Notes: a model not told the origin generated them from the sequence alone. 64,000 bases of DNA from Agrococcus sediminis (GCF_007923295.1 NZ_VOIR01000011.1:372001-436000), one strand, 5' to 3'; positions 1 through 64,000 are shown, counted from the stretch's first letter. Program-made: numbers and translations.

Positions 1-483
1 GCCCGCGGCCGCCGGCGTCTGGCTCGACGGTGCCTGGTTCTCGCCCGAGCCGCCCGCGCTGATCTGCGACTGGCGGTCGCGCTGCTCCACCGTGATCTTG
101 CGCGGCTTCGCGCGCTCGGCGACCGGGATCGTGAGCATCAGCACGCCGTGCTCGTACGACGCCTCGATCCTCTCGAGGTCGACGTCGCTGCCGAGGCCCA
201 GCTGCCGCATGTAGCGGCCCGCGGGCCGCTCCTGCGCGAGCCACTGCGCGCCGTCGGCGGAGCCGATCGTGCGCTCGGCCTGGATCGTCAGGGTGTTCGC
301 ATCGACGTCGAGGTCGATCGAGCCCGGGTCGACGCCCGGCAGGTCGACGTTGACGATGTAGTGGTCTCCCGCGCGGTAGAGATCCATCGGCATCCAGCTC
401 GACGAGCGCTCGGTGCCTCCGCTCGTCAGCAGGCGGGCGGCCATGCGGTCCATCTCGCGGAAGGGATCGAAGGTCAGTGCCAT
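1..483 (-). CDS. Hsp20/alpha-crystallin small heat-shock protein (C-terminus cut by window edge)
   Basis: The reading frame starts at an ATG at 483 (MALTFDPFREMDRMAARLL) behind a strong GGAGGTGG site and runs off the left end after about 161 codons. The N-terminal 'FDPFREMDR' and the core beta-sandwich segments ('YIVNVDLPGVDPGSIDL', 'LTIPVAERAKPRKI') are typical of bacterial Hsp20. This family forms ATP-independent holdase oligomers that keep unfolding proteins soluble for Clp/DnaK refolding. The visible tail is Ser/Gln/Gly/Pro-rich. A CIRCE operator lies about 100 bp upstream, so HrcA control is likely. The real C-terminus is not visible. Confidence 0.93.
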   Translation of the reverse strand, partial: MALTFDPFREMDRMAARLLTSGGTERSSSWMPMDLYRAGDHYIVNVDLPGVDPGSIDLDVDANTLTIQAERTIGSADGAQWLAQERPAGRYMRQLGLGSDVDLERIEASYEHGVLMLTIPVAERAKPRKITVEQRDRQSQISAGGSGENQAPSSQTPAAAG

Positions 484-580
484 GACAACCACCTCCTCAG
501 CTTCGGGCCGTCGCCCCCATGCGACGGTCCCCGGTGTCTGTGGCAGCCCCTCGGAGCGTGCCCCGCGGAGCGCCTCGATT

Positions 581-607
581 TTAGCACTCTCGATGGAAGA
601 GTGCCAG
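581..607 (-). promoter_or_regulatory. CIRCE operator (HrcA site) upstream of hsp20
   Basis: TTAGCACTC, 9 bases, then GAGTGCCAG. The left arm is a perfect CIRCE half-site and the right arm matches the first six bases (consensus GAGTGCTAA). It lies 98 bp upstream of the hsp20 start and about 105 bp upstream of the divergent RibD-like gene, so it may affect both. HrcA repression through CIRCE is well established; its use here is inferred from sequence. Confidence 0.85.
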
Positions 608-713
608 ATCGCGCAGACCGCTCCCACCCTTGCGCGCGGGCGCCTCGCCGCCCATGCTCGATACCGTCGCCGCGCTCGCGCACGGGCGCGGCACTGAGGC
701 GAGGGGGCCGAGC

Positions 714-1361
714 ATGCGACTGGTCGCGCACGAGTTCATGACGCTCGACGGCGTCATGCAGGGCCCCGGCGGCGCCGAGGAGGACACCGCCGGCGGGTTC
801 CGGTGGGGCGGATGGGTCGCGCCGGCGTTCGACGAGACCGTCAGCTCGGTCGTCACGGGCTGGTTCGAGCGCACCGACGAGCTGCTCTTCGGCCGCACCA
901 CCTACGACATGATGGCCGCCTACTGGCCGCTCGTGACCGACCCCGCCGACCCGGTCGCGCAGCGGCTCAACACCGCGCCGAAGCACGTCGTCTCGACGAC
1001 GCTGCGCCTCGAGGACGCCCCGTGGGAGCGCACGGCGTCGGTCATCGCCGCCGACGTGCCGCAGCGCATCCAGGACCTCAAGGCGCTCGGCGACGGCGAG
1101 CTGCAGGTGCACGGCTCGTGGCAGCTGCTGCAGACGCTGCTCGACGAGGGGCTGCTCGACGAGCTGCGCCTCATCGTCTTCCCGGTGGTCGTCGGGCGCG
1201 GCAAGCGGCTCTTCGACGACGTGCAGCGGCCGTCGGGCTTCGAGGTGGCGGATGCCCGGGTCGCGCCGAGCGGTGCGGTGGCGATGACGCTCACGCCTGC
1301 GCCGTTCCGCACCGCGACCTACGAGGTGGTCGACGGCAAGGAGGTCATGGTGGAGGAGTAG
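714..1361 (+). CDS. RibD C-terminal-like / dihydrofolate reductase family protein
   Basis: 215 aa from the ATG at 714, preceded by GAGGGGG; upstream in-frame codons look like the hsp20 leader, so this start is preferred. The N-terminus (MRLVAHEFMTLDGVMQGPGG) and later motifs ('LLFGRTTYDMMAAYWP', 'LVVFPVVVGRGKRLF'-type segment) are those of the RibD_C/YwjB-like reductase family, which shares the DHFR fold and is presumed to bind NADPH. The substrate cannot be read from sequence. It is divergent from hsp20 and a single-gene unit. Confidence 0.85.
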   Translation: MRLVAHEFMTLDGVMQGPGGAEEDTAGGFRWGGWVAPAFDETVSSVVTGWFERTDELLFGRTTYDMMAAYWPLVTDPADPVAQRLNTAPKHVVSTTLRLEDAPWERTASVIAADVPQRIQDLKALGDGELQVHGSWQLLQTLLDEGLLDELRLIVFPVVVGRGKRLFDDVQRPSGFEVADARVAPSGAVAMTLTPAPFRTATYEVVDGKEVMVEE

Positions 1362-1393
1362 CCGGCGTCGGGGCTCGGGCGGTGCCGCCCGCG

Positions 1394-2011
1394 TCAGTCG
1401 CCGCGCGCGGCCCGCGCGAGCAGGCGCCCGGCCGAGCGCACGCGCACGGGCCGGCAGCCCGCATCCGTCAGCCCCTTGACGATCGCCGGCTCGCGGCTCG
1501 CGAGGATGAGCCCGCGCTTCACGAGGAACGCGGGGCTCTTGCGGCGCTCGCGGAGGTCGCGCGCGAAGCGCAGGCCCATCGTCACCCAGCGCGAGCGGCG
1601 CACGCAGATCGCGTGGGCGAGGATGCCGCGGCGCTCGGCCTCGGCGACGACCTCGGCGACGAAGATGCCCTCGGCCACGAAGAGCGAGGCGCCCTCGAGC
1701 GCCACCTCGTGGACGCCGGCGGATGCGCTGCGGGAGATGTCGTAGACGGGCGCGGCCGTGCGGCCGGTGCGGGCGAGCTCCTCGAGCGCGGCGAGCGCGC
1801 GGTCGCGGTGCCATGAGTCCGGGTGGTCCCAGTCGACCTCGCCGGTCTCGAGCCGCGGGAGCTCGGGGTCGTCGCCCTCGCGGTAGTAGTCGTCGAGCCG
1901 CAGCAGCGGCAGCCCCGAGCGCTCGGCGATGCGCGACTTGCCGGAGCCGGAGGCCCCGCCGATGAGCACGACGCGCGCGAGGGGCTCGGCGTCGGCGGGC
2001 ATGGGCTCCAT
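1394..2011 (-). CDS. Uridine kinase-like P-loop ATP-binding protein
   Basis: About 205 aa. The ATG at 2011 (MEPMPADAEPLARVVLIGG) places the P-loop GGASGSGKS near residue 18. A longer frame reaches back into the adjacent 92-bp repeat and is rejected. Downstream segments 'LLRLDDYYREGDDPELPR' and 'VDWDHPDSWHRDRAL' resemble uridine kinase/phosphoribulokinase-type P-loop kinases. Family members phosphorylate small metabolites, but here the substrate is unknown. Ribosome site is weak (GGGAAG). It runs convergent to the RibD-like gene. Confidence 0.75.
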   Translation of the reverse strand: MEPMPADAEPLARVVLIGGASGSGKSRIAERSGLPLLRLDDYYREGDDPELPRLETGEVDWDHPDSWHRDRALAALEELARTGRTAAPVYDISRSASAGVHEVALEGASLFVAEGIFVAEVVAEAERRGILAHAICVRRSRWVTMGLRFARDLRERRKSPAFLVKRGLILASREPAIVKGLTDAGCRPVRVRSAGRLLARAARGD

Positions 2012-2075
2012 CTTCCCACGACGGGGCGGCCACTGCCGCCGCGCGTGCGCGGCCGCGCACCCCTGCCGCCGTCGC

Positions 2076-2167
2076 GCACAACGCAAGCCCGCGGGGTCGA
2101 TTCGGCGGCGATCAGGGCGACCACCCCGCGCACGCCGCGGAATCGCCGAATCGGGCTTGCGTTGTGC
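2076..2167. repeat. 92-bp dyad repeat, copy 1 of 5
   Basis: Terminal inverted repeats GCACAACGCAAGCCCG and its reverse complement flank a 60-bp interior. The interior contains GATTCGGCG near the left and GCCGCGGAATCGCCGAATC near the right, so a nested stem can form. It sits between two minus-strand genes. Confidence 0.9.
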
Positions 2168-2188
2168 GCGGCCAGCCGCGCGCGAGGC

Positions 2189-2962
2189 TCAGTCCGCGTC
2201 GTCGAGGAAGCGCTCGAGGAGGCCCGTCATCACGGCGGGCTGCTCGGAGTGCACCCAGTGCCCCGCGCCCTTGACCGTCACGCGGCGCACGCGCGGGAAC
2301 CGCGACTCCATCTCGTCGCGGAACTCGTCGCGCACGTAGCCGGAGTCGGCGCCCGCGATCCACAGCACCGGCCCCTCGTAGACCGCGTCGGTCTCGGGGA
2401 AGCCGCGCAGCGCGTCGAGGTCGCGCCGCAGCACCTCGAGGTTCGGCAGCCACCGCCAGCCCTCGCCGTCGCGCTGCAGGTTCTGCAGCAGGAAGGCGCG
2501 GATGCCCGGGTCGGGCACGGCGGGCGCGAGGGCGGCGTCGGCGTCGGGGCGGGAGGCGATCGCGGCGAGGTCCATGCCGAGCATGGCGTCCATGAAGCCG
2601 CGGAACTCGTCGCTCGATCGGTAGGAGACGGGCGAGACGTCGACGACGCAGAGCCGCTCGACCCGCTCGGGGTGGCGGAGCGCGGCGAGCATCGCCGCCT
2701 TGCCGCCCATCGAGTGGCCGACGAGCGCGGCCGGCTCGTCGATGGTCGCGGCGACCGCGTCGGCCATCTCGGCGTAGTCGACCCGCTCCGTCCACGGCGA
2801 GCGGCCGTGGTTCGGCATGTCGACGAGCGTCACTCGGTGCCGGTCGGCGAGCGCCTTGCCGATCTGCATCCAGTTGCGGCCCTGGCCGAAGAGGCCGTGG
2901 CAGAAGACGACGGGCGACCCCTGCTCGCCGAGGCGGGTGGTGTGGAGCGCGCCCGTCGTCAT
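2189..2962 (-). CDS. Alpha/beta hydrolase (YbfF-like esterase family)
   Basis: 257 aa. It shows the oxyanion region 'VFCHGLFGQGRNW', the nucleophile elbow GHSMGG (Ser84), and the catalytic His in 'GAGHWVHSEQP' near residue 235. The layout and 'VDMPNHGRSPW' segment resemble YbfF-type cytoplasmic esterases and epoxide hydrolase-like proteins. No signal peptide is seen. The physiological substrate is not predictable. It is in the same direction as the next gene at 32 bp spacing. Confidence 0.85.
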   Translation of the reverse strand: MTTGALHTTRLGEQGSPVVFCHGLFGQGRNWMQIGKALADRHRVTLVDMPNHGRSPWTERVDYAEMADAVAATIDEPAALVGHSMGGKAAMLAALRHPERVERLCVVDVSPVSYRSSDEFRGFMDAMLGMDLAAIASRPDADAALAPAVPDPGIRAFLLQNLQRDGEGWRWLPNLEVLRRDLDALRGFPETDAVYEGPVLWIAGADSGYVRDEFRDEMESRFPRVRRVTVKGAGHWVHSEQPAVMTGLLERFLDDAD

Positions 2963-2993
2963 GCCTCCACGGTAGCCGCGCCGACGGCGCCGG

Positions 2994-3701
2994 TCAGCCG
3001 CGGTAGAGCGACCGCCGGCGCGCGATGGCGATCAGGCCGCCGGCGACGAGCAGCAGCGCGGCCGTGATCGCGAGGCACGTCGTGGCGACCCCGAAGGCAC
3101 CGTTGTCGTAGGTCCCGGGATCCAGGTGCGGGTACCAGTAGGGGTTGCTCGCCGCCTCCTCGGGCGTGCTCGGGGCGCGCAGGAGCGTGTAGCCGAGCCA
3201 CGCCGCCGGGAACAGCACGACGGCGGCGAGGTCGCGCCGGTGGACGTCGCGCGCTCCCGCGGTCACGGCCCAGTCGAAGAGCATCCACGCCGGCGCGATG
3301 ACGTGCAGCACCTCGTTCGCCCACACGAGGGTGGCGCCGTCCGGCAGCTCGATCGGGCGCATGAGCGCGTTGTAGACGACGCCGGTGACGACCATGCAGG
3401 TGGTCGCCGCCAGCAGCACGACGTCGAAGCGGCGGCCGAGCCGGGCGCGCCGGGGCTGCGCGAGTGCGAGCATGACGAGCAGGACCATCGACGCCGTGTT
3501 CGACAGCACGGTGAAGAGGGAGCCGTACGCGACGAGGTTCACCGCGAGGTCGGTCGCCCCGCGCTCGCCCCAGAACTGCAGGCTCGTCAGCAGCTGCCCG
3601 AGGAGCGCGGCTGCGATCAGGGCCGCCATGCCGAGGCGCGCCGTGAGGAGCGTGCGGTTGCGGAGGTCGCTCGTGACGCGGACGTCTTCCTTGACAGTCA
3701 T
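2994..3701 (-). CDS. Pr6Pr family membrane protein
   Basis: About 235 aa from the ATG at 3701 (MTVKEDVRVTSDLRN); GAGGTGG lies immediately upstream, very close to the start, so the start is only moderately certain. About six hydrophobic segments alternate with basic loops. Conserved features such as 'LTSLQFWGERGATDLAVNLVAYGSLF', 'TVLSNTAS' and 'YWYPHLDP' type patterns are those of the Pr6Pr (FAR-17a/AIG1-like) membrane family. Function is unknown for bacterial members. Long upstream extension in frame is not supported. Confidence 0.75.
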   Translation of the reverse strand: MTVKEDVRVTSDLRNRTLLTARLGMAALIAAALLGQLLTSLQFWGERGATDLAVNLVAYGSLFTVLSNTASMVLLVMLALAQPRRARLGRRFDVVLLAATTCMVVTGVVYNALMRPIELPDGATLVWANEVLHVIAPAWMLFDWAVTAGARDVHRRDLAAVVLFPAAWLGYTLLRAPSTPEEAASNPYWYPHLDPGTYDNGAFGVATTCLAITAALLLVAGGLIAIARRRSLYRG

Positions 3702-3860
3702 CCACCTCACCCTAGGAGGGGCGCTGCGCGGCTCCGAGCCGGTGTCCGCCGCATTGAGGTCGGCTTGAGGCGATCTTGAGCCCGCGCCGGAGGACCTGCA
3801 CCGCATGCGGATGCCGGTCGGCGAAGCGCTCGCCGACCGGCATCAGGGTGCGTGTACCCG

Positions 3861-4694
3861 CTACCTGCGCGCGCTGGAGGCCACCTCGAAGCCCGCGCGG
3901 TCGACCCGGCGGTGGAAGCGCATGCCGGCGAGGCCGCCGAGCACGGCGCCGATGAGCGCCACGACGGCGACGACGAGCGCCGAGATGATCGCGGCGGTCG
4001 TCGCCTGGTCCTCGGGCAGCGGCAGCGTCGGCATCGAGCCCGGCGGCACCGCGAAGTTCTGGCCCGCGACGAGGCCGACGATGGCGGCGAGGATCGCGAT
4101 GACCACGGCCCACACCCACACGGCGACGCCCTGCTTCGCGCCGTCGAACCGGGCCATCCGCCCGGCCACGTACCCGCCGCAGTAGTAGCCGATGAACCAG
4201 ATCGCCAGCAGGATGACGATGCCCCAGATGCCCGTCGCGTCGAGGTTCTGCTGCGCGTCCTCGACGACGTCGTCGACGCCGCCCGACAGCGATGCGACGA
4301 GAGCCGCGATCGCCGCGGCGAGCGCGGTGAGCAGCACGACCGCACCGGTGGCGGTCAGCCAGCCGAAGAAGGCGGAGCCGACCTTGACGCCGCCGAACCG
4401 CTCGCGCTCGCGCGCGACGACGACCTCGCGGTCGTGCCGCGGGTCGACGCCCAGCGGCTCGTCGACGACCCGTCGCTCGCGCACATCGGCGACGCCGTCG
4501 CCGTCGCGGTCAGCGAGGTCGTGCCGCCGCTCGCGCACGTCGGCGACGCCGTCCCTGTCGCGGTCGGTCAGGTCGTGCCTGCGCTCGCGGTCGTCGGGGA
4601 CTCCGTCGCGGTCGAGGTCGCGGTCGTGGCGCGGGAGCTCGCGCGTGCGCTCGTCGTGGTCGGCCGCGACGCGGCGGTCGTGGTCGTCGGTCAT
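3861..4694 (-). CDS. Membrane protein with Asp-rich EF-loop-like repeats
   Basis: 277 aa. Residues about 25-80 are a charged cytoplasm-like segment with three near-identical 18-residue repeats built on 'DRDGDGVADVRERRHDLA'. Each carries a DxDxDGxxD loop like those that bind calcium in EF-hand/dockerin proteins. The rest has four hydrophobic segments (for example 'GWLTATGAVVLLTALAAAIA' and 'IWGIVILLAIWFIGYYCGGY'). The ATG overlaps the stop of the small upstream gene, so the two are co-translated. No known family was recognised. It diverges from clpB, so the HAIR operator could also affect it. Confidence 0.7.
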   Translation of the reverse strand: MTDDHDRRVAADHDERTRELPRHDRDLDRDGVPDDRERRHDLTDRDRDGVADVRERRHDLADRDGDGVADVRERRVVDEPLGVDPRHDREVVVARERERFGGVKVGSAFFGWLTATGAVVLLTALAAAIAALVASLSGGVDDVVEDAQQNLDATGIWGIVILLAIWFIGYYCGGYVAGRMARFDGAKQGVAVWVWAVVIAILAAIVGLVAGQNFAVPPGSMPTLPLPEDQATTAAIISALVVAVVALIGAVLGGLAGMRFHRRVDRAGFEVASSARR

Positions 4695-4798
4695 TCGAGC
4701 GGCCGGTCGGCCGGGTCGCCGGCGGCGCGCCGCCGGTCTGCATCGGAGGGGTAGGGCTCGCCCCGGCGGGCGGGGTCCTCAGGGCCGGTGGTGGTCAT
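4691..4798 (-). CDS. Small 35-aa hydrophilic protein upstream of the EF-loop membrane protein
   Basis: ATG at 4798 (MTTTGPEDPARRGEPYPSDA), with GAGG about 12 bases upstream. Its TGA overlaps the ATG of the next gene, which supports translation as a leader cistron. It is rich in Arg, Asp and Pro. Function is unknown. It could instead serve only as a translational leader. Confidence 0.5.
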   Translation of the reverse strand: MTTTGPEDPARRGEPYPSDADRRRAAGDPADRPLE

Positions 4799-4984
4799 GT
4801 CGCTTTCCTCGCCTCGTGCACGTCGCCGTGCTCGATCGGCCGTCGTGGACGGCGTCGTGTCCCCCAGTATCCGGCGCCAGGCGGCTTCCGCCCCGTTTTC
4901 CCAGACGGCGTCCAGGGTCGGGCGACGGGCCGCGCGCCCGTGCGGCAGACATCCCTCTAGGCAACGCACCGCATCCGGAGTAAA

Positions 4985-5005
4985 CTTGAGTCATCACCAC
5001 TCAAG
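4985..5005 (+). promoter_or_regulatory. HAIR operator (HspR site) upstream of clpB
   Basis: A perfect inverted repeat CTTGAGT, 7 bases, ACTCAAG, 54 bp upstream of the clpB ATG. This is the HspR-associated inverted repeat that represses dnaK and clpB operons in actinobacteria. It also lies 187 bp upstream of the divergent membrane-protein operon. Confidence 0.95.
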
Positions 5006-5058
5006 TTTTGATGCGAGGGTCGCCGGGGGAGGCGGGCACCGCACGAAGGGGGAACCAC

Positions 5059-7308
5059 ATGGCACGGATGGGCGGCATGATGCCCGGCCAGGACGACCAG
5101 CAGTCGGCGCTGGAGCAGTTCGGCACCGACCTGACCGCGATCGCGCGCGCAGGCCGGCTCGACCCGGTGATCGGGCGCGACAGCGAGATCCGGCGCATCA
5201 GCCAGGTGCTGTCGCGGCGCACGAAGAACAACCCGGTGCTCATCGGCGAGCCCGGCGTCGGCAAGACCGCCGTCGTCGAGGGCCTCGCGCAGCGCATCGT
5301 CGCCGGCGACGTGCCCGAGAGCCTCAAGGGCAAGTCGCTCGTCTCGCTCGACGTCAACGCGATGATCGCCGGCAGCAAGTACCGCGGCGACTTCGAGGAG
5401 CGCATGAAGAACGTGCTCGCCGAGATCGCGAAGGCCGAGGGCCGCATCATCACGTTCATCGACGAGCTGCACATCATCATGGGCGCGGGCGCCGCCGAGG
5501 GCAGCCAGGGCGCGAGCAACATGCTGAAGCCGATGCTCGCGCGCGGCGAGCTGCGCATGATCGGCGCGACCACGCTCGACGAGTACCGCGAGTTCATCGA
5601 GAAGGACGCCGCGATGGAGCGGCGCTTCCAGCAGGTGTACGTCGGCGAGCCGAGCGTCGAGGACACCGTCGCGATCCTGCGCGGGCTCAAGGAGCGGTAC
5701 GAGGCCCACCACAAGGTGACGATCGCCGACAGCGCCCTCGTCGCCGCCGCATCCCTCTCGAACCGCTACATCACCGCCCGGCAGCTGCCCGACAAGGCGA
5801 TCGACCTCATCGACGAGGCGGCGAGCCGGCTGCGCATGGAGATCGACTCGGCGCCGACCGAGATCGATCAGCTGCGCCGCACCGTCGACCGCATGGAGAT
5901 CGAGCGGCTCGCGCTCAAGCGCGAGAAGGACGACGCCTCGAAGGAGCGCCTCGCGCAGCTCGAGGAGACCCTCGCGGGCCTGCGCGCCGAGCTCGCCGAG
6001 CTCGACCAGCGCTGGCAGGCGGAGCGCTCGAGCCTCAACCGCATCGGCGGGCTGCGCGAGCAGCTCGACGAGCTGCGCAGCCGCGCCGAGCGGTCGCAGC
6101 GCGAGGGCGACCTCGAGCGCGCCTCCCGACTGCTGTACGGCGAGATCCCGCAGGTCGAGGCGCAGCTGAAGGCCGCCGAGACGAGCGCGGCCGAGGCGGG
6201 CGCGCGCATGGTCGGCGACCAGGTGAGCGCCGACGACATCGCCTCCGTCGTCGCGGCGTGGACGGGCATCCCCGTCGGGCGCCTGCTGCAGGGCGAGACC
6301 GAGAAGCTGCTGCGGCTGGAGGACGAGCTCGCCGAGCGCGTCGTCGGCCAGCGCGAGGCCGTCTCGGCGGTCGCGGATGCGGTGCGCCGCACCCGCGCGG
6401 GCGTCTCCGACCCCGACAAGCCCACCGGCTCGTTCCTCTTCCTCGGCCCCACCGGCGTCGGCAAGACCGAGCTCGCGAAGGCGCTCGCCGAGCTGCTCTT
6501 CGACGACGAGAAGGCGCTCGTGCGCATCGACATGTCGGAGTACGGCGAGAAGCACTCGGTCGCGCGCCTCGTCGGCGCCCCTCCCGGCTACATCGGCTAC
6601 GAGCAGGGCGGGCAGCTCACCGAGGCGGTGCGCCGCCGCCCCTACTCGGTGATCCTCATGGACGAGGTCGAGAAGGCCCACCCCGAGGTCTTCGACCTGC
6701 TGCTGCAGGTGCTCGACGACGGCCGGCTCACCGACGGCCAGGGCCGCACGGTCGACTTCCGCAACACCATCCTCATCCTCACCTCCAACCTCGGCTCGGC
6801 GTTCCTCACCGATCCGACGGTGCCGAAGGCGCAGGGCCGCGAGCAGGTGATGGGCGCGGTGCGCGCCGCGTTCAAGCCGGAGTTCGTCAACCGCCTCGAC
6901 GACATCGTCATCTTCGACGCGCTCTCGCCCGACGAGCTCGGCGCGATCGTCGACATCCAGGTGCACGGCCTCGACCGGCGCCTGCGCGAGCGCCGGCTCA
7001 CCGTCGAGGTGACGGATGCGGCGAGGCAGTGGCTCGGGGAGCGCGGCTACGACCCGATGTACGGCGCGCGGCCGCTGCGCAGGCTCATGCAGCGCGAGAT
7101 CGACGACCGGCTGGCGCGCGCGCTGCTCGGCGGCGTCGTGCGCGACGGCGACACGGTCGTGGTCGACGTCGCGCCGGGCGGCTCGGGCCTGTGGGTGGGC
7201 CCGGCCGGCGCCGAGCGCCCCGCCCAGTGGTCGTTCGACGCCGACACGGTCGACGACGTCGACGACATCGACGTGGTGGAGGGCGAGCCGCTCGACGACG
7301 ACCGCTGA
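5059..7308 (+). CDS. clpB: ATP-dependent chaperone ClpB, short form lacking the N-domain
   Basis: 749 aa from the ATG at 5059 ([28 protein letters not shown] upstream). AAA-1 Walker A is GEPGVGKT and Walker B is '[15 protein letters not shown]'. A charged coiled-coil M-domain follows ('[18 protein letters not shown]' onward). AAA-2 has GPTGVGKT and '[15 protein letters not shown]'. The M-domain identifies ClpB rather than ClpA/ClpC. Canonical ClpB has about 850-870 residues with a roughly 150-residue substrate-binding N-domain, and here the protein starts directly before AAA-1. It threads aggregated protein through a hexamer, working with DnaK and small Hsps. Controlled by the HAIR site upstream. 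Confidence 0.95.
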
Positions 7309-7330
7309 CGCGCGGCGCCGCCGCGCCTCA

Positions 7331-7422
7331 GCACAACGCAAGCCCGTGCGCCGGATCCTGCGGCAGGATCCGGCGGCCGCGGCTGCGCGCCGCTGATCCG
7401 GCGCCGCGGGCTTGCGTTGTGC
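7331..7422. repeat. 92-bp dyad repeat, copy 2 of 5
   Basis: The same 16-bp terminal inverted repeats as copy 1, exactly 92 bp. The interior has the nested dyad CCGGATCCTGCGGCAGGATCC followed by GCCGCTGATCC. It follows the clpB stop by 22 bp and could act as a terminator for clpB. Confidence 0.9.
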
Positions 7423-7514
7423 GCCGCGGATGGGAGGCGCCGGGACGCGGCACCGCCCGCGACACGGCATGATCGTTCGGGTGCGCCAGCGCACCGGAAC
7501 CGGAGGGAACGATC

Positions 7515-8960
7515 GTGGCCGTCGCCTCGCACCTCGATGCCGAGGTCGCCCTGCCGCCGCTCGCGCCCGGCCCGCACCGCGCCCGGCTCGGCGTCATCTC
7601 GATCGTCGCGTGCTTCGGCGGGCTGCTGTTCGGCTACGACACGGGCGTCATCAACGGCGCGCTGCGGCCGATGAGCGCGGCGCTCGGCCTCGACGCGCTC
7701 ACCGAGGGCGTCGTCACGAGCTCGCTCGTCTTCGCCGCCGCCGTCGGCGCGCTGCTCGGCGGGAGGCTCTCGGATGCGCTCGGCCGGCGCCGGATGCTCG
7801 TCGCCCTCGCGGTCGTGTTCTTCGTCGGCACGGTCGTGCTCGTGCTCGCACCCGGCTTCGAGGCGGTCGTGGCCGGCCGGGTGCTGCTCGGCCTCGCGGT
7901 CGGCGGCGCGTCGACCGTCGTGCCGGTGTACCTCGCCGAGCTCGCGCCCTTCGAGATCCGCGGCTCGATCTCGGGCCGCAACGAGGTCGCGATCGTCGTC
8001 GGGCAGCTCGCGGCCTTCGTCGTCAACGCGATCCTCGGCAGCGCGCTCGGGCACCTCGACGGCGTCTGGCGCATCATGTTCGCCGTCTGCGCGCTGCCCG
8101 CGATCGCGCTCTTCGTCGGCATGCTGCGCATGCCCGAGTCGCCCCGCTGGCTCGCGGCCCGCGGCCGGCACGACGAGGCGCTCGCGGTGCTGCGCACGGT
8201 GCGCGCCGAGGATCGCGCGGTCGCCGAGCTCGCCCAGATCGAGCGCGCGGGCGACGCGCCCGACGGCGGCCGCCACGATCGGCTGCGCCTCGCCGAGGTG
8301 CTGCGCACCCCGTGGCTCCGCCGCGGCCTGCTCATCGGCATCGGGGTGGGCGTCGCGCAGCAGCTCACCGGCATCAACTCGATCATGTACTACGGCCAGA
8401 CGGTGCTCGTGGAGTCGGGCTTCTCGGCCCAGGCGGCGCTCATCGCCAACGTCGCGCCGGGCGTCATCGCGGTGGTCGGCGGCCTCGTGGCGCTCGCGAT
8501 GATGGATCGCCTCGACCGCCGCACGACGCTGCTCATCGGCTTCTCGCTCACCACGCTGTGCCACGTGCTCATCGGGGTCGCGTCGGTCGCGCTCGAGCCG
8601 GGGCACCCCATCCGCCCCTTCGTGATCCTCGCGCTCGTGGTGGCCTTCGTCGGCGCGATGCAGACGTTCCTCAACGTCGCGACCTGGGTCTACCTCTCGG
8701 AGGTCTTCCCGCAGCGGATGCGCGGGCTCGGCATCGGCATCGCCGTCTTCGCGCACTGGCTCGCGAACGGCGCGATCGCGCTCGGCTTCCCGTCGCTCAT
8801 CGGGGCGGTCGGCATCACCGGCACGTTCTTCCTCTTCGCGGCCGTCGGCGCGGTCGCGCTCGCGTTCATCGCCACGCAGGTGCCCGAGACGCGCGGACGC
8901 TCGCTCGAGCGGCTCGAGCACGAGCTCGCCGCCGGCCGGCCGCTCGCGCGCCGCCGCTGA
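7515..8960 (+). CDS. MFS sugar transporter (sugar porter family)
   Basis: 481 aa from the GTG at 7515, with GGAGGGA 6 bases upstream. Twelve hydrophobic segments. Sugar-porter signatures are present: 'GGLLFGYDTGVINGAL', 'GGRLSDALGRRRML', 'PESPRWL', 'QQLTGINSIMYYG' and 'PETRGRSLE'. This family imports hexoses, pentoses or polyols with H+. Which sugar is carried is not readable. It is a single gene convergent with the P450 gene (7-bp gap). Confidence 0.93.
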   Translation: MAVASHLDAEVALPPLAPGPHRARLGVISIVACFGGLLFGYDTGVINGALRPMSAALGLDALTEGVVTSSLVFAAAVGALLGGRLSDALGRRRMLVALAVVFFVGTVVLVLAPGFEAVVAGRVLLGLAVGGASTVVPVYLAELAPFEIRGSISGRNEVAIVVGQLAAFVVNAILGSALGHLDGVWRIMFAVCALPAIALFVGMLRMPESPRWLAARGRHDEALAVLRTVRAEDRAVAELAQIERAGDAPDGGRHDRLRLAEVLRTPWLRRGLLIGIGVGVAQQLTGINSIMYYGQTVLVESGFSAQAALIANVAPGVIAVVGGLVALAMMDRLDRRTTLLIGFSLTTLCHVLIGVASVALEPGHPIRPFVILALVVAFVGAMQTFLNVATWVYLSEVFPQRMRGLGIGIAVFAHWLANGAIALGFPSLIGAVGITGTFFLFAAVGAVALAFIATQVPETRGRSLERLEHELAAGRPLARRR

Positions 8961-8967
8961 CCGCGCG

Positions 8968-10275
8968 TCAGTGGAACGGGCAGCGCGAGCGCGACCCGGC
9001 GGCGGATGCGGCGCGCACGACGCCGCCCGAGGCCGGCTTCGTGGGCAGGCGGCGCCGGCTCACGTGCAGCCGCTCGCCGAGGATGGACAGCCGCGGGTCG
9101 CTGAGCGCGGCGATCGCGGCGGCGAGCCCCGCGATGGCGATCTTCTCGCCCGGGCAGCGGTGGCCGGTCGACGGGTGCCCGCCGCCGTGCGGGATGAAGG
9201 CGGCGATCGCCTCGAAGTCGTCGACGCCGACGAAGCGCTCGGGGTCGAACTCGTCGGCCCGCTCCCAGGAGCGCTCGTCGGTGTCGGTGCCGAGGATGTC
9301 GATGAAGACGCGCCCGCCCGCCTCGAGCCGCTCGCCGTCGAGCTCGACGTCGACGATCGCCTCGGCCGGCAGCATCGGCACGAACGGGGCCGTGCGGCGC
9401 ACCTCCTGCGCGAAGGCGGTCGCGAGCGGACCCTCGGTCAGGCGGCCGCGCTCGGCGGTCTCGGCGGCGATGCGCTCGCGCCAGGCCGGCCGGTCGTGCA
9501 GCTCCTTCGCGGCGAACGCGACGAACCGCGCGACCGCGATCGTCGGCCGCAGCACGTTCTGCAGCTCGACGCCCGCGAGCCGCGCCGCGAGCAGCTCGCC
9601 GTCGGGCCCGCGGTGCCACGCCCACTCGTGGAGCGCGGTGCCCTCGGCGGCCTCGATCGTGCCGGCGCGCACCGCCTCGATGAGCTCCTCCGCGTGCCGG
9701 TCGCACCAGCGACGGTTGAGCGCGGCGAGCAGGAACTCCGGCGAGTAGGGCACGCCGAAGCCGTCGACGATCTGCGCCTCGCGCGCCGCCCAGCGCGTCT
9801 TCGCCTCGGCGGTGCCGGGCAGGCCCGCCCAGCGCATGATCGCGCGGCCGAGCGCGCCGACCGCGGCGTCGTAGGCGGAGCGGTCGCCGCCCGCGACCCA
9901 CGCGTCGACCTCCGCCCGCCACTCCCGCTCGAGGTGGGGCAGCAGGCGCTCGACCTGCGCGTCCTCGTAGGCGACGTCGAGGAACGTCGCCTTGCGGTGC
10001 CGGTGCGCCGCCCCGTCGAGGGAGTGCACCGAGCCGTGCCCGAAGAGCGTCTCCTGCACGAACGCCGGCATCGCGCCGTGCCGGCGCATCCGCTCCTCGT
10101 CGTAGAACAGGTCGACGCCCTCGGCGCCGCGCACGAGCAGCGAGGGCCGGCCGAGCAGCCGCAGGGGCACCGCCCGGGCGGCCGCCCCGCGGGCGCGGCG
10201 CCAGATGTGGGCGCCGAAGTCGTAGCCCTTCGCGACGAAGGCGAGGGTGTCGTCGGAGGTGGGGGCGTTCGCCAT
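8968..10275 (-). CDS. Cytochrome P450, CYP152 type (fatty-acid peroxygenase-like)
   Basis: 435 aa from the ATG at 10275 (MANAPTSDDTLAFVAKGYDF). Heme-ligand Cys is in GHRCPGEK (about residue 374). The I-helix shows 'NVLRPTIAVARFVAF' in place of the usual acid-alcohol pair; the Arg-Pro is the hallmark of CYP152 enzymes that use H2O2 and the substrate carboxylate to hydroxylate or decarboxylate fatty acids. Supporting segment: 'FGHGSVHSLDGAAHRHRKATFLD'. No redox partner gene lies nearby, in keeping with peroxygenase use. Confidence 0.88.
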   Translation of the reverse strand: MANAPTSDDTLAFVAKGYDFGAHIWRRARGAAARAVPLRLLGRPSLLVRGAEGVDLFYDEERMRRHGAMPAFVQETLFGHGSVHSLDGAAHRHRKATFLDVAYEDAQVERLLPHLEREWRAEVDAWVAGGDRSAYDAAVGALGRAIMRWAGLPGTAEAKTRWAAREAQIVDGFGVPYSPEFLLAALNRRWCDRHAEELIEAVRAGTIEAAEGTALHEWAWHRGPDGELLAARLAGVELQNVLRPTIAVARFVAFAAKELHDRPAWRERIAAETAERGRLTEGPLATAFAQEVRRTAPFVPMLPAEAIVDVELDGERLEAGGRVFIDILGTDTDERSWERADEFDPERFVGVDDFEAIAAFIPHGGGHPSTGHRCPGEKIAIAGLAAAIAALSDPRLSILGERLHVSRRRLPTKPASGGVVRAASAAGSRSRCPFH

Positions 10276-10598
10276 GGGGTCCGTCCTTCCGTCCCGCCCG
10301 ACGCTAGCCCTGCCGCCTGACCGCGGCCCGAGCGGCCTCCGGCGGCAGCTCTGGCCGATGTCAGACCCCACCTGCTAGGCTGGTCGCACTGCGTGAGCCG
10401 GGCGTCGAAGCCCCTCACCTGCGTCGTTGAACGCTCCTCTCTCCATCCGGCTCCCGGATGTCGATGAACCTTCCACGGCGAACGATCGCGGCCACCGCCG
10501 CGCTCGCCGAATCTGCGTCGACGCATCCACCCAAGAATCCGCCTGCACGAGTGTGCAGCGACCACGGATGCGCGCGCACGCTCACAGAAAGAGCAACC
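10276..10598 (+). promoter_or_regulatory. Long leader region before the DEAD-box helicase
   Basis: 323 bp without a convincing gene between the divergent P450 and helicase starts. It must hold both promoters. Long 5' leaders are common on cold-responsive DEAD-box helicase mRNAs. I could not define a specific structure or promoter box. Confidence 0.35.
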
Positions 10599-12224
10599 TT
10601 GACCGACATCACCACCACCGCGCCCACGCCGACCTTCGCCGAGCTGGGCGTGCCCGCCAAGCTCGTCACGGCCCTCAAGGCGATGGACCGCGAGCACCCG
10701 TTCCCGATCCAGGCCGACACCCTGCCCGACACGCTCGCAGGCCGCGACGTGCTCGGCCGCGGCAAGACCGGCTCCGGCAAGACCCTCGCGTTCGCCATCC
10801 CGCTGGTCGCCCGCCTCTCGGGCGAGCTCGCCGGCGGCGGCCGCCGCAAGGGCCTGCCGCTGGGCCTGGTGCTCGCGCCGACCCGCGAGCTCGCCACCCA
10901 GATCGCGGCGACGATCGCACCGCTCGCGAAGGCATCCGGCCTCACCGTCACCACCATCTTCGGTGGCGTCTCGCAGCGCCCGCAGGAGCAGGCGCTCCGC
11001 GCCGGCGTCGACATCGTCGTCGCCTGCCCGGGCCGCCTCGAGGACCTCATCAACCAGGGCGTCGCATCGCTCTCGGCGATCGAGATGACCGTCATCGACG
11101 AGGCCGACCACATGGCCGACCTCGGCTTCCTGCCGGTCGTCACGAAGATCCTCGACAAGACGCCCTCCGGCGGCCAGCGCATGCTGTTCTCGGCGACCCT
11201 CGACAACGGGGTCGACAAGCTCGTGAAGCGCTTCCTGCAGAACCAGGTCATGCACTCGGTCGACGAGGCGCACTCGCCCGTCGCCGCGATGACGCACCAC
11301 GTCTTCGAGGTCGCGCCCGACGACAAGAACCTGCTCGTGCGCCGCCTCGCCTCGGGTGAGGGCCGCCGCATCCTCTTCACCCGCACGAAGCACCAGGCGA
11401 AGAAGCTCGCGAAGCACCTCACCGCCTCGGGCATCCCCGCCGTCGACCTGCACGGCAACCTGTCGCAGAACGCCCGCGACCGCAACCTCGCGCAGTTCTC
11501 CGACGGCACCGTGCGCGTGCTCGTGGCGACGGATGTCGCCGCCCGCGGCGTGCACGTCGACAACGTCGAGCTCGTGGTGCACGTCGACCCGCCCATGGAG
11601 CACAAGGCCTACCTGCACCGCTCGGGCCGCACGGCGCGCGCGGGCTCGGAGGGCGACGTCGCGACCGTGATGCTGCCCGCGCAGCGCCGCGACACGATGA
11701 CGCTGCTGCGGAAGGCCGAGATCTCGGTGCCCGCGCAGATCGTCACGGCGTCGTCGGATGCGGTCGACCAGCTCGTCGGCCCGTACGCCCCGCACGTGGC
11801 GCCGGTCCCCGGCGGCCCCGGCTCCGGCAACGAGATCCAGCAGCCGCAGGGCGCGGGCCGCTCGGGCGGCGGCGGCCGCGGTCGCGGTCGCGGCAGCCGT
11901 GACGGCGTCGCGGGCTCCGGCGCGCACGGCGCCGGCGCCGGCACCGCCCGCTCCGAGCGCCCCCGCAAGGACCGCTCGGGTCGCCCCGAGACCAAGGGCG
12001 GCGCCGGCGCTGCCGGTGGCCGTGGCGACCAGGGCGGCGGCGCCCGCTCGGGCGGTGCGCGCTCGGGTCAGCCGGCCCGCCAGGGCGGTCGCTCCGGCGG
12101 CCAGGGCGGCGCACCGCGCGGCGGCTCGTCCGTGGCGTGGTCGTCGACCGGCGGCGGCTCGCTGCAGTCCGGCGGCAGCGCCGGCGGCGGCTCGCGCCGC
12201 GCCCCGCGCCGCGCGCAGGGCTGA
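10599..12224 (+). CDS. DEAD-box RNA helicase with Gly/Arg-rich tail
   Basis: 541 aa from the TTG at 10599 (LTDITTTAPTPTFAELG). This start sits just before the Q-motif region ('FAELGVPAKLVTALKAMDREHPFPIQADTL') and behind AGAAAGAG. Motifs are GRGKTGSGKT, 'APTRELATQ', DEAD, SAT and 'HRSGRTARAG'. The last ~140 residues are disordered Gly/Arg/Ser repeats (GRGRGRGSR-like), as in RhlE/CsdA-type helicases that remodel rRNA and mRNA, especially in the cold. A longer in-frame ATG at 10458 encodes unlikely sequence. A strong terminator follows. Confidence 0.93.
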   Translation: MTDITTTAPTPTFAELGVPAKLVTALKAMDREHPFPIQADTLPDTLAGRDVLGRGKTGSGKTLAFAIPLVARLSGELAGGGRRKGLPLGLVLAPTRELATQIAATIAPLAKASGLTVTTIFGGVSQRPQEQALRAGVDIVVACPGRLEDLINQGVASLSAIEMTVIDEADHMADLGFLPVVTKILDKTPSGGQRMLFSATLDNGVDKLVKRFLQNQVMHSVDEAHSPVAAMTHHVFEVAPDDKNLLVRRLASGEGRRILFTRTKHQAKKLAKHLTASGIPAVDLHGNLSQNARDRNLAQFSDGTVRVLVATDVAARGVHVDNVELVVHVDPPMEHKAYLHRSGRTARAGSEGDVATVMLPAQRRDTMTLLRKAEISVPAQIVTASSDAVDQLVGPYAPHVAPVPGGPGSGNEIQQPQGAGRSGGGGRGRGRGSRDGVAGSGAHGAGAGTARSERPRKDRSGRPETKGGAGAAGGRGDQGGGARSGGARSGQPARQGGRSGGQGGAPRGGSSVAWSSTGGGSLQSGGSAGGGSRRAPRRAQG

Positions 12225-12254
12225 CGCCTCACCGCACCCCGCGCATCCGCGCAC

Positions 12255-12289
12255 GGAACGGCCCCCGGCTCACCGCCGGGGGCCGTTCC
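12255..12289 (+). terminator. Strong hairpin terminator after the DEAD-box helicase
   Basis: A perfect 15-bp stem (GGAACGGCCCCCGGC and its complement) with a 5-base loop, 31 bp after the stop. There is no T-run, which is usual in actinobacteria. Confidence 0.8.
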
Positions 12290-12301
12290 GCGTCCGCGGG
12301 C

Positions 12302-12362
12302 GCAGATGTAGGGGCAGTGGCTGTCATCGCGGGGTGATGCGAGCACTTGGCCCTACATCTGC
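12302..12362 (+). repeat. 61-bp dyad repeat, copy 1 of 2
   Basis: Ends GCAGATGTAGGG and CCCTACATCTGC are inverted repeats. A copy of exactly equal length lies at 62817-62877 in the opposite orientation. By hand alignment 42 of 61 positions agree, with GGCTGTCATC and TGCGAGC as shared internal blocks. Confidence 0.75.
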
Positions 12363-12434
12363 GGGGAGGCGAGGTGCGTTGCGGCGCGGCGGAGGGCGGC
12401 AGCCGCGCGAGGTGGGGGAGGCGCGGGGCGCGGC

Positions 12435-13403
12435 TCAGCGCGCCGCGAGCACCGCCGCGCCGATCGCCGCCGCGTGGTCGCCGAGGCGGGCGAGCTCGAG
12501 CCGGCGCGGCTGCGGCACGCCCTGCAGCGGCGCGTGCGCGGCGAGCTCGCGCTCGATCACCGGCAGCAGCAGGTCGGCGGCGGCGAGCATGACGCGGCCG
12601 CCGAGCACGACGACCTCCGGGTCGAAGGCGGGCAGCAGGCGGCGGAGCCCCGCCGCCACGGCCCATCCGGCCCGCTCCATGACGGCGAGCGCCGTCGCAT
12701 CCCCGGCCCGCGCCGCGCGCTCGAGGTGCAGCGCCGTCGGGCGGTCGCCCGGCGCGAGCGCCACCGCCGCCGGCACCGCCGCCGCGTCGCGCGCGAGCGC
12801 GTTGCCGCCCGCGTAGGCCTCGATGCAGCCGCGCGCCGTGCACGAGCACACGGGCCCCGACTCGTCGACCGTCACGTGGCCGAGCTCGCCGGCGAGGCCG
12901 TGGGCGCCGAGCAGCGGCCGCCCGTCGGCGACGAACGCGCCGCCCACCCCGGTGCCGAGCGCGATGAGGATCGACGACGACGCATCCGCAGCCGCGCCCA
13001 TCGCCGCCTCGCCGACGAGGTAGCCGTTGGCGTCGTTGTCGATCGTGACCGGCACGCCGAGCCGCTCGGCGAGCGCCGAGCGCAGCGCGAAGTCGCGCAC
13101 GCCGAGGTGCGCGGCCCAGATGATCGACGCGCGGTCGCGCGGCATCCACGCGGCGATCGCGAGGCCGACGGCGGCGACGGGCGGGCTGCCGAGGTCGGCC
13201 AGCTGCGCGTCGAGCTCGCGGACGGCGCCCTCGAGCGCGTCGAGCAGCGCCTCGGGGCCGTGGATGCGGTGGGGCCGGTGGGTGCGCACGAGCACGTCGT
13301 CGAGGCCCCATGCAGGGGTCGCCGAGGCGCCGCCGCCGGGGCGCGCGGCGAGCGCCACCCCCGCGATCTTCGTCCCGCCCACGTCGAGGCCTGCGATCGT
13401 CAC
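12435..13403 (-). CDS. ROK family sugar kinase
   Basis: 322 aa from the GTG at 13403 (VTIAGLDVGGTKIAG). It shows the ATP-phosphate motif DVGGTK, 'VTIDNDANGYLVGEA', 'LGTGVGGAFV', 'GLAGELGHVTVDESGPVC' and the ROK zinc motif CSCTARGCIEAYAGG (CxCxxxGCxE). ROK kinases of this type phosphorylate glucose or N-acetylated hexosamines. No repressor HTH is present. A longer reading frame upstream is not supported. Confidence 0.9.
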   Translation of the reverse strand: MTIAGLDVGGTKIAGVALAARPGGGASATPAWGLDDVLVRTHRPHRIHGPEALLDALEGAVRELDAQLADLGSPPVAAVGLAIAAWMPRDRASIIWAAHLGVRDFALRSALAERLGVPVTIDNDANGYLVGEAAMGAAADASSSILIALGTGVGGAFVADGRPLLGAHGLAGELGHVTVDESGPVCSCTARGCIEAYAGGNALARDAAAVPAAVALAPGDRPTALHLERAARAGDATALAVMERAGWAVAAGLRRLLPAFDPEVVVLGGRVMLAAADLLLPVIERELAAHAPLQGVPQPRRLELARLGDHAAAIGAAVLAAR

Positions 13404-13524
13404 GCTCCCATCCTGCCGTGCCGCAGCCCGCGCGCGGCCCGGGCGGCGCATCCGCCGACGACGCATCCGCGCGCCGCGCCCGAGCATCCCTCGCCTCCGG
13501 GCCCGCAGGCGGCAGGATGGCCCC

Positions 13525-14289
13525 ATGCGGCTGGCGACCTGGAACATCCTGCACGGCAGGACCCACGCCGACCCCGCCGTCGACGAGGACCGGTTCCGCC
13601 GCGCGATCGGCGACCTCGACGCCGACGTGCTCGCGCTGCAGGAGGTCGACCGCGGCCAGTCGCGCTCGGGCCACATCGACCTCACCGCGGTCGCGGCGGA
13701 GGCGATGGGCGCCACGGCGTCGCGCTTCGTGCCGACCGTCATCGGCGATCCCGCACGGCCTTGGCGGCCTGCGGGCGACGACGACCTCGACGCGACCGCC
13801 GACGCCTACGGCATCGCGCTGCTGTCGCGCTACCCGGTGCTGCGCTGGCACGTGCACCGGCTGCCGCCCGCGCCGATGTTCCGTGCGCCGGTCGTCGACC
13901 CCGAGACGCACCGCGTGGTGTGGCTGCGCGACGAGCCGCGCGCGATCGTCGCGGCGACGATCCGCACGCCGCACGGCGTCTGGACGATCGCCTCGGCGCA
14001 CCTGACCTTCGTGCAGGGCACGAACGCGCAGCAGCTGCGCCACGGGATGCGCTGGCTGCGCACGCTGCCCGGACCGCGCGTGCTCATGGGCGACCTGAAC
14101 CTGCCGCCCGGGATGGCACGTCGCGTGGCGCGCGGGCGACTGCTGGCCCGGGGCGCGACCTACCCCTCGCACCGCCCGCTCGTGCAGCTCGACCACGTGC
14201 TGAGCGCCGACCAGCTGCCGCCGTCCCGGCAGGCGCGCGCGCCTCGCCCGGCGTTCTCCGACCACCTGCCGGTCGTCGTCGACTTCTAG
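13525..14289 (+). CDS. Endonuclease/exonuclease/phosphatase family hydrolase
   Basis: 254 aa from the ATG at 13525. It carries the EEP fold motifs 'LATWNILHG' (metal Asn), 'LALQEVDRG' (metal Glu), 'GDLNLPP' (Asp-Asn) and the terminal 'FSDHLPVVVDF' (Asp-His). This DNase I-like fold cleaves phosphodiesters in nucleic acids, lipids or sugars, and the substrate is unknown here. No signal peptide, so likely cytoplasmic. It is divergent from the ROK kinase. Confidence 0.88.
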   Translation: MRLATWNILHGRTHADPAVDEDRFRRAIGDLDADVLALQEVDRGQSRSGHIDLTAVAAEAMGATASRFVPTVIGDPARPWRPAGDDDLDATADAYGIALLSRYPVLRWHVHRLPPAPMFRAPVVDPETHRVVWLRDEPRAIVAATIRTPHGVWTIASAHLTFVQGTNAQQLRHGMRWLRTLPGPRVLMGDLNLPPGMARRVARGRLLARGATYPSHRPLVQLDHVLSADQLPPSRQARAPRPAFSDHLPVVVDF

Positions 14290-14294
14290 CGGTC

Positions 14295-14315
14295 GCGGGC
14301 CGACCGGCGGCCCGC
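14295..14315 (+). terminator. Possible hairpin terminator after the EEP hydrolase
   Basis: GCGGGCC, 7 bases, GGCCCGC begins 5 bp after the stop codon. It is short but well placed. Confidence 0.4.
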
Positions 14316-14358
14316 CCGACGGGATGCGCGGCTCGCGCCGCCGGGGCACACTGCAGCC

Positions 14359-15507
14359 ATGCGGATCCTGGTGACAGCGTTCGAGCCGTTCGGCGGCGAC
14401 CCGGAGAACGCGAGCCTCGAGGCGGTGCGGCGGCTCGCCGACGCGTGGGCGGCCGACCCGCAGCCGGGCGCCGAGCTCGTCACCGGCACGCTCCCGGTCG
14501 CCTTCGGCGCCGCGGGCCCGGCGCTGCGGGCGCTCGTCGACGAGCACCGGCCGGATGCGGTGCTCGCGGTCGGCGAGGCGGGCGGCCGCAGCGCGATCAC
14601 GCCCGAGCGGTGGGCGGTCAACGAGGACGACGCGCGCATCCCCGACAACGCGGGCGACCAGCCGCGCGGCACACCGATCGACCCCGCGGGCCCGGCCGGG
14701 CGGCCCTCCGGCTTCGACGTCGACGCGCTCGTCGGGGCCATCCTCGCGGTGGGCCTCCCCGCCGACGCGAGCGACGACGCGGGCCGGTTCCTCTGCAACC
14801 ACGTCGCCTACCTCGTCGCCGGGCTCGACGTGCCCGGCGGCTTCGTGCACGTGCCGGCGGTGCGCACGAGCGGCACCGCGGGCGTCGGCGACGAGACCGA
14901 CCCCGGCGCCTCGGCCGACGCATCCGCCATCACCCACGAGGGCAGGCGGCTCAGGTTCGACGACCTCGCGCTCGGGCTCGCCGCCGCCGTGCGCTCGATC
15001 GCGCACGGGGACAGCGCGGCGCACGAGCACGCGCGCGAGGCGCCGCGCGTCGACCGCGCCGGCACCGTCATCGCGGCGGCGCCCGACCGCGTCTACGCGG
15101 CGCTGCTCGACGCCGAGGCGCTCACCGCGTGGCTGCCGCCCGAGGGCGCGGCCGCGTCGATCGAGGGGCTCGACGCGCGCGAGGGCGGCGGCTTCCGCGC
15201 CGTGCTGCGCTTCGACGACCCGGTCGACCCGAAGACCGACGAGGCGACGGATGCGTCGCGCGTCACGTTCGTCGAGCTCGTGCCGCACGAGCTCGTCGTG
15301 CAGCGGGTCGCCTTCGAGTCGGCCGAGGAGCGCTTCCGCGGCGACATGCTCATGACGTGGCGGATGCAGCCGGTCGCGGCGGGCACGCGGGTCACGGTCT
15401 CGGCGGCCGACGTGCCGCCGGGCATCTCGCCCGAGGATCACGAGCTGGGGCTCGGCCAGTCGCTCGCGAAGCTCGCGGCGTACCTCGAGGGGCAGCGGGG
15501 CGACTAG
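14359..15507 (+). CDS. Pyroglutamyl-peptidase I (C15) fused to an SRPBCC/AHSA1 domain
   Basis: 382 aa. Residues 1 to about 215 match pyrrolidone-carboxylate peptidase: 'ILVTAFEPFGGDPENAS', 'ITPERWAVN' (catalytic Glu83), 'FLCNHVAYL' (Cys146) and 'GFVHVPAV' (His164), which is the full C15 triad. From about residue 230 an SRPBCC (Bet v1-like, AHSA1) domain begins ('VIAAAPDRVYAALLDAEALTAWLPPEG' region). C15 enzymes remove N-terminal pyroglutamate, and AHSA1-type domains bind hydrophobic ligands. The join is continuous in one frame with no stop between the domains. I know of no standard role for this fusion. Confidence 0.88.
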   Translation: MRILVTAFEPFGGDPENASLEAVRRLADAWAADPQPGAELVTGTLPVAFGAAGPALRALVDEHRPDAVLAVGEAGGRSAITPERWAVNEDDARIPDNAGDQPRGTPIDPAGPAGRPSGFDVDALVGAILAVGLPADASDDAGRFLCNHVAYLVAGLDVPGGFVHVPAVRTSGTAGVGDETDPGASADASAITHEGRRLRFDDLALGLAAAVRSIAHGDSAAHEHAREAPRVDRAGTVIAAAPDRVYAALLDAEALTAWLPPEGAAASIEGLDAREGGGFRAVLRFDDPVDPKTDEATDASRVTFVELVPHELVVQRVAFESAEERFRGDMLMTWRMQPVAAGTRVTVSAADVPPGISPEDHELGLGQSLAKLAAYLEGQRGD

Positions 15508-15534
15508 CGGGGCCGGCAGCCGCGGCAGCGGCGC

Positions 15535-16215
15535 TCAGTCGGCGCTGGCGGCGCCGGCGGCGGCCGCGGCGCGCTCGACCCAGCGCGGCGTCTCGCCGTA
15601 GCGCTGCGGCGGGATGAGCCGGCCCGCGGCGGAGTCGTCGGCGAGCTGCCGCGCGCGCTGCTCTCGCGTCGCCTCGCGCTTGGCGCCGAGCACCCAGGCG
15701 ACCGCCGTGCGGCGGTAGCCGGCCGGCGCCTCGGCGAGGAACGCGCGCGCCGCCGCCGACGCGTCGAGGTGCTGCTGCAGCTCGGGCGGCAGCCGCTGCT
15801 CGCCGCGCTCGTACGCGTAGACGCCCGTCGCCTCCTCCCTCCTCGCCTCGAACGCCGCGATGCCGACCGGGCGCATCCGCCCCTCGGCCAGCAGCCGCTC
15901 GACGTGCGCGACGTTCACCGCCGACCAGGTCGACGAGCGCTTCCTGGGCGTCCAGCGCTGGCGGCGCGCGTCGCCGTCGATGCGCTGCGAGAGCGAGTCG
16001 ATCCAGCCGAAGCAGAGGGCCTCCGGCACCGCCTCGGCCCACGTGAGGCCGCGCGGCTCGACGTGCTTCGCGTTGAGCCCCATCCAGAGCTCGGCGGCGG
16101 TCTCGTGATGCGCCTCGAGCCACGCGCGGAACTCGGCCGCGTCGCGGAAGAACACCGCCGGGCGCTCGGCCGAGCCGCCCGGTGTGCCGATGCGTGCGGA
16201 TGCGTCGCTGGCCAT
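15535..16215 (-). CDS. YdeI/OmpD-associated family protein
   Basis: 226 aa. The conserved pattern 'LWMGLNAKHVEPRGLTWAEAVPEALCFGWIDS' with 'RQRWTPRKRSSTWSAVNVAHVERL', followed by a C-terminal 'PPELQQHLDASAAARAFLAEAP' segment, is diagnostic of the YdeI/OmpD-associated family. Its biochemical role is poorly known; members have been linked to stress and peptide resistance. Ends convergent to the peptidase gene. Start chosen at the ATG at 16215. Confidence 0.88.
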   Translation of the reverse strand: MASDASARIGTPGGSAERPAVFFRDAAEFRAWLEAHHETAAELWMGLNAKHVEPRGLTWAEAVPEALCFGWIDSLSQRIDGDARRQRWTPRKRSSTWSAVNVAHVERLLAEGRMRPVGIAAFEARREEATGVYAYERGEQRLPPELQQHLDASAAARAFLAEAPAGYRRTAVAWVLGAKREATREQRARQLADDSAAGRLIPPQRYGETPRWVERAAAAAGAASAD

Positions 16216-16254
16216 GCGCTCAGCATCGCACCGACCCGCGACCTGGAGTTGAAC

Positions 16255-16282
16255 CCTGGGAGACAGCCAGTTGACTCCCAGG
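16255..16282 (+). promoter_or_regulatory. Inverted repeat in the leader of the Holin-X/DUF3618 operon
   Basis: CCTGGGAG, 12 bases, CTCCCAGG, immediately followed by an AAGGGGGG purine run. It lies 75 bp upstream of the annotated start at 16358. It may be an operator or an RNA hairpin; TTGAAC nearby could be a -35 box. Confidence 0.4.
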
Positions 16283-16357
16283 AAGGGGGGACGACTATGG
16301 GGGACAAGTCAGTGCCATCGGAGGCACCGCCTCCACGTCAGACGGAATGGATGGATC

Positions 16358-17245
16358 ATGACCGACGCATACCAGCCCAACGACCAGCTCCACCGACCCG
16401 GCGGCATCCCGCCCGAGGCGGAGCCGGTCTTCGGAACCCCGACCGTGCCGCCGACGCGAGCGCCCGGTCAGTCGGAGCACAGCACGAAGGACACGGCGAA
16501 GGAGGAGGCCGCGCACGTGCGCGACACCGCCGCGGAAGCGGGCCGCAACGTCGCCGGCACCGCCAAGGAGGAGGCCCGCAACGTCGCCGGCGAGGCGAAG
16601 CAGCAGGCGCGGCACCTGTGGGACCAGACGATGCACGAGGCGCAGGGCCAGGCGAAGGCGCAGACGCAGCGCGCGGCCGACGGCATGCACACCTTCGGCG
16701 GCGACCTGCGCAAGATGGCCTCGGAGTCCGGCCAGCAGGGCCTCGCAGCGCAGCTCGCCGGCGAGGTCGGCGACCGCGTCGACGCGGCGGCCAACTGGCT
16801 CGACGGGCGCGAGCCCGCCGACCTGCTCGACGAGGTCAAGCGCTACGCGCGCCAGCACCCCGGCACCTTCATCGCCATCGCGGGCGTCGCCGGACTCGTC
16901 GTCGGCCGACTCACGCGCGGCATGATCGGCGACGCGCAGGACCAGGCGAAGGGCACCTCGACCGCCCGCCACGCCGACTCCACCTCGGTCGCGGGCATCC
17001 GCTCGGCGGAGGCCCGGCCCGGCGGCTCGACGCAGGGCGTCGTCACCGACTGGGACGTCCCGGCGCAGACGGGCCATCAGCCGCACGGCACCGGCATCCC
17101 CGCGACCACCGGCATGCCGGGCAGCACGGGCATCCCGCCGGCCACCGGCGTGCCGACGGCCACGCCCAGCGGCGTCCCGACGACGGGCGCCGGTGCCCCC
17201 GGCGGCCAGGGCGACCCGACCACGCGGAGGGAGGGCGGACTGTGA
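16358..17245 (+). CDS. Amphipathic stress-like protein with ElaB/DUF883-like membrane anchor
   Basis: 295 aa from the ATG at 16358 (MTDAYQPNDQLHRPGGIPPE). Residues ~40-110 form Ala/Glu/Lys-rich helical repeats ('DTAAEAGRNVAGTAKEEARNVAGEAK'-type pattern). Residues ~150-190 contain a short hydrophobic anchor ('HPGTFIAIAGVAGLVVGRL') as in ElaB/YqjD/DUF883 proteins. The tail is Gly/Thr/Pro-rich. Its stop overlaps the GTG of the next gene. The strong AAGGGGGG lies about 65 bp upstream, ahead of another ATG (16297) in a different frame. Likely a membrane-associated envelope-stress protein; function unproven. Confidence 0.75.
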   Translation: MTDAYQPNDQLHRPGGIPPEAEPVFGTPTVPPTRAPGQSEHSTKDTAKEEAAHVRDTAAEAGRNVAGTAKEEARNVAGEAKQQARHLWDQTMHEAQGQAKAQTQRAADGMHTFGGDLRKMASESGQQGLAAQLAGEVGDRVDAAANWLDGREPADLLDEVKRYARQHPGTFIAIAGVAGLVVGRLTRGMIGDAQDQAKGTSTARHADSTSVAGIRSAEARPGGSTQGVVTDWDVPAQTGHQPHGTGIPATTGMPGSTGIPPATGVPTATPSGVPTTGAGAPGGQGDPTTRREGGL

Positions 17246-17718
17246 CCGACCCCACCACCGGCATGCGCGGCGCGCACGCCGCACACGAGGACCCCGCCGT
17301 CGCGGCGGCCGAGACGCCCGCGGAGGAGCGGGCGGCCTCGCAGTCGCTCGGCGACATCGTCGGCGACCTGATGCGCGACACCTCGACCCTCGTGCGCCAG
17401 GAGATCGCCCTGGCGAAGGCCGAGGCCAAGCAGCAGGCCACCCGTGCGGGCAAGGGCGCGGGGATGCTCGGCGGCGCCGGCTACGCAGCCGGCCTCGTCA
17501 TCCTGTTCCTGTCGCTCGCGCTCATGTTCGCGCTCGGCGACTGGCTCGAGCACCTCGGCTGGGGCGCGCTCATCGTGGGCGTGCTCTGGGCCATCGTCGC
17601 CGCCGTGCTCTACACGCAGGGCCGCAAGGAGCTCGCGAAGGTCGAGCCCATGCCCGAGACGGTCGACTCCGTCAAGCACATCCCCGACATCACGCACACG
17701 AAGGAGGAGAACCGATGA
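17242..17718 (+). CDS. Actinobacterial Holin-X family membrane protein
   Basis: 158 aa from the GTG at 17242, overlapping the previous stop (GTGA) behind GGAGGGAGGG. 'SLGDIVGDLMRDTSTLVRQEIALAKAE' followed by two transmembrane helices ('AGLVILFLSLALMFALGD' and 'WGALIVGVLWAIVAAVLY') is the Holin-X (Phage_holin_3_6) layout. Despite the name this is a chromosomal membrane-protein family. It is the middle gene of a translationally coupled trio. Confidence 0.88.
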   Translation: MTDPTTGMRGAHAAHEDPAVAAAETPAEERAASQSLGDIVGDLMRDTSTLVRQEIALAKAEAKQQATRAGKGAGMLGGAGYAAGLVILFLSLALMFALGDWLEHLGWGALIVGVLWAIVAAVLYTQGRKELAKVEPMPETVDSVKHIPDITHTKEENR

Positions 17719-18320
17719 ACGAGACACCTGAGGAGATCCGCGCGCGGATCGAGCGCACCCGCGCCGAGGTCAGCGGCGACGTCGACGCACTGGGCGAGAA
17801 GGTGTCGCCGAGCGGCATGGTCGGTCGCCAGACCGAGCGCATCAAGGGACGCTTCGGCGACGTCAAGGACCGCGTGTTCGGCGTCGACGACCACGACCCC
17901 GGCGCCGTCGGGCGGATGGGCGACGACATGAAGGGCGCGATCGGCCACGCCGGCGAGAGCGTCCGTGACGGCGCCGACCGGGCCGTCCGCAAGGCGAAGG
18001 GCAACCCGCTCGCCGTCGGCCTCATCGCCTTCGGCGTCGGCGCGCTCGTCGCCTCCCTCATCCCCGCGAGCGACAAGGAGAAGGAGGTCGCGAGCAAGGT
18101 GAAGGAGGGCGCCCAGCCCCTCGTCGACGGCGCGAAGGACGTCGCGCAGGAGATGGGCGAGCACCTGAAGGAGCCCGCGCAGCAGGCGGCGCAGTCCGTG
18201 AAGGACACCGCGCAGCAGGCCGGCGAGCACATCAAGGGCGACGCGCAGTCGGCCGCCAAGGACGTGCAGGACGACGCGCAGCGCGCACGCCAGCACGTGC
18301 AGGACGAGGCGCAGCGCTAG
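17715..18320 (+). CDS. DUF3618 domain protein with long amphipathic tail
   Basis: 201 aa, ATG overlapping the previous stop (ATGA), with AAGGAGGAG upstream. The start 'ETPEEIRARIERTRAEVSGDVDALGEKVSP' is DUF3618. A single hydrophobic segment follows ('NPLAVGLIAFGVGALVASLIP', residues ~97-117), then an Ala/Lys/Gln/Glu 11-mer-like tail ('AQQAAQSVKDTAQQAGEHIKG') resembling LEA-type stress proteins. The triplet Holin-X/DUF3618 neighbourhood is common in actinobacteria. A terminator follows. Confidence 0.88.
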   Translation: MNETPEEIRARIERTRAEVSGDVDALGEKVSPSGMVGRQTERIKGRFGDVKDRVFGVDDHDPGAVGRMGDDMKGAIGHAGESVRDGADRAVRKAKGNPLAVGLIAFGVGALVASLIPASDKEKEVASKVKEGAQPLVDGAKDVAQEMGEHLKEPAQQAAQSVKDTAQQAGEHIKGDAQSAAKDVQDDAQRARQHVQDEAQR

Positions 18321-18339
18321 CCGCTCCGCCGCACGACCC

Positions 18340-18369
18340 GAGGCCCCGGCGGAGTACCGCCGGGGCCTC
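18340..18369 (+). terminator. Hairpin terminator after the DUF3618 gene
   Basis: A perfect 13-bp stem (GAGGCCCCGGCGG and complement) with a 4-base loop, 19 bp after the stop. It is also 39 bp beyond the end of the convergent aldolase gene, so it may serve both. Confidence 0.8.
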
Positions 18370-18407
18370 GTCATGCGCCGGCCGCGTCGCGCCGGACAGG
18401 CGTGCGC

Positions 18408-19457
18408 CTACGCGCCGACGGCCTCCCGCACGGCCTGCGCCAGCGCATCCACGTCGTCCTCGGTCGTGTCCCACGTGCACATCCAGCGCACCTCGCCGGC
18501 CGGGGCGTCCCAGTCGTAGAAGAAGAAGCGCTCGCGCACCCGGTCGGCGACGCCCTCGGGCAGCCGCGCGAAGACGCCGTTCGCCTGGGTCGGGTAGGCG
18601 AACCCGACCCCCGGCACCTGCTCCACCGCGGCCCGCAGGCGCGCCGCCATCGCGTTGGCGTGCGCGGCGCTCTCGCGCCACAGCTCGCCCTCGAAGAGCG
18701 CGACGAGCTGCGCCGAGATGAAGCGCATCTTCGACGCGAGCTGCATGTTGAGCTTGCGGAGGTACAGGAGGCCCTCGCCCGCGCCCTCCGAGAGCACGAC
18801 GACCGCCTCGGCGCACATCGCGCCGTTCTTCGTGCCGCCGAGGGAGAGGATGTCGACGCCCGCGTCGGTCGTGAACGCGCGCAGGTCGGTGCCGAGCGAG
18901 ACCGCCGCGTTCGACAGCCGCGCGCCGTCGACGTGCAGCAGCATGCCGCGCTCGTGCGCGTGGTCCGCGATCGCACGGATCTCGTCGGGGGTGTAGAGCG
19001 TGCCGAGCTCGGTCGACTGCGTGATCGAGACCGCGAGCGGCTGGGCCCGGTGCTCGTCGCCCCAGCCCCACGCCTCGAGGTCGATGAGCGCAGGCGTGAG
19101 CTTGCCGTCGGGCGTCGGCACGGTGAGCAGCTTCATGCCGCCGACGCGCTCGGGAGCGCCGCCCTCGTCGACGTTGATGTGCGCGCTCTTCGCCGCGATC
19201 ACCGCGCCCCACCGGGGCAGGAGCGACTGCAGCGCGAGCACGTTCGCGCCGGTGCCGTTGAAGACCGGGAACGCCTCGGCGGCGTCGCCGAAGTGGCCGC
19301 GCACGACCTCCTGCAGCCGCGCCGTGTAGTCGTCGGCGCCGTAGGCGGTCTGGTGGCCCCCGTTGGCCGCGGCGACGGCCGCGAGCACGGCGGGGTGCAC
19401 GCCGGAGTAGTTGTCGGAGGCGAACCCGCGGCGATCCGCGTCGTGGAGCTGCTGCAC
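18408..19457 (-). CDS. Threonine aldolase family PLP enzyme (beta-eliminating lyase)
   Basis: 349 aa from the GTG at 19457 (VQQLHDADRRGFASDNYSGV) with GAGG upstream. The family signature starts 'FASDNYSGVHPAVLAAV' and continues 'GHQTAYGADDYTARLQ', 'NGTGANVLAL', 'LHVDGARLSNAA' (PLP Asp) and the Schiff-base Lys in 'LSLGGTKNGAM'. These enzymes cleave threonine or allo-threonine to glycine and acetaldehyde. Close relatives with tryptophanase-like folds exist, so substrate is not certain. Ends near the shared terminator. Confidence 0.9.
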   Translation of the reverse strand: MQQLHDADRRGFASDNYSGVHPAVLAAVAAANGGHQTAYGADDYTARLQEVVRGHFGDAAEAFPVFNGTGANVLALQSLLPRWGAVIAAKSAHINVDEGGAPERVGGMKLLTVPTPDGKLTPALIDLEAWGWGDEHRAQPLAVSITQSTELGTLYTPDEIRAIADHAHERGMLLHVDGARLSNAAVSLGTDLRAFTTDAGVDILSLGGTKNGAMCAEAVVVLSEGAGEGLLYLRKLNMQLASKMRFISAQLVALFEGELWRESAAHANAMAARLRAAVEQVPGVGFAYPTQANGVFARLPEGVADRVRERFFFYDWDAPAGEVRWMCTWDTTEDDVDALAQAVREAVGA

Positions 19458-19577
19458 GGAACGATCCTCGCAGACGAGCTGATGGGTGCGCGTGCAGGAG
19501 CTTCGCGACAGAATGCGGAGCAGGGAGACCCGCGGGCCGGCGACGACGCCGGAGCCGCGCGACGATTGGAGGAGCGC

Positions 19578-19994
19578 ATGAACCACGCATCGCAGCCAGG
19601 GAAGCACGGCCGGCACGACGAGCACGAGCACGAGCACGAGCACGTCGAGCACGGCCACGAGGGGCACGAGCACCACGGCGAGCACGGGCACCACGACGAG
19701 CACGGGCACCACGTGGCCGGCACGCACCTCGACGACGACGCCGACTCGCCGGTCGAGGGGCTCGGCTCGCAGTCCGACGGCTCCGGCTCGCCGGTGCGCG
19801 ACGCCGCGTCGCCGGCCGAGGGCGCGCGCGGATCCGCCGGCGACGGCGCCACGCAGGATGCCGCCTCGCCCGCGCAGGGCCTCGGCCCGTCGCCCACGGG
19901 CGAGGGCTCGCCCGTGCAGGACGCCGACTCGCCCGAGCACGGCACCGGTCCCGCGGTCGTCGACGAGGCGGAGCGGCACGACCCGCGTCACTGA
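19578..19994 (+). CDS. Histidine-rich protein with DSP/GSP repeats
   Basis: 138 aa from the ATG at 19578 behind TTGGAGGAGC, a strong site. Residues ~10-50 are mostly His, Glu, Gly and Asp (many EH, GH and HH pairs), a composition typical of nickel/zinc/cobalt-binding segments. The remainder is low-complexity acidic repeats of the form 'DSPVEGLGS', 'GSPVRDAASP', 'GSPVQDADSP'. No signal peptide or membrane segment. A terminator follows. Role as a metal store or buffer is inferred only from composition. Confidence 0.7.
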   Translation: MNHASQPGKHGRHDEHEHEHEHVEHGHEGHEHHGEHGHHDEHGHHVAGTHLDDDADSPVEGLGSQSDGSGSPVRDAASPAEGARGSAGDGATQDAASPAQGLGPSPTGEGSPVQDADSPEHGTGPAVVDEAERHDPRH

Positions 19995-19999
19995 CCGCA

Positions 20000-20044
20000 G
20001 GCGGGACCCAGCCCTGACCGGGTCGGGTCCCGCCTCGCGGCGCG
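20000..20044 (+). terminator. Hairpin terminator after the His-rich gene
   Basis: GGCGGGACCC pairs with GGGTCCCGCC across a 25-base loop that can pair further. It begins 5 bp after the stop. Confidence 0.65.
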
Positions 20045-20136
20045 CCTGCTCAGGCTCGGCACAGGTCGAGCGACCACACTGCCGGGCGCGGGAGCAGCGG
20101 CGCCCTCCGGCGCCGACCGCGAGGAAGGGAGACCGG

Positions 20137-20409
20137 ATGCCAGAGCACATGGATGCAGGACAGCACCCGACCGACCAGCACGTGCCCGACGAGCGCCCGA
20201 CGGACCCGGGCGAGCTCGAGTTCGCCGAGCAGCGGCCCGACCAGCCCGTCGCCGACCACGGTGCGGACGACGTCGCGAGCGAGGCGGAGGGCCTCAGCCC
20301 CCACGACGGCGCCGACGTGCCCGGCGCGACGCGCCACCTCGACGCGGGCGTGCACCCGCACCCCGTGCCGGCGCCCGACGAGCAGGAGCAGGCCGACCCG
20401 CTCGGCTGA
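20137..20409 (+). CDS. Small acidic hydrophilic protein
   Basis: 90 aa from the ATG at 20137 (MPEHMDAGQHPTDQHVPDER) with GAGGAAGGGA upstream. It is rich in Asp, Glu, His and Pro and has no hydrophobic segment or Cys, so it is probably disordered. No family recognised. It lies between two terminators, so it is its own transcript. Confidence 0.6.
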   Translation: MPEHMDAGQHPTDQHVPDERPTDPGELEFAEQRPDQPVADHGADDVASEAEGLSPHDGADVPGATRHLDAGVHPHPVPAPDEQEQADPLG

Positions 20410-20421
20410 CGCGACGGTGCT

Positions 20422-20463
20422 CCGGCGGCCGGGCGCGCGCATCCGCGTCCGCCCGGCCGCCGG
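20422..20463 (+). terminator. Hairpin terminator after the small acidic protein
   Basis: A perfect 14-bp stem (CCGGCGGCCGGGCG and complement) with a 14-base loop, 12 bp after the stop. Confidence 0.75.
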
Positions 20464-20511
20464 GCTTCGGCCCACCGGCTGACGTCGAGCCGGGCCGCGT
20501 AGCCTGCCCGC

Positions 20512-21864
20512 ATGGGTGCGCAGATCGTGTGGTTCCGCCGTGACCTGCGGGTGCACGACCACCCGGCGCTCACCGCCGCCGCCGAGGCCGGCGACGTGCT
20601 GCCCGTCTTCGTCGTCGATCCGGCGTTCGAGGATGCGGGCGTGCCGCGCACCGCGGCGCTCCGCACCGCGCTCGCCGCGCTGCACCGCGCCACCGACGGC
20701 GCCCTGATCGTGCGCAGCGGCCGGCCCGAGCAGGTCATCCCCGCGCTCGCCGCCGAGGTGGGGACGGATGCGGTGCACGTCTCGGGCGAGACGACGCCCG
20801 GCGGCCGTCGGCGCGACGCGCGCGTCGAGGCGGCGCTCGACGTGCCGTTCGTGGCGACCGGCACCCCGTACGCGGTCTCGCCGGGGCGCGTGCGCAAGCG
20901 CGACGGCGAGCCGTTCCGCGTCTTCACACCCTTCTCGAAGGCCTGGCTCGAGCACGGCTGGCGGGCACCCGCCGAGCTGCCGGCCGGCACCCGCTGGGTG
21001 CGCCGGGCTGAGGGCGAGCCGCTGCCCGAGCCGCCCGAGACCTCGGCCGAGCTCGGCTGGGCGAGCGAGGAGGGCGCGCTCGAGCGCTGGCACGGGTTCC
21101 TCGACGACGCGATCGACGACTACGACACCGCCCGCGACCGCGCCGACCTCGACGGCACCTCCCGCCTGTCGATCGCGCTCAAGCTCGGCGCCGTGCATCC
21201 GCGCACGCTGCTCGCCGACCTCGACCGCGTCGCGCCGAGCCGCAGCGCGGCGGCGCAGCGCTCGCTGAAGCGCTACCAGACCGAGCTCGCCTGGCGGGAG
21301 TTCTACGCCGACGTGCTGCTGCACCACCCGCGCTCGGCCTGGCGCGACTACGGCGACCAGCTGCGCGGCATCGCCTACGACGAGCCGGGCGAGCTCTTCG
21401 ACGCGTGGTGCGAGGGGCGCACCGGCTTCCCGTTCGTCGACGCCGGCATGCGCCAGCTGCTCGCCGAGGGCTGGATGCACAACCGCGTGCGCATGGTGAC
21501 GGCCAGCTTCCTCACGAAGGACCTCCACGTGTGGTGGCCGCACGGCGCCCGCCACTTCCTGCGGCACCTCGCCGACGGCGACCTCGCCTCCAACAACCAC
21601 GGCTGGCAGTGGACGGCGGGCACCGGCACCGACGCGGCCCCCTACTTCCGCGTCTTCAACCCGGTGCTGCAGGGCCAGCGCTTCGACCCCGACGGCGACT
21701 ACGTGCGCCGGTGGGTGCCCGAGCTGCGGCACATCGCGGGCGCTGCGGTGCACGAGCCGTGGAGGGTGCCCGACGGCGCCGCGCACGGCTACCCGGAGCG
21801 CATCGTCGACCACAAGGCCGAGCGCGAGGAAGCGCTCGCGCGCCTCGCCGCCGTCAAGCGCTGA
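20512..21864 (+). CDS. phrB: Deoxyribodipyrimidine photolyase
   Basis: 450 aa. The N-terminal photolyase domain starts 'GAQIVWFRRDLRVHDHPAL' (antenna-binding Rossmann fold). The FAD-binding domain shows 'SRLSIALKLGAVHPRTLL', 'RYQTELAWREFYADVLLHHP', 'GFPFVDAGMRQLLAEGWMHNRVRM', 'SFLTKDLHVWWPHGARHFLRHLADGDLASNNHGWQW' and 'NPVLQGQRFDPDGDYVRRWVPEL'. These are class I CPD photolyase motifs, including the Trp residues of the electron path. It repairs UV-induced cyclobutane dimers using light. Converges on a 92-bp repeat. Confidence 0.95.
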   Translation: MGAQIVWFRRDLRVHDHPALTAAAEAGDVLPVFVVDPAFEDAGVPRTAALRTALAALHRATDGALIVRSGRPEQVIPALAAEVGTDAVHVSGETTPGGRRRDARVEAALDVPFVATGTPYAVSPGRVRKRDGEPFRVFTPFSKAWLEHGWRAPAELPAGTRWVRRAEGEPLPEPPETSAELGWASEEGALERWHGFLDDAIDDYDTARDRADLDGTSRLSIALKLGAVHPRTLLADLDRVAPSRSAAAQRSLKRYQTELAWREFYADVLLHHPRSAWRDYGDQLRGIAYDEPGELFDAWCEGRTGFPFVDAGMRQLLAEGWMHNRVRMVTASFLTKDLHVWWPHGARHFLRHLADGDLASNNHGWQWTAGTGTDAAPYFRVFNPVLQGQRFDPDGDYVRRWVPELRHIAGAAVHEPWRVPDGAAHGYPERIVDHKAEREEALARLAAVKR

Positions 21865-21941
21865 CCCGGCGCCCGCCTACCGCGCCTGCGCCCGCCCGCC
21901 GCGCCCGGCCGCCCTCCCGCCCCCGCGCCGCGCGAGGGGAT

Positions 21942-22033
21942 GCACAACGCAAGCCCGCCGCCGCGATCCTGCGACGCACCGGCCGAGAACGGCCAGGGCG
22001 CCGCGGAACGCGGCTGGCGGGCTTGCGTTGTGC
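21942..22033. repeat. 92-bp dyad repeat, copy 3 of 5
   Basis: Perfect 16-bp terminal inverted repeats, exactly 92 bp, interior with GATCCTGCG and GCCGCGGAACG. It lies between the convergent photolyase and ABC permease genes. Confidence 0.9.
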
Positions 22034-22070
22034 GCGGGGCGCGAGGAGCCGGGCGCCGCGGACGCCCCAG

Positions 22071-22790
22071 CTAGCGGGCCTGCGCCCGCCGCACGAGCGT
22101 CAGCCAGACCGCCGCGCCGAGCGCCGCGAAGCCGGCGATCACGACCATCCAGCCGCCCCATGCCATCCCGAGGACGTCCATCGCCGCCGCCCGGAACGCA
22201 TCCGACAGCAGCGCCCCCGCGACCACCGCGAGCACGACGGCGGCGAGCCCGATCCAGAACACCCAGAGGAACGACTGCCCCCACCGGTGGAACGCGGTGG
22301 TGATCGCCGCGCCGACGAGCATCACCGCGAGGATGAGCAGGAACGTCTGCACGAGCGTCTGCCACCACGCGCCGATGCCCGTGTAGAAGGTGTCGAAGAA
22401 GCGCACGCCGAGCCCGAAGCCGCCCGTCGCGACCTCGACGACCTTGCCGATCGTCACGACGGCGGCGTAGAAGGCGGCGTTGCCGACGAAGACGAGCGCG
22501 GTGCCGGCGGCGAACTCGCGGCGGGTGAGGCCGAGGCCGAGCGCGAGCGGGAAGTACTGCCCCATCGCGATGAAGCCGAAGCCGATGAGCGGCCCGAGCA
22601 GCGCGAAGATCGCGCCGTTCCACTGCATGCCGGTGTTCATCCCGGTGCGCGCGTCGGCGCCGCCGACGCCGACCACGAGCGCGCCGATGATGAGCGTGAT
22701 GGTGAGCGAGAGCGACATGATGACGAGCGGCCAGCCGAAGGCCTGCAGGCGGTTGACGGTGTGCAGCTGCACGACGTTGCGGATGCGCAT
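22071..22790 (-). CDS. ABC transporter permease of the YtrA-type operon
   Basis: 239 aa, ATG at 22790 with GAGGAGCC overlapping the end of the ATPase gene. Six hydrophobic segments, starting 'FGWPLVIMSLSLTITLIIGALVVG'. It has no ATPase motif, so it pairs with the adjacent ATPase. Third gene of a GntR-ATPase-permease operon. These operons are induced by cell-wall-active antibiotics in Bacillus, but the substrate here is unknown. Confidence 0.8.
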   Translation of the reverse strand: MRIRNVVQLHTVNRLQAFGWPLVIMSLSLTITLIIGALVVGVGGADARTGMNTGMQWNGAIFALLGPLIGFGFIAMGQYFPLALGLGLTRREFAAGTALVFVGNAAFYAAVVTIGKVVEVATGGFGLGVRFFDTFYTGIGAWWQTLVQTFLLILAVMLVGAAITTAFHRWGQSFLWVFWIGLAAVVLAVVAGALLSDAFRAAAMDVLGMAWGGWMVVIAGFAALGAAVWLTLVRRAQAR

Positions 22791-22799
22791 GGCGGCTCC

Positions 22800-23714
22800 T
22801 CAGACGGTCGCGACGTCGGTCGCGGGGTCGGCGCCGGCGGTGGCCGGAGCAGTGGCGGATGCGGTGGTCAGGTGCACGAAGAGCTCCTGGAGGGAGACGG
22901 GCGCGACGTCGAGCCCCGCCTCGCGGGCGGCGCGCTCGTCGCCGTCGCGCGTCGTGAGCGTGGCGGTCGCGAGCCCGCCGAGCCGCGTGCGGTCGAGCGC
23001 CTCGCGTCCCGCGAGGAACGCGTCGACGTCGGCCGCGCGGCCCGAGACGGTGATGGCCGCGTCGTGCAGCTCGTCGGTGTCGGCGTCGAGCAGCACGCGG
23101 CCCTGGTCGAGGATGACGACGTGCTCGAGGAGGTTCGCGACCTCGTCGATGTGGTGCGTCGAGAGCACGACGGTGCGGGGGTGCTCGCTGAAGTCGGCGA
23201 GCAGGCGGTCGTAGAACATCCGCCTGGCCACCGCGTCGAGGCCGAGGTAGGGCTCGTCGAAGAACGTGATGGGCGCCCGGGAGGCGAGCCCGATGACGAT
23301 GCCGATCGCCGAGAACTGGCCGCGCGAGAGCTTCTTGATCATGCGGCGCTCGGGCAGCTGGAACTGCGCGACGAGGGTGTCGGCGTAGGCCTGGTCCCAG
23401 TGCGGGTAGGCGCCGGCGGCGATGCGCAGCACGTCGACGGCCCGGAACGTGTCGGGGTAGCGCTGGCTCTCCTGGATGAACGCGGTCTGCGAGAGCACCT
23501 CGGCGTTCTCGACCGGGCTCTGCCCGAGCACGCGCATCTCGCCGGCGGTCGCGAAGACCTGGCCGGTCAGCAGCTGCATGAGGGTGGTCTTGCCCGCGCC
23601 GTTGCGGCCGAGCAGGCCGTGGATGCGGTGCTCGGCGAGGGTCACGGAGACCCCGTCGAGCGCGCGCACGTCGTCGTAGTGCTTGGCGAGGTCGGTGGTG
23701 ACGATGGCGCTCAT
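22800..23714 (-). CDS. ABC transporter ATP-binding protein of the YtrA-type operon
   Basis: 304 aa; ATG overlaps the stop of the GntR gene (ATGA). Walker A is GRNGAGKTT (about residue 36), signature LSRGQFS, Walker B 'ITFFDEPYLGLD' and the H-loop 'LSTHH'. A ~90-residue C-terminal extension follows the ATPase core. It energises the membrane protein encoded next. Coupled to the repressor gene, so self-limited expression is likely. Confidence 0.9.
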   Translation of the reverse strand: MSAIVTTDLAKHYDDVRALDGVSVTLAEHRIHGLLGRNGAGKTTLMQLLTGQVFATAGEMRVLGQSPVENAEVLSQTAFIQESQRYPDTFRAVDVLRIAAGAYPHWDQAYADTLVAQFQLPERRMIKKLSRGQFSAIGIVIGLASRAPITFFDEPYLGLDAVARRMFYDRLLADFSEHPRTVVLSTHHIDEVANLLEHVVILDQGRVLLDADTDELHDAAITVSGRAADVDAFLAGREALDRTRLGGLATATLTTRDGDERAAREAGLDVAPVSLQELFVHLTTASATAPATAGADPATDVATV

Positions 23715-24070
23715 CGCGCGAACTCCTTCGTGATCATGCGCGCGAGGTCGTCGGGGCTGATGCCGAGCTGCTCTGCCTCGCGCAGCAGGGGAGCGATGTA
23801 CTGGTCCTCGAACGCGAGCCTGCGTCGTTGGCGGAGCGCCTCTCGGGCGCCGGGGGCGACGAACATGCCGATCCCTCTCCTCTTGATGAGCACCTCCGCG
23901 TCGACGAGCAGGCCGAGGCCCTTGCCGGCGGTCGCGGGGTTGATGCGGAGGAAGGCGGCGAGCTCGTTGGTGGAGGGCACGGGGCCGTCCTCCGCGTAGG
24001 TGCCGTCGAGGATGCCGTCCTCGATCTGCTCCGCCACGGCTACGAACAGCGGCTTGCTGTCGTCGAGCAT
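23711..24070 (-). CDS. GntR family regulator, YtrA subfamily
   Basis: 119 aa from the ATG at 24070 (MLDDSKPLFVAVAEQIEDGI) with a perfect AAGGAGGCAG site. The winged-helix core is 'VPSTNELAAFLRINPATAGKGLGLLVDAEVLIKRRGIGMFV'. The short helical C-terminus without an effector domain is the YtrA subfamily, which usually controls ABC transporter operons. The palindrome at 24140-24163 is the likely binding site. First gene of the operon. Confidence 0.92.
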   Translation of the reverse strand: MLDDSKPLFVAVAEQIEDGILDGTYAEDGPVPSTNELAAFLRINPATAGKGLGLLVDAEVLIKRRGIGMFVAPGAREALRQRRRLAFEDQYIAPLLREAEQLGISPDDLARMITKEFAR

Positions 24071-24139
24071 GGCTGCCTCCTTGGGTGGGGTGGGGCGGAT
24101 GCGCGCACATCCTGGGTGAGCTGCGCGGCTCACCACGTT

Positions 24140-24163
24140 GGTTCATTACTCGACTAATGAACC
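24140..24163 (-). promoter_or_regulatory. Palindromic operator for the YtrA-type regulator
   Basis: GGTTCATTA, 6 bases, TAATGAACC, a perfect 9-bp dyad 70 bp upstream of the gntR start. It is strikingly AT-rich in this genome. Location and symmetry suggest autorepression at the promoter. Confidence 0.8.
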
Positions 24164-24225
24164 ATGGAACCGGCACTCCGTCAAGCGGGTCGCTGGATCC
24201 GGCTCACCGCGCGCGGCGTGGGCGC

Positions 24226-24317
24226 GCACAACGCAAGACCGCCGGCGCGATTCGGCGGGCCCTGCGCCGCGATGGGCGAGGAGGCCGCGGAACGGAGCCG
24301 ACGGGCTTGCGTTGTGC
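24226..24317. repeat. 92-bp dyad repeat, copy 4 of 5
   Basis: Exactly 92 bp. The left terminal repeat has one mismatch (AAGACCG instead of AAGCCCG). Interior has GATTCGGCG and GCCGCGGAACG. It lies between the gntR promoter and the end of the next ABC permease gene. Confidence 0.88.
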
Positions 24318-24358
24318 GGAGCTGCGGAGCTGCGGAGCCGCCGAGCGGTGCAGCGCGG

Positions 24359-25471
24359 CTAGGCCTTCAGCGCGTCCTTCCACTTCACCGCGGCGCCCGT
24401 CTTCAGCAGCGACCGCTCGTAGACGCGGGCGGCGAAGCCGATGACCAGCACGGTGAAGACGACGAGCACCGCGAGCGACAGCAGCGGCTCCCACCACTGC
24501 TGCGTCTGCAGGTAGACGCGCATCGGCACCGCGACGGGGGCGGAGAAGGGCACGTAGGACATGATCTGCAGCGCCAGCGGGTTGTTGTTGAACATGATCA
24601 CGAGGAAGTACGGGATCATCACGAGCATCATGATCGGGCTCGTCGCGGTGCCGAGGTCCTCGGCGCGGGAGACGAGCGCGGCGGCAGCCGCGTAGAGCGC
24701 GGCGAGCATCACGAACCCGACGGTGAACAGCAGCACGAACCACACGATCGGCATGCCCAGCCCGTCGAGCAGCAGCTGCGAGCCGGTGATCGCTCCGCCC
24801 AGCAGCACGACCGCGGCGATCAGGATGATCTGCGCGAACGCGAGCACCGAGTTGCCGAGCACCTTGCCCGCGAGGATCGCCCGCGCCGACACCGTCGCGA
24901 GCATGATCTCGACGATGCGCGACTGCTTCTCCTCGACGACCGACTGCGCGATCGTCTGCCCGAAGGTGATGGCGGAGGAGAAGAACACGACGCCGAAGGC
25001 GAGCCCGATGAAGTAGGTGAGCATCGGGTCGGGCGCGTTGGGGTCGAGCAGCTCGAGCGCCGGGGCGACGCTCAGCAGCTGCAGCAGGTCGCTCGGCGCC
25101 TCGCGGTCGGCGAGCACCGTGAGGCCGGAGGGTCCGTCGCCGGGGACGACCCCGGCGTCGGCCGTGCCGTCCAGCACCGCCTGCCGCACCGCATCCGCCC
25201 CCTGCAGCGTCTCGACGGCGAGCCCGTCGAGTCCCTGCAGGGTCGAGGCGAGCTCGGCGGTCGTGGCGACGCGGGTGTCCTGGTCGAACAGCTCGGGGCC
25301 GACCGACGAGAAGATCACCGCGGCGAGGATGAGCGCGAGCAGGATCGCGGTCGAGATGAGGTAGCTCTTCGACCGCACCTTCGTGACGATCTCGCGCTCG
25401 GCGACGATGCCGACCGCCTGGGCGAAGGGCGTGCGCCCGCGGCGGGGGGCGGATGCGGTGGGCGCGGTCAT
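24359..25471 (-). CDS. ABC-2 type transporter permease (NatB-like)
   Basis: 370 aa from the ATG at 25471 (MTAPTASAPRRGRTPFAQAV), overlapping the stop of the ATPase gene. Topology is one N-terminal helix ('YLISTAILLALILAAVIF'), a ~120-residue external domain, then five helices with 'VVEEKQSRIVEIMLATVSARAILAGKVLGN', a motif of NatB/YhaP-type ABC-2 exporters. These move Na+, drugs or peptides outward. The partner ATPase is the adjacent upstream gene. Confidence 0.88.
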   Translation of the reverse strand: MTAPTASAPRRGRTPFAQAVGIVAEREIVTKVRSKSYLISTAILLALILAAVIFSSVGPELFDQDTRVATTAELASTLQGLDGLAVETLQGADAVRQAVLDGTADAGVVPGDGPSGLTVLADREAPSDLLQLLSVAPALELLDPNAPDPMLTYFIGLAFGVVFFSSAITFGQTIAQSVVEEKQSRIVEIMLATVSARAILAGKVLGNSVLAFAQIILIAAVVLLGGAITGSQLLLDGLGMPIVWFVLLFTVGFVMLAALYAAAAALVSRAEDLGTATSPIMMLVMIPYFLVIMFNNNPLALQIMSYVPFSAPVAVPMRVYLQTQQWWEPLLSLAVLVVFTVLVIGFAARVYERSLLKTGAAVKWKDALKA

Positions 25472-26349
25472 CGGACGACCTCCTGGAAGATCTCGGTCAG
25501 CGGGCGGGCGACGGGGGAGAAGCTGCGCACGGCGCCGCGCTCGATCGCCTCGCGCAGCACGCGGTCGGCGTCGGCGTCGGTGGCGGCGGTGAAGCGCACG
25601 TGCCCGCCGTCGAACTCGAGCACCTCGACGCCCGGGATGCCGCGCACGAAGCCGGCGTCGCCGGTCTGCAGCACCCACTCGGGGCGGGCGTGCGCCGCGC
25701 GGATCTGCTCGCGCGTGCCGGCGGCGCGCACCTCGCCGTGGGCGAGGATGACGAGCGAGTCGCAGAGGCGCTCGACGACGTCGAGCTGGTGGCTCGAGAA
25801 CAGCACGGGCGCCCCGGCGCGCGCGACGTCGCGCAGCACCTCGAGCGTCGTCTCGACGGCCATCGGGTCGAGGCCCGAGAAGGGCTCGTCGAGCACGAGC
25901 GCGGTGGGCTCGTGCACGAGCGCGGCGGCGATCTGCGCCCGCTGCTGGTTGCCGAGGCTCAGCGACTCGAGCGTGTCCGAGCGGCGCTCGGCGAGCCCGA
26001 GCTGCTCGAGCAGCGCGTCGGCGCGGCGCGACGCGTCGATGCGGCTCATGCCGTGCAGGCGGCCGAGGTAGACGAGCTGCTCGAGCACCTGCATCTTGGG
26101 GTAGAGCCCCCGCTCCTCGGGCATGTAGCCGAACTGCGCGCGGTCGTCGGCGGTGACCGGGCGGCCGTCGACCTCGACGGAGCCGCTGTCGGGCGCGAGC
26201 ACGCCGAGGATGATGCGCATCGCGGTGGTCTTGCCGGCGCCGTTCGCGCCGACGAAGCCGGTCATGAGGCCGTCGTGCACGTCGAAGGAGACGTCGCGGA
26301 GCGCCTGGTGTCCGTGGAACGAGCGGGAGATCGAGCGGATGGAGAGCAT
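25468..26349 (-). CDS. ABC transporter ATP-binding protein (NatA-like)
   Basis: 293 aa. Walker A GANGAGKTT (residues ~35-43), 'YMPEERGLYPKMQVLEQLVYLG' (Q-loop region), signature LSLGNQQR, Walker B 'LVLDEPFSGLDP', and 'FSSHQLDVVERLCD'. The ~80-residue C-terminal domain is typical of exporter ATPases. Overlaps the permease gene by 4 bases, forming a two-gene exporter operon. Confidence 0.92.
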   Translation of the reverse strand: MLSIRSISRSFHGHQALRDVSFDVHDGLMTGFVGANGAGKTTAMRIILGVLAPDSGSVEVDGRPVTADDRAQFGYMPEERGLYPKMQVLEQLVYLGRLHGMSRIDASRRADALLEQLGLAERRSDTLESLSLGNQQRAQIAAALVHEPTALVLDEPFSGLDPMAVETTLEVLRDVARAGAPVLFSSHQLDVVERLCDSLVILAHGEVRAAGTREQIRAAHARPEWVLQTGDAGFVRGIPGVEVLEFDGGHVRFTAATDADADRVLREAIERGAVRSFSPVARPLTEIFQEVVR

Positions 26350-26447
26350 GCTCCGACGCTACGGTCGCGGGCGCCGGCGGGCCTCCCCCTCGAGGCTGGA
26401 CTTGCGGCTCCGCCGGGCGGGGGAGCGGGAGCCCGCCGCGTCGCCGT

Positions 26448-26521
26448 CGTCCGTCGACCGGCCAGGTGTCGCTGCGACCGGATAGTCCGGTCGGAGCGAC
26501 GCGGAGCCGGTCGGCGAACGG
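26448..26521 (-). repeat. ~75-bp dyad repeat (CCGGATTATCCGG type), copy 1 of 3
   Basis: Read on the minus strand it runs CCGTTCGCCGACCGGCTC, then GACCGGACTATCCGGTC at the centre, then GGCCGGTCGACGG. Close copies lie at 33831 and 62272. Confidence 0.75.
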
Positions 26522-26553
26522 GCGGTGCGGGCGTCAGGCGTGCGGCGGGAGCG

Positions 26554-26964
26554 TCAGGCGGGCGGGCCGGGGGAGGCTGCCGCGAGCTCGCGGCGCCGCA
26601 GCGCGAGCTCGCGCAGCCCGAGGAACAGCGGGAAGGTGCACGCGATCGCGGTCAGCCCGCTCAGCAGCACGAGCGCCCACACCCAGCGCGCCCAGCCGAG
26701 CCGCGCGCCCTCCACGAGCATGAAGATCGACGCCGCGACCGCGACGACGAGCAGGTCGACCGAGGCCGACGAGGCGGCCGCGTTCGCGAACCAGCCCTCG
26801 AGGTAGCCGAGCCCGCCCGCCTCGGCGATGAAGGCGATGTTGAACCACCAGGTGCCGACGAGCCCGACCGCCGAGAGCACGAACCACGCGATCGCGACGC
26901 CTGGCCCGCGCGGCGCCGCCGGGCGTTCGGCGGCTGCACCGCCGGAGCGCGGCTCGTCAGCCAC
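26554..26964 (-). CDS. DUF2834 family membrane protein
   Basis: 136 aa. Three hydrophobic helices in the DUF2834 pattern ('IAWFVLSAVGLVGTWWFNIAF', 'DLLVVAVAASIFMLVEGARLG' and 'WALVLLSGLTAIACTFPLFLGLRE'). Its ATG at 26964 lies inside the end of the response-regulator gene (8-bp overlap), so the two are co-transcribed. Function unknown. Confidence 0.85.
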   Translation of the reverse strand: MADEPRSGGAAAERPAAPRGPGVAIAWFVLSAVGLVGTWWFNIAFIAEAGGLGYLEGWFANAAASSASVDLLVVAVAASIFMLVEGARLGWARWVWALVLLSGLTAIACTFPLFLGLRELALRRRELAAASPGPPA

Positions 26965-27649
26965 GCGGCGCCACCACCCCGTGCTCGTACGCCCAGATGA
27001 CGGCGTGGATGCGGTCGCGGATGCCGAGCTTCAGCAGCACGTTCGACACGTGCGTCTTCACGGTCGCCTCGCCGACGAAGAGCTCCTTCGCGATCTCGGC
27101 GTTCGAGCGGCCGCGCGCCAGCAGCAGCAGCGTCTCGCGCTCGCGCTCGGTGAGCTGCGCGAGCGCGGGCGGCGCGGATGCGTCGCGGGCGCGGGCACCG
27201 TCGGTCGCGTCGGCCGGGGGCGCGGCGGGGGTCGCCGCGAACCGCTCGATCACGCGGCGCGTGACTTCGGGGCTCAGCAGCGCGTCGCCGCGGGCGAGCG
27301 CGTGCACGGCGTCGATGAGGTGCTCGGGCTCGGCGGTCTTCAGCAGGAAGCCGCTCGCGCCGGCCGAGAGCGCCTCGAAGAGGAAGTCCTCGCGGTCGAA
27401 GGTCGTGAGCATGAGCACGGCCGGATGCGCCGAGGTCGCGGTGATCGCGCGCGTCGCCTCGAGGCCGTCCATGACGGGCATCTGCACGTCCATGCAGATC
27501 ACGTCGGGCCGCAGCTCGGCGGCGAGCCGCACGCCCTCCGCGCCGTCCCTCGCCTGGCCGACGACGTCGAAGCCGGGCTCGCTCGTGAGGATCGTCTCGA
27601 AGCCCGCGCGCACGAGCGCCTGGTCGTCCACCAGCAGGATGCGCGTCAC
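26957..27649 (-). CDS. NarL/LuxR-type response regulator
   Basis: 230 aa from the GTG at 27649. Receiver domain 'ILLVDDQALVRAGFETIL' with phospho-acceptor Asp54 in 'ICMDVQMPVMDG', Thr in 'LMLTTFD' and Lys in 'FLLKT'. LuxR helix-turn-helix is 'LTERERETLLLLARGRSNAEIAKELFVGEATVKTHVSNVL'. The family partner is a HisKA_3 kinase. The likely one lies at 29464-30666, separated by one gene on the other strand. Confidence 0.93.
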   Translation of the reverse strand: MTRILLVDDQALVRAGFETILTSEPGFDVVGQARDGAEGVRLAAELRPDVICMDVQMPVMDGLEATRAITATSAHPAVLMLTTFDREDFLFEALSAGASGFLLKTAEPEHLIDAVHALARGDALLSPEVTRRVIERFAATPAAPPADATDGARARDASAPPALAQLTERERETLLLLARGRSNAEIAKELFVGEATVKTHVSNVLLKLGIRDRIHAVIWAYEHGVVAPRG

Positions 27650-27731
27650 GCGCCCACGGTATCGGCCGTTGCGCTCCGGAGCCCGGCCGGTACCCTGGTC
27701 GAGGCTTTTGCCCCCACCGAATGGTTGCCCG

Positions 27732-29435
27732 ATGCGCACGAGAATCCGTCTGATCGTCGCCGCGGTGGTCGCGGCCCTCGTCGGGGCTCTGCTCACCGTC
27801 GCGCCGCCCACAGGCGGGGCCGGCCGGGCGGAGGCGGCCGAGGCCGCCGACTTCGACCCCGGCTTCCTCGTCTCCGACCAGCAGCTGTACGACGGCGGCG
27901 CGATGACCGCGGCCCAGGTGCAGGCGTTCATCGAGTCGAAGCACCGCGGGTGCGAAGCGGGCTACACATGCCTCAACCGCTACCGGCAGAGCACGGTCGC
28001 GATCCCGGCCGACGCGTACTGCGGCGCGCTGGCAGCGACGAGCGACGAGTCGGCGGCGAGCATCGTCGCGCGCGTGGGCGCCGCGTGCGACATCTCGCAG
28101 CGCTTCCTGCTCGTGCTGCTCGAGAAGGAGCAGTCGCTCGTCTCGCACACGAAGCCGACCAGCATCCGCTACGAGCGTGCGACCGGGTTCGCGTGCCCCG
28201 ACACGTCGCCCTGCAACTCCACCTATGGCGGCTTCTACTACCAGGTCTACTTCGCCGCCCGGCAGTTCAATCGCTACGCGGCGCTGCCCGACAACTACCG
28301 CCACCAGGCGGGCGAGACCAACCAGGTGCTGTTCCACCCGAACGCCGCGTGCGGCTCGAGCCCCGTCTTCATCGAGAACCTCGCGACCGCGGGCCTCTAC
28401 AACTACACGCCCTACCAGCCGAACGCCGCGGCGCTCGCGAACCTCTACGGCTCGGGCGACACCTGCTCCGCCTACGGCAACCGCAACACCTGGCGCATCT
28501 GGACCGACTGGTTCGGCGACCCCACGATCACGCTGCCGACGGCGACGCGCGTCTCGGGCGCCGATCGCTACGCCACCGCCGTGCAGGTCTCGCGTCGCAC
28601 CTTCGCGACCACCGCCCCGGTCGTCTACCTCGCGAGCGGCCAGGACTTCCCCGACGGGCTCGCCGCCGGCCCTGCCGCCGCGCACGAGGGCGGGCCGGTG
28701 CTGCTCACGCCGCAAGGCTCCATCCCGCAGGCGGTGCTCGACGAGATCCGGCGGCTGCGCCCGGCGAAGGTCGTCATCGTCGGTGCCGAGCCGTCGGTGT
28801 CGGCCGCAGTGCAGACCGCCGTGCAGGCGCTCGACCCGGACCGCGAGGTCGTGCGGCTCGGCGGCGCGAACCGCTACGAGACGAGCCGGCTCATCGCCGA
28901 GCACGCCTTCGTCTCCGCCGCGTCGGCCTTCGTCGCCACGGGCATCCGCTTCCCCGACGCGCTCGCGGCCGGCCCGGCCGCGGCGCTCCTAGGCGGCCCC
29001 GTGCTGCTCGTCGACGGGCGGGCGGCGCAGGTCGACGCGGCGACGCTCACCACGCTGCAGGGGCTGGGGGTCGGATGGGCCGGGGTGGTCGGCGACGCAT
29101 CCTCGGTCTCGCAGGGCATCGCCTCGGGCCTCGTCGCGGGCGGCCGCACGGTGCAGCGCTACGCCGGCAGCGACCGCTACGCGACCGCCGTGCAGCTGTC
29201 GAGCCTCTTCCGCGATGTGAGCACCGCCTACGTCGCGAGCGGTACGGGCTTCCCCGACGCGCTCGCGGGTGCTGCGGCCGCCGGCGCGACCGGCGCGCCG
29301 CTGCTGCTCACCGGTCCGAGCTGCATGCCGGCCACGACGCGCAGCGCGCTCATCGCGTTCATGCCCGACGATGTGCTCGTGCTCGGCGGCACCCCGACGA
29401 TCTCGGAGGCCTCCGCGCGATACACGAGCTGCTGA
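27732..29435 (+). CDS. Secreted protein with three cell-wall-binding 2 repeats
   Basis: 567 aa from the ATG at 27732. N-terminal Sec signal ('RIRLIVAAVVAALVGALLTVAPP' with an AEA-type cleavage region near 35). Residues ~40-270 form a Cys- and Trp-containing domain ('SDQQLYDGGAMTAAQVQAFI', 'LLVLLEKEQSLVSH') often seen ahead of wall-binding repeats in actinobacteria and possibly hydrolase-like. Then come three CWB2 repeats, each starting 'R(V/L)xGA(D/N)RY(A/E)T' and holding a 'FPDALAAGPAA' block. No clear Shine-Dalgarno was seen. It lies between a sensor kinase and its regulator. Confidence 0.88.
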   Translation: MRTRIRLIVAAVVAALVGALLTVAPPTGGAGRAEAAEAADFDPGFLVSDQQLYDGGAMTAAQVQAFIESKHRGCEAGYTCLNRYRQSTVAIPADAYCGALAATSDESAASIVARVGAACDISQRFLLVLLEKEQSLVSHTKPTSIRYERATGFACPDTSPCNSTYGGFYYQVYFAARQFNRYAALPDNYRHQAGETNQVLFHPNAACGSSPVFIENLATAGLYNYTPYQPNAAALANLYGSGDTCSAYGNRNTWRIWTDWFGDPTITLPTATRVSGADRYATAVQVSRRTFATTAPVVYLASGQDFPDGLAAGPAAAHEGGPVLLTPQGSIPQAVLDEIRRLRPAKVVIVGAEPSVSAAVQTAVQALDPDREVVRLGGANRYETSRLIAEHAFVSAASAFVATGIRFPDALAAGPAAALLGGPVLLVDGRAAQVDAATLTTLQGLGVGWAGVVGDASSVSQGIASGLVAGGRTVQRYAGSDRYATAVQLSSLFRDVSTAYVASGTGFPDALAGAAAAGATGAPLLLTGPSCMPATTRSALIAFMPDDVLVLGGTPTISEASARYTSC

Positions 29436-29463
29436 GGCGGCCGGCGCCCGAGCCCGAGCCGCG

Positions 29464-30666
29464 TCAGCGCGACGGGACCCGCGCCCGCACGAGCCAGCCG
29501 CCGCGCGAGCGCGGGCCCACCTCGAGCGCGCCGCCGAGCGCCGCGATCCGCTCGCGCATGCCGACGAGCCCGGCGCCCGCGCCGTGCCAGCCCGGGCCGC
29601 CGCCGTGCCCGTCGTCGGCGACCTCGACCTCGAGCTCGTCGTCGAGGAAACGCACGCGCACGTCGACCTGCGCCGAGGGGCCCGCGTGCTTGCGGGCGTT
29701 CGTGAGCGCCTCCTGCACGACCCGGTAGGCGCCGAGGCCCACCATCGGCGTCACCGGGCGCGGCTCGCCGATCGTCTGCAGCGCGACCCGCTGGCCGCTC
29801 GCGACAGCCGAGGCGACGAGCTCGGGCAGCGCGTCGAGGTCGGGCGCGCCGGTGGGCTCGTCCTCCGAGCGGAGCGTCACCACGAGCGACCGCAGCTCGC
29901 CGATCGCGTCGCGAGCCGACTGCTCGACGTGCCGCAGCGCATCCGCCGCCCGCTCCGGATCGGCCGCGAGCACCCGCCGCGCGGCACCCGCCTGCACGCC
30001 CATCGCCGAGACGTGGTGCGCGACGACGTCGTGCAGCTCGCGGGCGATGCGCAGGCGCTCGAGCGAGACGGCCTGGTCTGCGAGCAGCGCCTGCTGCGCC
30101 TGGATCTCGGCGTGGGCGGCGTCGAGCTGCTCCTGCTCGAGGGCGGCGCGCCAGGCGCGGTCGCCGAAGATCCAGCCGCCGCCGAAGTAGGCGGCGTTGA
30201 TGACCACCTGGATCATGAGCAGCGCGAAGTAGGCGGCCACGCCGCGCTCGCCGGTCTCGGGCTCCGAGAAGCCGCGGATCGCCGAGACCGCCAGCCACAC
30301 CGCCATCGCGACGACGATCACGACGCGCGACCAGTGCGCGAGGCGGCGGTTCGCCTCCCACGCGCCGATCGAGTAGATGCCCATGAAGAGCGCCACCTGC
30401 GACACGTACAGCTCGAGCGCGCCCGCCTCGCCGGCGACGATGTAGATGACGATCTGCGCCGCAGCGACCGGCACCGGGTGCCGGCGGCGCAGCACGAGGG
30501 GCGCGGCGAGCAGCACCGCCGCGAGCATCGGCGCCCACAGCGGCACCTCGGTGAGCTGCAACCCGGTCGTGGCGCTGAGCGCGACCATCACGCAGCCGGC
30601 CGCCGCGAGCGCGATCGCGAGCATCGTGTCGGATCGCAGCGATCTGGCATCGGGGGCTCGGCGCAC
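29464..30666 (-). CDS. Sensor histidine kinase (NarX/DesK-like, HisKA_3)
   Basis: 400 aa from a GTG at 30666 (GGAAG directly adjacent; an ATG 42 bases downstream is an alternative). Five or six N-terminal membrane helices. H-box 'LERLRIARELHDVVAHHVSAMGVQAGAARRVL' and ATPase motifs including 'VQEALTNARKHA' (N-box) and 'ADDGHGGGPGWHGAGAGLVGMRERIAALGG' (G-box). The likely partner is the NarL-type regulator at 26957. Convergent with the wall-binding protein gene. Confidence 0.9.
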   Translation of the reverse strand: MRRAPDARSLRSDTMLAIALAAAGCVMVALSATTGLQLTEVPLWAPMLAAVLLAAPLVLRRRHPVPVAAAQIVIYIVAGEAGALELYVSQVALFMGIYSIGAWEANRRLAHWSRVVIVVAMAVWLAVSAIRGFSEPETGERGVAAYFALLMIQVVINAAYFGGGWIFGDRAWRAALEQEQLDAAHAEIQAQQALLADQAVSLERLRIARELHDVVAHHVSAMGVQAGAARRVLAADPERAADALRHVEQSARDAIGELRSLVVTLRSEDEPTGAPDLDALPELVASAVASGQRVALQTIGEPRPVTPMVGLGAYRVVQEALTNARKHAGPSAQVDVRVRFLDDELEVEVADDGHGGGPGWHGAGAGLVGMRERIAALGGALEVGPRSRGGWLVRARVPSR

Positions 30667-30980
30667 CTTCCGAGCCTAGGCGCGCGCCTCGCGGGCCCGC
30701 CTCCGCCGGCGGGCGGATGCGCCCGGTCGCCTCCGCCGGGCGGGGGAGGGGTGGGGTGGGGGCGCGGCCGGGTGCCCCACCGCCGCGCTCCCTCGCGCAC
30801 AACGCAAGCCCGCGTGCCGCCTTCCGTGGCGGATCGCGCGGGCGGCAGCGTTCCGCCGACGGGTGGGCCGCGCGGGCTTGCGTTGTGCTGGAGGGGGATC
30901 GGCGCCCTCGAGGCGGGCGGTGCCGCCGGCGCGGCGCGCCCGCGGTGTAACCGGCCGGTGCGACCTGGACAATCCGGGAT
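30667..30980 (+). promoter_or_regulatory. Divergent promoter region between sensor kinase and sigma factor genes
   Basis: 314 bp without a gene. It holds the fifth 92-bp repeat (30797-30888) and a GC-rich stretch (CTCCGCCGGGCGGGGGAG) also seen near 26410. Promoters for both genes must lie here, but I could not assign boxes. Confidence 0.4.
30797..30888. repeat. 92-bp dyad repeat, copy 5 of 5
   Basis: Perfect terminal repeats, exactly 92 bp; its interior is the most divergent (CTTCCGTGGCGG and GCAGCGTTCCGCCG). It lies in a divergent promoter region, so it cannot be only a terminator. Confidence 0.88.
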
Positions 30981-31562
30981 GTGGACCTCTCGCAGACCGA
31001 CGCGCAGCTGTGGCGCGCCGTCGTGCGCGGGGACGGGGTCGCGTTCGCGGCGATCTTCGACAGGCACGGCGATCGCGTGTGGCGGCACGCCTGGAGACTG
31101 ATGCAGCACCGGCAGGACACCGAGGACGTCACGGCGGCCGCGTTCGCGGAGGCGTGGCGGCGTCGGGCGCGCGTGCGGATCGTCGACGACTCGGTGCTCC
31201 CCTGGTTGCTCGTCACGACGACCAACTGCGCGCGCAACGCGCGCCGCAGCATCCGCCGCAACGAGCGGCTGATCGCGCACATCCCGCTCGGCCCCGACGC
31301 GCCCGACACCGCGGATGTCGCCGCCGACCGGCTCGAGCGCCTCGACGCCGGGTCGGCGGTCGCGCAGGCGCTGCGCGAGCTGCCCGAGACGGATGCGCGG
31401 CTGATCGCGCTCGTGATGCTCGAGGGGCTGCCGCTCGCCGACGCCGCCGCGGCGATGGGCGTCGGCTACGGGGCGGCGAAGACCCGCATCCACCGCGCGA
31501 AGCAGCGGCTGCGCGGCCGCCTCGAGGCCGCGGGCGCCCGACTCGATGAGGTGAGCGCATGA
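30981..31562 (+). CDS. ECF-type RNA polymerase sigma factor
   Basis: 193 aa from the GTG at 30981. Region 2 is 'FAAIFDRHGDRVWRHAWRLMQHRQDTEDVTAAAFAEAWRRR', and region 4 is 'LRELPETDARLIALVMLEGLPLADAAAAMGVGYGAAKTRIHRAKQRLRGRL'. The two regions and size are those of ECF sigma factors. Its stop overlaps the next ATG, and that gene encodes a likely membrane-bound partner. Confidence 0.92.
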   Translation: MDLSQTDAQLWRAVVRGDGVAFAAIFDRHGDRVWRHAWRLMQHRQDTEDVTAAAFAEAWRRRARVRIVDDSVLPWLLVTTTNCARNARRSIRRNERLIAHIPLGPDAPDTADVAADRLERLDAGSAVAQALRELPETDARLIALVMLEGLPLADAAAAMGVGYGAAKTRIHRAKQRLRGRLEAAGARLDEVSA

Positions 31563-32437
31563 GCCAGCAGCAGCCGCCGCGCATGAGCGAGGAGTTCCGC
31601 GACCGGATGCGTGCGGGGCTGTCGACGATGGCGCCGCACGAGCGGCTGCGGGAGCGCAGGCGCAATCGGGCGTTCGTGGGCGGATCGGCGGCAGCGGTGC
31701 TCGTCATCGTCGGCGCGGTCGTCGCGGTGCAGGGCGTGCGCGGCACGCTGCTGCAGGATCAGGCCGCGCCGCCGCCGCCGATGCCGTCGGTCGTCGAGAC
31801 GCTCATGCCGACGCCGACGCCGGCGCCGAGTGCGACGCCGTCGCCGGAGCCGACGGCACCGGCCGCGACGCTCGAGCCGGGCACCGTGACCCCGCCGCCG
31901 CAGGCGACCATCGAGCCCGATCCGACCAGCGCGCCGGAGCCGAGCGTGGTCGAGGTGCCGACCGGCGGCCCGGCACCGCAGGACGGGCAGCTGTACGACC
32001 TGGCGATCAGCTGCGTCTCGCCGCTCGAGATCTGGATCGACGACGGCTCCGTCGCCGCGGGCGGCGCTGCGAGCTGGCGCACCCTCCTGTGCGGTGTCGA
32101 CACCGCGGGCTTCATCGACTACGCGATTCCCGGCCCCGACGCGCGCGTGTTCGCGCTGACCGCGCCGGGCGACCCGCTGCCGCACGTCGAGCGCCGCCCG
32201 CACGGCGGCAGCTTCACGGCCGAGCAGAACGCCGCGCTGCGGGCGGCCGGCACGAGCCTCGTCGACGCGGTCGTCTGGTGCGGCACGACGACGGGCACGG
32301 TCTCGATCGGTGCTGCGACTGCGGAGTGCGTGCCGAACGAGGCCGCGGTGATCGACGACGTCGAGTCGCCTGACGTGCTCACGCAGCTCGTCGGGCCGCC
32401 GGGGGCCAAGCTCTGGGTGATCCTGCAGCTGCAGTAG
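31559..32437 (+). CDS. Single-pass membrane protein, candidate anti-sigma factor
   Basis: 292 aa, ATG overlapping the sigma factor stop. A ~45-residue basic cytoplasmic segment ('SEEFRDRMRAGLSTMAPHERLRERRRNR') precedes one membrane helix ('AFVGGSAAAVLVIVGAVVAVQGV'), then a Pro/Thr/Ala-rich linker (~residues 70-135) and a Cys-containing outer domain. This is the layout of an ECF anti-sigma factor, but no zinc HxxxCxxC motif is visible, so the assignment rests on position and topology. Confidence 0.7.
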   Translation: MSQQQPPRMSEEFRDRMRAGLSTMAPHERLRERRRNRAFVGGSAAAVLVIVGAVVAVQGVRGTLLQDQAAPPPPMPSVVETLMPTPTPAPSATPSPEPTAPAATLEPGTVTPPPQATIEPDPTSAPEPSVVEVPTGGPAPQDGQLYDLAISCVSPLEIWIDDGSVAAGGAASWRTLLCGVDTAGFIDYAIPGPDARVFALTAPGDPLPHVERRPHGGSFTAEQNAALRAAGTSLVDAVVWCGTTTGTVSIGAATAECVPNEAAVIDDVESPDVLTQLVGPPGAKLWVILQLQ

Positions 32438-32500
32438 CCGAGCCTCGCGCCCCGAAACTGGGGGAGTGCGCTCCGGCCGATCCGCGCGGACAATCCAGCC

Positions 32501-33802
32501 ATGCGCACCCCGCCGCGTCGCCGGGTGGCGACGATCACGCTCGCGGCGATCGCGTTCGGCCTGGCGACGGGGGTGGGGGCATGCGCGCAGGTCGGCGGGG
32601 CGCCGCCGGTGGCGGGCGAGTCGCAGGGCGCGCCCAGCCCCGGGGTCGAGCCGGTGCCCTCGGGCAGCCGGTCGCCGGAGCCGTCGGCCGCACCCGGCAG
32701 CGGCCCGACCGCGAGGGCGACCCCGGCCGCCGACGGCACCGAGGTCGCCACGCGCAACGGCACCATGCGCATCCGCGTGCCCGACGGCTGGCAGGTCGAC
32801 GACCGCAGCGGCCTCGAGGTGGGTGCCGAAGGAAGGCAGGTGTGGGCCAACCGGCTCACCCTCACGGGCCCCGGGGGCGAGCGGCTCGTCTACGCCGATG
32901 GGCCCGGCGTCGAGGCTGCGGGGGAGGCGACGGATGCGCGCACCGGCGTCGTGGCGCGCCGAGGGGTCGCCGGCGGGCTCGTCGCCGTCGCGTTCTGGGA
33001 GCAGCCGCCCGACGGCATGTTCGTGCCGTGCGTGGTGCTGCTGCGCGCGGATGCCGAGCCGTCGGGCGCGGCGACGGTCGCGTTCCACGGCGTCGAGCGC
33101 GCGCACGCCCTAACCTTCTGGATCGAGGAGGAGACGCCGCGCTTCGCGACGCAGGCGCAGGTCGAGGCCTACCTCGCGCAGCCGGCGGTGGCGGGCGCGC
33201 TCGACGTGATGGAGACGGTGCGGCTCGATCTCGTCGACCCCTTCGCGCTGCCGGCCGACGTGGGCGTCGTCGCCGGCGGCACGACGCTGCTGCCGTTCGA
33301 GACGGCGAACGGCACCTCGAGCATGCTCGTGCCGATGGAGTGGCGCATCGAGGAGGCCGGCGAGCGCGTCGCGGCCGCCGGCGGCGGGCAGGTGTGGCAC
33401 AACCGGCTGACGATCGCGCTGCCCGACGGCAGGCCCGTGCTCGTCTACGCCGACGACGCGCTCCTGCCGCCGGGCATGCCGCCGGGGCCCCAGTGGCGCA
33501 TCGGCGAGGTGCGGCCGACCGCCGACAACTGGGAGGCGGCGTCGTGGGCGGTCGAGCGCGAGGGCGGGAGCCCGTTCGTCGGCGTCGGGCTGACGGATGC
33601 GGGCGGCGGCCAGTGGCCGCACGGCACGGTGTGCAGGCCCACGCTCTGCCGCGCGTTCGGCAGCGTCCCGCTCACGGGCGACGACGTCGGCGCCGAGCAC
33701 GCGGTCGCGTGGTTCGACAGCGACCTCGAGGAGCTCATGCTGCTGACGGTGGCGTCGCTCGACGCGCTGCACGACGACCCGGCGCGGATGCCGCCCGACT
33801 GA
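32501..33802 (+). CDS. Putative lipoprotein with two related domains
   Basis: 433 aa from the ATG at 32501. The signal 'RRRVATITLAAIAFGLATGVGAC' ends in a plausible lipobox (VGAC). A Pro/Gly/Ser linker follows, then two similar halves. Each contains 'VPDGWQVDDRSGLEV...QVWANRLTL' or 'VPMEWRIEEAGERVA...QVWHNRLTI' followed by 'LVYADGPG' or 'LVYADDAL', which suggests an internal duplication. No family recognised. It follows the sigma/anti-sigma pair by 63 bp and may belong to that regulon. Confidence 0.7.
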   Translation: MRTPPRRRVATITLAAIAFGLATGVGACAQVGGAPPVAGESQGAPSPGVEPVPSGSRSPEPSAAPGSGPTARATPAADGTEVATRNGTMRIRVPDGWQVDDRSGLEVGAEGRQVWANRLTLTGPGGERLVYADGPGVEAAGEATDARTGVVARRGVAGGLVAVAFWEQPPDGMFVPCVVLLRADAEPSGAATVAFHGVERAHALTFWIEEETPRFATQAQVEAYLAQPAVAGALDVMETVRLDLVDPFALPADVGVVAGGTTLLPFETANGTSSMLVPMEWRIEEAGERVAAAGGGQVWHNRLTIALPDGRPVLVYADDALLPPGMPPGPQWRIGEVRPTADNWEAASWAVEREGGSPFVGVGLTDAGGGQWPHGTVCRPTLCRAFGSVPLTGDDVGAEHAVAWFDSDLEELMLLTVASLDALHDDPARMPPD

Positions 33803-33830
33803 GGGGAGCGGAGCCGAGCCGCGCGGCCGA

Positions 33831-33905
33831 CCGTTCGTCAACCGGCTCCGCGAGCGTCCGACCGGATTATCCGGCCGACGTCGCACGCAGCCGGTCGAGC
33901 GACGG
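33831..33905 (+). repeat. ~75-bp dyad repeat, copy 2 of 3
   Basis: CCGTTCGTCAACCGGCTC, centre GACCGGATTATCCGGCCG, then AGCCGGTCGAGCGACGG. It lies between convergent gene ends, so it may also terminate transcription. Confidence 0.75.
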
Positions 33906-33935
33906 GCAGCCGCGAGCAACGGGTAGCCCCGAGGA

Positions 33936-35162
33936 TCACCCGACGATCGGGTGCGCCCCGGTCAGCCCGCGCCCGCGCCGCGGGAACGCCAGCATCACCG
34001 CACCGCTCAGCACCCAGACGGCGCCCGACCCGGCGAGCAGCAGCAGCGGCTCGACGCCGGCGAGCGCGCCCGCGATCGCGGTGCCGAGCGCGGCCGCGGC
34101 ACCGCGCAGCGCCGCGCCCACGGTGAACACCTGGGCGACCACGGAGTCCGGGGCCTCGGTGCGGCGCAGCAGCAGCATCGCGGCCGTCGGCGCCGCGGTG
34201 CAGAGGCCGGAGAGGCCGACGAGCGCGATCGTCCACCACAGGCCCAGGTCGAGCGCGGCGGCGATCGTGGCGAGGCCGGTGAGCGCGTATCCGATGCCCA
34301 TCGTCGCGTGCGCCGAGAGCACCGGCGGCCGCAGAGGCTCGAGCGCGGCGCCGAGCAGCGCGCCGACGGCGAAGGCCGCGACGATCAGGGCGCTGAGCGA
34401 CGCGTCGCCGGTGGCGGCGAGCGCGATGCCGAGCGCGGCGATCGGCATGATGCCGCGGCCGAGCTCGGCGAGGGTGCCGGATGCGGTGACGACCGCGAGC
34501 GTGCGTCGCGTCGAGAGCGCCACGATGCCGGCCGCCATGGAGCGCAGCAGCCCGGCTTGCTCCGCCGCGCGAGGCTGCACGGGCAGCAGCGCGAACGCGG
34601 CGGCCGAGGCGAGCGCGACGACCGCCATCGCGATGAGGGCCGCGCGCGGCCCGAGCGTGGGCGCCAGCAGGGCGACGGCTGCCGGGCCGGCGACGCCGCT
34701 CACGTTGTAGCTCAGTGCGTCGAGCGCGTACGCGCGCCGCGCATCCGACCCCGGTGGAGCCACGAAGCTCGACAGCCCGCCGAAGCCGAAGGGCGTCAGC
34801 AGGCCGCTCACGACGAGCGCCGCCGCGACCGCCCAGACGGGCACGGGCCCGAGTCCGGCGGCGACGCCGAAGGCGAGCCCGGTGCCGGCGGCGGCCGCCA
34901 TCATCAGCGCGCGGGGGTGCCGGGCGCCGTCGAGCAGGGCGCCGACGAGCGGCGCCGCGACGATGCCGGGCAGCATCGACAGCGCCACGAGCAGCGCGCC
35001 GAGCGCGATGTCGCCGGTGACGGCGACGGCGAGGATCGGGATGGCGATCTGCGCGCCGCTCGAGGCGGCGCGGATCGGCACGGACGCGGCGAGCTGACGG
35101 GGACCGCCCATCGCGGCCCCCGCCGGCTCGCCCGCCGCAGCGGGATGCGGCGCGGGCGTCAC
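33936..35162 (-). CDS. MFS transporter coupled to metQ
   Basis: About 408 aa from the GTG at 35162, which overlaps the metQ stop; an ATG at 35111 (MGGPRQLAASVPIRAASSGA) is an alternative. Twelve hydrophobic segments with 'LVGALLDGARHPRALM' in the loop after helix 2 and a repeated layout in the C-half. This is a general MFS exporter-like protein (MFS_1). The overlap places it at the end of the metNIQ operon, but its substrate is unknown. Confidence 0.8.
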   Translation of the reverse strand: MTPAPHPAAAGEPAGAAMGGPRQLAASVPIRAASSGAQIAIPILAVAVTGDIALGALLVALSMLPGIVAAPLVGALLDGARHPRALMMAAAAGTGLAFGVAAGLGPVPVWAVAAALVVSGLLTPFGFGGLSSFVAPPGSDARRAYALDALSYNVSGVAGPAAVALLAPTLGPRAALIAMAVVALASAAAFALLPVQPRAAEQAGLLRSMAAGIVALSTRRTLAVVTASGTLAELGRGIMPIAALGIALAATGDASLSALIVAAFAVGALLGAALEPLRPPVLSAHATMGIGYALTGLATIAAALDLGLWWTIALVGLSGLCTAAPTAAMLLLRRTEAPDSVVAQVFTVGAALRGAAAALGTAIAGALAGVEPLLLLAGSGAVWVLSGAVMLAFPRRGRGLTGAHPIVG

Positions 35163-35992
35163 TCCGAGACGGGCACGATGAGCCCGCCCCACGTCTCGAG
35201 GATGTACGCCTGCGTCTCCTCCGACGTCAGCAGCTCGTAGAGCGCCTCGACGCGGGGGTCGTCCTCGAGCTCGGGCGTGGTGGCGAGGATGTTGAAGTAC
35301 TCGGAGTCGTCGCCCTCGGTGAGGATGGCCTGCTCCTGCGTGAGGCCGGCCGGCAGCGCGAACGAGGCGGTGACGAAGACCGCGTCGTTGTCGGGCAGCG
35401 CGAGCGGCAGGGTGGCGTTCTCGACCTCGGTGAACTGGAAGTTCGAGGGGTTCTCGGTGATGCCGTCGAGGTTGGTCGCGTCGTCGGCGATCTCGATGAG
35501 GCCCTCGGCCGCGAGGATCTCGAGCGCGCGCGCCTCGTTCGTCGGGTCGTTGGGGATGGCGATCGTGGCGCCCTCGCCCAGCTCGTCGATCGACGTGAGC
35601 GACTCGGAGTAGAAGGCGGCGGCGGGCAGGTAGACCTCGCCGATCGAGACGAGCGAGCCGCCGGCCTGCGAGTTGTACGTCTCCATGAACGTCGCGTTCT
35701 GGAAGAGGTTGGCCTCGGTCGAGCCGTCGGTGAGCGCCGGGTTGGGCGTGTAGTAATCGGTGAACTCGACCCACTCGATGTCGAGCCCGGCCTCGGCGGC
35801 CAGGTTCTCGTCGACCCAGGTGAGCATGTCGCCGGCCGGCACGGGCAGCGCGCCGACGCGGATCGTGCCGAGCGAGCCGTCCTCGGGCGCCTCGGTCTCG
35901 GCGGGGGCGCCGGAGGAGCAGGCGGCGAGGGCGAGCGCGGCGGCGCCGGCGACGACGGTGGTCGCCACGCGGCGACGGAGGGTGCTGGTCAT
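35159..35992 (-). CDS. metQ: Methionine ABC transporter substrate-binding lipoprotein MetQ
   Basis: 277 aa. Lipoprotein signal ends in LAAC (Cys25), then an acidic linker. NlpA/MetQ family motifs: 'IRVGALPVPAGDMLTWV', 'VEFTDYYTPNPALTDGSTEANLFQN', 'IAIPNDPTNEARALEIL', 'ENATLPLALPDNDAVFV' and 'YELLTSEETQAYI'. It delivers methionine to MetI/MetN. Third gene of the metN-metI-metQ operon, 9 bp after metI. Confidence 0.93.
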   Translation of the reverse strand: MTSTLRRRVATTVVAGAAALALAACSSGAPAETEAPEDGSLGTIRVGALPVPAGDMLTWVDENLAAEAGLDIEWVEFTDYYTPNPALTDGSTEANLFQNATFMETYNSQAGGSLVSIGEVYLPAAAFYSESLTSIDELGEGATIAIPNDPTNEARALEILAAEGLIEIADDATNLDGITENPSNFQFTEVENATLPLALPDNDAVFVTASFALPAGLTQEQAILTEGDDSEYFNILATTPELEDDPRVEALYELLTSEETQAYILETWGGLIVPVSE

Positions 35993-36001
35993 GGTGGTTC
36001 C

Positions 36002-36817
36002 TTACGGGGTGCTGCCCGACGGATGCGTCGGGGTGCGGGAGGAGGGGAGGGCGAGGTCGGCGTCGAGGTGGGCCTGCGCATCGGCCGTCGCGTCCTTCTT
36101 GGGGCCGCGACGGATGGGCTGGGCGCCGAGCCGCTTCGCGAGCGCGGTCAGCGCCCACTGGATCAGCTGCACGAGGGCGAACAGGATGATGACGACGAAC
36201 ACGATGTGGATCCAGCTGTAGCGCTGCATGCCGTAGGTGAGGGCGACGTTGCCGAGGCCGCCGCCGCCGACGACGCCGACCATCGCCGAGAAGTTGATGA
36301 TCGACGTGATGGTGGTGGCGGTGCCGAGCAGGATCGCGGGGGTCGCCTGCGGCAGCAGCACGCGGCGCACGAGCAGCCAGCGGCTGGCGCCGAGCGACTC
36401 GGCCGCCTCGAACAGCCCCGGGTCGACCTCGCGCACGGCGATCTCGACGACGCGCACGAAGAACGGGATGGCGACGAGCGTGAGCGGCACGATCGCGGGG
36501 CCGGTGCCGATGAACGAGCCGAGCAGCCAGCGGGTGACGGGGATGAGCGCGATCATCAGCACGATGAACGGCACCGAGCGGCCGAGGTTGACGATGAAGC
36601 CGAGCAGCCCGTTGACGACCCGGCCGAGCGCGCGCGAGCCGAACGGCGCCTCGAGGAAGCGCCCCTGCTCGGTGCCGACGAGGATGATGCCGAGCGGCAG
36701 GCCGACGACGAACGTGATCGCCATCGCGATCGCCGTCATGTAGACGGTCTCCCACGTGCCCTCGAGCAGCACCTGCATGAGCTGCGGCCAGAAGGTGGGG
36801 GCGGCGGGGTCGATCAT
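36002..36817 (-). CDS. metI: Methionine ABC transporter permease MetI
   Basis: 271 aa. Starts 'FWPQLMQVLLEGTWETVYMTAIAMAI'. Five membrane helices with the EAA-type loop 'EVDPGLFEAAESLGASRWLLVRRVLLPQATPAI' that contacts the ATPase. 'GGGGLGNVALTYGMQRY' is typical of MetI. A ~40-residue charged C-terminal extension is longer than in E. coli MetI. Start codon overlaps metN by 4 bases. Confidence 0.93.
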   Translation of the reverse strand: MIDPAAPTFWPQLMQVLLEGTWETVYMTAIAMAITFVVGLPLGIILVGTEQGRFLEAPFGSRALGRVVNGLLGFIVNLGRSVPFIVLMIALIPVTRWLLGSFIGTGPAIVPLTLVAIPFFVRVVEIAVREVDPGLFEAAESLGASRWLLVRRVLLPQATPAILLGTATTITSIINFSAMVGVVGGGGLGNVALTYGMQRYSWIHIVFVVIILFALVQLIQWALTALAKRLGAQPIRRGPKKDATADAQAHLDADLALPSSRTPTHPSGSTP

Positions 36818-37800
36818 GCGAGCACCTCCCAGGCGGTGACGCCCTGCGCGGTGAGCGAGTCGATCACCTTGAGGGCGACGGATGCGTCCCCGGGCACGGC
36901 GAGGCGGGTGCGGCCGGCCTGGTGGCCGCCGATGGTCTCGAGCGCCGCACCGAGGATGGACACGTCGAGCCCGAAGTCGCGCGCGAGCTGCGCGATGACG
37001 GGGCGGTCGGCGCTCAGCCCGGTGTAGGTGACGTCGATGATGCGGTGGTGGGGGATGTAGTGCGCCTCGCCGACGGGGAAGAGCTCGGCGGCGACGCGGC
37101 TGCCGGGCGTGCGGATGAGGTCGTCGAGCGAGCCCTGCTCGATGACCCGGCCGGTCTCCATGAGGGCAGCCGCGTCGCAGATGCGCTTCACGACATCCAT
37201 CTCGTGGGTGATGAGCAGCACGGTGAGGCCGAGCTCGCGGCTGAGACGCTGGATGAGCTCGAGGATCGAGCGGGTCGTCTCGGGGTCGAGCGCGCTGGTG
37301 GCTTCGTCGCTGAGCAGCACATCGGGGCCGCTCGCGAGGGCACGGGCGATGCCGACGCGCTGCCGCTGGCCGCCGGAGAGCTGGCCGGGGCGGTCGTCGG
37401 CGCGGTGCGCGAGGCCGACGAGGTCGAGCATCTCGAGCGCCTTCGGCCGGCGATCCTTCTTCGGGGCGCCGGTCGCCTCGAGCGCGAACTCGACGTTCTG
37501 GGCGACGGTGCGGTTGCCGACGAGGTTGAAGTGCTGGAAGACCATGCCGATCTGGTGGCGCGCCTGCAGCAGCGCCTTGCCCTCGAGCGCGGTCACCTCG
37601 ACGCCGTCGACGACGACCCGGCCGGAGTCGGGCCGCTCGAGCGCGTTGACGGTGCGCAGCAGCGTGGACTTGCCGGCGCCCGACTGACCGACGACGCCGA
37701 AGATGGAGCCGCGCGGCACCTCGATCGACACGTCGTCGAGCGCGACGACGGCGTCGGGGCCGTCGCCGAAGCGGCGGCTGACGTGCTCGATCGAGATCAT
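36814..37800 (-). CDS. metN: Methionine ABC transporter ATP-binding protein MetN
   Basis: 328 aa, GGGGAGCCCC ahead of the ATG at 37800. Walker A GQSGAGKST (residues ~37-45), signature LSGGQRQRV, Walker B 'VLLSDEATSALDP', H-loop 'LLITHEMDVV'. The C-terminal NIL domain (from ~residue 255, 'ARDFGLDVSILGAALETIGGHQAGR') senses internal methionine and inhibits transport. First gene of the operon. Confidence 0.94.
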   Translation of the reverse strand: MISIEHVSRRFGDGPDAVVALDDVSIEVPRGSIFGVVGQSGAGKSTLLRTVNALERPDSGRVVVDGVEVTALEGKALLQARHQIGMVFQHFNLVGNRTVAQNVEFALEATGAPKKDRRPKALEMLDLVGLAHRADDRPGQLSGGQRQRVGIARALASGPDVLLSDEATSALDPETTRSILELIQRLSRELGLTVLLITHEMDVVKRICDAAALMETGRVIEQGSLDDLIRTPGSRVAAELFPVGEAHYIPHHRIIDVTYTGLSADRPVIAQLARDFGLDVSILGAALETIGGHQAGRTRLAVPGDASVALKVIDSLTAQGVTAWEVLA

Positions 37801-37843
37801 GGGGCTCCCCGTGCCTTGGTGGGCGGATGCGGTGGGTCGCCTT

Positions 37844-37867
37844 CTATTGTCTCACGTTGTCTGATAG
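37844..37867 (-). promoter_or_regulatory. Candidate regulator site upstream of metN
   Basis: Direct repeat TTGTCT at 37847 and 37857 inside CTAT...ATAG ends, 44-67 bp upstream of metN. It is AT-rich against its surroundings and well placed for a repressor or activator of methionine uptake. The protein that binds it is unknown. Confidence 0.4.
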
Positions 37868-37989
37868 CAGTGAAGGATGTGACGCCGTGTGACGCCCCGC
37901 CGCGCTGGTCGGGCGGGCCCCGAAGCGCGGTGCGTCGAGACCGGTTCAGGTGTCGCATCGCCGAGGCCAGCATCCGCGACCGGTGCGCC

Positions 37990-38433
37990 GAGCTCCAGCA
38001 GCGCGCGGGCGTCCGCGGCCAACTGCAGCAGCCCACCGCGCCAGCTTGGGGTCGAAGACGACGTTCTCGCCTTGCTCGTCGAGCTCCGTGAAGTCGGCGT
38101 ATCCGAAGAAGCCGTCGCCCCGGAACGCGGCTTGGAACATCACCGGCGCCCGCCCTGCGACCGCGTCGCGACGATCGCCGCGACCTGGCCTGCTGCGTCG
38201 AAGAGCTTCTCGATCTCGACGACCGGGCACTGCTGCCGCAACCCCTTGAGGATGCGCGCTTCATGCCGTTCGCCGGGCTCGGCGGTGCGCGCGAGCATCG
38301 CGTCGTCCTCAGGCGGCGGCCTGTCGCGGCGGCCCAGCTCGTGGTCGAGGCTCGCGAGCAGCTGCCACTCGCAGTTGCTTGCGACGGTGAGGTCGCTCGC
38401 GGTGAGCAACACGGTGTCGTGGTCGACGATCAT
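37990..38433 (-). pseudogene. Decayed N-terminal remnant of a TM0106-type RecB-like nuclease
   Basis: Minus-strand peptide pieces match the start of TM0106 family RecB-like nucleases in three frames. From the ATG at 38433: 'LLTASDLTVASNCEWQLL' and 'DDAMLARTAEPGERHEARIL'. After one shift: 'VMFQAAFRGDGFFGYADF' and 'VVFDPKLARW'. After a second shift: 'LLQLAADARALLELGAPV'. Only about 150 residues of a protein usually over 1000 long remain, and the 3' part is gone. It marks the left edge of the defence island. Confidence 0.7.
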
Positions 38434-38523
38434 CGACGCGATGCCTTCATCCTCCCGGGGAGTCGTCGCGCCGGCGCCTGTCGGCGTCGGGGGCGACGCC
38501 GTCGACGATGGCTTCAGTATGGG

Positions 38524-39675
38524 TCAGCCGGGTGACCCTGCGGCCTCGGCTGCCGCTACGCCGCGCTGGATTTGCGTCGCGATCGCGCGACCGAGGGGGA
38601 TCGGCACCGCGTTGCCGATCTGACGCGCGATCGAAGTCTTCGACCCGACAAACCGATGCGAGCGTGGGAAGCCCTGCAGCACCGCGGCCTCGTAGTGCGT
38701 GATCGCGCGGTTCGCGGTCGGGTGCAGGTAGCGCCCCTTCTCGGGCTTGAAAAACTCCGTGCGAATCGTCACCGAGGGGCGGTCCCAATGCAGACGTCCC
38801 ATGACGTCGGCCGATCCGGTGCGGTGGTTTTTCCAGCACTTGGGGAGCAGATCGTGGTCCTCTATCGAGAAGCGGTTGCCGCCCTGGGGGATCGCCTTGA
38901 AGCGGGCGAGCGAGAGCTCTGTGTATCGACGGCCGAGGTGCAGGTCTGCAGGTGCGAACATCGGCCGCCGCACACCGTCAACCAGTACGGTGCCGCGGGG
39001 CTCCACATGCGACAGCTCGATGGCGTCCACCGCCGCCGGGATGCCGACGAACGCCTCCGCGACAGTCGCATACGAATCGCGGTGATGGGTCGGTGTCGGC
39101 AGCGTCACCAGGGGCATGTCCCGCCGCGAGCCGATTACGATTGCGCGCTTGCGGGCCTGGAAGGCGCCGAAGTCCGCGGAGTTCAGAACGCCGGCTTCCC
39201 ACCGATACTCGGAGAGGGCGCCGCCGGGGGCCATGAGCGCTGTGAAGCTCGAGAACTGGGGGGAGCTGAAGAAGGCTGTCACATTCTCGACGACGAAGTA
39301 CTTCGGGCGGTAGCGCTCGATCGAGCGGGCGTACTCGCGCCAGAGCGTGTTGCGCTCGTCCTCCTCGTTCTGCTTCCCGAGCGTCGAGAAGCCCTGGCAC
39401 GGCGGACCGCCGACGACGATGTCGACCTCGAGCTGCTCGTCGAGCGCGAGCCATTCCTGGATCGGCCCGGCGAAGACGATGCCCTGGCCGAAGGTCGCGG
39501 TGTACGAAGCTGCCGCGTCTCGATCCCACTCGACGGCTCGCACGCTCTTGAACCGGCGTGACGCCGAGTGGAAGCCCGCAGTCAGACCGCCGGCGCCCGC
39601 GAACAGATCGAGCACGCGGATGCTCCCCACCGCCCGATCCACGTGCTCGACGGGGTGTCCGGGGGCGAAGGTCAT
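38524..39675 (-). CDS. DNA (cytosine-5) methyltransferase of the DISARM-like system
   Basis: About 383 aa from the ATG at 39675; in-frame ATGs at 39747 and 39804 are alternatives, and none has a clear ribosome site. m5C methylase motifs: I 'VLDLFAGAGGL', IV with catalytic Cys 'GGPPCQGFST', VI 'FVVENV', VIII 'QARKRAIVIGSR', then 'ALQGFP'-type 'VLQGFPRSH' and X 'IGNAVPIPLG'. It transfers a methyl group from SAM to cytosine C5. In DISARM class 2 such an enzyme (DrmMII) marks self DNA. It lies divergent from vsr. Confidence 0.92.
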   Translation of the reverse strand: MTFAPGHPVEHVDRAVGSIRVLDLFAGAGGLTAGFHSASRRFKSVRAVEWDRDAAASYTATFGQGIVFAGPIQEWLALDEQLEVDIVVGGPPCQGFSTLGKQNEEDERNTLWREYARSIERYRPKYFVVENVTAFFSSPQFSSFTALMAPGGALSEYRWEAGVLNSADFGAFQARKRAIVIGSRRDMPLVTLPTPTHHRDSYATVAEAFVGIPAAVDAIELSHVEPRGTVLVDGVRRPMFAPADLHLGRRYTELSLARFKAIPQGGNRFSIEDHDLLPKCWKNHRTGSADVMGRLHWDRPSVTIRTEFFKPEKGRYLHPTANRAITHYEAAVLQGFPRSHRFVGSKTSIARQIGNAVPIPLGRAIATQIQRGVAAAEAAGSPG

Positions 39676-39821
39676 GCCGGCGATTCTAGCCGGCGCGAGG
39701 GGAGCCGATCCGCGGCGCGCTGGATGCCTGTTGAAGGTCTCTGGCATCGACAGATCGAGGCTCGAAGCGGTGCGCGGAGACACGCGTATGCTCGGGGCAT
39801 GCACGCAGGGCGGGCATCACG

Positions 39822-40265
39822 GTGACGGCTCGAGCTGCGTCCGAATCCTGGGCGACCTCGGATGGTGCTCGCGCCTCGATGCAGGCAAACAGGCGTGCGA
39901 ACACCGGTCCGGAGCTCGCCGTGCGCCGCCTGCTCCACGCAGCAGGCTTCAGGTACCGCGTCGACTACCCGCCTCTAGCGGACTTCCGACGGCTGCGAGC
40001 CGACATCGTCTTCCCGCGGCGACATCTCGCCGTGTTCGTCGACGGGTGCTTTTGGCACGGATGCCCGGACCACTTTGTCATGCCAAAGGCGAATGCCGAG
40101 TACTGGGCGCGGAAGATCGCCCGCAACGTCGAGCGCGACGCCGAGACGACCGCACGGCTGATCGAACGCGGATGGCTCGTGCTCCGCTTCTGGGAGCACG
40201 AGCCTGCAGCCGAAGTGGCCTCCGCGATCGCACGTGCGATGCGGGAACTGAAGGGCGAGTGCTAG
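39822..40265 (+). CDS. vsr: Very short patch repair (Vsr) endonuclease family protein
   Basis: 147 aa from the GTG at 39822. 'WATSDGARASMQANRRANTGPELAVRRLLHAAGFRYRVD' is the usual Vsr N-terminus. The catalytic and zinc region is 'ADIVFPRRHLAVFVDGCFWHGCPDHF', followed by 'EYWARKIARNVERDAETTARLIERGWLVLRFWEHE'. Vsr nicks T:G mismatches that arise from deaminated 5-methylcytosine, and related proteins act as restriction nucleases. It is the only gene of the island core on the plus strand. Its TAG and the drmB TAG are both read from one CTAG palindrome. Confidence 0.93.
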   Translation: MTARAASESWATSDGARASMQANRRANTGPELAVRRLLHAAGFRYRVDYPPLADFRRLRADIVFPRRHLAVFVDGCFWHGCPDHFVMPKANAEYWARKIARNVERDAETTARLIERGWLVLRFWEHEPAAEVASAIARAMRELKGEC

Positions 40266-42091
40266 CCGCCAGAGGCCCCCATGATGGCGTGCCGACGCAT
40301 CTCGTCCATCGCGGGCGAGAACAGGCCGTCGATCTGGTCGTTGCCGACGACGCATGCGCGGTCAAGCAGCAGATTCGATGCTTCGCACGACGTCTCAGAG
40401 ATCAGCATGCAGGTGTGGCACGCCGCAAGGTTAAGACCCTGCAGACTCTGCGGGCCGGATTCCCGGCACACAGGGTCGTTGGCGCACCATTCGTGCCGCT
40501 CTAGGGCACGCGCGACGAGCGCGGCGAAGCGCTCCCTCTCACCCTGCCGGACGAGCCCGCCCAGGGTGCCCTCGAAGTCTGAGGTCGTCGTATAGATGAA
40601 GATCCCGGCATCTCCGCCTTCCCCAGCGTAAATGCGTTCGCGGAGTGATGCGGCTGTGAAGCCGCTGCTGAACGCGAGCTCCTGAATCAGCATGTGGGCA
40701 AGTCCGTGGAGCAGGACGTATTTAGGGGTCGCCTCGGGGAAGCGCGCCGCGAACGACGACGCCGCCTGGTTCTGCTTGACCTGAAGCACGCGTCCCTCGA
40801 CGCCGTCGGCCCGGCTCCACGCTTCGATCGCCTCGCCGTTAAGTCGGACGAAGATGCCTTCGCCCCAGCCCTCGACGGCAGGCAGCCAACGGGACTCCGT
40901 GGCCCGACCGAGCACAGCCGGAACCGGCTTCGCATCCATTCGGTAGCGGCGGAACTCCACTGCGGCGCGCACCTCGCGGAGCCGGTCGACGAGCACGACG
41001 TGCTCGAAGAGTCCGTTGAGGGGCGCAGATGGGCCAGCGCCGGCGAACGGCATGATGCGAGTGACGAAATTCTCGATGGGGGCTTCGCCCGCGGCCGCGG
41101 CTTCGAACGCCTCGAACTCGTCGCGGAGCAGGTCGCGACGGGCAGCGGCGAGCTGCAACGCGCCGGAGTCGTCTGCCACACGCAGGACTTGCTCCACAGA
41201 CCCGCCGACGTTCGCTGCGATGCGTTCTGCAAGCAGGGTCCGGAACGCATCTTCCTCTTGCTGCTGGAGCCCCGCGAACAAGGCATCTCGCTTGATTGCA
41301 TCTTCGACGGCCACCGCCCTGCCGACGACTTCGGGGATGTCGATCGCGCTGATCGACTCTCCGATGTGCAGGCTCGTCGCGCCGCGCTGCTGCACGACGA
41401 GAGCGGCTTCGCACTGCGCGGCGGCTCCCGCGCGCTGCCAGGGCTGTTTGCCACCGCAGCGGACGCCTGCGCCTCTCAGGCGGTTGCCGTCGAGCTCGTC
41501 GAACGCTCGAACGGCCTGGCAGCCTCCGCACCGCAGCTCAAGGCTCGCGAGTCCGAACCCGCTGTCGTTCGAGACGAACTGGATGTCGTGCTGCGGATCG
41601 CAGGAGTCGGGCACCGGGCCCGCGTGCAACCACCTCGGCCAATCCACATCCTGCACATGCGAGTGGTCGGTGCAGCCTGCGACAAAACGCATCGGGACGA
41701 GCCGGCCGGAACAGGAGCAGAGCGGCATTGACCCATCGTCGTCCGCGGCACGGAGCCGTTGCAGGCGTCGGCACTTCTGGCAGAACAGCCAGCTCGGGAA
41801 TCGTGAGAATGTCAGGCGCATACCGACTCCGCGGCTGCTCTCCCCTTGGCTCGGAGCTGCGTAGAGCTTTGTCACCTGAAGCCGCTCCGACAGACGCTTG
41901 CACTCGACCTCGTTGAGGAAGCGTTCGCTCGGCCATTCGTCTCCCGTCGGGGCCATGAACGATTCGCCCAAGATGTCGATGATTGCTCCCGGTCCATACG
42001 GTCCGACAGTCTCGGCCAGACGAATCGCGCGGTCTCGTCCGGCGTCTGCCGGACGAGTCGCCCGCTTCCTGGTCTTCCGATCTCCCGTCAT
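40262..42091 (-). CDS. drmB: DrmB-like protein (DUF1998)
   Basis: 609 aa from the ATG at 42091, overlapping the drmA stop (ATGA). N-terminus 'IRLAETVGPYGPGAIIDILGESFMAP' is typical of DrmB. A Cys-rich zinc segment follows ('FCQKCRRLQRL', 'PLCSCSGRLVPMRFVAGC'). DUF1998 occupies the C-terminal ~150 residues ('KYVLLHGLAHMLIQELAFSSGF', 'GIFIYTTTSDFEGTLGGL', then 'NLAACHTCMLISETSCEASNLLLDR' with conserved Cys). DrmB forms a complex with the DrmA helicase in DISARM. Confidence 0.9.
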   Translation of the reverse strand: MTGDRKTRKRATRPADAGRDRAIRLAETVGPYGPGAIIDILGESFMAPTGDEWPSERFLNEVECKRLSERLQVTKLYAAPSQGESSRGVGMRLTFSRFPSWLFCQKCRRLQRLRAADDDGSMPLCSCSGRLVPMRFVAGCTDHSHVQDVDWPRWLHAGPVPDSCDPQHDIQFVSNDSGFGLASLELRCGGCQAVRAFDELDGNRLRGAGVRCGGKQPWQRAGAAAQCEAALVVQQRGATSLHIGESISAIDIPEVVGRAVAVEDAIKRDALFAGLQQQEEDAFRTLLAERIAANVGGSVEQVLRVADDSGALQLAAARRDLLRDEFEAFEAAAAGEAPIENFVTRIMPFAGAGPSAPLNGLFEHVVLVDRLREVRAAVEFRRYRMDAKPVPAVLGRATESRWLPAVEGWGEGIFVRLNGEAIEAWSRADGVEGRVLQVKQNQAASSFAARFPEATPKYVLLHGLAHMLIQELAFSSGFTAASLRERIYAGEGGDAGIFIYTTTSDFEGTLGGLVRQGERERFAALVARALERHEWCANDPVCRESGPQSLQGLNLAACHTCMLISETSCEASNLLLDRACVVGNDQIDGLFSPAMDEMRRHAIMGASGG

Positions 42092-45000
42092 CGCTGCCGC
42101 CCTACCTTGATGCCCACCGCGCGGTCGACGGACCGCATCGAGTTCATCGCGGGCCAACCCGGGCCCGCATCGGTGAAGCCACGCAGCAGCCGCCGATCCA
42201 TCTCGGTCGAGTCGAAGCGCAACGCACTGCCGGACCTCGCCGCGCGGTCGCGCATCTCCTGCCAATCGAGCGCGGCACGCTCCAGCTCACGTCGCACCGC
42301 GTTCTGCTCCGTCGGGTCGGCGAACGTCGCGTGCGCGAGCAGACGCTGCACAGCGGTCGCCGTCTGGATGGACTTCGCATCAAACGCTGCCGCGGACTCG
42401 TTGGTCCGCAGCCCACCTGCTTGACGCATCACGATCACGAGCGCGGCGCGAAGCGCGCGCATGCGCGCTTGCAGCGACCAAGGGGTCACCGATGCCGGCT
42501 CCACGAAGCGGTAGTAGGACTCATGGAATTGCCTGAACGTCTCGTATATCGATCGATCACGCGCCTTCGACGATCGGTACAGGGCGACCACGAGGCCGGG
42601 CACCTTCGCGCGCCCCACGCGGCTGGTGGCCTGGATGTATTCCGAGGTGGTCTTCGGCTGTCCATTGACGACCATGAGGCCCAATCGGCCCACATCGACG
42701 CCGACCGACAGGATGTTGGTAGCCGCGACCGCGTCGAGCGCGGACTCGCGCGGGTCTCCTCGTTCCACCTGCAGACGACGGAGAAGATCGGCGAGCTCCC
42801 TCGCATCCAGGTTGCCGTTCAGCTCTTCGACATCCGCGGCGTCGATGCGCCTAGACGGCGAGCCGTCTCCAGTCGCCGGGGCGTTCTGCATCCGCGTGGC
42901 CACGTCATCGCGCAAGCGCGTGACCGATCTGCCCAGCTCGCGGAGGGAGTTGTGGTACACCACGAGCGTCCAGTAGGCGTCACGCTCGACGTCGGAGAGC
43001 GCGAGGCGCAGCGGCGCCTGGAGGATGCGCTCGGCGATCTGGCTGAACGCGTACTCGGGGGTGTGCGCCTGCGGCATCAGGCCGAGGTAAAGACGGCCCG
43101 GGGACTCGCGATCAGGGGCGGCGAACCAGCTTTCATCCGCCTTCAACCCGGCTGGGGGGAAGACCTCGACGTCCGCGGCCATCAGCTCGCGGACCTGCTG
43201 CGTGGCTGCACGAACGGTCGCCGTCGAGGCCACCACCTTCGGAACCGTCCCGCGCCACCCCCAGATTGTGCGGAGCGCTGCTTCGTAGGTGCCGACCACG
43301 GTTCCCAGCGGGCCCGAGATCAGGTGCAGCTCGTCCTGGATCACAAGCGAGGGAGGATCATAGATGCTTGCGCCGAGTCCGAACAACTCCGCGCCGTCAT
43401 CGATCCAGGCGAGTCGCGCGAACTTGTCGACGGTGGCGATCAGGATCGAGGGCGGGTCGCGGTAGATCGCCTCGTCGACGACCTGCATGGGAAGTCGGTC
43501 GTGGAACGGGCACTCGGGATGCGGGCAGAAGATCGTGAATGATCGGTCCGTTGCGCGGAAACCGTAGCGGCCCCGGTCTGGGCTTTGGAACTTGGGCACG
43601 AGAGCGGTCCGGCACCAAGGGCAGTTGAGCACCTGGAACGGGTTCTCGGGATACCGCTGCTCGAGGAGATCGTCGAGTGCGCGCTCCGCGCGCGCGAACC
43701 GGCCGGGTGTCGCGTTGTTTCCGATCCACAGCCCGATCGTGAAGGGCGCGCAGCCAGCGAGTGCCGGTTCGGTCGTGCGGAGGCGCTCGAGGGCGCAGAT
43801 CAGGGTCGAAGCGCGCTCGAACTGCTGGGCCGTCAGCAGTCGCATCGTGTACCGGGTGATGACCGCGGTCCCACCTCCGGCGATGCCGCGCACGAGGCGT
43901 CTCCTGATGAGCTCGGTCGCGGCGAGGCCCAGGTACGCTTCGGTCTTGCCGCCGCCAGTCGGGAACCAGACCAGGTCCACGAGCGCCCGGTCGTCGTGGC
44001 TCGCGTCCAAGGTCGAAGGGAGGGCGAGCAGGATGAAGCCGAGCTGGAATGGCCGCCATCGCGGTTCGAACGGCGCGGGCGCGACACTGAGCGGCGCGCC
44101 GAGCTCGCCTGGTGCCTCGCGCGCACGGTGCTGTTGCACCATCTGGTCGCGCATCGCGCGGTTGGCCAGTCGGAAGGCCTGCAGGACGATCGGATCCTCG
44201 CGGAGGATCTCGATTCCCTGGCGCATCCGATCGCGTGCTCGCTCCTGGCGGGCGACGATCTCCTGCGCCGAGTTGGCGCGCGAGCCGGCGAAGGATCGAG
44301 CGTCTTCGCGCTGATCGCGAGCCCATTGGGAGTACTCGTCGACCAAACCGTCGAGCGCTGCGGCGAGCTCGGACACGTGCCTCCGATCGTCTGCGAGCCA
44401 GTCCATGCGAAGCCGGTCGGTTTCGTCTTCGCGGGCCTGGATCGAAGGGACCTCGAATGACGGAGCGGTGTCGCTGCGGATCGATGCTGGCGGGCCGTCG
44501 AACTGCTCGTCCCACGTCACCGACACTCCGTGACCGACTCCGTACGAGACGCGGTCGCGGTATCGCAGATCGAGTTCGCGGTCCTCGTGGTCGCCTGCAG
44601 CGATTTGCAGCGTCGGATACGGTTCGAGCGATCCGTCGACCGGCTCGGCTTCGAGCTCGACCTGGAAGAGGCACTTCGAGGCGTCGAGTTTCGCCTCCTT
44701 CGGGCCCACCTCCGCGGCATTTGAAACGGACACCGTGACGAGGGACCTAACGCCGACCGATCGAACGCGCCAGGCGACAATCGCGCGGCCGTCGAGGACG
44801 CTCCGCCGCCCGCTCGGGGTCTCGATATCGAGGACCTCGGCCAGAGTGCGCCGGCTCCAGCTATAGCGTGGGCGAGGATCGGCCTGATCCTCGCCTGAGT
44901 CTGCTCCGCCGTGAGGCTCGTAGAGGCCGGCGCGCAGCGAGACTCGCACCCGCTTCCCGTTGTGGACGAACGAGGCGCCCATCGACGTGGGAGCGAACCC

Positions 45001-45270
45001 GAAAGCGCCCGTCAGGTCGTAGTCGCCCTCGTCGTCATCGGCGTCTTCGACGGGGTCCTCGTCATCTGTGCCGTCATCGCCCACCGCATCGTCGAATCCC
45101 TCGAGCTCGGCTTCGGTCGCGCATTCGGTCTCACCGGTTTCGACCGGGAACAATGCGCCGACGAGGTAGGCGTAGATCGGATTTCGTTCCAGCAGCTCGT
45201 CCTCGCCGCCGACGGGGCCACGCACGACCGAGGTGATGTGATCTGCGAGTCGACGGTTGCTATCGTTCAC
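42088..45270 (-). CDS. drmA: DrmA-like SF2 helicase
   Basis: 1060 aa from the GTG at 45270, overlapping the preceding stop (GTGA). An acidic insert (residues ~50-85) sits in the N-terminal domain. Walker A is 'VWFPTGGGKTEAYLG' (~residue 438), motif II is 'LVIQDELHLISGPLG' (~643), then 'VASTATVRAA', and the C-terminal helicase block is 'LSVGVDVGRLGLMVVNGQPKTTSEYIQATSRVGRA' (~855-890). The unusual QDELHLI box and large spacing match DISARM DrmA. A four-Cys/His-like segment near 560-590 ('CPWCRTALVP', 'CPHPECPFH') may bind zinc. Confidence 0.92.
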   Translation of the reverse strand: MNDSNRRLADHITSVVRGPVGGEDELLERNPIYAYLVGALFPVETGETECATEAELEGFDDAVGDDGTDDEDPVEDADDDEGDYDLTGAFGFAPTSMGASFVHNGKRVRVSLRAGLYEPHGGADSGEDQADPRPRYSWSRRTLAEVLDIETPSGRRSVLDGRAIVAWRVRSVGVRSLVTVSVSNAAEVGPKEAKLDASKCLFQVELEAEPVDGSLEPYPTLQIAAGDHEDRELDLRYRDRVSYGVGHGVSVTWDEQFDGPPASIRSDTAPSFEVPSIQAREDETDRLRMDWLADDRRHVSELAAALDGLVDEYSQWARDQREDARSFAGSRANSAQEIVARQERARDRMRQGIEILREDPIVLQAFRLANRAMRDQMVQQHRAREAPGELGAPLSVAPAPFEPRWRPFQLGFILLALPSTLDASHDDRALVDLVWFPTGGGKTEAYLGLAATELIRRRLVRGIAGGGTAVITRYTMRLLTAQQFERASTLICALERLRTTEPALAGCAPFTIGLWIGNNATPGRFARAERALDDLLEQRYPENPFQVLNCPWCRTALVPKFQSPDRGRYGFRATDRSFTIFCPHPECPFHDRLPMQVVDEAIYRDPPSILIATVDKFARLAWIDDGAELFGLGASIYDPPSLVIQDELHLISGPLGTVVGTYEAALRTIWGWRGTVPKVVASTATVRAATQQVRELMAADVEVFPPAGLKADESWFAAPDRESPGRLYLGLMPQAHTPEYAFSQIAERILQAPLRLALSDVERDAYWTLVVYHNSLRELGRSVTRLRDDVATRMQNAPATGDGSPSRRIDAADVEELNGNLDARELADLLRRLQVERGDPRESALDAVAATNILSVGVDVGRLGLMVVNGQPKTTSEYIQATSRVGRAKVPGLVVALYRSSKARDRSIYETFRQFHESYYRFVEPASVTPWSLQARMRALRAALVIVMRQAGGLRTNESAAAFDAKSIQTATAVQRLLAHATFADPTEQNAVRRELERAALDWQEMRDRAARSGSALRFDSTEMDRRLLRGFTDAGPGWPAMNSMRSVDRAVGIKVGRQR

Positions 45271-48200
45271 GAACGCTCCCAGAGGTCATCGAATTGCGTG
45301 AACGCGAGGTCCTCCCCGAACTCCGCGAACGTGTCTTCAACATTCACGATAAGGCAGCGCTCTGTGCCGCCGTTCGCTGGCCCGCGCAGCGCGCGGCCCA
45401 CCATCTGGTGATAGCGATTGGGCGAGTATGTGGGCCGGGCGATATAAAGCGCCTCGACCTGGGGTGCGTCGAACCCGGCTGTGAGCAGGTCGCAATTCAC
45501 CAGCACGCTGATGTGGCCGGCTTTGAACTTGTCGATGACCTCTCGACGCTGCTGCTTGCGCATGTCGCCGTCGACGGCCAACGCGGATCGGCCGCGAAGG
45601 GTCAGCAGCGCGGCCACCGTGTGCGCTGAGGCCTTCGACGGCGTGAACACCAACGTCGGCATGCTCGCATCGCGTCGGAGGATGTCGTCGACGAGGCGGT
45701 TGGTCCGGTCGTGGTCGCGGCCGAGCTGCTGGAGCATCGACTTCGGGATGTCCTTCAGCCGCTCCCACTCCGCGATCTGCGCCGGCGTCGCGATGATCGT
45801 CGCACCGGTGAGAATCTCGTGGTCGGGTTCCGAGAGCACTTTCCGCTGCCGGAGAGTGACGTGGAACTCGTCGGCGTTCTCACCAAGGACGCCGGGCTGG
45901 AGGAGGTTGTTGTCGAAGCGGTTGCGGAACCCTTCGTTGACGTCGGGGTTCCGCCCTTTGTACGGCGTGGCGGTGAGCCCGAGCAGCGGGGCCGGCGTTT
46001 CGCGCCCCGTTCGGTAGCCGAACCAGTCGAGGACTGCGGTGTAGGTCGGGTTGAACGACCGGTGCGCCTCATCGATGACGACGAGGGCGGGTCTGCGCAT
46101 CCACTCGAGCGTGACGGCATCCGGTGCGCCGAAGCGCGCTCGCAGCGTGTCGTCGGTCGCGACGATGACCTGCGGGTCGTCGTCAGCCTCGGTGATTCCG
46201 CGGCCGCCCCAGAAGCGCGAGATGTGCAAATCGCGGCCCGGCACCTCGGCTCCCCAGACCTCGGCGAACGCTTCCACGGCCTGTTCGCAAAGCTCTTCGG
46301 ACTGCGCGATCCAGACGACCGGCCCGCTGGAGCTCGCGTCGATTTCGCCGTCCTTGATGAGCGAAACGATCGACTGCACCGCGACTCGCGTCTTGCCGGC
46401 TCCCGTGGGCAGGTAGAGCAGGCCCCTCTTGCGCTTTTTCTCGCCCTTTCCATCCAGCACGAGCTGGCGCACCTTACCGAACAGCTCCTGCTGGAAGTCG
46501 TGCAACGGGTTCAGGTCGATGCGACCGCGCACGCGTTCGTAGGCCGCAGGACGCTCCATACGCCGGCCTGCATAGCCTTCCTCGAACCCCAGGCGTTGCA
46601 CGAACTCGCGCGCGGGCTTGCTGCCCGCCCATGAGTCAGGTGGGTCGAGTTTGAGCTTGCGCAGCTCTTCGCGGAGTGAGTAGAGCGAGTCGAACGACTC
46701 GACCCGATGGAACAAGACCGCGACATCTTCGTCGCTCTGCGTGCCGTCGCGGGCCTCGAGCGCATCGAGCAGGCCGGTGGGGAGCGCCTTCCGAAGCAAG
46801 TCGCCGCCGACCAGTCGCAGCAGCTTCTGCTCAGGCGTCGGAAGGCTGGCCACCTCGGCGATCAGCTTGCTCCGCTTCGCAGAATGCGCTGCCTCGACGA
46901 TGCGCTCGGCCTCGTCGACCCTGAGCGGCTGGCCCGCGGCTGCGGAGATCGCGCGCAACCGTTCGGCCTCCGTGCCGTCCTCGAACCGGCGGACGAGCGT
47001 GACTAGGCTGCCCTCCCTATGCGATGACAGCTCCTTCGGCTCGACGCCGCCGGGGGTCCGGGTCTTCTTCACGATAGACGATGCGAACTGCACATCGAGT
47101 TCCACGAGGTTCGGGGCAAAGCGGTCGAGCATCGGGTATAGGTCGGACAGCGGCATTGGCTCGTCGTACGCATCGACTTCGAACCAGCGGCTGACCGCGT
47201 CTGAGCTGCGTTGGATGCCCCAACGTTCGACGAGCGCGGAGACGTCGAGGTCACCGGCGACCAGCACCGGCGTCCGAAGCGCGGTCAAGTGCTGCAGGTC
47301 CTCATCGGAATCGGCGATGAGCACGTCGTGGACGTTGGTCAGCTGCACGACGCCGTTGCGCAGAACGGGGATCTCGGACGGGACCCGGATCGACTTCCGG
47401 CTCGCGGCTTCGGCCAGCAGCTCGGTCAGCGATGTCGGTTGCGTGCAGACGTATGCCTCGCGTCTCAGGAATCGCTGCAGCAACGGGACCGACAGGTTCG
47501 CGAGCGTCCGCGGCCGGTCAAGATCGACGGTGTAGTCCTGCTCGGCGACGGGAAGGAGTTCCTTGAACCGGGCGAGTTGCGGTCCAACGGTCTCCGCGAC
47601 CGGCTTCGCGCCAAGCGAGGTTGTGAGGTGCCCGTGCTGCCGAATGGCCCACGCCTCAGGCCCGAGCCATTCGAACTCGGCACTCTTGCCCGAGGCGAGC
47701 TTGACGCTCAGCGCGGTAGTTGTCGCCATGGGCGCGTCCAGCAGTGCCCGGGTCCAGTCCGCGCGCCCTTCGGGCGTCGCCTCGATGAGGATGTCGAGCG
47801 GGCCGAAACCCGTCCGTTCGCCGAGCGCGAGCGATCGCAGTTTTTGACCGTGCTGCGCCGCGGCAGCCTCGGCATGCGAACGCGCTGCGCTGGTGTACTC
47901 CGCGAACACCGATTCGCGGTGCATGGGAAAATTCTGGATGGGGCGCTCCAGGACACCGGCGGCGCGCAGGACCTCGATACGGGGATGGCGAGCGGTGTCG
48001 ACGACGCGTGCGTCGGGCAGATTGCGCCAGCGCTCACCGACGACGACCTCGGCAGCAGGGCGCCACTCACCCCCTCGAGTCAACACCCTTATCTCGATCT
48101 GGCGCGACTTCAGCTTCTGCGCGGCCGAGACCGCAGTCGAGAGCGGCGCAGTGCGCTCGCGGGCCCAGAAAGCCTCCCACGTCTGGACGTCGGCGTTGGG

Positions 48201-49955
48201 CCGAATCGTCGACGCCAGAGCGATCAGCAGCTGCTCATCGGACGCCTCTTTGAAGCCCATTTTGAGCAGGGCGTCACGGTAGGAGATCGACCAGGTCGGA
48301 TCGATCTTCGCGATTGCGAACCCGTCTGGCTTTGCTGCGTTCTTGGTCGGCAGCAGCACCGAGTCGGTCTGCGTCGGCGACGCCCATGCCCCGGACTCAA
48401 GGGGCACGATCGCCGCGCCACGGCCCTCGAAGTCAGCGTTCGCCTTCGCCTTCAGGCTCGCATAGAGATCAAACGAGGTGATCAGTGCGTCCTCGGTGCC
48501 GAGCCTTGCCAGTTCCTGCAACCAGCTCGAGATCGACACTTCGTGCTGGCTCGGCTGCTCCGCGTCCTCGCGGAACAGAGCACGGGTGCGGACAGACCGA
48601 TCGTTCTTGTAGCAGGAATGATGCGGCATGTTCTGCCGTGGAGACAGCTTCTGCCACGCGGCGACATCCGACGGGGTGAGATCCGCGGCAAAGGTCGGGG
48701 GGCGCAGGGCCTCGGCTACGCGCAGCTCGCCGGTTACATCAGGGATGACCGCGCGTGAGCGCGCCACGATGGGGATGCGCGCGCTGAGGAACCGGTCGGC
48801 AGGACTCCGGAACTCCTTGCCTCGAGCGGGAAAGAAGTCGAGATGCCGACCCGGCTCGTCCGGGGTCGAGAGCTCCTGAATGGTGTCGAGGAACAGCTCG
48901 ATCGACTGTTCGAGGAGCGCGGCGTTCAACCTGCTCTCGTGCACGGGCATCATCGTGCGTCGGTCGTCGCTCACGTCCCAAGGCGCGTTGAAGATGCCGC
49001 GTACGGTCGTCTCATCCTGCAGCGGCAACCAACTCCAGAACTGCCCGAGCGGGCGTGCGGCCGAGGGGTCGACTGCGTAAGCGATCGTCATGCGCTCGCG
49101 TCGTTTGGCCGCGCTCAACGTGGCCAGCACCTCCGGCGTCGGCGAGTAGGGCACCTCGCGGTACAGGAAGTGCTGGGCATCGCCGCCCGCGATCTCGATC
49201 GTGACGCGCCCGGGCGTGTCTGTGCGCCTGCGGTAGGTCGATCGACCAAAGCCGCCCCCGAACGCGGCGAGCGTAACCGTCAACTCTCGGATCCCACGGG
49301 TGAACAGCAGTAGCTTTCCGTCGAATTCCGCGAGCTCCTTACGGATCCGATCGCCCTCACGCTGAAGCGGCAGCCGCACGATAGTCGTCGCCCATCCGGC
49401 CAGTTCGGCCAAATTCGGGTCGGCGGCGAACTCGGCCTCATGATCGATGATCGTCGGCACACGCATCGCAGGCAGCGCCTGTTCGTCGCCTGCGATCTCT
49501 CGGAGAGCATCGCTCGCCGCGGCGCTGTTGAACTCGAACGACACCGAGCGGGAGAAAATCTGGGGATGTGCGGTGACGGCGAGCACCGACTTGAAGCCGA
49601 TGCCGAATTTTCCGATCTCATCGCCTCGCTTGGGGCTGATAAACGCGTAGCACACGGCCTCCAGTCCTTCGCGGCTGAATGGTGCTCCTTGGTTCGCCAC
49701 GTAGAGATGCCCCGCGGCCATCCGGAACTCGACCTTGCCCTCGTCGGGGTGGTTGCCGTGGGCATCGACCGCGTTCTGCAGCAGCTCCGGGATCTGTCTG
49801 GTGCCATAGCCGCCCCGTTGCCACTCCTCCTCCTGGCCCGCGTGCTCGCGCAGGAGGTTGAGGTCGCGTCGGTAGTTCTCGAGTGCGCGAGCCTCCTGCG
49901 CCCCGACGAAGTCGACCAGGTCGGGATCGGCTGCGGGCCAGATCGAAGTCGTCAT
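45267..49955 (-). CDS. GHKL (Hsp90/MORC/sacsin-like) ATPase fused to an SF2 helicase
   Basis: 1562 aa from the ATG at 49955, behind AGGAGGACTCG. Residues ~50-260 are a GHKL ATPase: 'IPELLQNAVDAHG' (N box, ~55-67), 'YVANQGAPFS' (G1, ~85-94) and 'GKFGIGFKSVLAVT' (G2, ~115-128). A ~900-residue middle region has no obvious motif. Residues ~1180-1562 are an SF2 helicase: 'LPTGAGKTRVA', 'VVIDEAHRSF', 'GLTATPYKGR', 'LVFTPSKASAHTV' and 'YSPNRYHQMVGRALRG'. Both motors appear intact. First gene of a coupled set with drmA and drmB. Such fusions occur in restriction-type systems; the exact role is inferred. Confidence 0.88.
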   Translation of the reverse strand: MTTSIWPAADPDLVDFVGAQEARALENYRRDLNLLREHAGQEEEWQRGGYGTRQIPELLQNAVDAHGNHPDEGKVEFRMAAGHLYVANQGAPFSREGLEAVCYAFISPKRGDEIGKFGIGFKSVLAVTAHPQIFSRSVSFEFNSAAASDALREIAGDEQALPAMRVPTIIDHEAEFAADPNLAELAGWATTIVRLPLQREGDRIRKELAEFDGKLLLFTRGIRELTVTLAAFGGGFGRSTYRRRTDTPGRVTIEIAGGDAQHFLYREVPYSPTPEVLATLSAAKRRERMTIAYAVDPSAARPLGQFWSWLPLQDETTVRGIFNAPWDVSDDRRTMMPVHESRLNAALLEQSIELFLDTIQELSTPDEPGRHLDFFPARGKEFRSPADRFLSARIPIVARSRAVIPDVTGELRVAEALRPPTFAADLTPSDVAAWQKLSPRQNMPHHSCYKNDRSVRTRALFREDAEQPSQHEVSISSWLQELARLGTEDALITSFDLYASLKAKANADFEGRGAAIVPLESGAWASPTQTDSVLLPTKNAAKPDGFAIAKIDPTWSISYRDALLKMGFKEASDEQLLIALASTIRPNADVQTWEAFWARERTAPLSTAVSAAQKLKSRQIEIRVLTRGGEWRPAAEVVVGERWRNLPDARVVDTARHPRIEVLRAAGVLERPIQNFPMHRESVFAEYTSAARSHAEAAAAQHGQKLRSLALGERTGFGPLDILIEATPEGRADWTRALLDAPMATTTALSVKLASGKSAEFEWLGPEAWAIRQHGHLTTSLGAKPVAETVGPQLARFKELLPVAEQDYTVDLDRPRTLANLSVPLLQRFLRREAYVCTQPTSLTELLAEAASRKSIRVPSEIPVLRNGVVQLTNVHDVLIADSDEDLQHLTALRTPVLVAGDLDVSALVERWGIQRSSDAVSRWFEVDAYDEPMPLSDLYPMLDRFAPNLVELDVQFASSIVKKTRTPGGVEPKELSSHREGSLVTLVRRFEDGTEAERLRAISAAAGQPLRVDEAERIVEAAHSAKRSKLIAEVASLPTPEQKLLRLVGGDLLRKALPTGLLDALEARDGTQSDEDVAVLFHRVESFDSLYSLREELRKLKLDPPDSWAGSKPAREFVQRLGFEEGYAGRRMERPAAYERVRGRIDLNPLHDFQQELFGKVRQLVLDGKGEKKRKRGLLYLPTGAGKTRVAVQSIVSLIKDGEIDASSSGPVVWIAQSEELCEQAVEAFAEVWGAEVPGRDLHISRFWGGRGITEADDDPQVIVATDDTLRARFGAPDAVTLEWMRRPALVVIDEAHRSFNPTYTAVLDWFGYRTGRETPAPLLGLTATPYKGRNPDVNEGFRNRFDNNLLQPGVLGENADEFHVTLRQRKVLSEPDHEILTGATIIATPAQIAEWERLKDIPKSMLQQLGRDHDRTNRLVDDILRRDASMPTLVFTPSKASAHTVAALLTLRGRSALAVDGDMRKQQRREVIDKFKAGHISVLVNCDLLTAGFDAPQVEALYIARPTYSPNRYHQMVGRALRGPANGGTERCLIVNVEDTFAEFGEDLAFTQFDDLWERS

Positions 49956-50114
49956 CGAGTCCTCCTAGGTGCATTCGGGCGCACTTCACAACATAATCAG
50001 CGCCACTGACACGCGGGGGTCCAGGACACCGCGCAAGACGCAATTCTGATCCTAAACTTTCGGCGGCAGCGGAAACCGTTGTGCGACGCGACAACTCGGT
50101 CGCAATCGACGGCC

Positions 50115-51032
50115 TCACACGGAGTGCAGGCGCCAATGCTGACCGAACCACTCCCGCTGGCCCGAGCTGAGCGGAAGCTGCAGCGGCGCACCATCCAGCT
50201 CTATGTAAGGGCGGAAGTCGCGCGCCTCGCCGCGCACGACGATGCGATCACACTCCGGTTCGACGGTGAGCTGACCAAGATCCAGCAGCGAACGGACATC
50301 GCGCCGCAGCAGCGCGAAGTCCTTCGACTTCGATTCGCCGGCGGCATCGAAGCGGCTGAGCGCTGCGGCGTCCAGCGTCGCACGTGGAGACGTCCCGACG
50401 AACAAGCAGGTGCTCCCGAACCGGTCCAGTAAGCGCTGACGTTCTTCCGCCGGCGCAGTTCGGACCCGCGCGCTGCGGCGCAGCGCGGTGTCCTGCACCT
50501 TACCTCCGTGAAGGCGGAACATCTGCTCGACGAAGCCCCCGAGCGCGTGCTCCACGCGCTCGGGCACGAGCGGCCGCATGCTCTGGATGCTCAGACGTGC
50601 CACGCAGAGCTTCTGTAGTTCGGCCCGATCCATCAAGCCGGGGAGCGGAAGCCATCCCGCGCCGTGCTCGGAGGCGAACTTGCGCACAATCGGAGTGCCG
50701 GTCACAGGCTCCTCGAATTCCGACCTGCAGCTGGGACGAGTGCACCGGTACCGCGGCACCTTTCTCGTGCGGAACGTCAGCTTCGGCGTGTTGCACACCG
50801 GGCAGCGGAGCGTGAGCTTGTAGTCGTGCCACTCGGAGATCGAGTCGATAACGGAGATGCCGAGCAGCCCTTCGCCATCGCGGATCAGGACGACGTCGCC
50901 CACGGCGACTGACGTCGCATGCGCGACGGTCTCGTCCCATTGGTATGTCGAAGCGACCTCGTCCGCATACCCGGTGTGGCCCGCGTACTTCCCCGTGCCG
51001 CTGGCGGAGAGCAAGAGCCAGTAGTTCGCCAT
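50115..51032 (-). CDS. EVE/PUA-like protein with zinc ribbon and degenerate HNH domain
   Basis: 305 aa. Residues 1-70 ('MANYWLLLSASGTGKYAGHT', 'VAVGDVVLIRDGEGLLGISV') resemble the EVE-like domain that reads modified bases in restriction proteins. A CxxC-type ribbon follows ('LRCPVCNTPKLTF', 'YRCTRPSCRSEF'). The C-terminal ~110 residues look like an HNH endonuclease: 'LLDRFGSTCLFVG', 'TLDAAALSRFDAAG', 'FALLRRDVRSLLDLGQL', 'SGQREWFGQHWRLH'. The usual catalytic His residues (AAHL and DLHRLFD) are Ala and Arg here. It lies 160 bp upstream of, and codirectional with, the GHKL-helicase gene. Confidence 0.7.
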   Translation of the reverse strand: MANYWLLLSASGTGKYAGHTGYADEVASTYQWDETVAHATSVAVGDVVLIRDGEGLLGISVIDSISEWHDYKLTLRCPVCNTPKLTFRTRKVPRYRCTRPSCRSEFEEPVTGTPIVRKFASEHGAGWLPLPGLMDRAELQKLCVARLSIQSMRPLVPERVEHALGGFVEQMFRLHGGKVQDTALRRSARVRTAPAEERQRLLDRFGSTCLFVGTSPRATLDAAALSRFDAAGESKSKDFALLRRDVRSLLDLGQLTVEPECDRIVVRGEARDFRPYIELDGAPLQLPLSSGQREWFGQHWRLHSV

Positions 51033-51244
51033 GACGCTCGCTTTCGATGATCGGGCCCGTGTCGGTCATCCTTGCATTTCGGTGCATTCGAAGGTTGGCG
51101 TGAGCCCAGCCGGACCCGACGTGTCAGTGACGTCACAGGACTGACTCCTCCCATCGCCGGAGACCAACGCAGGCGGCGAGACCGGCGCGGGCCGCATCCG
51201 CAGAAACCGTCGGAACCCTGGAACGTGAGGAGACGGAGAAGGCT
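51033..51244 (-). promoter_or_regulatory. Upstream region of the defence-island operon
   Basis: No gene is supported here. It holds a perfect 10-bp palindrome GTGACGTCAC at 51127-51136, about 95 bp upstream of the first minus-strand gene, which could be an operator for the island. Confidence 0.3.
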
Positions 51245-51790
51245 GATGCCGACCAGACCGCTCTGCACATCTGCCCGGCCGCTCGGGGTCGATGAACGGC
51301 GTCCGCGACGAAATAGTCGGCGCACTGGAGCACCTGCTCAAAGGAGCAGGCCGCCCAGCCGGGGCTGCTGACCGTCGACGTCGTCACCTTCCACGACCGG
51401 ATCGCGCACACCCTGAGGGCCGCACTCGAGGACGTCGCGATCGAGCTCGTGCCCGCGGCGGCACTGCGCTCTACGACGCCGTCGGCACCGACCTCAACAG
51501 CTTCGGCCAGCGCATCGAGGCGTTTCCCCGAGGAGGCGAGGCTGGCGACCGTGCAGGTCGTCATCGTCACCGACGGCTTCGATAACCGCTCGAATGAGTA
51601 CAACGCGACCATCGTGCAGACGCTCGTGCAGCGCCAGCGCGACAAGGGCTGGGAGTTCGTCTTCCTCGGCGCCGACAGGGACGCCGCGCTCGTATCCCGC
51701 GGCCTCGGCATCGACGCGGCCAGCGCGATCGGGTTCACGCGCGACGCTGGCAGCATCCACGGCACCATAGCCGTACCAGCGTGCGGCTCA
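51245..51790 (+). pseudogene. Frameshifted remnant of a von Willebrand factor A (VWA) domain protein
   Basis: Plus-strand pieces in different frames assemble into a VWA domain: 'GSMNGVRDEIVGALEHLL', 'LLTVDVVTFHDRIAHTL', 'GGTALYDAVGTDLNSFGQ', 'VQVVIVTDGFDNRSNEYN' and 'KGWEFVFLGADRDAALVSRG'. The first shift falls near 51350 and the next near 51460; the MIDAS start (DxSGS) is degraded. No intact copy is present. It marks the right side of the island. Confidence 0.65.
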
Positions 51791-51905
51791 CCGAGACGAG
51801 GCGACGTGGGCGGCGGAACGGCAGCAACGCCGAGACTCGCCCCAGGGGCGAGGCGACGACCGCTGGCACGCCTTCGCGCTGAGACGTACCAACCGCCTTC
51901 GGCGC

Positions 51906-53657
51906 TCAGCGCTCGAGGGCGAGTCCCTCGAGCGAGGTGAGCACGACCAGCCGCTCGGTCGCCCGCGTCGCGCCGACGTACAGGAGGTCCTGCCAGTTCG
52001 GGGTCGAGTCGTCGACGTCGGTCAGCACGACCACCGGAGCCTCGAGCCCCTTGAAGAGGTGCACGGTGCCCCATCGGATGCCGGGGCCGTCCGCATCGTC
52101 GGGCGCCAGCGCATCCGCCACCGTGCCCGTCGCGCCGCGTGCAGCGGACGCCCGGCGCGGGGAGAGCACGAGGATGTCGCGCGGTTCCCAGCCCTCCTCC
52201 CAGAGGTCGCGCAGCACCTGCTGCAACAGCTGCTGCTGGTGCCAGGCGCTGTCGAACCTCAGCGCCTGGCCGCACTCGCCGCCCAGCTCGGCGCGCTCGT
52301 ACTGCGCGTAGACGTCGTCGCCGAGCAGCTGCTCGACGAAGGCGGCGAGCTCGGGGCGCTGGCGCACGTTGCGGGCGACGGCCATGCGGCCGGCGTCGGG
52401 GATGCGCGTGAGCAGGAGGTCGCGCCGGGTGAGGGTGGTGGTCTCGAGACGCGTGCCGCCTGCGGCGGCGCGCTCCTCGACCGGCGAGGGGGCGGCGGCT
52501 GCGCGCGGGCGGTAGATGTCCTGCCCTTCGAAGTCGCCGGCCACGACCACCCGCGCACCGGCGAGACCGCCCACGAGCAGGCTGTCGAGCACATCGAGGG
52601 TGGAGTCGCGCGCGAGGTCCTGCGCCTCGTCGGCGACCACGCAGGTGTAGGGCGGCTCGAAGCCGGGCGCACGTGTGATCGAGAGCGTCGCGTCGGGCAG
52701 GGTGCCGTTCCACCACGCATCGTCGGCGTCGTCAAGGGGCGTGAGGTCGGTGAGCGCGAGCATCAGGTGGTGCACGCGGGCGACGGTCAGCTCGGATCGG
52801 TCGCGCAGCCGGTGGCGCAGCTCGGCCTCGAGCTTGCGGTTGAAGCATGTGAGCAGCACGCGCTCGTCGCGGTTGGCAGCCTGGAGCGCCGCGCGCACGG
52901 CGATGTTCGTCTTGCCGGTGCCGGCCGGCCCCTCGACGACGAGCCGCGGGTAGTGCGCGAAATACTGCAGCGCCTCCTCCTGGCGCTCGGTCGCCTCGCG
53001 CAGGTCGCGCTCGCGGGCGGCGCGGGCGTCGGCGCTCGCCTGCCGCCACGTCACCGGCGGCGTCAGCAGGTCGCGGGCCTCTGCGATGTCGTCCTCGGTC
53101 GGCCGCCCTGCCTCGTAGCGCACGCCCCGCGCGCGCAGCTCGCGCTCGCCGGCGCGGAGCGCCTTGACGATGCCCGTCACGAGCCTGTCGGGCTGCAGGT
53201 CGGGCCGGGTCAGCGTGACGTCGGGCGTGACGTCGACGCGAGCCTCGAGCTGCTTGACAAGCTCGCCGCCGCGGTTCGGGAACCACACCGCGTGCCAGAT
53301 CGGGTACCGCGGGTCGTACGCGCGCCGCAGGATCCACGAGCGCAGGCTCCTCGCGTTCTCGATCGCCTGGTCATAGGGGGAGCGGGATGTGGGTTCCTGG
53401 CTGCCGAGTCGCCACAGCCCATCCGCGCCGATCTCGACCCGTTCGTGCGACTTGACCTCGATCACGAGCATCCCCTCGCTCGGGATCAGGATGACGAAGT
53501 CGGCCTCGCCCTCCACCTGCGTCTCGTGGTGGCGGATGGGCAGGCCGTGCCAGACGACCCAGTCGGAGGTACCGGCGTGGTCGCGGAGCGCCTCGTAGAC
53601 GCGCAGCTCGCCGGACGGAGCGCCGAGGCGCGGCTCCGGAGGGATCATCGTCGCCAT
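51906..53657 (-). CDS. NERD domain / UvrD-like (SF1) helicase
   Basis: 583 aa. NERD nuclease-related domain at residues ~15-140 ('EGEADFVILIPSEGMLVIEVKSHERVEIGADGLWRL'). SF1 helicase motifs follow: 'VVEGPAGTGKTNIAVRAAL' (Walker A), 'LLTCFNRKLEAELRHRL', 'CVVADEAQDLARDSTLDVL' (Walker B), 'VAGDFEGQDIYRP' and 'TVHLFKGLEAPVVVLTDVDDS' with 'LYVGATRATERLVVLTS'. Residues ~390-407 are encoded by a copy of the Microbacteriaceae-type repeat. NERD-helicases are common near mobile and defence loci; their role is unclear. Confidence 0.9.
   Translation of the reverse strand: MATMIPPEPRLGAPSGELRVYEALRDHAGTSDWVVWHGLPIRHHETQVEGEADFVILIPSEGMLVIEVKSHERVEIGADGLWRLGSQEPTSRSPYDQAIENARSLRSWILRRAYDPRYPIWHAVWFPNRGGELVKQLEARVDVTPDVTLTRPDLQPDRLVTGIVKALRAGERELRARGVRYEAGRPTEDDIAEARDLLTPPVTWRQASADARAARERDLREATERQEEALQYFAHYPRLVVEGPAGTGKTNIAVRAALQAANRDERVLLTCFNRKLEAELRHRLRDRSELTVARVHHLMLALTDLTPLDDADDAWWNGTLPDATLSITRAPGFEPPYTCVVADEAQDLARDSTLDVLDSLLVGGLAGARVVVAGDFEGQDIYRPRAAAAPSPVEERAAAGGTRLETTTLTRRDLLLTRIPDAGRMAVARNVRQRPELAAFVEQLLGDDVYAQYERAELGGECGQALRFDSAWHQQQLLQQVLRDLWEEGWEPRDILVLSPRRASAARGATGTVADALAPDDADGPGIRWGTVHLFKGLEAPVVVLTDVDDSTPNWQDLLYVGATRATERLVVLTSLEGLALER
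52437..52486 (+). repeat. Microbacteriaceae-type repeat embedded in the NERD-helicase gene
   Basis: GGTCTCGAGACGCG at the left and CTCCTCGACCGGCG at the right flank a GCCGCC/GGCGGC dyad. It closely matches the intergenic copy at 63708-63750 but lies wholly inside a coding sequence and keeps its frame. Confidence 0.75.
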
Positions 53658-53735
53658 GCGATCACGCTAGCCGGAAGTGAGGCGATGTCGACTGCTGCCG
53701 CGGCCCGCCACGTCGATCGCGGATAGCCTCACAGC

Positions 53736-53930
53736 ATGGACGAGCAGACGATCACGCCGGTGGAGCTCTCGCGCGAGCTCGGCATGGACCGCAAGGGACG
53801 GCAGATCCGTGGGTTCCTGCGGAACCCGACGGATGGGGGCGGGCCGTTCGAGGGGCATGAGATCGGGACCGAGTGGCACCTGACGGCTGAGCAGGCTGAG
53901 CGGATCCGGAAGCACTTCTCGAAGAAGTAG
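53736..53930 (+). CDS. Small conserved-looking hydrophilic protein, possible DNA-binding
   Basis: 64 aa from the ATG at 53736. The sequence has a helix-turn-helix-like beginning ('TPVELSRELGMDRKGRQIRGFLR') and ends 'LTAEQAERIRKHFSKK'. GATAGCCTCAC just upstream may be a -10 box, giving a nearly leaderless transcript. It is divergent from the NERD-helicase. Family not named; role unknown. Confidence 0.6.
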   Translation: MDEQTITPVELSRELGMDRKGRQIRGFLRNPTDGGGPFEGHEIGTEWHLTAEQAERIRKHFSKK

Positions 53931-54140
53931 GTGGTCTCGACTCGGTCGGCGCGCTGCGCGCGGCGACCGGCTCGACCAGCGGGTCGGGTGGTCTGGATCG
54001 CCGACGGGCGGCGCCCGTCGACTACTCGACAAGCGGGTGGTGGGGCCGGGCGCTGCGCGCGGCGACCGGCTCGACCAGCGGGTCGGGTGGTCTCGATACG
54101 CCGACGGGCTGAGCCCGTCGGCTACTCGACCAGCGGGTGG
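53931..54140. repeat. Tandem block of Microbacteriaceae-type repeats
   Basis: Two approximate ~100-bp tandem units. Each has GCGCTGCGCGCGGCGACCGG, then CTCGACCAGCGGGTCGGGTG, then GGTCT(C/G)GAT..GCCGACGGG...CCCGTCG.CTACTCGAC. The GGTCTCGAT...ACTCGACCA ends are inverted repeats. It fills most of the gap before the permease gene. Confidence 0.8.
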
Positions 54141-54211
54141 GGCCGGGGAGCGGGCAGCGGAGACGGGGGAGCGGGCGCCGCGTGCTCGTGGCGTGCTGTC
54201 TGATAACTACG

Positions 54212-55718
54212 ATGGGCGGGTGCCGCGGGTCGTCCGCCTCGGCGCGACCTGACAGGAAGGCGTCCCTGGCGGCACCCAACCCGTACTCCGAGCAGACCGA
54301 GGCCGGCGCATCCGACGCCGTTGCGCCGACGCCCAGCAAGAAGCTGAAGTCGCGGCACGTGACGATGATCGCCCTCGGCGGCATCATCGGCGCGAGCCTC
54401 TTCGTCGGCTCGGCCAACGTGATCCTCTCGGCCGGGCCCGCCGCGATCCTGTCGTACCTCGGAGGCGGCCTCATCGTCTTCCTCGCCATGCGCATGCTCG
54501 GCGAGATGGCCGCGGTGCGCCCGGCCGTCGGCTCCTTCATGGAGTACGCCCGCGTCGGCCTCGGAGACTGGGCCGCCTACATCGTGGGCTGGCTGTACTG
54601 GTACTTCTGGGTGGGCGTCATCGCCTACGAGGCGGTCGCCGGCGGCGGCATGCTGAACGCCTGGTTCCCGGGGCTGCCCGCCTGGGCCGGCTCGCTGATC
54701 CTCCTCGCGATCTTCGTCACCACCAACCTCATCTCGCTGCGCGCGTTCGGAGAGACGGAGTTCTGGCTCGCCAGCATCAAGGTCGTCGCGATCGTCGTCT
54801 TCCTCGGCGCCGGTCTGCTGTTCGCGTTCGGCCTCTGGCCCGACTCGACGCTGTCGATCGCCAACCTCTGGCAGCACGGCGGCTTCATGCCCAACGGCTT
54901 CGGCGTGGTCGTCTCTTCGATCGCGCTCGTGCTCTTCGCCTACTTCGGCGCCGAGATCGCTGTCATGGCGGCGGCCGAGTCGGAGGACCCCGCCAAGGGC
55001 ACCCGCCAGGCCGCCAACACCGTCATCTGGCGCGTGATGCTCTTCTACGTCGGCGCGGTGCTCGTGATCGTGATGGTGGTGCCCTGGAACCAGCTGCCCT
55101 CGCCCGACGAGATCCCGCCCTTCGCGTACGTCTTCAGCCTGCTCGGCATCCCGTTCGCCGAGGAGATCATGACGCTCGTCATCTTCACCGCGGTCATCTC
55201 GGTGCTGAACTCCGGCACGTACTCGGCGTCGCGGATGTTCGCGGCCCTGTCGGAGCAGAGGCTCGCGCCGGCGATCATGTCGAAGCGCTCGAAGCGCGGC
55301 GTGCCGGTCGCGGCCGTGATCGCGTCGACCGCCGGCGGCCTCGTCGCGACGCTCGTCAACTTCATCGCGCCGAGCTCGGGCATCTACGAGTTCATCATGA
55401 ACTCCACCGGTCTCGTGGCGCTCTTCGTCTTCGTCTTCATCGCCGTCACGCAGTGGCGCCTGCGCGCGCATGACGCCGGAGGAGCAGGCGCAGCTGAAGC
55501 TCAAGGTCTGGCTGTTCCCGGTGCTCAACATCGTGCTCATCGCGGCGGCCATCGGCATCGTCGTCATCATGCTCCCCTCCGAGGGCGGGCGCGCGCAGGT
55601 GCTCACGAGCCTCATCGCGGCCGGCGCGCTCGCGCTCTTCTGGCCGATCGTGCGGAAGAAGCTGCAGCGGGCCCGGGCGGCCGGCGAGCTCGAGGATGCG
55701 TCGGTGGCGGTGGGCTGA
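54212..55718 (+). pseudogene. Frameshifted amino-acid permease (APC family)
   Basis: Residues up to about 55465 read as an APC permease: 'KKLKSRHVTMIALGGIIGASLFVGSANVI', 'SFMEYARVGLGDWAAYIVGWLYWYFW', 'FGVVVSSIALVLFAYFGAEIAVMAAAESEDP' and 'VLNSGTYSASRMFAALS'. In-frame sequence then turns nonsensical. The missing last two helices continue in another frame from 55470 ('MTPEEQAQLKLKVWLFPVLN') to 55718. One indel in a GCGCGCGC run would restore it. AGGAAGG at 54253 suggests the true start may be near 54266 (a CTG) rather than the ATG at 54212. It could be a real mutation or a sequence error. Confidence 0.75.
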
Positions 55719-55950
55719 CCGGTGACGACGCGACGGCCGGCCATGAGCCGCGCTCCTCGCCTGTGCCGGGTCGAGTCCGAAGCCGATCGGGCGGCCGACG
55801 AGGCGATCGAGCCGCTGGCAGCGCGACGATGGCGTGAGCGCGTCTGCATGCTCTTGAACACTGGACCATGACGATGCCGGTTGCATCCGCGGTCGGTGCG
55901 TGGCCCACCATGGAGGTGTCTCGCGATCGACGACAGGTGGGGAGCAAGCG

Positions 55951-56826
55951 ATGGATGCAGTGCTGACGGTGGTGGGGATCCTGCTGATCCTCCTGGGGTT
56001 GTGGGACGTGATCCACACGCTGCTGCACCCGGGCGGTCGCGGCAGCATCAGCCGCGCTGTGCTCGCCGCGGTGTGGAGCGTCTCGAAGCTGCTACGCCAC
56101 AGGCTCGGCTCGGCCGTCGGGGCGGCAGGCATGGTGCTCGTGATCGGAGCGTGGGTCGTGATGCAGGGGTTGGGATGGGCGCTCATCTACCTTCCTCACC
56201 TGCCGGAAGGCTTCAGCTATGCGCCGGGCGTCGACTTCAGCGACTACGCGCCGCTCGCCGAGGCCCTGTACGTCTCGTTCGTGACCCTCACCACGCTCGG
56301 CTACGGCGACGTGCTGGCGATAGACCCCTGGATCCGGGCCGGTGCGCCGTTCGAGGCGCTCACCGGCTTCGCACTGCTGACAGCGGCGATGACGTGGTTC
56401 TCGCAGATCTACCCGCCGCTGTCACGACGCAGAGCGCTTGCGCTGCAGCTGTCAGGCATGGCGGATGCGCGCTACGCGGCATCCGTCAGCGCGCTGGATG
56501 CGGCGACGCTGGCTCGAGTGCTCGACGAGCTCACCGAGCGCGTGGCCGACGTCCGGCTGGACTTCGAGCAGCACGCCGAGGGGTTCTACTTCCGGGAAGG
56601 GCGGCTCGAGTTCGCCCTCGCACGGCAGCTGCCGTACGTGTTCGAACTGCTTGATGCAGCGATGGCGCGGCCGGAGGTCGGCGTGCGCTTGAGCGCGGCG
56701 CGACTGGCTAGGGCGCTGGAGGAGCTCGGCGCGACGCTTCGATCGCAGTACCTGGGGCGCGGCGACAGTGTCCGTGAGGTGCTCAGCGCGTATGCGGCTG
56801 ACCACGGTCACGAGCCTCGCGATTGA
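55951..56826 (+). CDS. Two-helix potassium channel family protein
   Basis: 291 aa from the ATG at 55951 behind GGGGAGC. Membrane helices at ~5-22 and ~57-80, then the pore loop with selectivity filter TTLGYGD (residues 114-120) and a last helix ('FEALTGFALLTAAMTWFSQIY'). The ~140-residue cytoplasmic C-terminus ('DELTERVADVRLDFEQHAEG' region) is helical and not an RCK domain. Ion_trans_2-type K+ channel. Its 3' end overlaps the convergent MerR gene by 44 bases. Confidence 0.88.
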   Translation: MDAVLTVVGILLILLGLWDVIHTLLHPGGRGSISRAVLAAVWSVSKLLRHRLGSAVGAAGMVLVIGAWVVMQGLGWALIYLPHLPEGFSYAPGVDFSDYAPLAEALYVSFVTLTTLGYGDVLAIDPWIRAGAPFEALTGFALLTAAMTWFSQIYPPLSRRRALALQLSGMADARYAASVSALDAATLARVLDELTERVADVRLDFEQHAEGFYFREGRLEFALARQLPYVFELLDAAMARPEVGVRLSAARLARALEELGATLRSQYLGRGDSVREVLSAYAADHGHEPRD

Positions 56827-57190
56827 CGGGCTCGATCCGCTCGATGAACTGATCGGCCGCCATCAGCTCGCGCGCGAGCTTCGCACGGCGCTTGCGCGAC
56901 TCCGAGCGGAAGTACTCGGCGCGGTCCTCCGGCATCCCGTCGAGCGGTGCGTCGGGGGAGGCGTCGAGGGCCCGCGCGAGCTCGGCCATCTCGTCGAGCG
57001 TGAAGCCGAAGGGCTTCATGCGCATGATGAGCCGCACGCGCTCCTCGTCGTCGGCCGTGTAGAGGCGGAAGCCGCCCTCGGTGCGGCCCGAGGCGCGCAC
57101 GAGCCCGACCTCGTCCCAGTGGCGAAGCGAGCGCAGCGAGAGGCCTGTGCGCTCCGCGAGCTCACCGATGTGCATCGTCTCGTCGGTCAT
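56783..57190 (-). CDS. MerR family transcriptional regulator
   Basis: 135 aa, ATG at 57190 with AGGAGGATGG upstream. N-terminal MerR helix-turn-helix and wing: 'MHIGELAERTGLSLRSLRHWDEVGLVRASGRTEGGFRLYTADD'. The C-terminal dimer coil ('GFTLDEMAELARALD' onward) lacks a Cys metal site, so an organic or redox signal is more likely than a metal. Its probable operator is the dyad at 57208-57231. Divergent from sulP. Confidence 0.92.
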   Translation of the reverse strand: MTDETMHIGELAERTGLSLRSLRHWDEVGLVRASGRTEGGFRLYTADDEERVRLIMRMKPFGFTLDEMAELARALDASPDAPLDGMPEDRAEYFRSESRKRRAKLARELMAADQFIERIEPVNREARDRGQPHTR

Positions 57191-57207
57191 CCGCCATCCT
57201 CCTGCAA

Positions 57208-57231
57208 CTCTCCCCTCACGTTAGGGTAGAG
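57208..57231. promoter_or_regulatory. 24-bp dyad operator between merR and sulP
   Basis: Half-site CTCTnCCCTnAC and its mirror: 20 of 24 positions are symmetric. It starts 18 bp upstream of the merR ATG and lies 139 bp upstream of sulP. This length and symmetry are typical of MerR operators inside a stretched promoter spacer. Confidence 0.75.
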
Positions 57232-57369
57232 TCATTCCCGGTCGAGCTCTTCGACCACGCCACCCATTCTCGCCTGTCGGCTGGGTCGGTCCCGCGCGCG
57301 ACGACGCGCTCACGCACTCCGACCTCGCTGCGGCACGCCCGCGCATCCACTCGCTCTCGAAGGAGCCCC

Positions 57370-58887
57370 ATGACCACCACCGCGACGCGCGACCGCGCCC
57401 GGTACCGCGACAACCCATCCGTCACGACCGTGCTGCGCAACCCGCGCCTGCTCACCCGCGAGGCCCTCGCCGGCCTGGTCGTGGCGCTCGCGCTCATCCC
57501 CGAGGCGATCTCGTTCTCGATCATCGCCGGCGTCGACCCCGCCGTCGGCCTCTTCTCGTCGGCCGTGATGGCGATCTCGATCGCCTTCGTCGGCGGCCGG
57601 CCCGCGATGATCACCGCCGCCACGGGCGCCGTCGCGCTCGTCATCGCGCCGATCATGCGCGACCACGGCTTCGACTACTTCATCGCCACGGTGCTGCTCG
57701 CCGGCATCCTGCAGATCGTGCTGGGGCTCGTCGGCGTCGCCAAGCTCATGCGCTTCATCCCGCGGAGCGTCATGGTCGGCTTCGTCAACGCGCTCGCGAT
57801 CCTCATCTTCATGGCGCAGATCCCGCAGCTGGTGGATGTGCCGGGGCTCGTCTACCCGCTCGTCGCCGTCGGGCTCGTGATCCTCGTGGTCATGCCGCGG
57901 CTGACGAAGGTCGTGCCGGCACCGCTGTTCGCGATCATCCTGCTCACAGGCGCCGTGCTGCTCTTCGGCTGGCAGGTGCCCGACGTCGGCAGCCAGGGCG
58001 AGCTGCCGCGCAGCCTGCCGTCGCTCTTCTTCCCCGACGTGCCGCTCACGCTCGAGACGCTCGGCATCATCGGCCCGACCGCCATCGCGATGGCGCTCGT
58101 CGGCCTCATGGAGTCGCTCATGACGGCGAAGCTCGTCGACGACGTCACCGACACGCACTCCGACAAGACGCGCGAGTCGTGGGGCCAGGGCGTCGCCAAC
58201 GTGCTCTCGGGCCTCTTCGGCGGCATGGGCGGCTGCGCCATGATCGGCCAGACGATGATCAACGTGAAGGCCTCCGGCGCCCGCTCGCGGGTGTCGACCT
58301 TCCTCGCCGGCGTCTTCCTGCTCGTGCTGATCGTCGCGCTCGGCGACATCGTCGGGCTCGTGCCGATGGCGGCGCTCGTGGCGGTGATGATCATGGTCTC
58401 GGTCGGCACCTTCGACTGGCACTCGATCCAGCCGGCGACGCTGCGGCGCCTGCCGCTGTCGGAGACGCTCGTGATGGTCATCACCGTCGTGGTCGTCGTG
58501 CTGACCCACAACCTCGCGATCGGCGTGATCGTCGGCGTCATCGCCGCGATGGTGCTCTTCGCCCGCCGGGTCGCGCACTTCCAGTCGGTGACGCGCGAGG
58601 TGCGCGAGTCCGACGGCGGTGCCGCCGCGCACTACACGGTCGAGGGCGAGCTGTTCTTCGCCTCCTCCAACGACCTCACGACGCAGTTCGAGTACACCGA
58701 CGACCCCGACCACGTCGTCATCGACCTCTCGCGCTCGCACATCTGGGACGCATCCACCGTCGCCGCCCTCGACGCGATCGAGACGAAGTACGAGCGGCTC
58801 GGCAAGCGCGTCGAGCTGCACGGGCTCAACGCCTCGTCGGTGCAGATGCACGGGCGGATGACGCGGCAGCTGGGCGGGGAGGGCTGA
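57370..58887 (+). CDS. SulP family inorganic anion transporter with STAS domain
   Basis: 505 aa from the ATG at 57370, behind AAGGAGCCCC. SulP core: 'LTREALAGLVVALALIPEAISFSIIAGVDPAVGLFSS', 'GGRPAMITAATGAVALV', 'NVLSGLFGGMGGCAMIGQTMINVKASGARSR'. The C-terminal STAS domain (~residues 410-500) includes 'YTVEGELFFASSNDLTTQFEY' and 'VVIDLSRSHIWDASTVAALDAI'. SulP proteins carry sulfate, bicarbonate or C4-dicarboxylates; the substrate is not resolved. Possibly under the adjacent MerR. Confidence 0.92.
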   Translation: MTTTATRDRARYRDNPSVTTVLRNPRLLTREALAGLVVALALIPEAISFSIIAGVDPAVGLFSSAVMAISIAFVGGRPAMITAATGAVALVIAPIMRDHGFDYFIATVLLAGILQIVLGLVGVAKLMRFIPRSVMVGFVNALAILIFMAQIPQLVDVPGLVYPLVAVGLVILVVMPRLTKVVPAPLFAIILLTGAVLLFGWQVPDVGSQGELPRSLPSLFFPDVPLTLETLGIIGPTAIAMALVGLMESLMTAKLVDDVTDTHSDKTRESWGQGVANVLSGLFGGMGGCAMIGQTMINVKASGARSRVSTFLAGVFLLVLIVALGDIVGLVPMAALVAVMIMVSVGTFDWHSIQPATLRRLPLSETLVMVITVVVVVLTHNLAIGVIVGVIAAMVLFARRVAHFQSVTREVRESDGGAAAHYTVEGELFFASSNDLTTQFEYTDDPDHVVIDLSRSHIWDASTVAALDAIETKYERLGKRVELHGLNASSVQMHGRMTRQLGGEG

Positions 58888-58924
58888 GGCGCGACGCGGG
58901 TCGAGTACGGTCGCGGCGCGGCAC

Positions 58925-59149
58925 CTAGAGGAGGCGGATCAGTTCGCCCTCGCGCTCGAAAAGTTGAGGGTATCGGCGCGCACGGGCGCTCACCTGGCTC
59001 GCGCCCAAAGGCTTCCCGCTCTTGGGCCGGTACAGGCGACGCACATTGATGAGGTCCGCGAGGTCCCGGCTCTTCATGGGAGCGCCGCATTCGCGCAAGA
59101 CGTCCGCCATCGCCTCGTGCAAGGTCAAGTGCGACTCTTCGTCCGCCAT
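58925..59149 (-). CDS. Stand-alone HARE-HTH domain protein
   Basis: 74 aa. Nearly the whole length is one HARE-HTH (HB1/ASXL/restriction endonuclease HTH) domain: 'LTLHEAMADVLRECGAPMKSRDLADLINVRRLYRPKSGKPLGASQVSARARRYPQLFEREGELIRL'. This domain is normally fused to restriction enzymes, RNA polymerase delta or chromatin proteins and is thought to read DNA modification. As a free-standing gene its partner is unknown. The surroundings are lower in GC, which hints at acquisition. Confidence 0.8.
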   Translation of the reverse strand: MADEESHLTLHEAMADVLRECGAPMKSRDLADLINVRRLYRPKSGKPLGASQVSARARRYPQLFEREGELIRLL

Positions 59150-59314
59150 TGGATACCCCCGTTGCCTCGTCGCAGTCGCCGCCGTCCGTAGAAGTGGCTA
59201 GGCAGATGCTTGCGCCTCGTGGGCTCGATGACAAGGTGAATCTGTGGTCCCAGTACGGGGACATGTCGTCCTGCTTCGGCGCGACCGACCCGTCAATGTT
59301 CCATTGCCCGGGCG

Positions 59315-59506
59315 TCACTCGGGCGAGAAGAGCTCCTCGATGCGGCACTCGAAGACGGCCGCAAGCCGGAACGCGACGGGCAGCGACGGGTCGAAGCGGC
59401 CCTTCTCGATCGAGATGACGGTCTGGCGCGAGACGCCCAGCTCGTCGGCGAGCCGCTGCTGCGACCAGCCGCGCTCCTGCCGCCGCTCGGGCAGCGAGTT
59501 GCGCAT
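59315..59506 (-). CDS. Xre family transcriptional regulator (short)
   Basis: 63 aa from the ATG at 59506, overlapping the stop of the membrane-protein gene (TGATG). One HTH_3 fold: 'LPERRQERGWSQQRLADELGVSRQTVISIEKGRFDPSLPVAFRLAAVFECRIEELF'. It resembles the short regulators paired with small membrane proteins in many Gram-positives. Its likely target is the promoter repeats at 60021-60056. Confidence 0.92.
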   Translation of the reverse strand: MRNSLPERRQERGWSQQRLADELGVSRQTVISIEKGRFDPSLPVAFRLAAVFECRIEELFSPE

Positions 59507-59985
59507 CAGGCGTCCGCCCGCTTCGCGAGCAGGTAGCGCACGGCCACGTCGATGCCGATGAGCGTGGCGAGGCCGAGCAGCAGCAGCCCGGTGTCGACTT
59601 GCAGGCCGGTGATCGAGAACGCGGCGGCCGCGAGCCCGACCGTCATGAACGTGTCGCCGAAGGCGCCGCGGGCGGCCCGGTCGAACCACGCCGACTCGAC
59701 CGAGTCCTCGGGGCGCTCCGTCGCATCCGTCAGGCTCGACCGGTCGACCGAGGCCGCCCAGACGAGCGCGGCGGCGACTGGGAGCGTGACGACGGCCATC
59801 ACCGTGAAGCGCAGCCATGCGTCGCCCTGGGTGCCGTGTTCGCCGAGCGCGGCGTAGAGCGCGCCGAGGGCGCTCGAGATCGCGGCGCCGCCGAGCAGCG
59901 TCGCGGCGACGAGCGCCGGCGTGCCGCCGCCGAAGCGGGCGCGGCCGAAGCGGCTGGTGGTGCGGGTGGCGGGGGCGTTGGTCAT
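59506..59985 (-). CDS. Four-helix membrane protein paired with the Xre regulator
   Basis: 159 aa, ATG at 59985 behind GAGGAGAGAGAC. Four hydrophobic segments ('LVAATLLGGAAISSALGALYAAL', 'FTVMAVVTLPVAAALVWAA', 'TFMTVGLAAAAFSITG', 'LLLLGLATLIGIDVAVRYLL'). The regulator gene follows directly with overlap, an arrangement typical of DUF2178-like membrane/Xre pairs. Function unknown. Confidence 0.75.
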   Translation of the reverse strand: MTNAPATRTTSRFGRARFGGGTPALVAATLLGGAAISSALGALYAALGEHGTQGDAWLRFTVMAVVTLPVAAALVWAASVDRSSLTDATERPEDSVESAWFDRAARGAFGDTFMTVGLAAAAFSITGLQVDTGLLLLGLATLIGIDVAVRYLLAKRADA

Positions 59986-60020
59986 GGCGTCTCTCTCCTC
60001 GGTGGTGTCAAGGAGACCGT

Positions 60021-60056
60021 ACAGTCAAGTCTCTTTGACTGTCAAGCAGGCTTGAC
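60021..60056 (-). promoter_or_regulatory. Double dyad and -35 box upstream of the membrane/Xre operon
   Basis: ACAGTCAA, 6 bases, TTGACTGT (60021-60042) and the adjoining GTCAAGC, 2 bases, GCTTGAC (60041-60056). On the minus strand this contains a TTGACA -35 box with TACGGT as a possible -10 at 18-base spacing. Likely an autoregulatory operator for the Xre protein. Confidence 0.65.
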
Positions 60057-60112
60057 GTGCTGCTGCCTGCCGGCCTGGCTACGCTGAGCCCCACACGGGA
60101 ACGGGGGATGCG

Positions 60113-60781
60113 GTGGCTGAGGAGTCGGTCGACGACCTGCGGGCAGAGCTCGCTGCGCTCGAGGATCCGCGCATGCGCGAGGTCAACGAGCGGCACGGAG
60201 ACGACCACGGCGTCAACCTGGCGAAGCTGCGCGCGATCGCCAAGCGGGTCAAGGTGCAGCACGACCTGGCGGTCGAGCTCTGGGCGACGGGCGACACCTC
60301 GGCGCGGCTGCTCGCGCTGCTGGTCTGCCGGCCGAAGGCGTTCACCGCCGAAGAGCTCGACGCGATGCTGCGCGAGGCGCGCGCGCCCAAGGTGCACGAC
60401 TGGCTCGTCAACTACGTCGTGAAGAAGTCGCCGCCCGCCGAGGCGCTGCGGCAGCGGTGGTTCGACGACGCGGATGCGGTGGTCGCGAGCGCCGGATGGG
60501 CCCTGACCTCCGAGCGGGTGCGCAAGGCCCCCGACGGGCTCGACCTGCCCGGGCTGCTCGACACGATCGAGGCCGAGATGCGGGATGCGCCGGCGCGGCT
60601 GCAGTGGGCGATGAACGAGTGCCTCGCGCACATCGGCATCGCGCACCCGGCGCTGCGCGCCCGCGCGATCGCGATCGGCGAGCGGCTCGAGGTGCTGAAG
60701 GACTACCCGACGCCGCCGAACTGCACGTCGCCCTTCGCCCCCGTCTGGATCGCCGAGATCGTGCGGCGGCAGGAGGGGTAG
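60113..60781 (+). CDS. DNA alkylation repair protein (AlkD-like HEAT repeats)
   Basis: 222 aa from the GTG at 60113 behind GGGGGAT. Helical-repeat sequence with 'VNLAKLRAIAKRVKVQHDLAVELWATGDTSARLLALLV' and 'MNECLAHIGIAHPALRARAIAIGERL' matches the DNA_alkylation (AlkC/AlkD) family. These glycosylases remove N3/N7-alkylated purines without base flipping. Whether the catalytic Asp/Trp set is complete is not certain. Confidence 0.85.
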   Translation: MAEESVDDLRAELAALEDPRMREVNERHGDDHGVNLAKLRAIAKRVKVQHDLAVELWATGDTSARLLALLVCRPKAFTAEELDAMLREARAPKVHDWLVNYVVKKSPPAEALRQRWFDDADAVVASAGWALTSERVRKAPDGLDLPGLLDTIEAEMRDAPARLQWAMNECLAHIGIAHPALRARAIAIGERLEVLKDYPTPPNCTSPFAPVWIAEIVRRQEG

Positions 60782-60789
60782 GGCCCTCC

Positions 60790-60897
60790 GCTGGTCGAGC
60801 CGGACGACCGCCGGAGGCGGGCGTCCGAGTCGAGACCACTCCGCTGCACGAAGCCAGTGGTCTCGACTCGCGCGCTCCGCGCGCGGCTCGACCGGCG
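60790..60897. repeat. Microbacteriaceae-type repeats between convergent genes
   Basis: Two back-to-back copies: GCTGGTCGAGCC...GTCGAGACCACT, then AGTGGTCTCGACTCG...GGCTCGACCGGCGG. Each has an inner dyad (GACCGCCGGAGGCGGGCGTC; CGCGCTCCGCGCGCG). It may also terminate both convergent genes. Confidence 0.75.
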
Positions 60898-60926
60898 GGG
60901 TGCGGTGCGGCGGCGGGAGGATGCCG

Positions 60927-62228
60927 TCAGCCCCCGAAGAACGCCCCCGCCACCCGCATCAGGTCATGCAGGTCGCTCACGCCCGCGAGCTCGCGCGCCG
61001 AGTGCATCGACAGGATCGGGATGCCCACGTCGACCGTGCGGATGCCGAGCCGCGTCGCCGTGATCGGGCCGATCGTCGAGCCGCACGGCACCTGGTTGTT
61101 CGAGACGAACTCCTGGCTCGTCACGCCCGCCGCATCGCACCAGCCGTGCCAGGCAGCGGCGCCCGCGCCGTCGGTCGCGTAGCGCTGGTTGGCGTTGATC
61201 TTCAGGATCGGCCCCGATCCGAGCACCGGCCGCACCGCCGGGTCGTGCTTCTCGGCGTAGTTCGGGTGCACCGAGTGCCCGACGTCGCTCGAGACGCACC
61301 ACGACGACGCGACCGCGCGCATCCGCTCTGCCCGGTCGGCGCCGAGCGAGAGGCCGATGCGCTCGAGCACGTCCTCGAGGAACGGTCCGGCCGCGCCCGA
61401 ACGGGTCGCCGAGCCGATCTCCTCGTGGTCGAAGACCGCGAGCATCGGGATGTGGTCGCCGTCGAAGCCGTCGGCGGCGGCCGCGAGCGCCACGACACCG
61501 GCGTGCACGCTCGCGAGGTCGTCGAGCCGGCCGGCCGCGAGGAACGCGTCGTCGTGCCCGAAGACCGCCCCGCGCGCCGCGTCGGCGACGACGACGTCGA
61601 AGCCGCGGATGCGCGCCGCATCGACCTTCGCGCCGTCGACGGACGCGGCGAGCTCGGCGAGCAGGTCGGCCGAGTCGGGCGCGCCGAGGCCCCAGACGGG
61701 CTGCGTGTGCACCTGCTTGTCGAGCGCGAAGCCCTCATTGGCGGTGCGGTCGAGGTGGATCGCGAGCTGCGGCAGGCGCAGCAGCGGCCCGGTCGCCGCG
61801 AGCACCTCGGAGCCGTCGTCGAGCACGAGCCGGCCGGCGAGCCGCAGCTCGCGGTCGAGCCACGAGTTGAGCAGCGGGCCGCCGTAGACCTCGACGCCCG
61901 CCTGCAGCCAGCCGAGCCGGCCGGTCGTCGGCTTGGGCTTGAGCTTGAAGCCGGGGGAGTCGCTGTGGGCGCCGAAGACGCGCACCGGGGTGGTCGCAGT
62001 CGCGCCCTGCGGCACGATCCACGCGATCACGGCGCCGTCGCGCACCACCAGGTACTTGCCCGCCTGCTCGGGCCACGCATCCGTCTCCTGCAGCGCGGCG
62101 AAGCCGGCGCCCTCGAGACGGCGGGCGACCTCGGCCGCGGCGTGGAAGCTCGAGGGGGACGCGGCGACGAAGTCGGCGAGGTCCTCGGCGTGGGTGCGGG
62201 CGGTCTCGGGCGTGGGCGCTGCGGGCAC
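60927..62228 (-). CDS. M18 family aminopeptidase
   Basis: 433 aa from the GTG at 62228, placed by GGAGGACACCGCC just upstream; a longer ATG start would run into a repeat. Zn ligands lie in 'VFGAHSDSPGFKLKPKP' (His-Asp), 'AVFDHEEIGSATRSGA' (Glu-Glu), 'DVGHSVHPNY' and 'SMHSARELAG' (terminal His). M18 enzymes (aspartyl aminopeptidase-like) are cytoplasmic dodecameric metallopeptidases that trim N-terminal acidic or neutral residues. Preceded by a ~75-bp repeat. Confidence 0.94.
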   Translation of the reverse strand: MPAAPTPETARTHAEDLADFVAASPSSFHAAAEVARRLEGAGFAALQETDAWPEQAGKYLVVRDGAVIAWIVPQGATATTPVRVFGAHSDSPGFKLKPKPTTGRLGWLQAGVEVYGGPLLNSWLDRELRLAGRLVLDDGSEVLAATGPLLRLPQLAIHLDRTANEGFALDKQVHTQPVWGLGAPDSADLLAELAASVDGAKVDAARIRGFDVVVADAARGAVFGHDDAFLAAGRLDDLASVHAGVVALAAAADGFDGDHIPMLAVFDHEEIGSATRSGAAGPFLEDVLERIGLSLGADRAERMRAVASSWCVSSDVGHSVHPNYAEKHDPAVRPVLGSGPILKINANQRYATDGAGAAAWHGWCDAAGVTSQEFVSNNQVPCGSTIGPITATRLGIRTVDVGIPILSMHSARELAGVSDLHDLMRVAGAFFGG

Positions 62229-62271
62229 GGCGGTGTCCTCCAGGGTGACGGGGCTTCCGAGCCTAGCCGCG

Positions 62272-62349
62272 CCGTTCGTCGACCGGCTCAGTGCGCCGCC
62301 GGCCGGATTATCCGGCCGGGCGGGCATCTGGCCGGTTGGCGAACGACGG
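62272..62349 (+). repeat. ~75-bp dyad repeat, copy 3 of 3
   Basis: CCGTTCGTCGACCGGCTC, centre GGCCGGATTATCCGGCCG, then GGCCGGTTGGCGAACGACGG. Same layout as copies at 26448 and 33831. Confidence 0.75.
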
Positions 62350-62372
62350 ATGCGGTGCCCGGCTCGGGCGGG

Positions 62373-62777
62373 TCAGCGCGCGCGGGCGCGTGCGCGCCGC
62401 ACGGCCGCCGCGACCAGCCGCCAGCCGACGAGCAGCACGAGCAGCGTCACCGTCGCGATGATCACGAAGGGCAGCGCTGTGCCCTGGCCGAGCAGCAGAC
62501 GCAGCAGCATGCCGCCGCCGACCGTGACGAGCCACACCGGCACGCCGGTGCGCAGCGGCGCGAGCGGCGCCCGCCACGCGACGCTCACGACCCAGCCGAC
62601 GGCGAGGGCGACGAGGAACGGCCACGCCGTCATCGCGATGCCCCAGACGCTGACCGCGTCGGGGCTGTGCGTCGCGAAGCCGACCCCAGCGAAGAGCGTG
62701 ACGAGCGCGGCGTCGGTGAGCAGCGCGATCACCGCCGGGCGCACGGTCACCCCGGTCTCGGTCTTGTCGATCGCCAC
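62373..62777 (-). CDS. DUF3054 family membrane protein
   Basis: 134 aa from the GTG at 62777. Four membrane helices in the DUF3054 pattern: 'LLTDAALVTLFAGVGFATHS', 'AMTAWPFLVALAVGWVVSVAWR', 'GVPVWLVTVGGGMLLRLLLGQGTALPFVIIATVTLLVLLVGWR', then a basic Arg-rich tail. Function unknown. Confidence 0.85.
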   Translation of the reverse strand: MAIDKTETGVTVRPAVIALLTDAALVTLFAGVGFATHSPDAVSVWGIAMTAWPFLVALAVGWVVSVAWRAPLAPLRTGVPVWLVTVGGGMLLRLLLGQGTALPFVIIATVTLLVLLVGWRLVAAAVRRARARAR

Positions 62778-62816
62778 GACGCCACGCTATCCGCGTGGTC
62801 CCATGCCCCACGGCAG

Positions 62817-62877
62817 ACAGATGTGCGGGCAAGGGCTCGCAACCTGGGCGGATGACAGCCGATGCTCACACATCTAC
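62817..62877 (-). repeat. 61-bp dyad repeat, copy 2 of 2
   Basis: Reverse-oriented partner of the element at 12302-12362, the same length. Ends are GTAGATGTGTG and CGCACATCTGT. It lies between the LapA gene end and the DUF3054 promoter. Confidence 0.75.
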
Positions 62878-62897
62878 CGGCGACCCGGCGCTGAGGG

Positions 62898-63377
62898 TCA
62901 GCGCAGCGCGCGCTTGATCGACTCGCGCTCCGCCTCGAGCTTGCGCACGCGGCGGCCCAGCTTGAGCAGCCGGATCGAGCCCAGCAGCGCCGCGACGAGC
63001 ACGCCCGCGATCGCCGCGAAGAGCATCGCGACGCCCAGCGGCAGGCTGAACTCGAAGCCGAGGTAGGCGAAGTCGGCGGGCACGTTGTTCTGCAGGATGA
63101 AGATGAGCAGCAGCACGAGGATGAGCGCGCCGAGGATGAGCGCGATCCACGTGCCGCCGCTGACGCCCTGCTTCTGGTGCCCGTCGAGCGAGGAGTCGAG
63201 CACGACGCGCGGACGGTCGTCGTGCACCGGGGTCGTGCTCGCCGTGGTGTCGGCGGTCGTGCCCGTCGTGGCACCGGAGGCGGGCATCGCGGCCGTCGTG
63301 CGGGTCGGCTCGGCGGGCGAGCGGGTGCCGTCGGTGCGGCGGATGTCTCGGTCGTCGGCGTCGGACGTGGCGTCCAT
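62898..63377 (-). CDS. LapA/DUF1049 domain membrane protein
   Basis: 159 aa from the ATG at 63377 behind GGAGAGCAG. A ~70-residue disordered Thr/Ala/Asp-rich head precedes the LapA domain: helix 'WIALILGALILVLLLIFILQNN', 'FAYLGFEFSLPLGVAMLFAAIAGVLVAALLG', then a basic coiled coil ('RLLKLGRRVRKLEAERESIKRAL'). LapA proteins assist lipopolysaccharide assembly in proteobacteria; in actinobacteria the role is unknown. Confidence 0.88.
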   Translation of the reverse strand: MDATSDADDRDIRRTDGTRSPAEPTRTTAAMPASGATTGTTADTTASTTPVHDDRPRVVLDSSLDGHQKQGVSGGTWIALILGALILVLLLIFILQNNVPADFAYLGFEFSLPLGVAMLFAAIAGVLVAALLGSIRLLKLGRRVRKLEAERESIKRALR

Positions 63378-63473
63378 GCGGCTGCTCTCCTCAAGTCGCG
63401 GCGGTGCTGCGGGTCTCTCTGCTCGGAGCGTACGCCTGCACGCTGGACGCCAGCGGGCAGCGCACCGCGACGG

Positions 63474-63704
63474 CTATCGCGGGCGAGGTGCGGGCAGCGG
63501 CGGCACCGGCTTCGCCAGCAGCACGTCGGCCAGGGCGATCTCGACCTCGCCGCGACGGGTGGCGACCGTGCACGTCACCGCGTCGACCGCGACCAGGTCG
63601 CCGAGCGCATCCGTCGCCCGGTGCGTGTCGCCGTGGAGGCGGTAGCGCACGACGACGCGGGTGCCGAGGGGGAGGGCGGCGAGGGAGTCGGCGGCGCTGG
63701 TCAC
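63474..63704 (-). CDS. Stand-alone SH3-like domain (acetyltransferase N-domain type)
   Basis: 76 aa from the GTG at 63704. 'LPLGTRVVVRYRLHGDTHRATDALGDLVAVDAVTCTVATRRGEVEIALADVLLAKPVPPLP' resembles the SH3-like N-terminal domain of Rv0428c-type GNAT acetyltransferases. No acetyltransferase domain follows, so this is either a free domain or a trimmed gene. No clear ribosome site. Confidence 0.5.
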   Translation of the reverse strand: MTSAADSLAALPLGTRVVVRYRLHGDTHRATDALGDLVAVDAVTCTVATRRGEVEIALADVLLAKPVPPLPAPRPR

Positions 63705-63707
63705 GGG

Positions 63708-63750
63708 GTGGTCTCGAGACGCGGCCTGCGGCCGCTCCTCGACCAGCGGG
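63708..63750 (+). repeat. Microbacteriaceae-type repeat
   Basis: GTGGTCTCGAGACGCG, a GGCCTGCGGCC dyad, then CTCCTCGACCAGCGGG. It sits between two minus-strand genes, just upstream of the SH3-like gene. Confidence 0.75.
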
Positions 63751-63765
63751 GGCTGGAGGCGGCGA

Positions 63766-64000
63766 TCACCACGAGCCCGGCGCGTAGTCCTTCAGGAAGA
63801 CGCCGAAGAGGTCCTCGCCCGCCTCGCCGCGCACGATCGGGTCGTAGACGCGGGCGGCGCCGTCGACGAGGTCGAGGGGCGCGTGGAAGCCCTCCTCCGC
63901 GAGCCGCACCTTCGTGAAGTGCGGCCGCTCGTCGGTGATCCAGCCCGTGTCGACGGCGGTCATGAGGATGCCGTCGCGCTCGAACATCTCGCGCGCGCTC
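63766..64000 (-). CDS. SDR family oxidoreductase, C-terminal part (cut by window edge)
   Basis: Open to the right edge (SAREMFERDGILMTAVDTGW onward), so only the last ~77 residues are visible. 'VDTGWITDERPHF' and 'APLDLVDGAARVYDPIVRGEAGEDLFGVFLKDYAPGSW' match the C-terminus of SDR-type NAD(P)-dependent oxidoreductases, where the 'TGWI' segment follows the active site. The catalytic YxxxK would lie outside the window. Confidence 0.7.
   Translation of the reverse strand, partial: SAREMFERDGILMTAVDTGWITDERPHFTKVRLAEEGFHAPLDLVDGAARVYDPIVRGEAGEDLFGVFLKDYAPGSW

Follow-up and report, generated by a model that had tools for sequence, protein, structure and literature searches.

Does a gene cluster that has drmA and drmB, but lacks drmC, encode a DISARM-like defence system, and which of its neighbours belong to that system? 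The question is raised by a locus of Agrococcus sediminis, situated on contig C1 of a high-GC genome of 2.74 Mb. A stretch of 64,000 nucleotides around the locus, called the window here, was analysed. A reading of the sequence alone had proposed a distinct DISARM subtype or a hybrid with GHKL/MORC-type restriction systems, with a GHKL ATPase-SF2 helicase fusion, a Vsr nuclease and an EVE/HNH protein in place of drmE and drmC. We find that the GHKL-helicase, DrmA and DrmB form a conserved core, which we regard, with a probability of roughly 0.6, as a putative restriction-like, anti-phage system related to DISARM whose mechanism we infer.

Organization of the locus and its insertion site

From high to low coordinates, the minus-strand genes encode the EVE/HNH protein, the GHKL-helicase, DrmA, DrmB and an m5C methylase (Table 1). 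The gene content and coordinates of the sequence-only reading were correct, including the vsr gene on the opposite strand and the coupling of the three core genes into an operon. The drmA start overlaps the stop of the GHKL-helicase gene (GTGA at 45,270), and the drmB start overlaps the drmA stop (ATGA at 42,091).

Table 1. Features of the putative defence island and its flank in the window.
Feature	Coordinates	Strand	Evidence and remarks
Island in metNI-adjacent hotspot	37,943-51,905		Left limit uncertain by ~150 bp
m5C DNA methyltransferase	38,524-39,804	-	PF00145 185 bits; catalytic motifs intact; probable self-marking, possibly GCCGGC-specific
Vsr-type endonuclease	39,822-40,265	+	TIGR00632 124.8 bits vs 97.85; tail-to-tail with drmB
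DrmB, 609 aa, MZB/DUF1998 domain	40,262-42,091	-	NF038324 386 bits (cut-off 240); PF09369
DrmA, short form, 1060 aa	42,088-45,270	-	NF038325 850 bits; 7s9v match
GHKL (sacsin/Tiamat-type) ATPase + RadD/ResIII-like SF2 helicase fusion, 1,562 aa	45,267-49,955	-	Hallmark gene of the system
EVE-like/zinc-ribbon/degenerate HNH protein, 305 aa	50,115-51,032	-	Accessory, predicted nuclease-dead; homologues HNH_2
NERD-UvrD helicase, flank of island	51,906-53,657	-	Conserved flank gene in genus; 73% GC; not counted as dedicated component

Homology to congeners stops at 37,808-37,942 and picks up again at 51,926-51,937. The GC content of the island genes is 66-68%, compared with 71-75% in the surroundings. 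The region 5' of metNI proved to be a variable hotspot across the genus, a feature beyond the view of the sequence-only reading. Its cargo in congeners includes DCM, NaeI, EVE-HNH, YprA fragments and Vsr, and several congeners have different defence or R-M cargo at this site (window 37,808-51,937; L198-L212). In many of them a NERD-UvrD helicase gene borders the site. At 51,133-51,880 on the plus strand, a decayed von Willebrand A domain gene, broken up by several frame changes, was read by eye; the pieces SGSMNGVRDEIVGALEHLL... and VVIVTDGFDNRSNEYNATIVQTL... are in different frames.

DrmA, DrmB and the GHKL-helicase

The top NCBIfam match of DrmA was NF038325 (DISARM_DrmAS), with a score under the equivalog cut-off of 950. 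The solved Serratia DrmA (7s9v) was matched over nearly the full length (E=1e-138), and the motifs PTGGGKT (Walker A), QDELH and QATSRVGR are intact. An acidic stretch, with 21 Asp/Glu in 40 residues, occupies the published position of the trigger loop.

The predicted 1,562-residue protein upstream of drmA combines an ATPase and a helicase, as claimed before. Its N-terminal ATPase matched the sacsin domain NF047352 (74.8 bits, cut-off 50). The N-terminal half also matched PADLOC TmtA, which we take to be Tiamat, at E=6e-47 over residues 13-645 only, and the C-terminal half matched ResIII and Helicase_C. The GHKL and helicase motifs are intact and conserved. The 780-residue middle module (window 46,506-48,848) gave a confident structural model (pLDDT 91) with no significant fold match in the PDB or among viral structures (BFVD), so that a known nuclease fold did not emerge, and the idea of a nuclease hidden in this protein was rejected.

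Full-length GHKL-helicases were found in 4/296 genomes of the phylum and 11/297 genomes of the order. A single-sequence scan of genome contigs returned nothing. Viral scans with queries P0001 and P0004 were likewise empty, and query A1 gave short GHKL matches only.

The search for DrmC and other DISARM genes

A DrmC HMM, validated by its recovery of held-out DrmC genes in control loci, had zero matches in the window. The PLD genes of the genome are on contigs C12 and C19, with none on the contig of the window. The earlier statement that no drmC is visible was thereby borne out, and the flanks of the proposed gene set did not supply one. Among the GHKL loci the HMM matched only L021, which also has separate DISARM genes, plus a weak match in L082. 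The island proteins did not match the drmD and drmMI references taken from L141/L142, and none matched DrmE in PADLOC and NCBIfam scans.

Vsr is the only nuclease in the island that appears intact. It often travels with m5C methylases and is not a constant partner of the core; no effector nuclease constant across the loci was seen. DrmC is dispensable for DISARM, and DrmAB may act through a replication block (PMC9142583).

Conservation of the core

A GHKL-helicase profile was used to draw 79 organism-named loci, 80 with the window. They are mostly from Actinomycetota, heavily Streptomyces, and also from Acidobacteriota, Chloroflexota, Latescibacterota and Pseudomonadota. DrmA was counted when its match was long enough, which was the case in 69/80 loci of this GHKL-helicase-based sample, window included. 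The GHKL-helicase is upstream of DrmA, co-directional and within 3.5 kb in 68/69 of these. In 66/67 scorable plus-strand pairs, DrmB starts either in overlap with the DrmA stop or at most 10 nt after it. A second draw from the order of the window yielded 10 further genomes with a GHKL-helicase, and adjacent DrmA and DrmB were present in 10/10.

The proposed subtype or hybrid therefore held for the core of GHKL-helicase, DrmA and DrmB, with no DrmC, but the full gene set failed as a unit. Of the genes expected to co-occur with drmA, Vsr did so in part (47/69 DrmA-bearing loci), and the EVE/HNH protein, found in 2/80 GHKL loci and otherwise in unrelated contexts, did not. A fixed unit of EVE protein, Vsr and GHKL-helicase was rejected for this reason.

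A counted DrmA is missing from 11/80 GHKL-helicase loci. At L056 of Rhodococcoides corynebacterioides, and at L011, the GHKL-helicase is accompanied by a UvrD helicase, an EVE-like protein of 542 aa and an ARMADA-like YprA protein of 2238 aa, which seems to replace DrmAB. At L012, genes for Vsr, AIPR-like, DUF4420, Z1-like and GHKL proteins are beside a stand-alone SF2 helicase, DrmB and DrmA. This helicase corresponds to the C-terminal half of the GHKL-helicase, giving the same functions in split form. A divergent trio precedes the operon in most Streptomyces and relatives, ~50/80 loci (L022-L091, e.g. L051:5177-9182). Its products are a DUF6339 protein, an HTH protein that has GHKL-like motifs and an unknown protein of 331 aa, and it is possibly a regulatory or second restriction module.

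DrmAS-type proteins were found in 27/296 genomes of the phylum. Their neighbourhoods are either classical (drmD, drmMI, drmA, drmB, drmC) or DrmC-less, and in many DrmC-less loci an SF1 helicase is directly upstream of DrmA. DrmC-less DrmA has several partners, among them the GHKL-helicase and a sigma-70 domain protein, so the GHKL-helicase strongly predicts DrmAB, but the converse fails. The sigma-70-type neighbour, seen in DrmC-less Streptomyces-type loci, has sigma-70 regions 2-4 and a long extra region; it or a relative adjoins DrmA at L137:8129-11950, L157, L158, L160 and L164.

Quick maximum-likelihood trees were made with a short search and no bootstraps. In the DrmA tree the window fell together with GHKL-linked loci in a clade of 11 rows (SH-aLRT 100). 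Its DrmA thus stands outside the clade linked to DrmC, and the nearest sequence is that of Microcella, at 52% identity. The GHKL-helicase tree gave a corresponding 11-row clade (100), the NERD subtype.

SF1 and NERD-UvrD helicases

The relatives also have an SF1 helicase that the sequence-only reading had no occasion to see. Between the GHKL-helicase and DrmA there is a UvrD-type helicase in 60, a NERD-UvrD helicase in 6 and nothing in 2 of 68 loci. The last two are the window and Microcella pacifica. The NERD-UvrD gene in the flank of the island was at first favoured as the dedicated SF1 component, since 3/5 of its homologues in other genera abut DrmA (G016, G050, G120). It was dropped after comparison of congeners and is treated as a flank gene, because copies of 63-87% identity border the same hotspot in at least 6 congeners without DrmAB. 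With the sister-subtype NERD helicases it shares only ~26% identity. The homologues that abut DrmA leave a small chance that it is recruited in trans. On plasmid P4 of Deinococcus gobiensis (L139), a NERD helicase, DrmA, DrmB and an AAA protein are encoded near Vsr, DUF2357 (McrC-type) and DCM.

The methylase, Vsr and the EVE/HNH protein

An adjacent m5C methylase had been noted "as in DISARM class 2". The methylase is indeed there, but the class label is loose because PADLOC scored it higher as DruM (302 bits) than as DrmMII (170 bits), closer to DruM/type II enzymes, and because its family includes methylases linked to NgoMIV or NaeI. Its identity to methylases adjoining NgoMIV (L015, L065, L159) or NaeI (L016, L018) genes is 44-48%, and a NaeI gene is also beside a family member at L081. 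NgoMIV and NaeI both cut GCCGGC, and with these genes adjoining its relatives the best guess for the site of the methylase is GCCGGC. No NgoMIV or NaeI match was found in the window as a cognate endonuclease. The observed/expected ratio of GCCGGC in the window (0.91) is uninformative on avoidance.

The methylase is present in 58/69 DrmA-bearing loci, in varying positions, and absent within the fetched flanks of 11/69. Of the 69 loci, 44 have methylase and Vsr together, 14 only the methylase, 3 only Vsr and 8 neither of them.

Homologues of the 305-aa protein belong to HNH_2 (PF13391) and have a zinc ribbon. A profile of the protein and its homologues matched ScoMcrA at its N-terminal end and 6yex (VcaM4I) across the HNH region. 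The description of this protein as EVE/zinc/degenerate HNH was upheld in its HNH part. The conserved His positions are gone, as is the glycine preceding the second motif (EAAHL in homologues is DAAAL here, and GGLLxRRDLHRLFD is DFALLRRDVRSLLD), and the window copy is predicted to be nuclease-dead. For the N-terminal EVE fold, the Pfam EVE model was unmatched and the AlphaFold model was poor (pLDDT 37). This rare accessory occurs elsewhere beside DCM and restriction genes (L134, L201), or on plasmids without either.

Comparison with known systems

The locus shares with DISARM the coupled DrmA and DrmB genes, an adjacent DNA methylase and an island location. It differs in the lack of DrmC in the window and of DrmD and DrmMI in the island, in having a GHKL-SF2 helicase, usually with an SF1 helicase in relatives, in place of the DISARM partners, and in a DrmA that scores below the DrmAS equivalog level. 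Since DrmAB is shared but DrmC, DrmD and the clade placement failed, we call the system DISARM-related, and not DISARM as defined.

ARMADA type II (Bell et al. 2025, PMC12458937) combines an SF2 helicase, a methylase, a YprA-type and a UvrD helicase, and all four genes are essential; a Vsr-type nuclease domain is a further likeness. However, its YprA is one fused protein, its SF2 partner is BrxHII/RapA-like, its methylase is PglX-like, and a GHKL domain is not described. In R-M operons of the MORC/paraMORC type (Iyer et al. 2008, PMC2292703), GHKL ATPases occur with SF2 helicases, DCM and Vsr, and a joint action of MutL/MORC-type ATPases, SF2 helicases and Vsr/MutH-like nucleases was proposed. 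The likeness is one of gene content; the window differs in having DrmAB and in the fusion of helicase and GHKL ATPase into one protein. Tiamat is homologous to the N-terminal GHKL half, but the match does not extend to the C-terminal helicase or include the DrmAB partners. The EVE-HNH type IV endonucleases VcaM4I and ScoMcrA resemble the 305-aa protein in profile, but the window copy is without the HNH catalytic residues.

The open-access literature that was searched has no description of a GHKL-helicase-DrmAB operon, and the arrangement looks like a branch, so far undescribed, within a known defence family. It may be one of the many "uncharacterized DISARM-like classes" mentioned by Bell et al. 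(PMC12458937).

Proposed mechanism

Serratia DrmAB is an ATP-driven complex that loads on 5'-overhang ssDNA, is autoinhibited by its trigger loop and is less active on methylated DNA (PMC9142583). In the proposed model, the m5C methylase would mark host DNA, and the acidic trigger-loop-like segment would hold DrmAB off. On unmarked incoming DNA, DrmAB would load on ssDNA or 5'-overhang stretches as the Serratia complex does. The GHKL ATPase, presumably a MutL/Hsp90-like clamp fused to a RadD-like helicase and taking the place of DrmD/DrmE, would then join DrmAB and drive translocation and unwinding, with assistance from the SF1 helicase in most relatives. Replication of phage DNA would be blocked, and the DNA would be open to nicking by Vsr or host nucleases. 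The EVE/dead-HNH protein, if part of the system, may be a reader of modified bases, not a nuclease.

Alternative explanations

The reading as a defence system draws on the linkage of the GHKL-helicase to DrmA, the coupling of DrmA and DrmB, the second draw and the matching tree clades. It draws further on the frequency of the methylase, the hotspot cargo in congeners, the parallel with ARMADA type II (PMC12458937), DrmAB biochemistry and the dispensability of DrmC (PMC9142583), and the GHKL R-M operons (PMC2292703). Counted against it are the loci without a methylase and its variable position, the lack of an SF1 helicase in the window, the lack of a constant nuclease, a sample that is GHKL-helicase-based and mostly actinobacterial, and the many DrmC-less DrmA loci with other partners. 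Some of these points suit a narrower machine of GHKL-helicase, DrmA and DrmB only, beside a remnant of a type II R-M system whose methylase and Vsr would guard against an outside restriction enzyme, or repair m5C deamination, and give no self mark. The company of the methylase family with NgoMIV and NaeI genes fits this explanation, as do the changes of side and strand of methylase and Vsr among loci; the methylase is on opposite sides of the operon in the window and in Microcella. We consider it rather unlikely, since the methylase is kept in most loci, usually without a restriction gene recognised by the queries used, and the methylase of the window has the same GC content as the core.

It is improbable that the NERD-UvrD helicase-nuclease of the flank is the missing SF1 component and effector nuclease, acting in trans. 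Its gene starts the same way round as the operon and 0.9 kb upstream of the gene for the EVE protein, and besides the homologues that abut DrmA, a NERD helicase is encoded between GHKL-helicase and DrmA in the sister subtype. However, its copies in DrmAB-less congeners, its host-like GC content and its low identity to the sister-subtype helicases point to a resident of the hotspot border, and the Microcella locus has none. A DNA-repair or housekeeping operon of the MrfAB/YprA type could be imagined, as DrmA is a YprA-family protein and repair relatives exist for RadD, UvrD, Vsr and GHKL proteins alike. This is very unlikely for genes that are sparsely distributed, lie in a low-GC island at a defence hotspot and find their best matches in DISARM DrmA, not in repair helicases. 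The least credible explanation is a chance pile-up of a decayed DISARM reduced to drmAB, an unrelated Tiamat-like helicase and an R-M remnant. Hotspots do gather fragments, drmC is missing and the HNH is predicted dead, but the core has intact catalytic motifs, start/stop overlaps and its linkage across several phyla, and for the core this linkage has already refuted a chance origin; the EVE protein and Vsr may still be chance neighbours.

Implications

Beyond the DISARM-related reading, we tentatively entertain a separate class of DrmAB immunity, in which a MutL/Hsp90-type GHKL-helicase with its unmatched 780-residue module replaces DrmD/DrmE and DrmC. If this is true, the logic of very-short-patch repair, with an m5C mark, a GHKL clamp, a UvrD helicase and a Vsr nick, would have been turned to the restriction of unmarked DNA. 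Apart from this, the conserved core shows DrmAB to be a module that works with different partners, and it gives the DrmC-less DrmA genes a concrete and widely conserved context. The means by which DISARM destroys DNA, given that DrmC is dispensable (PMC9142583), become testable in a DrmC-less branch that keeps a GHKL-helicase. The branch is also a defined handle on the uncharacterized classes of PMC12458937.
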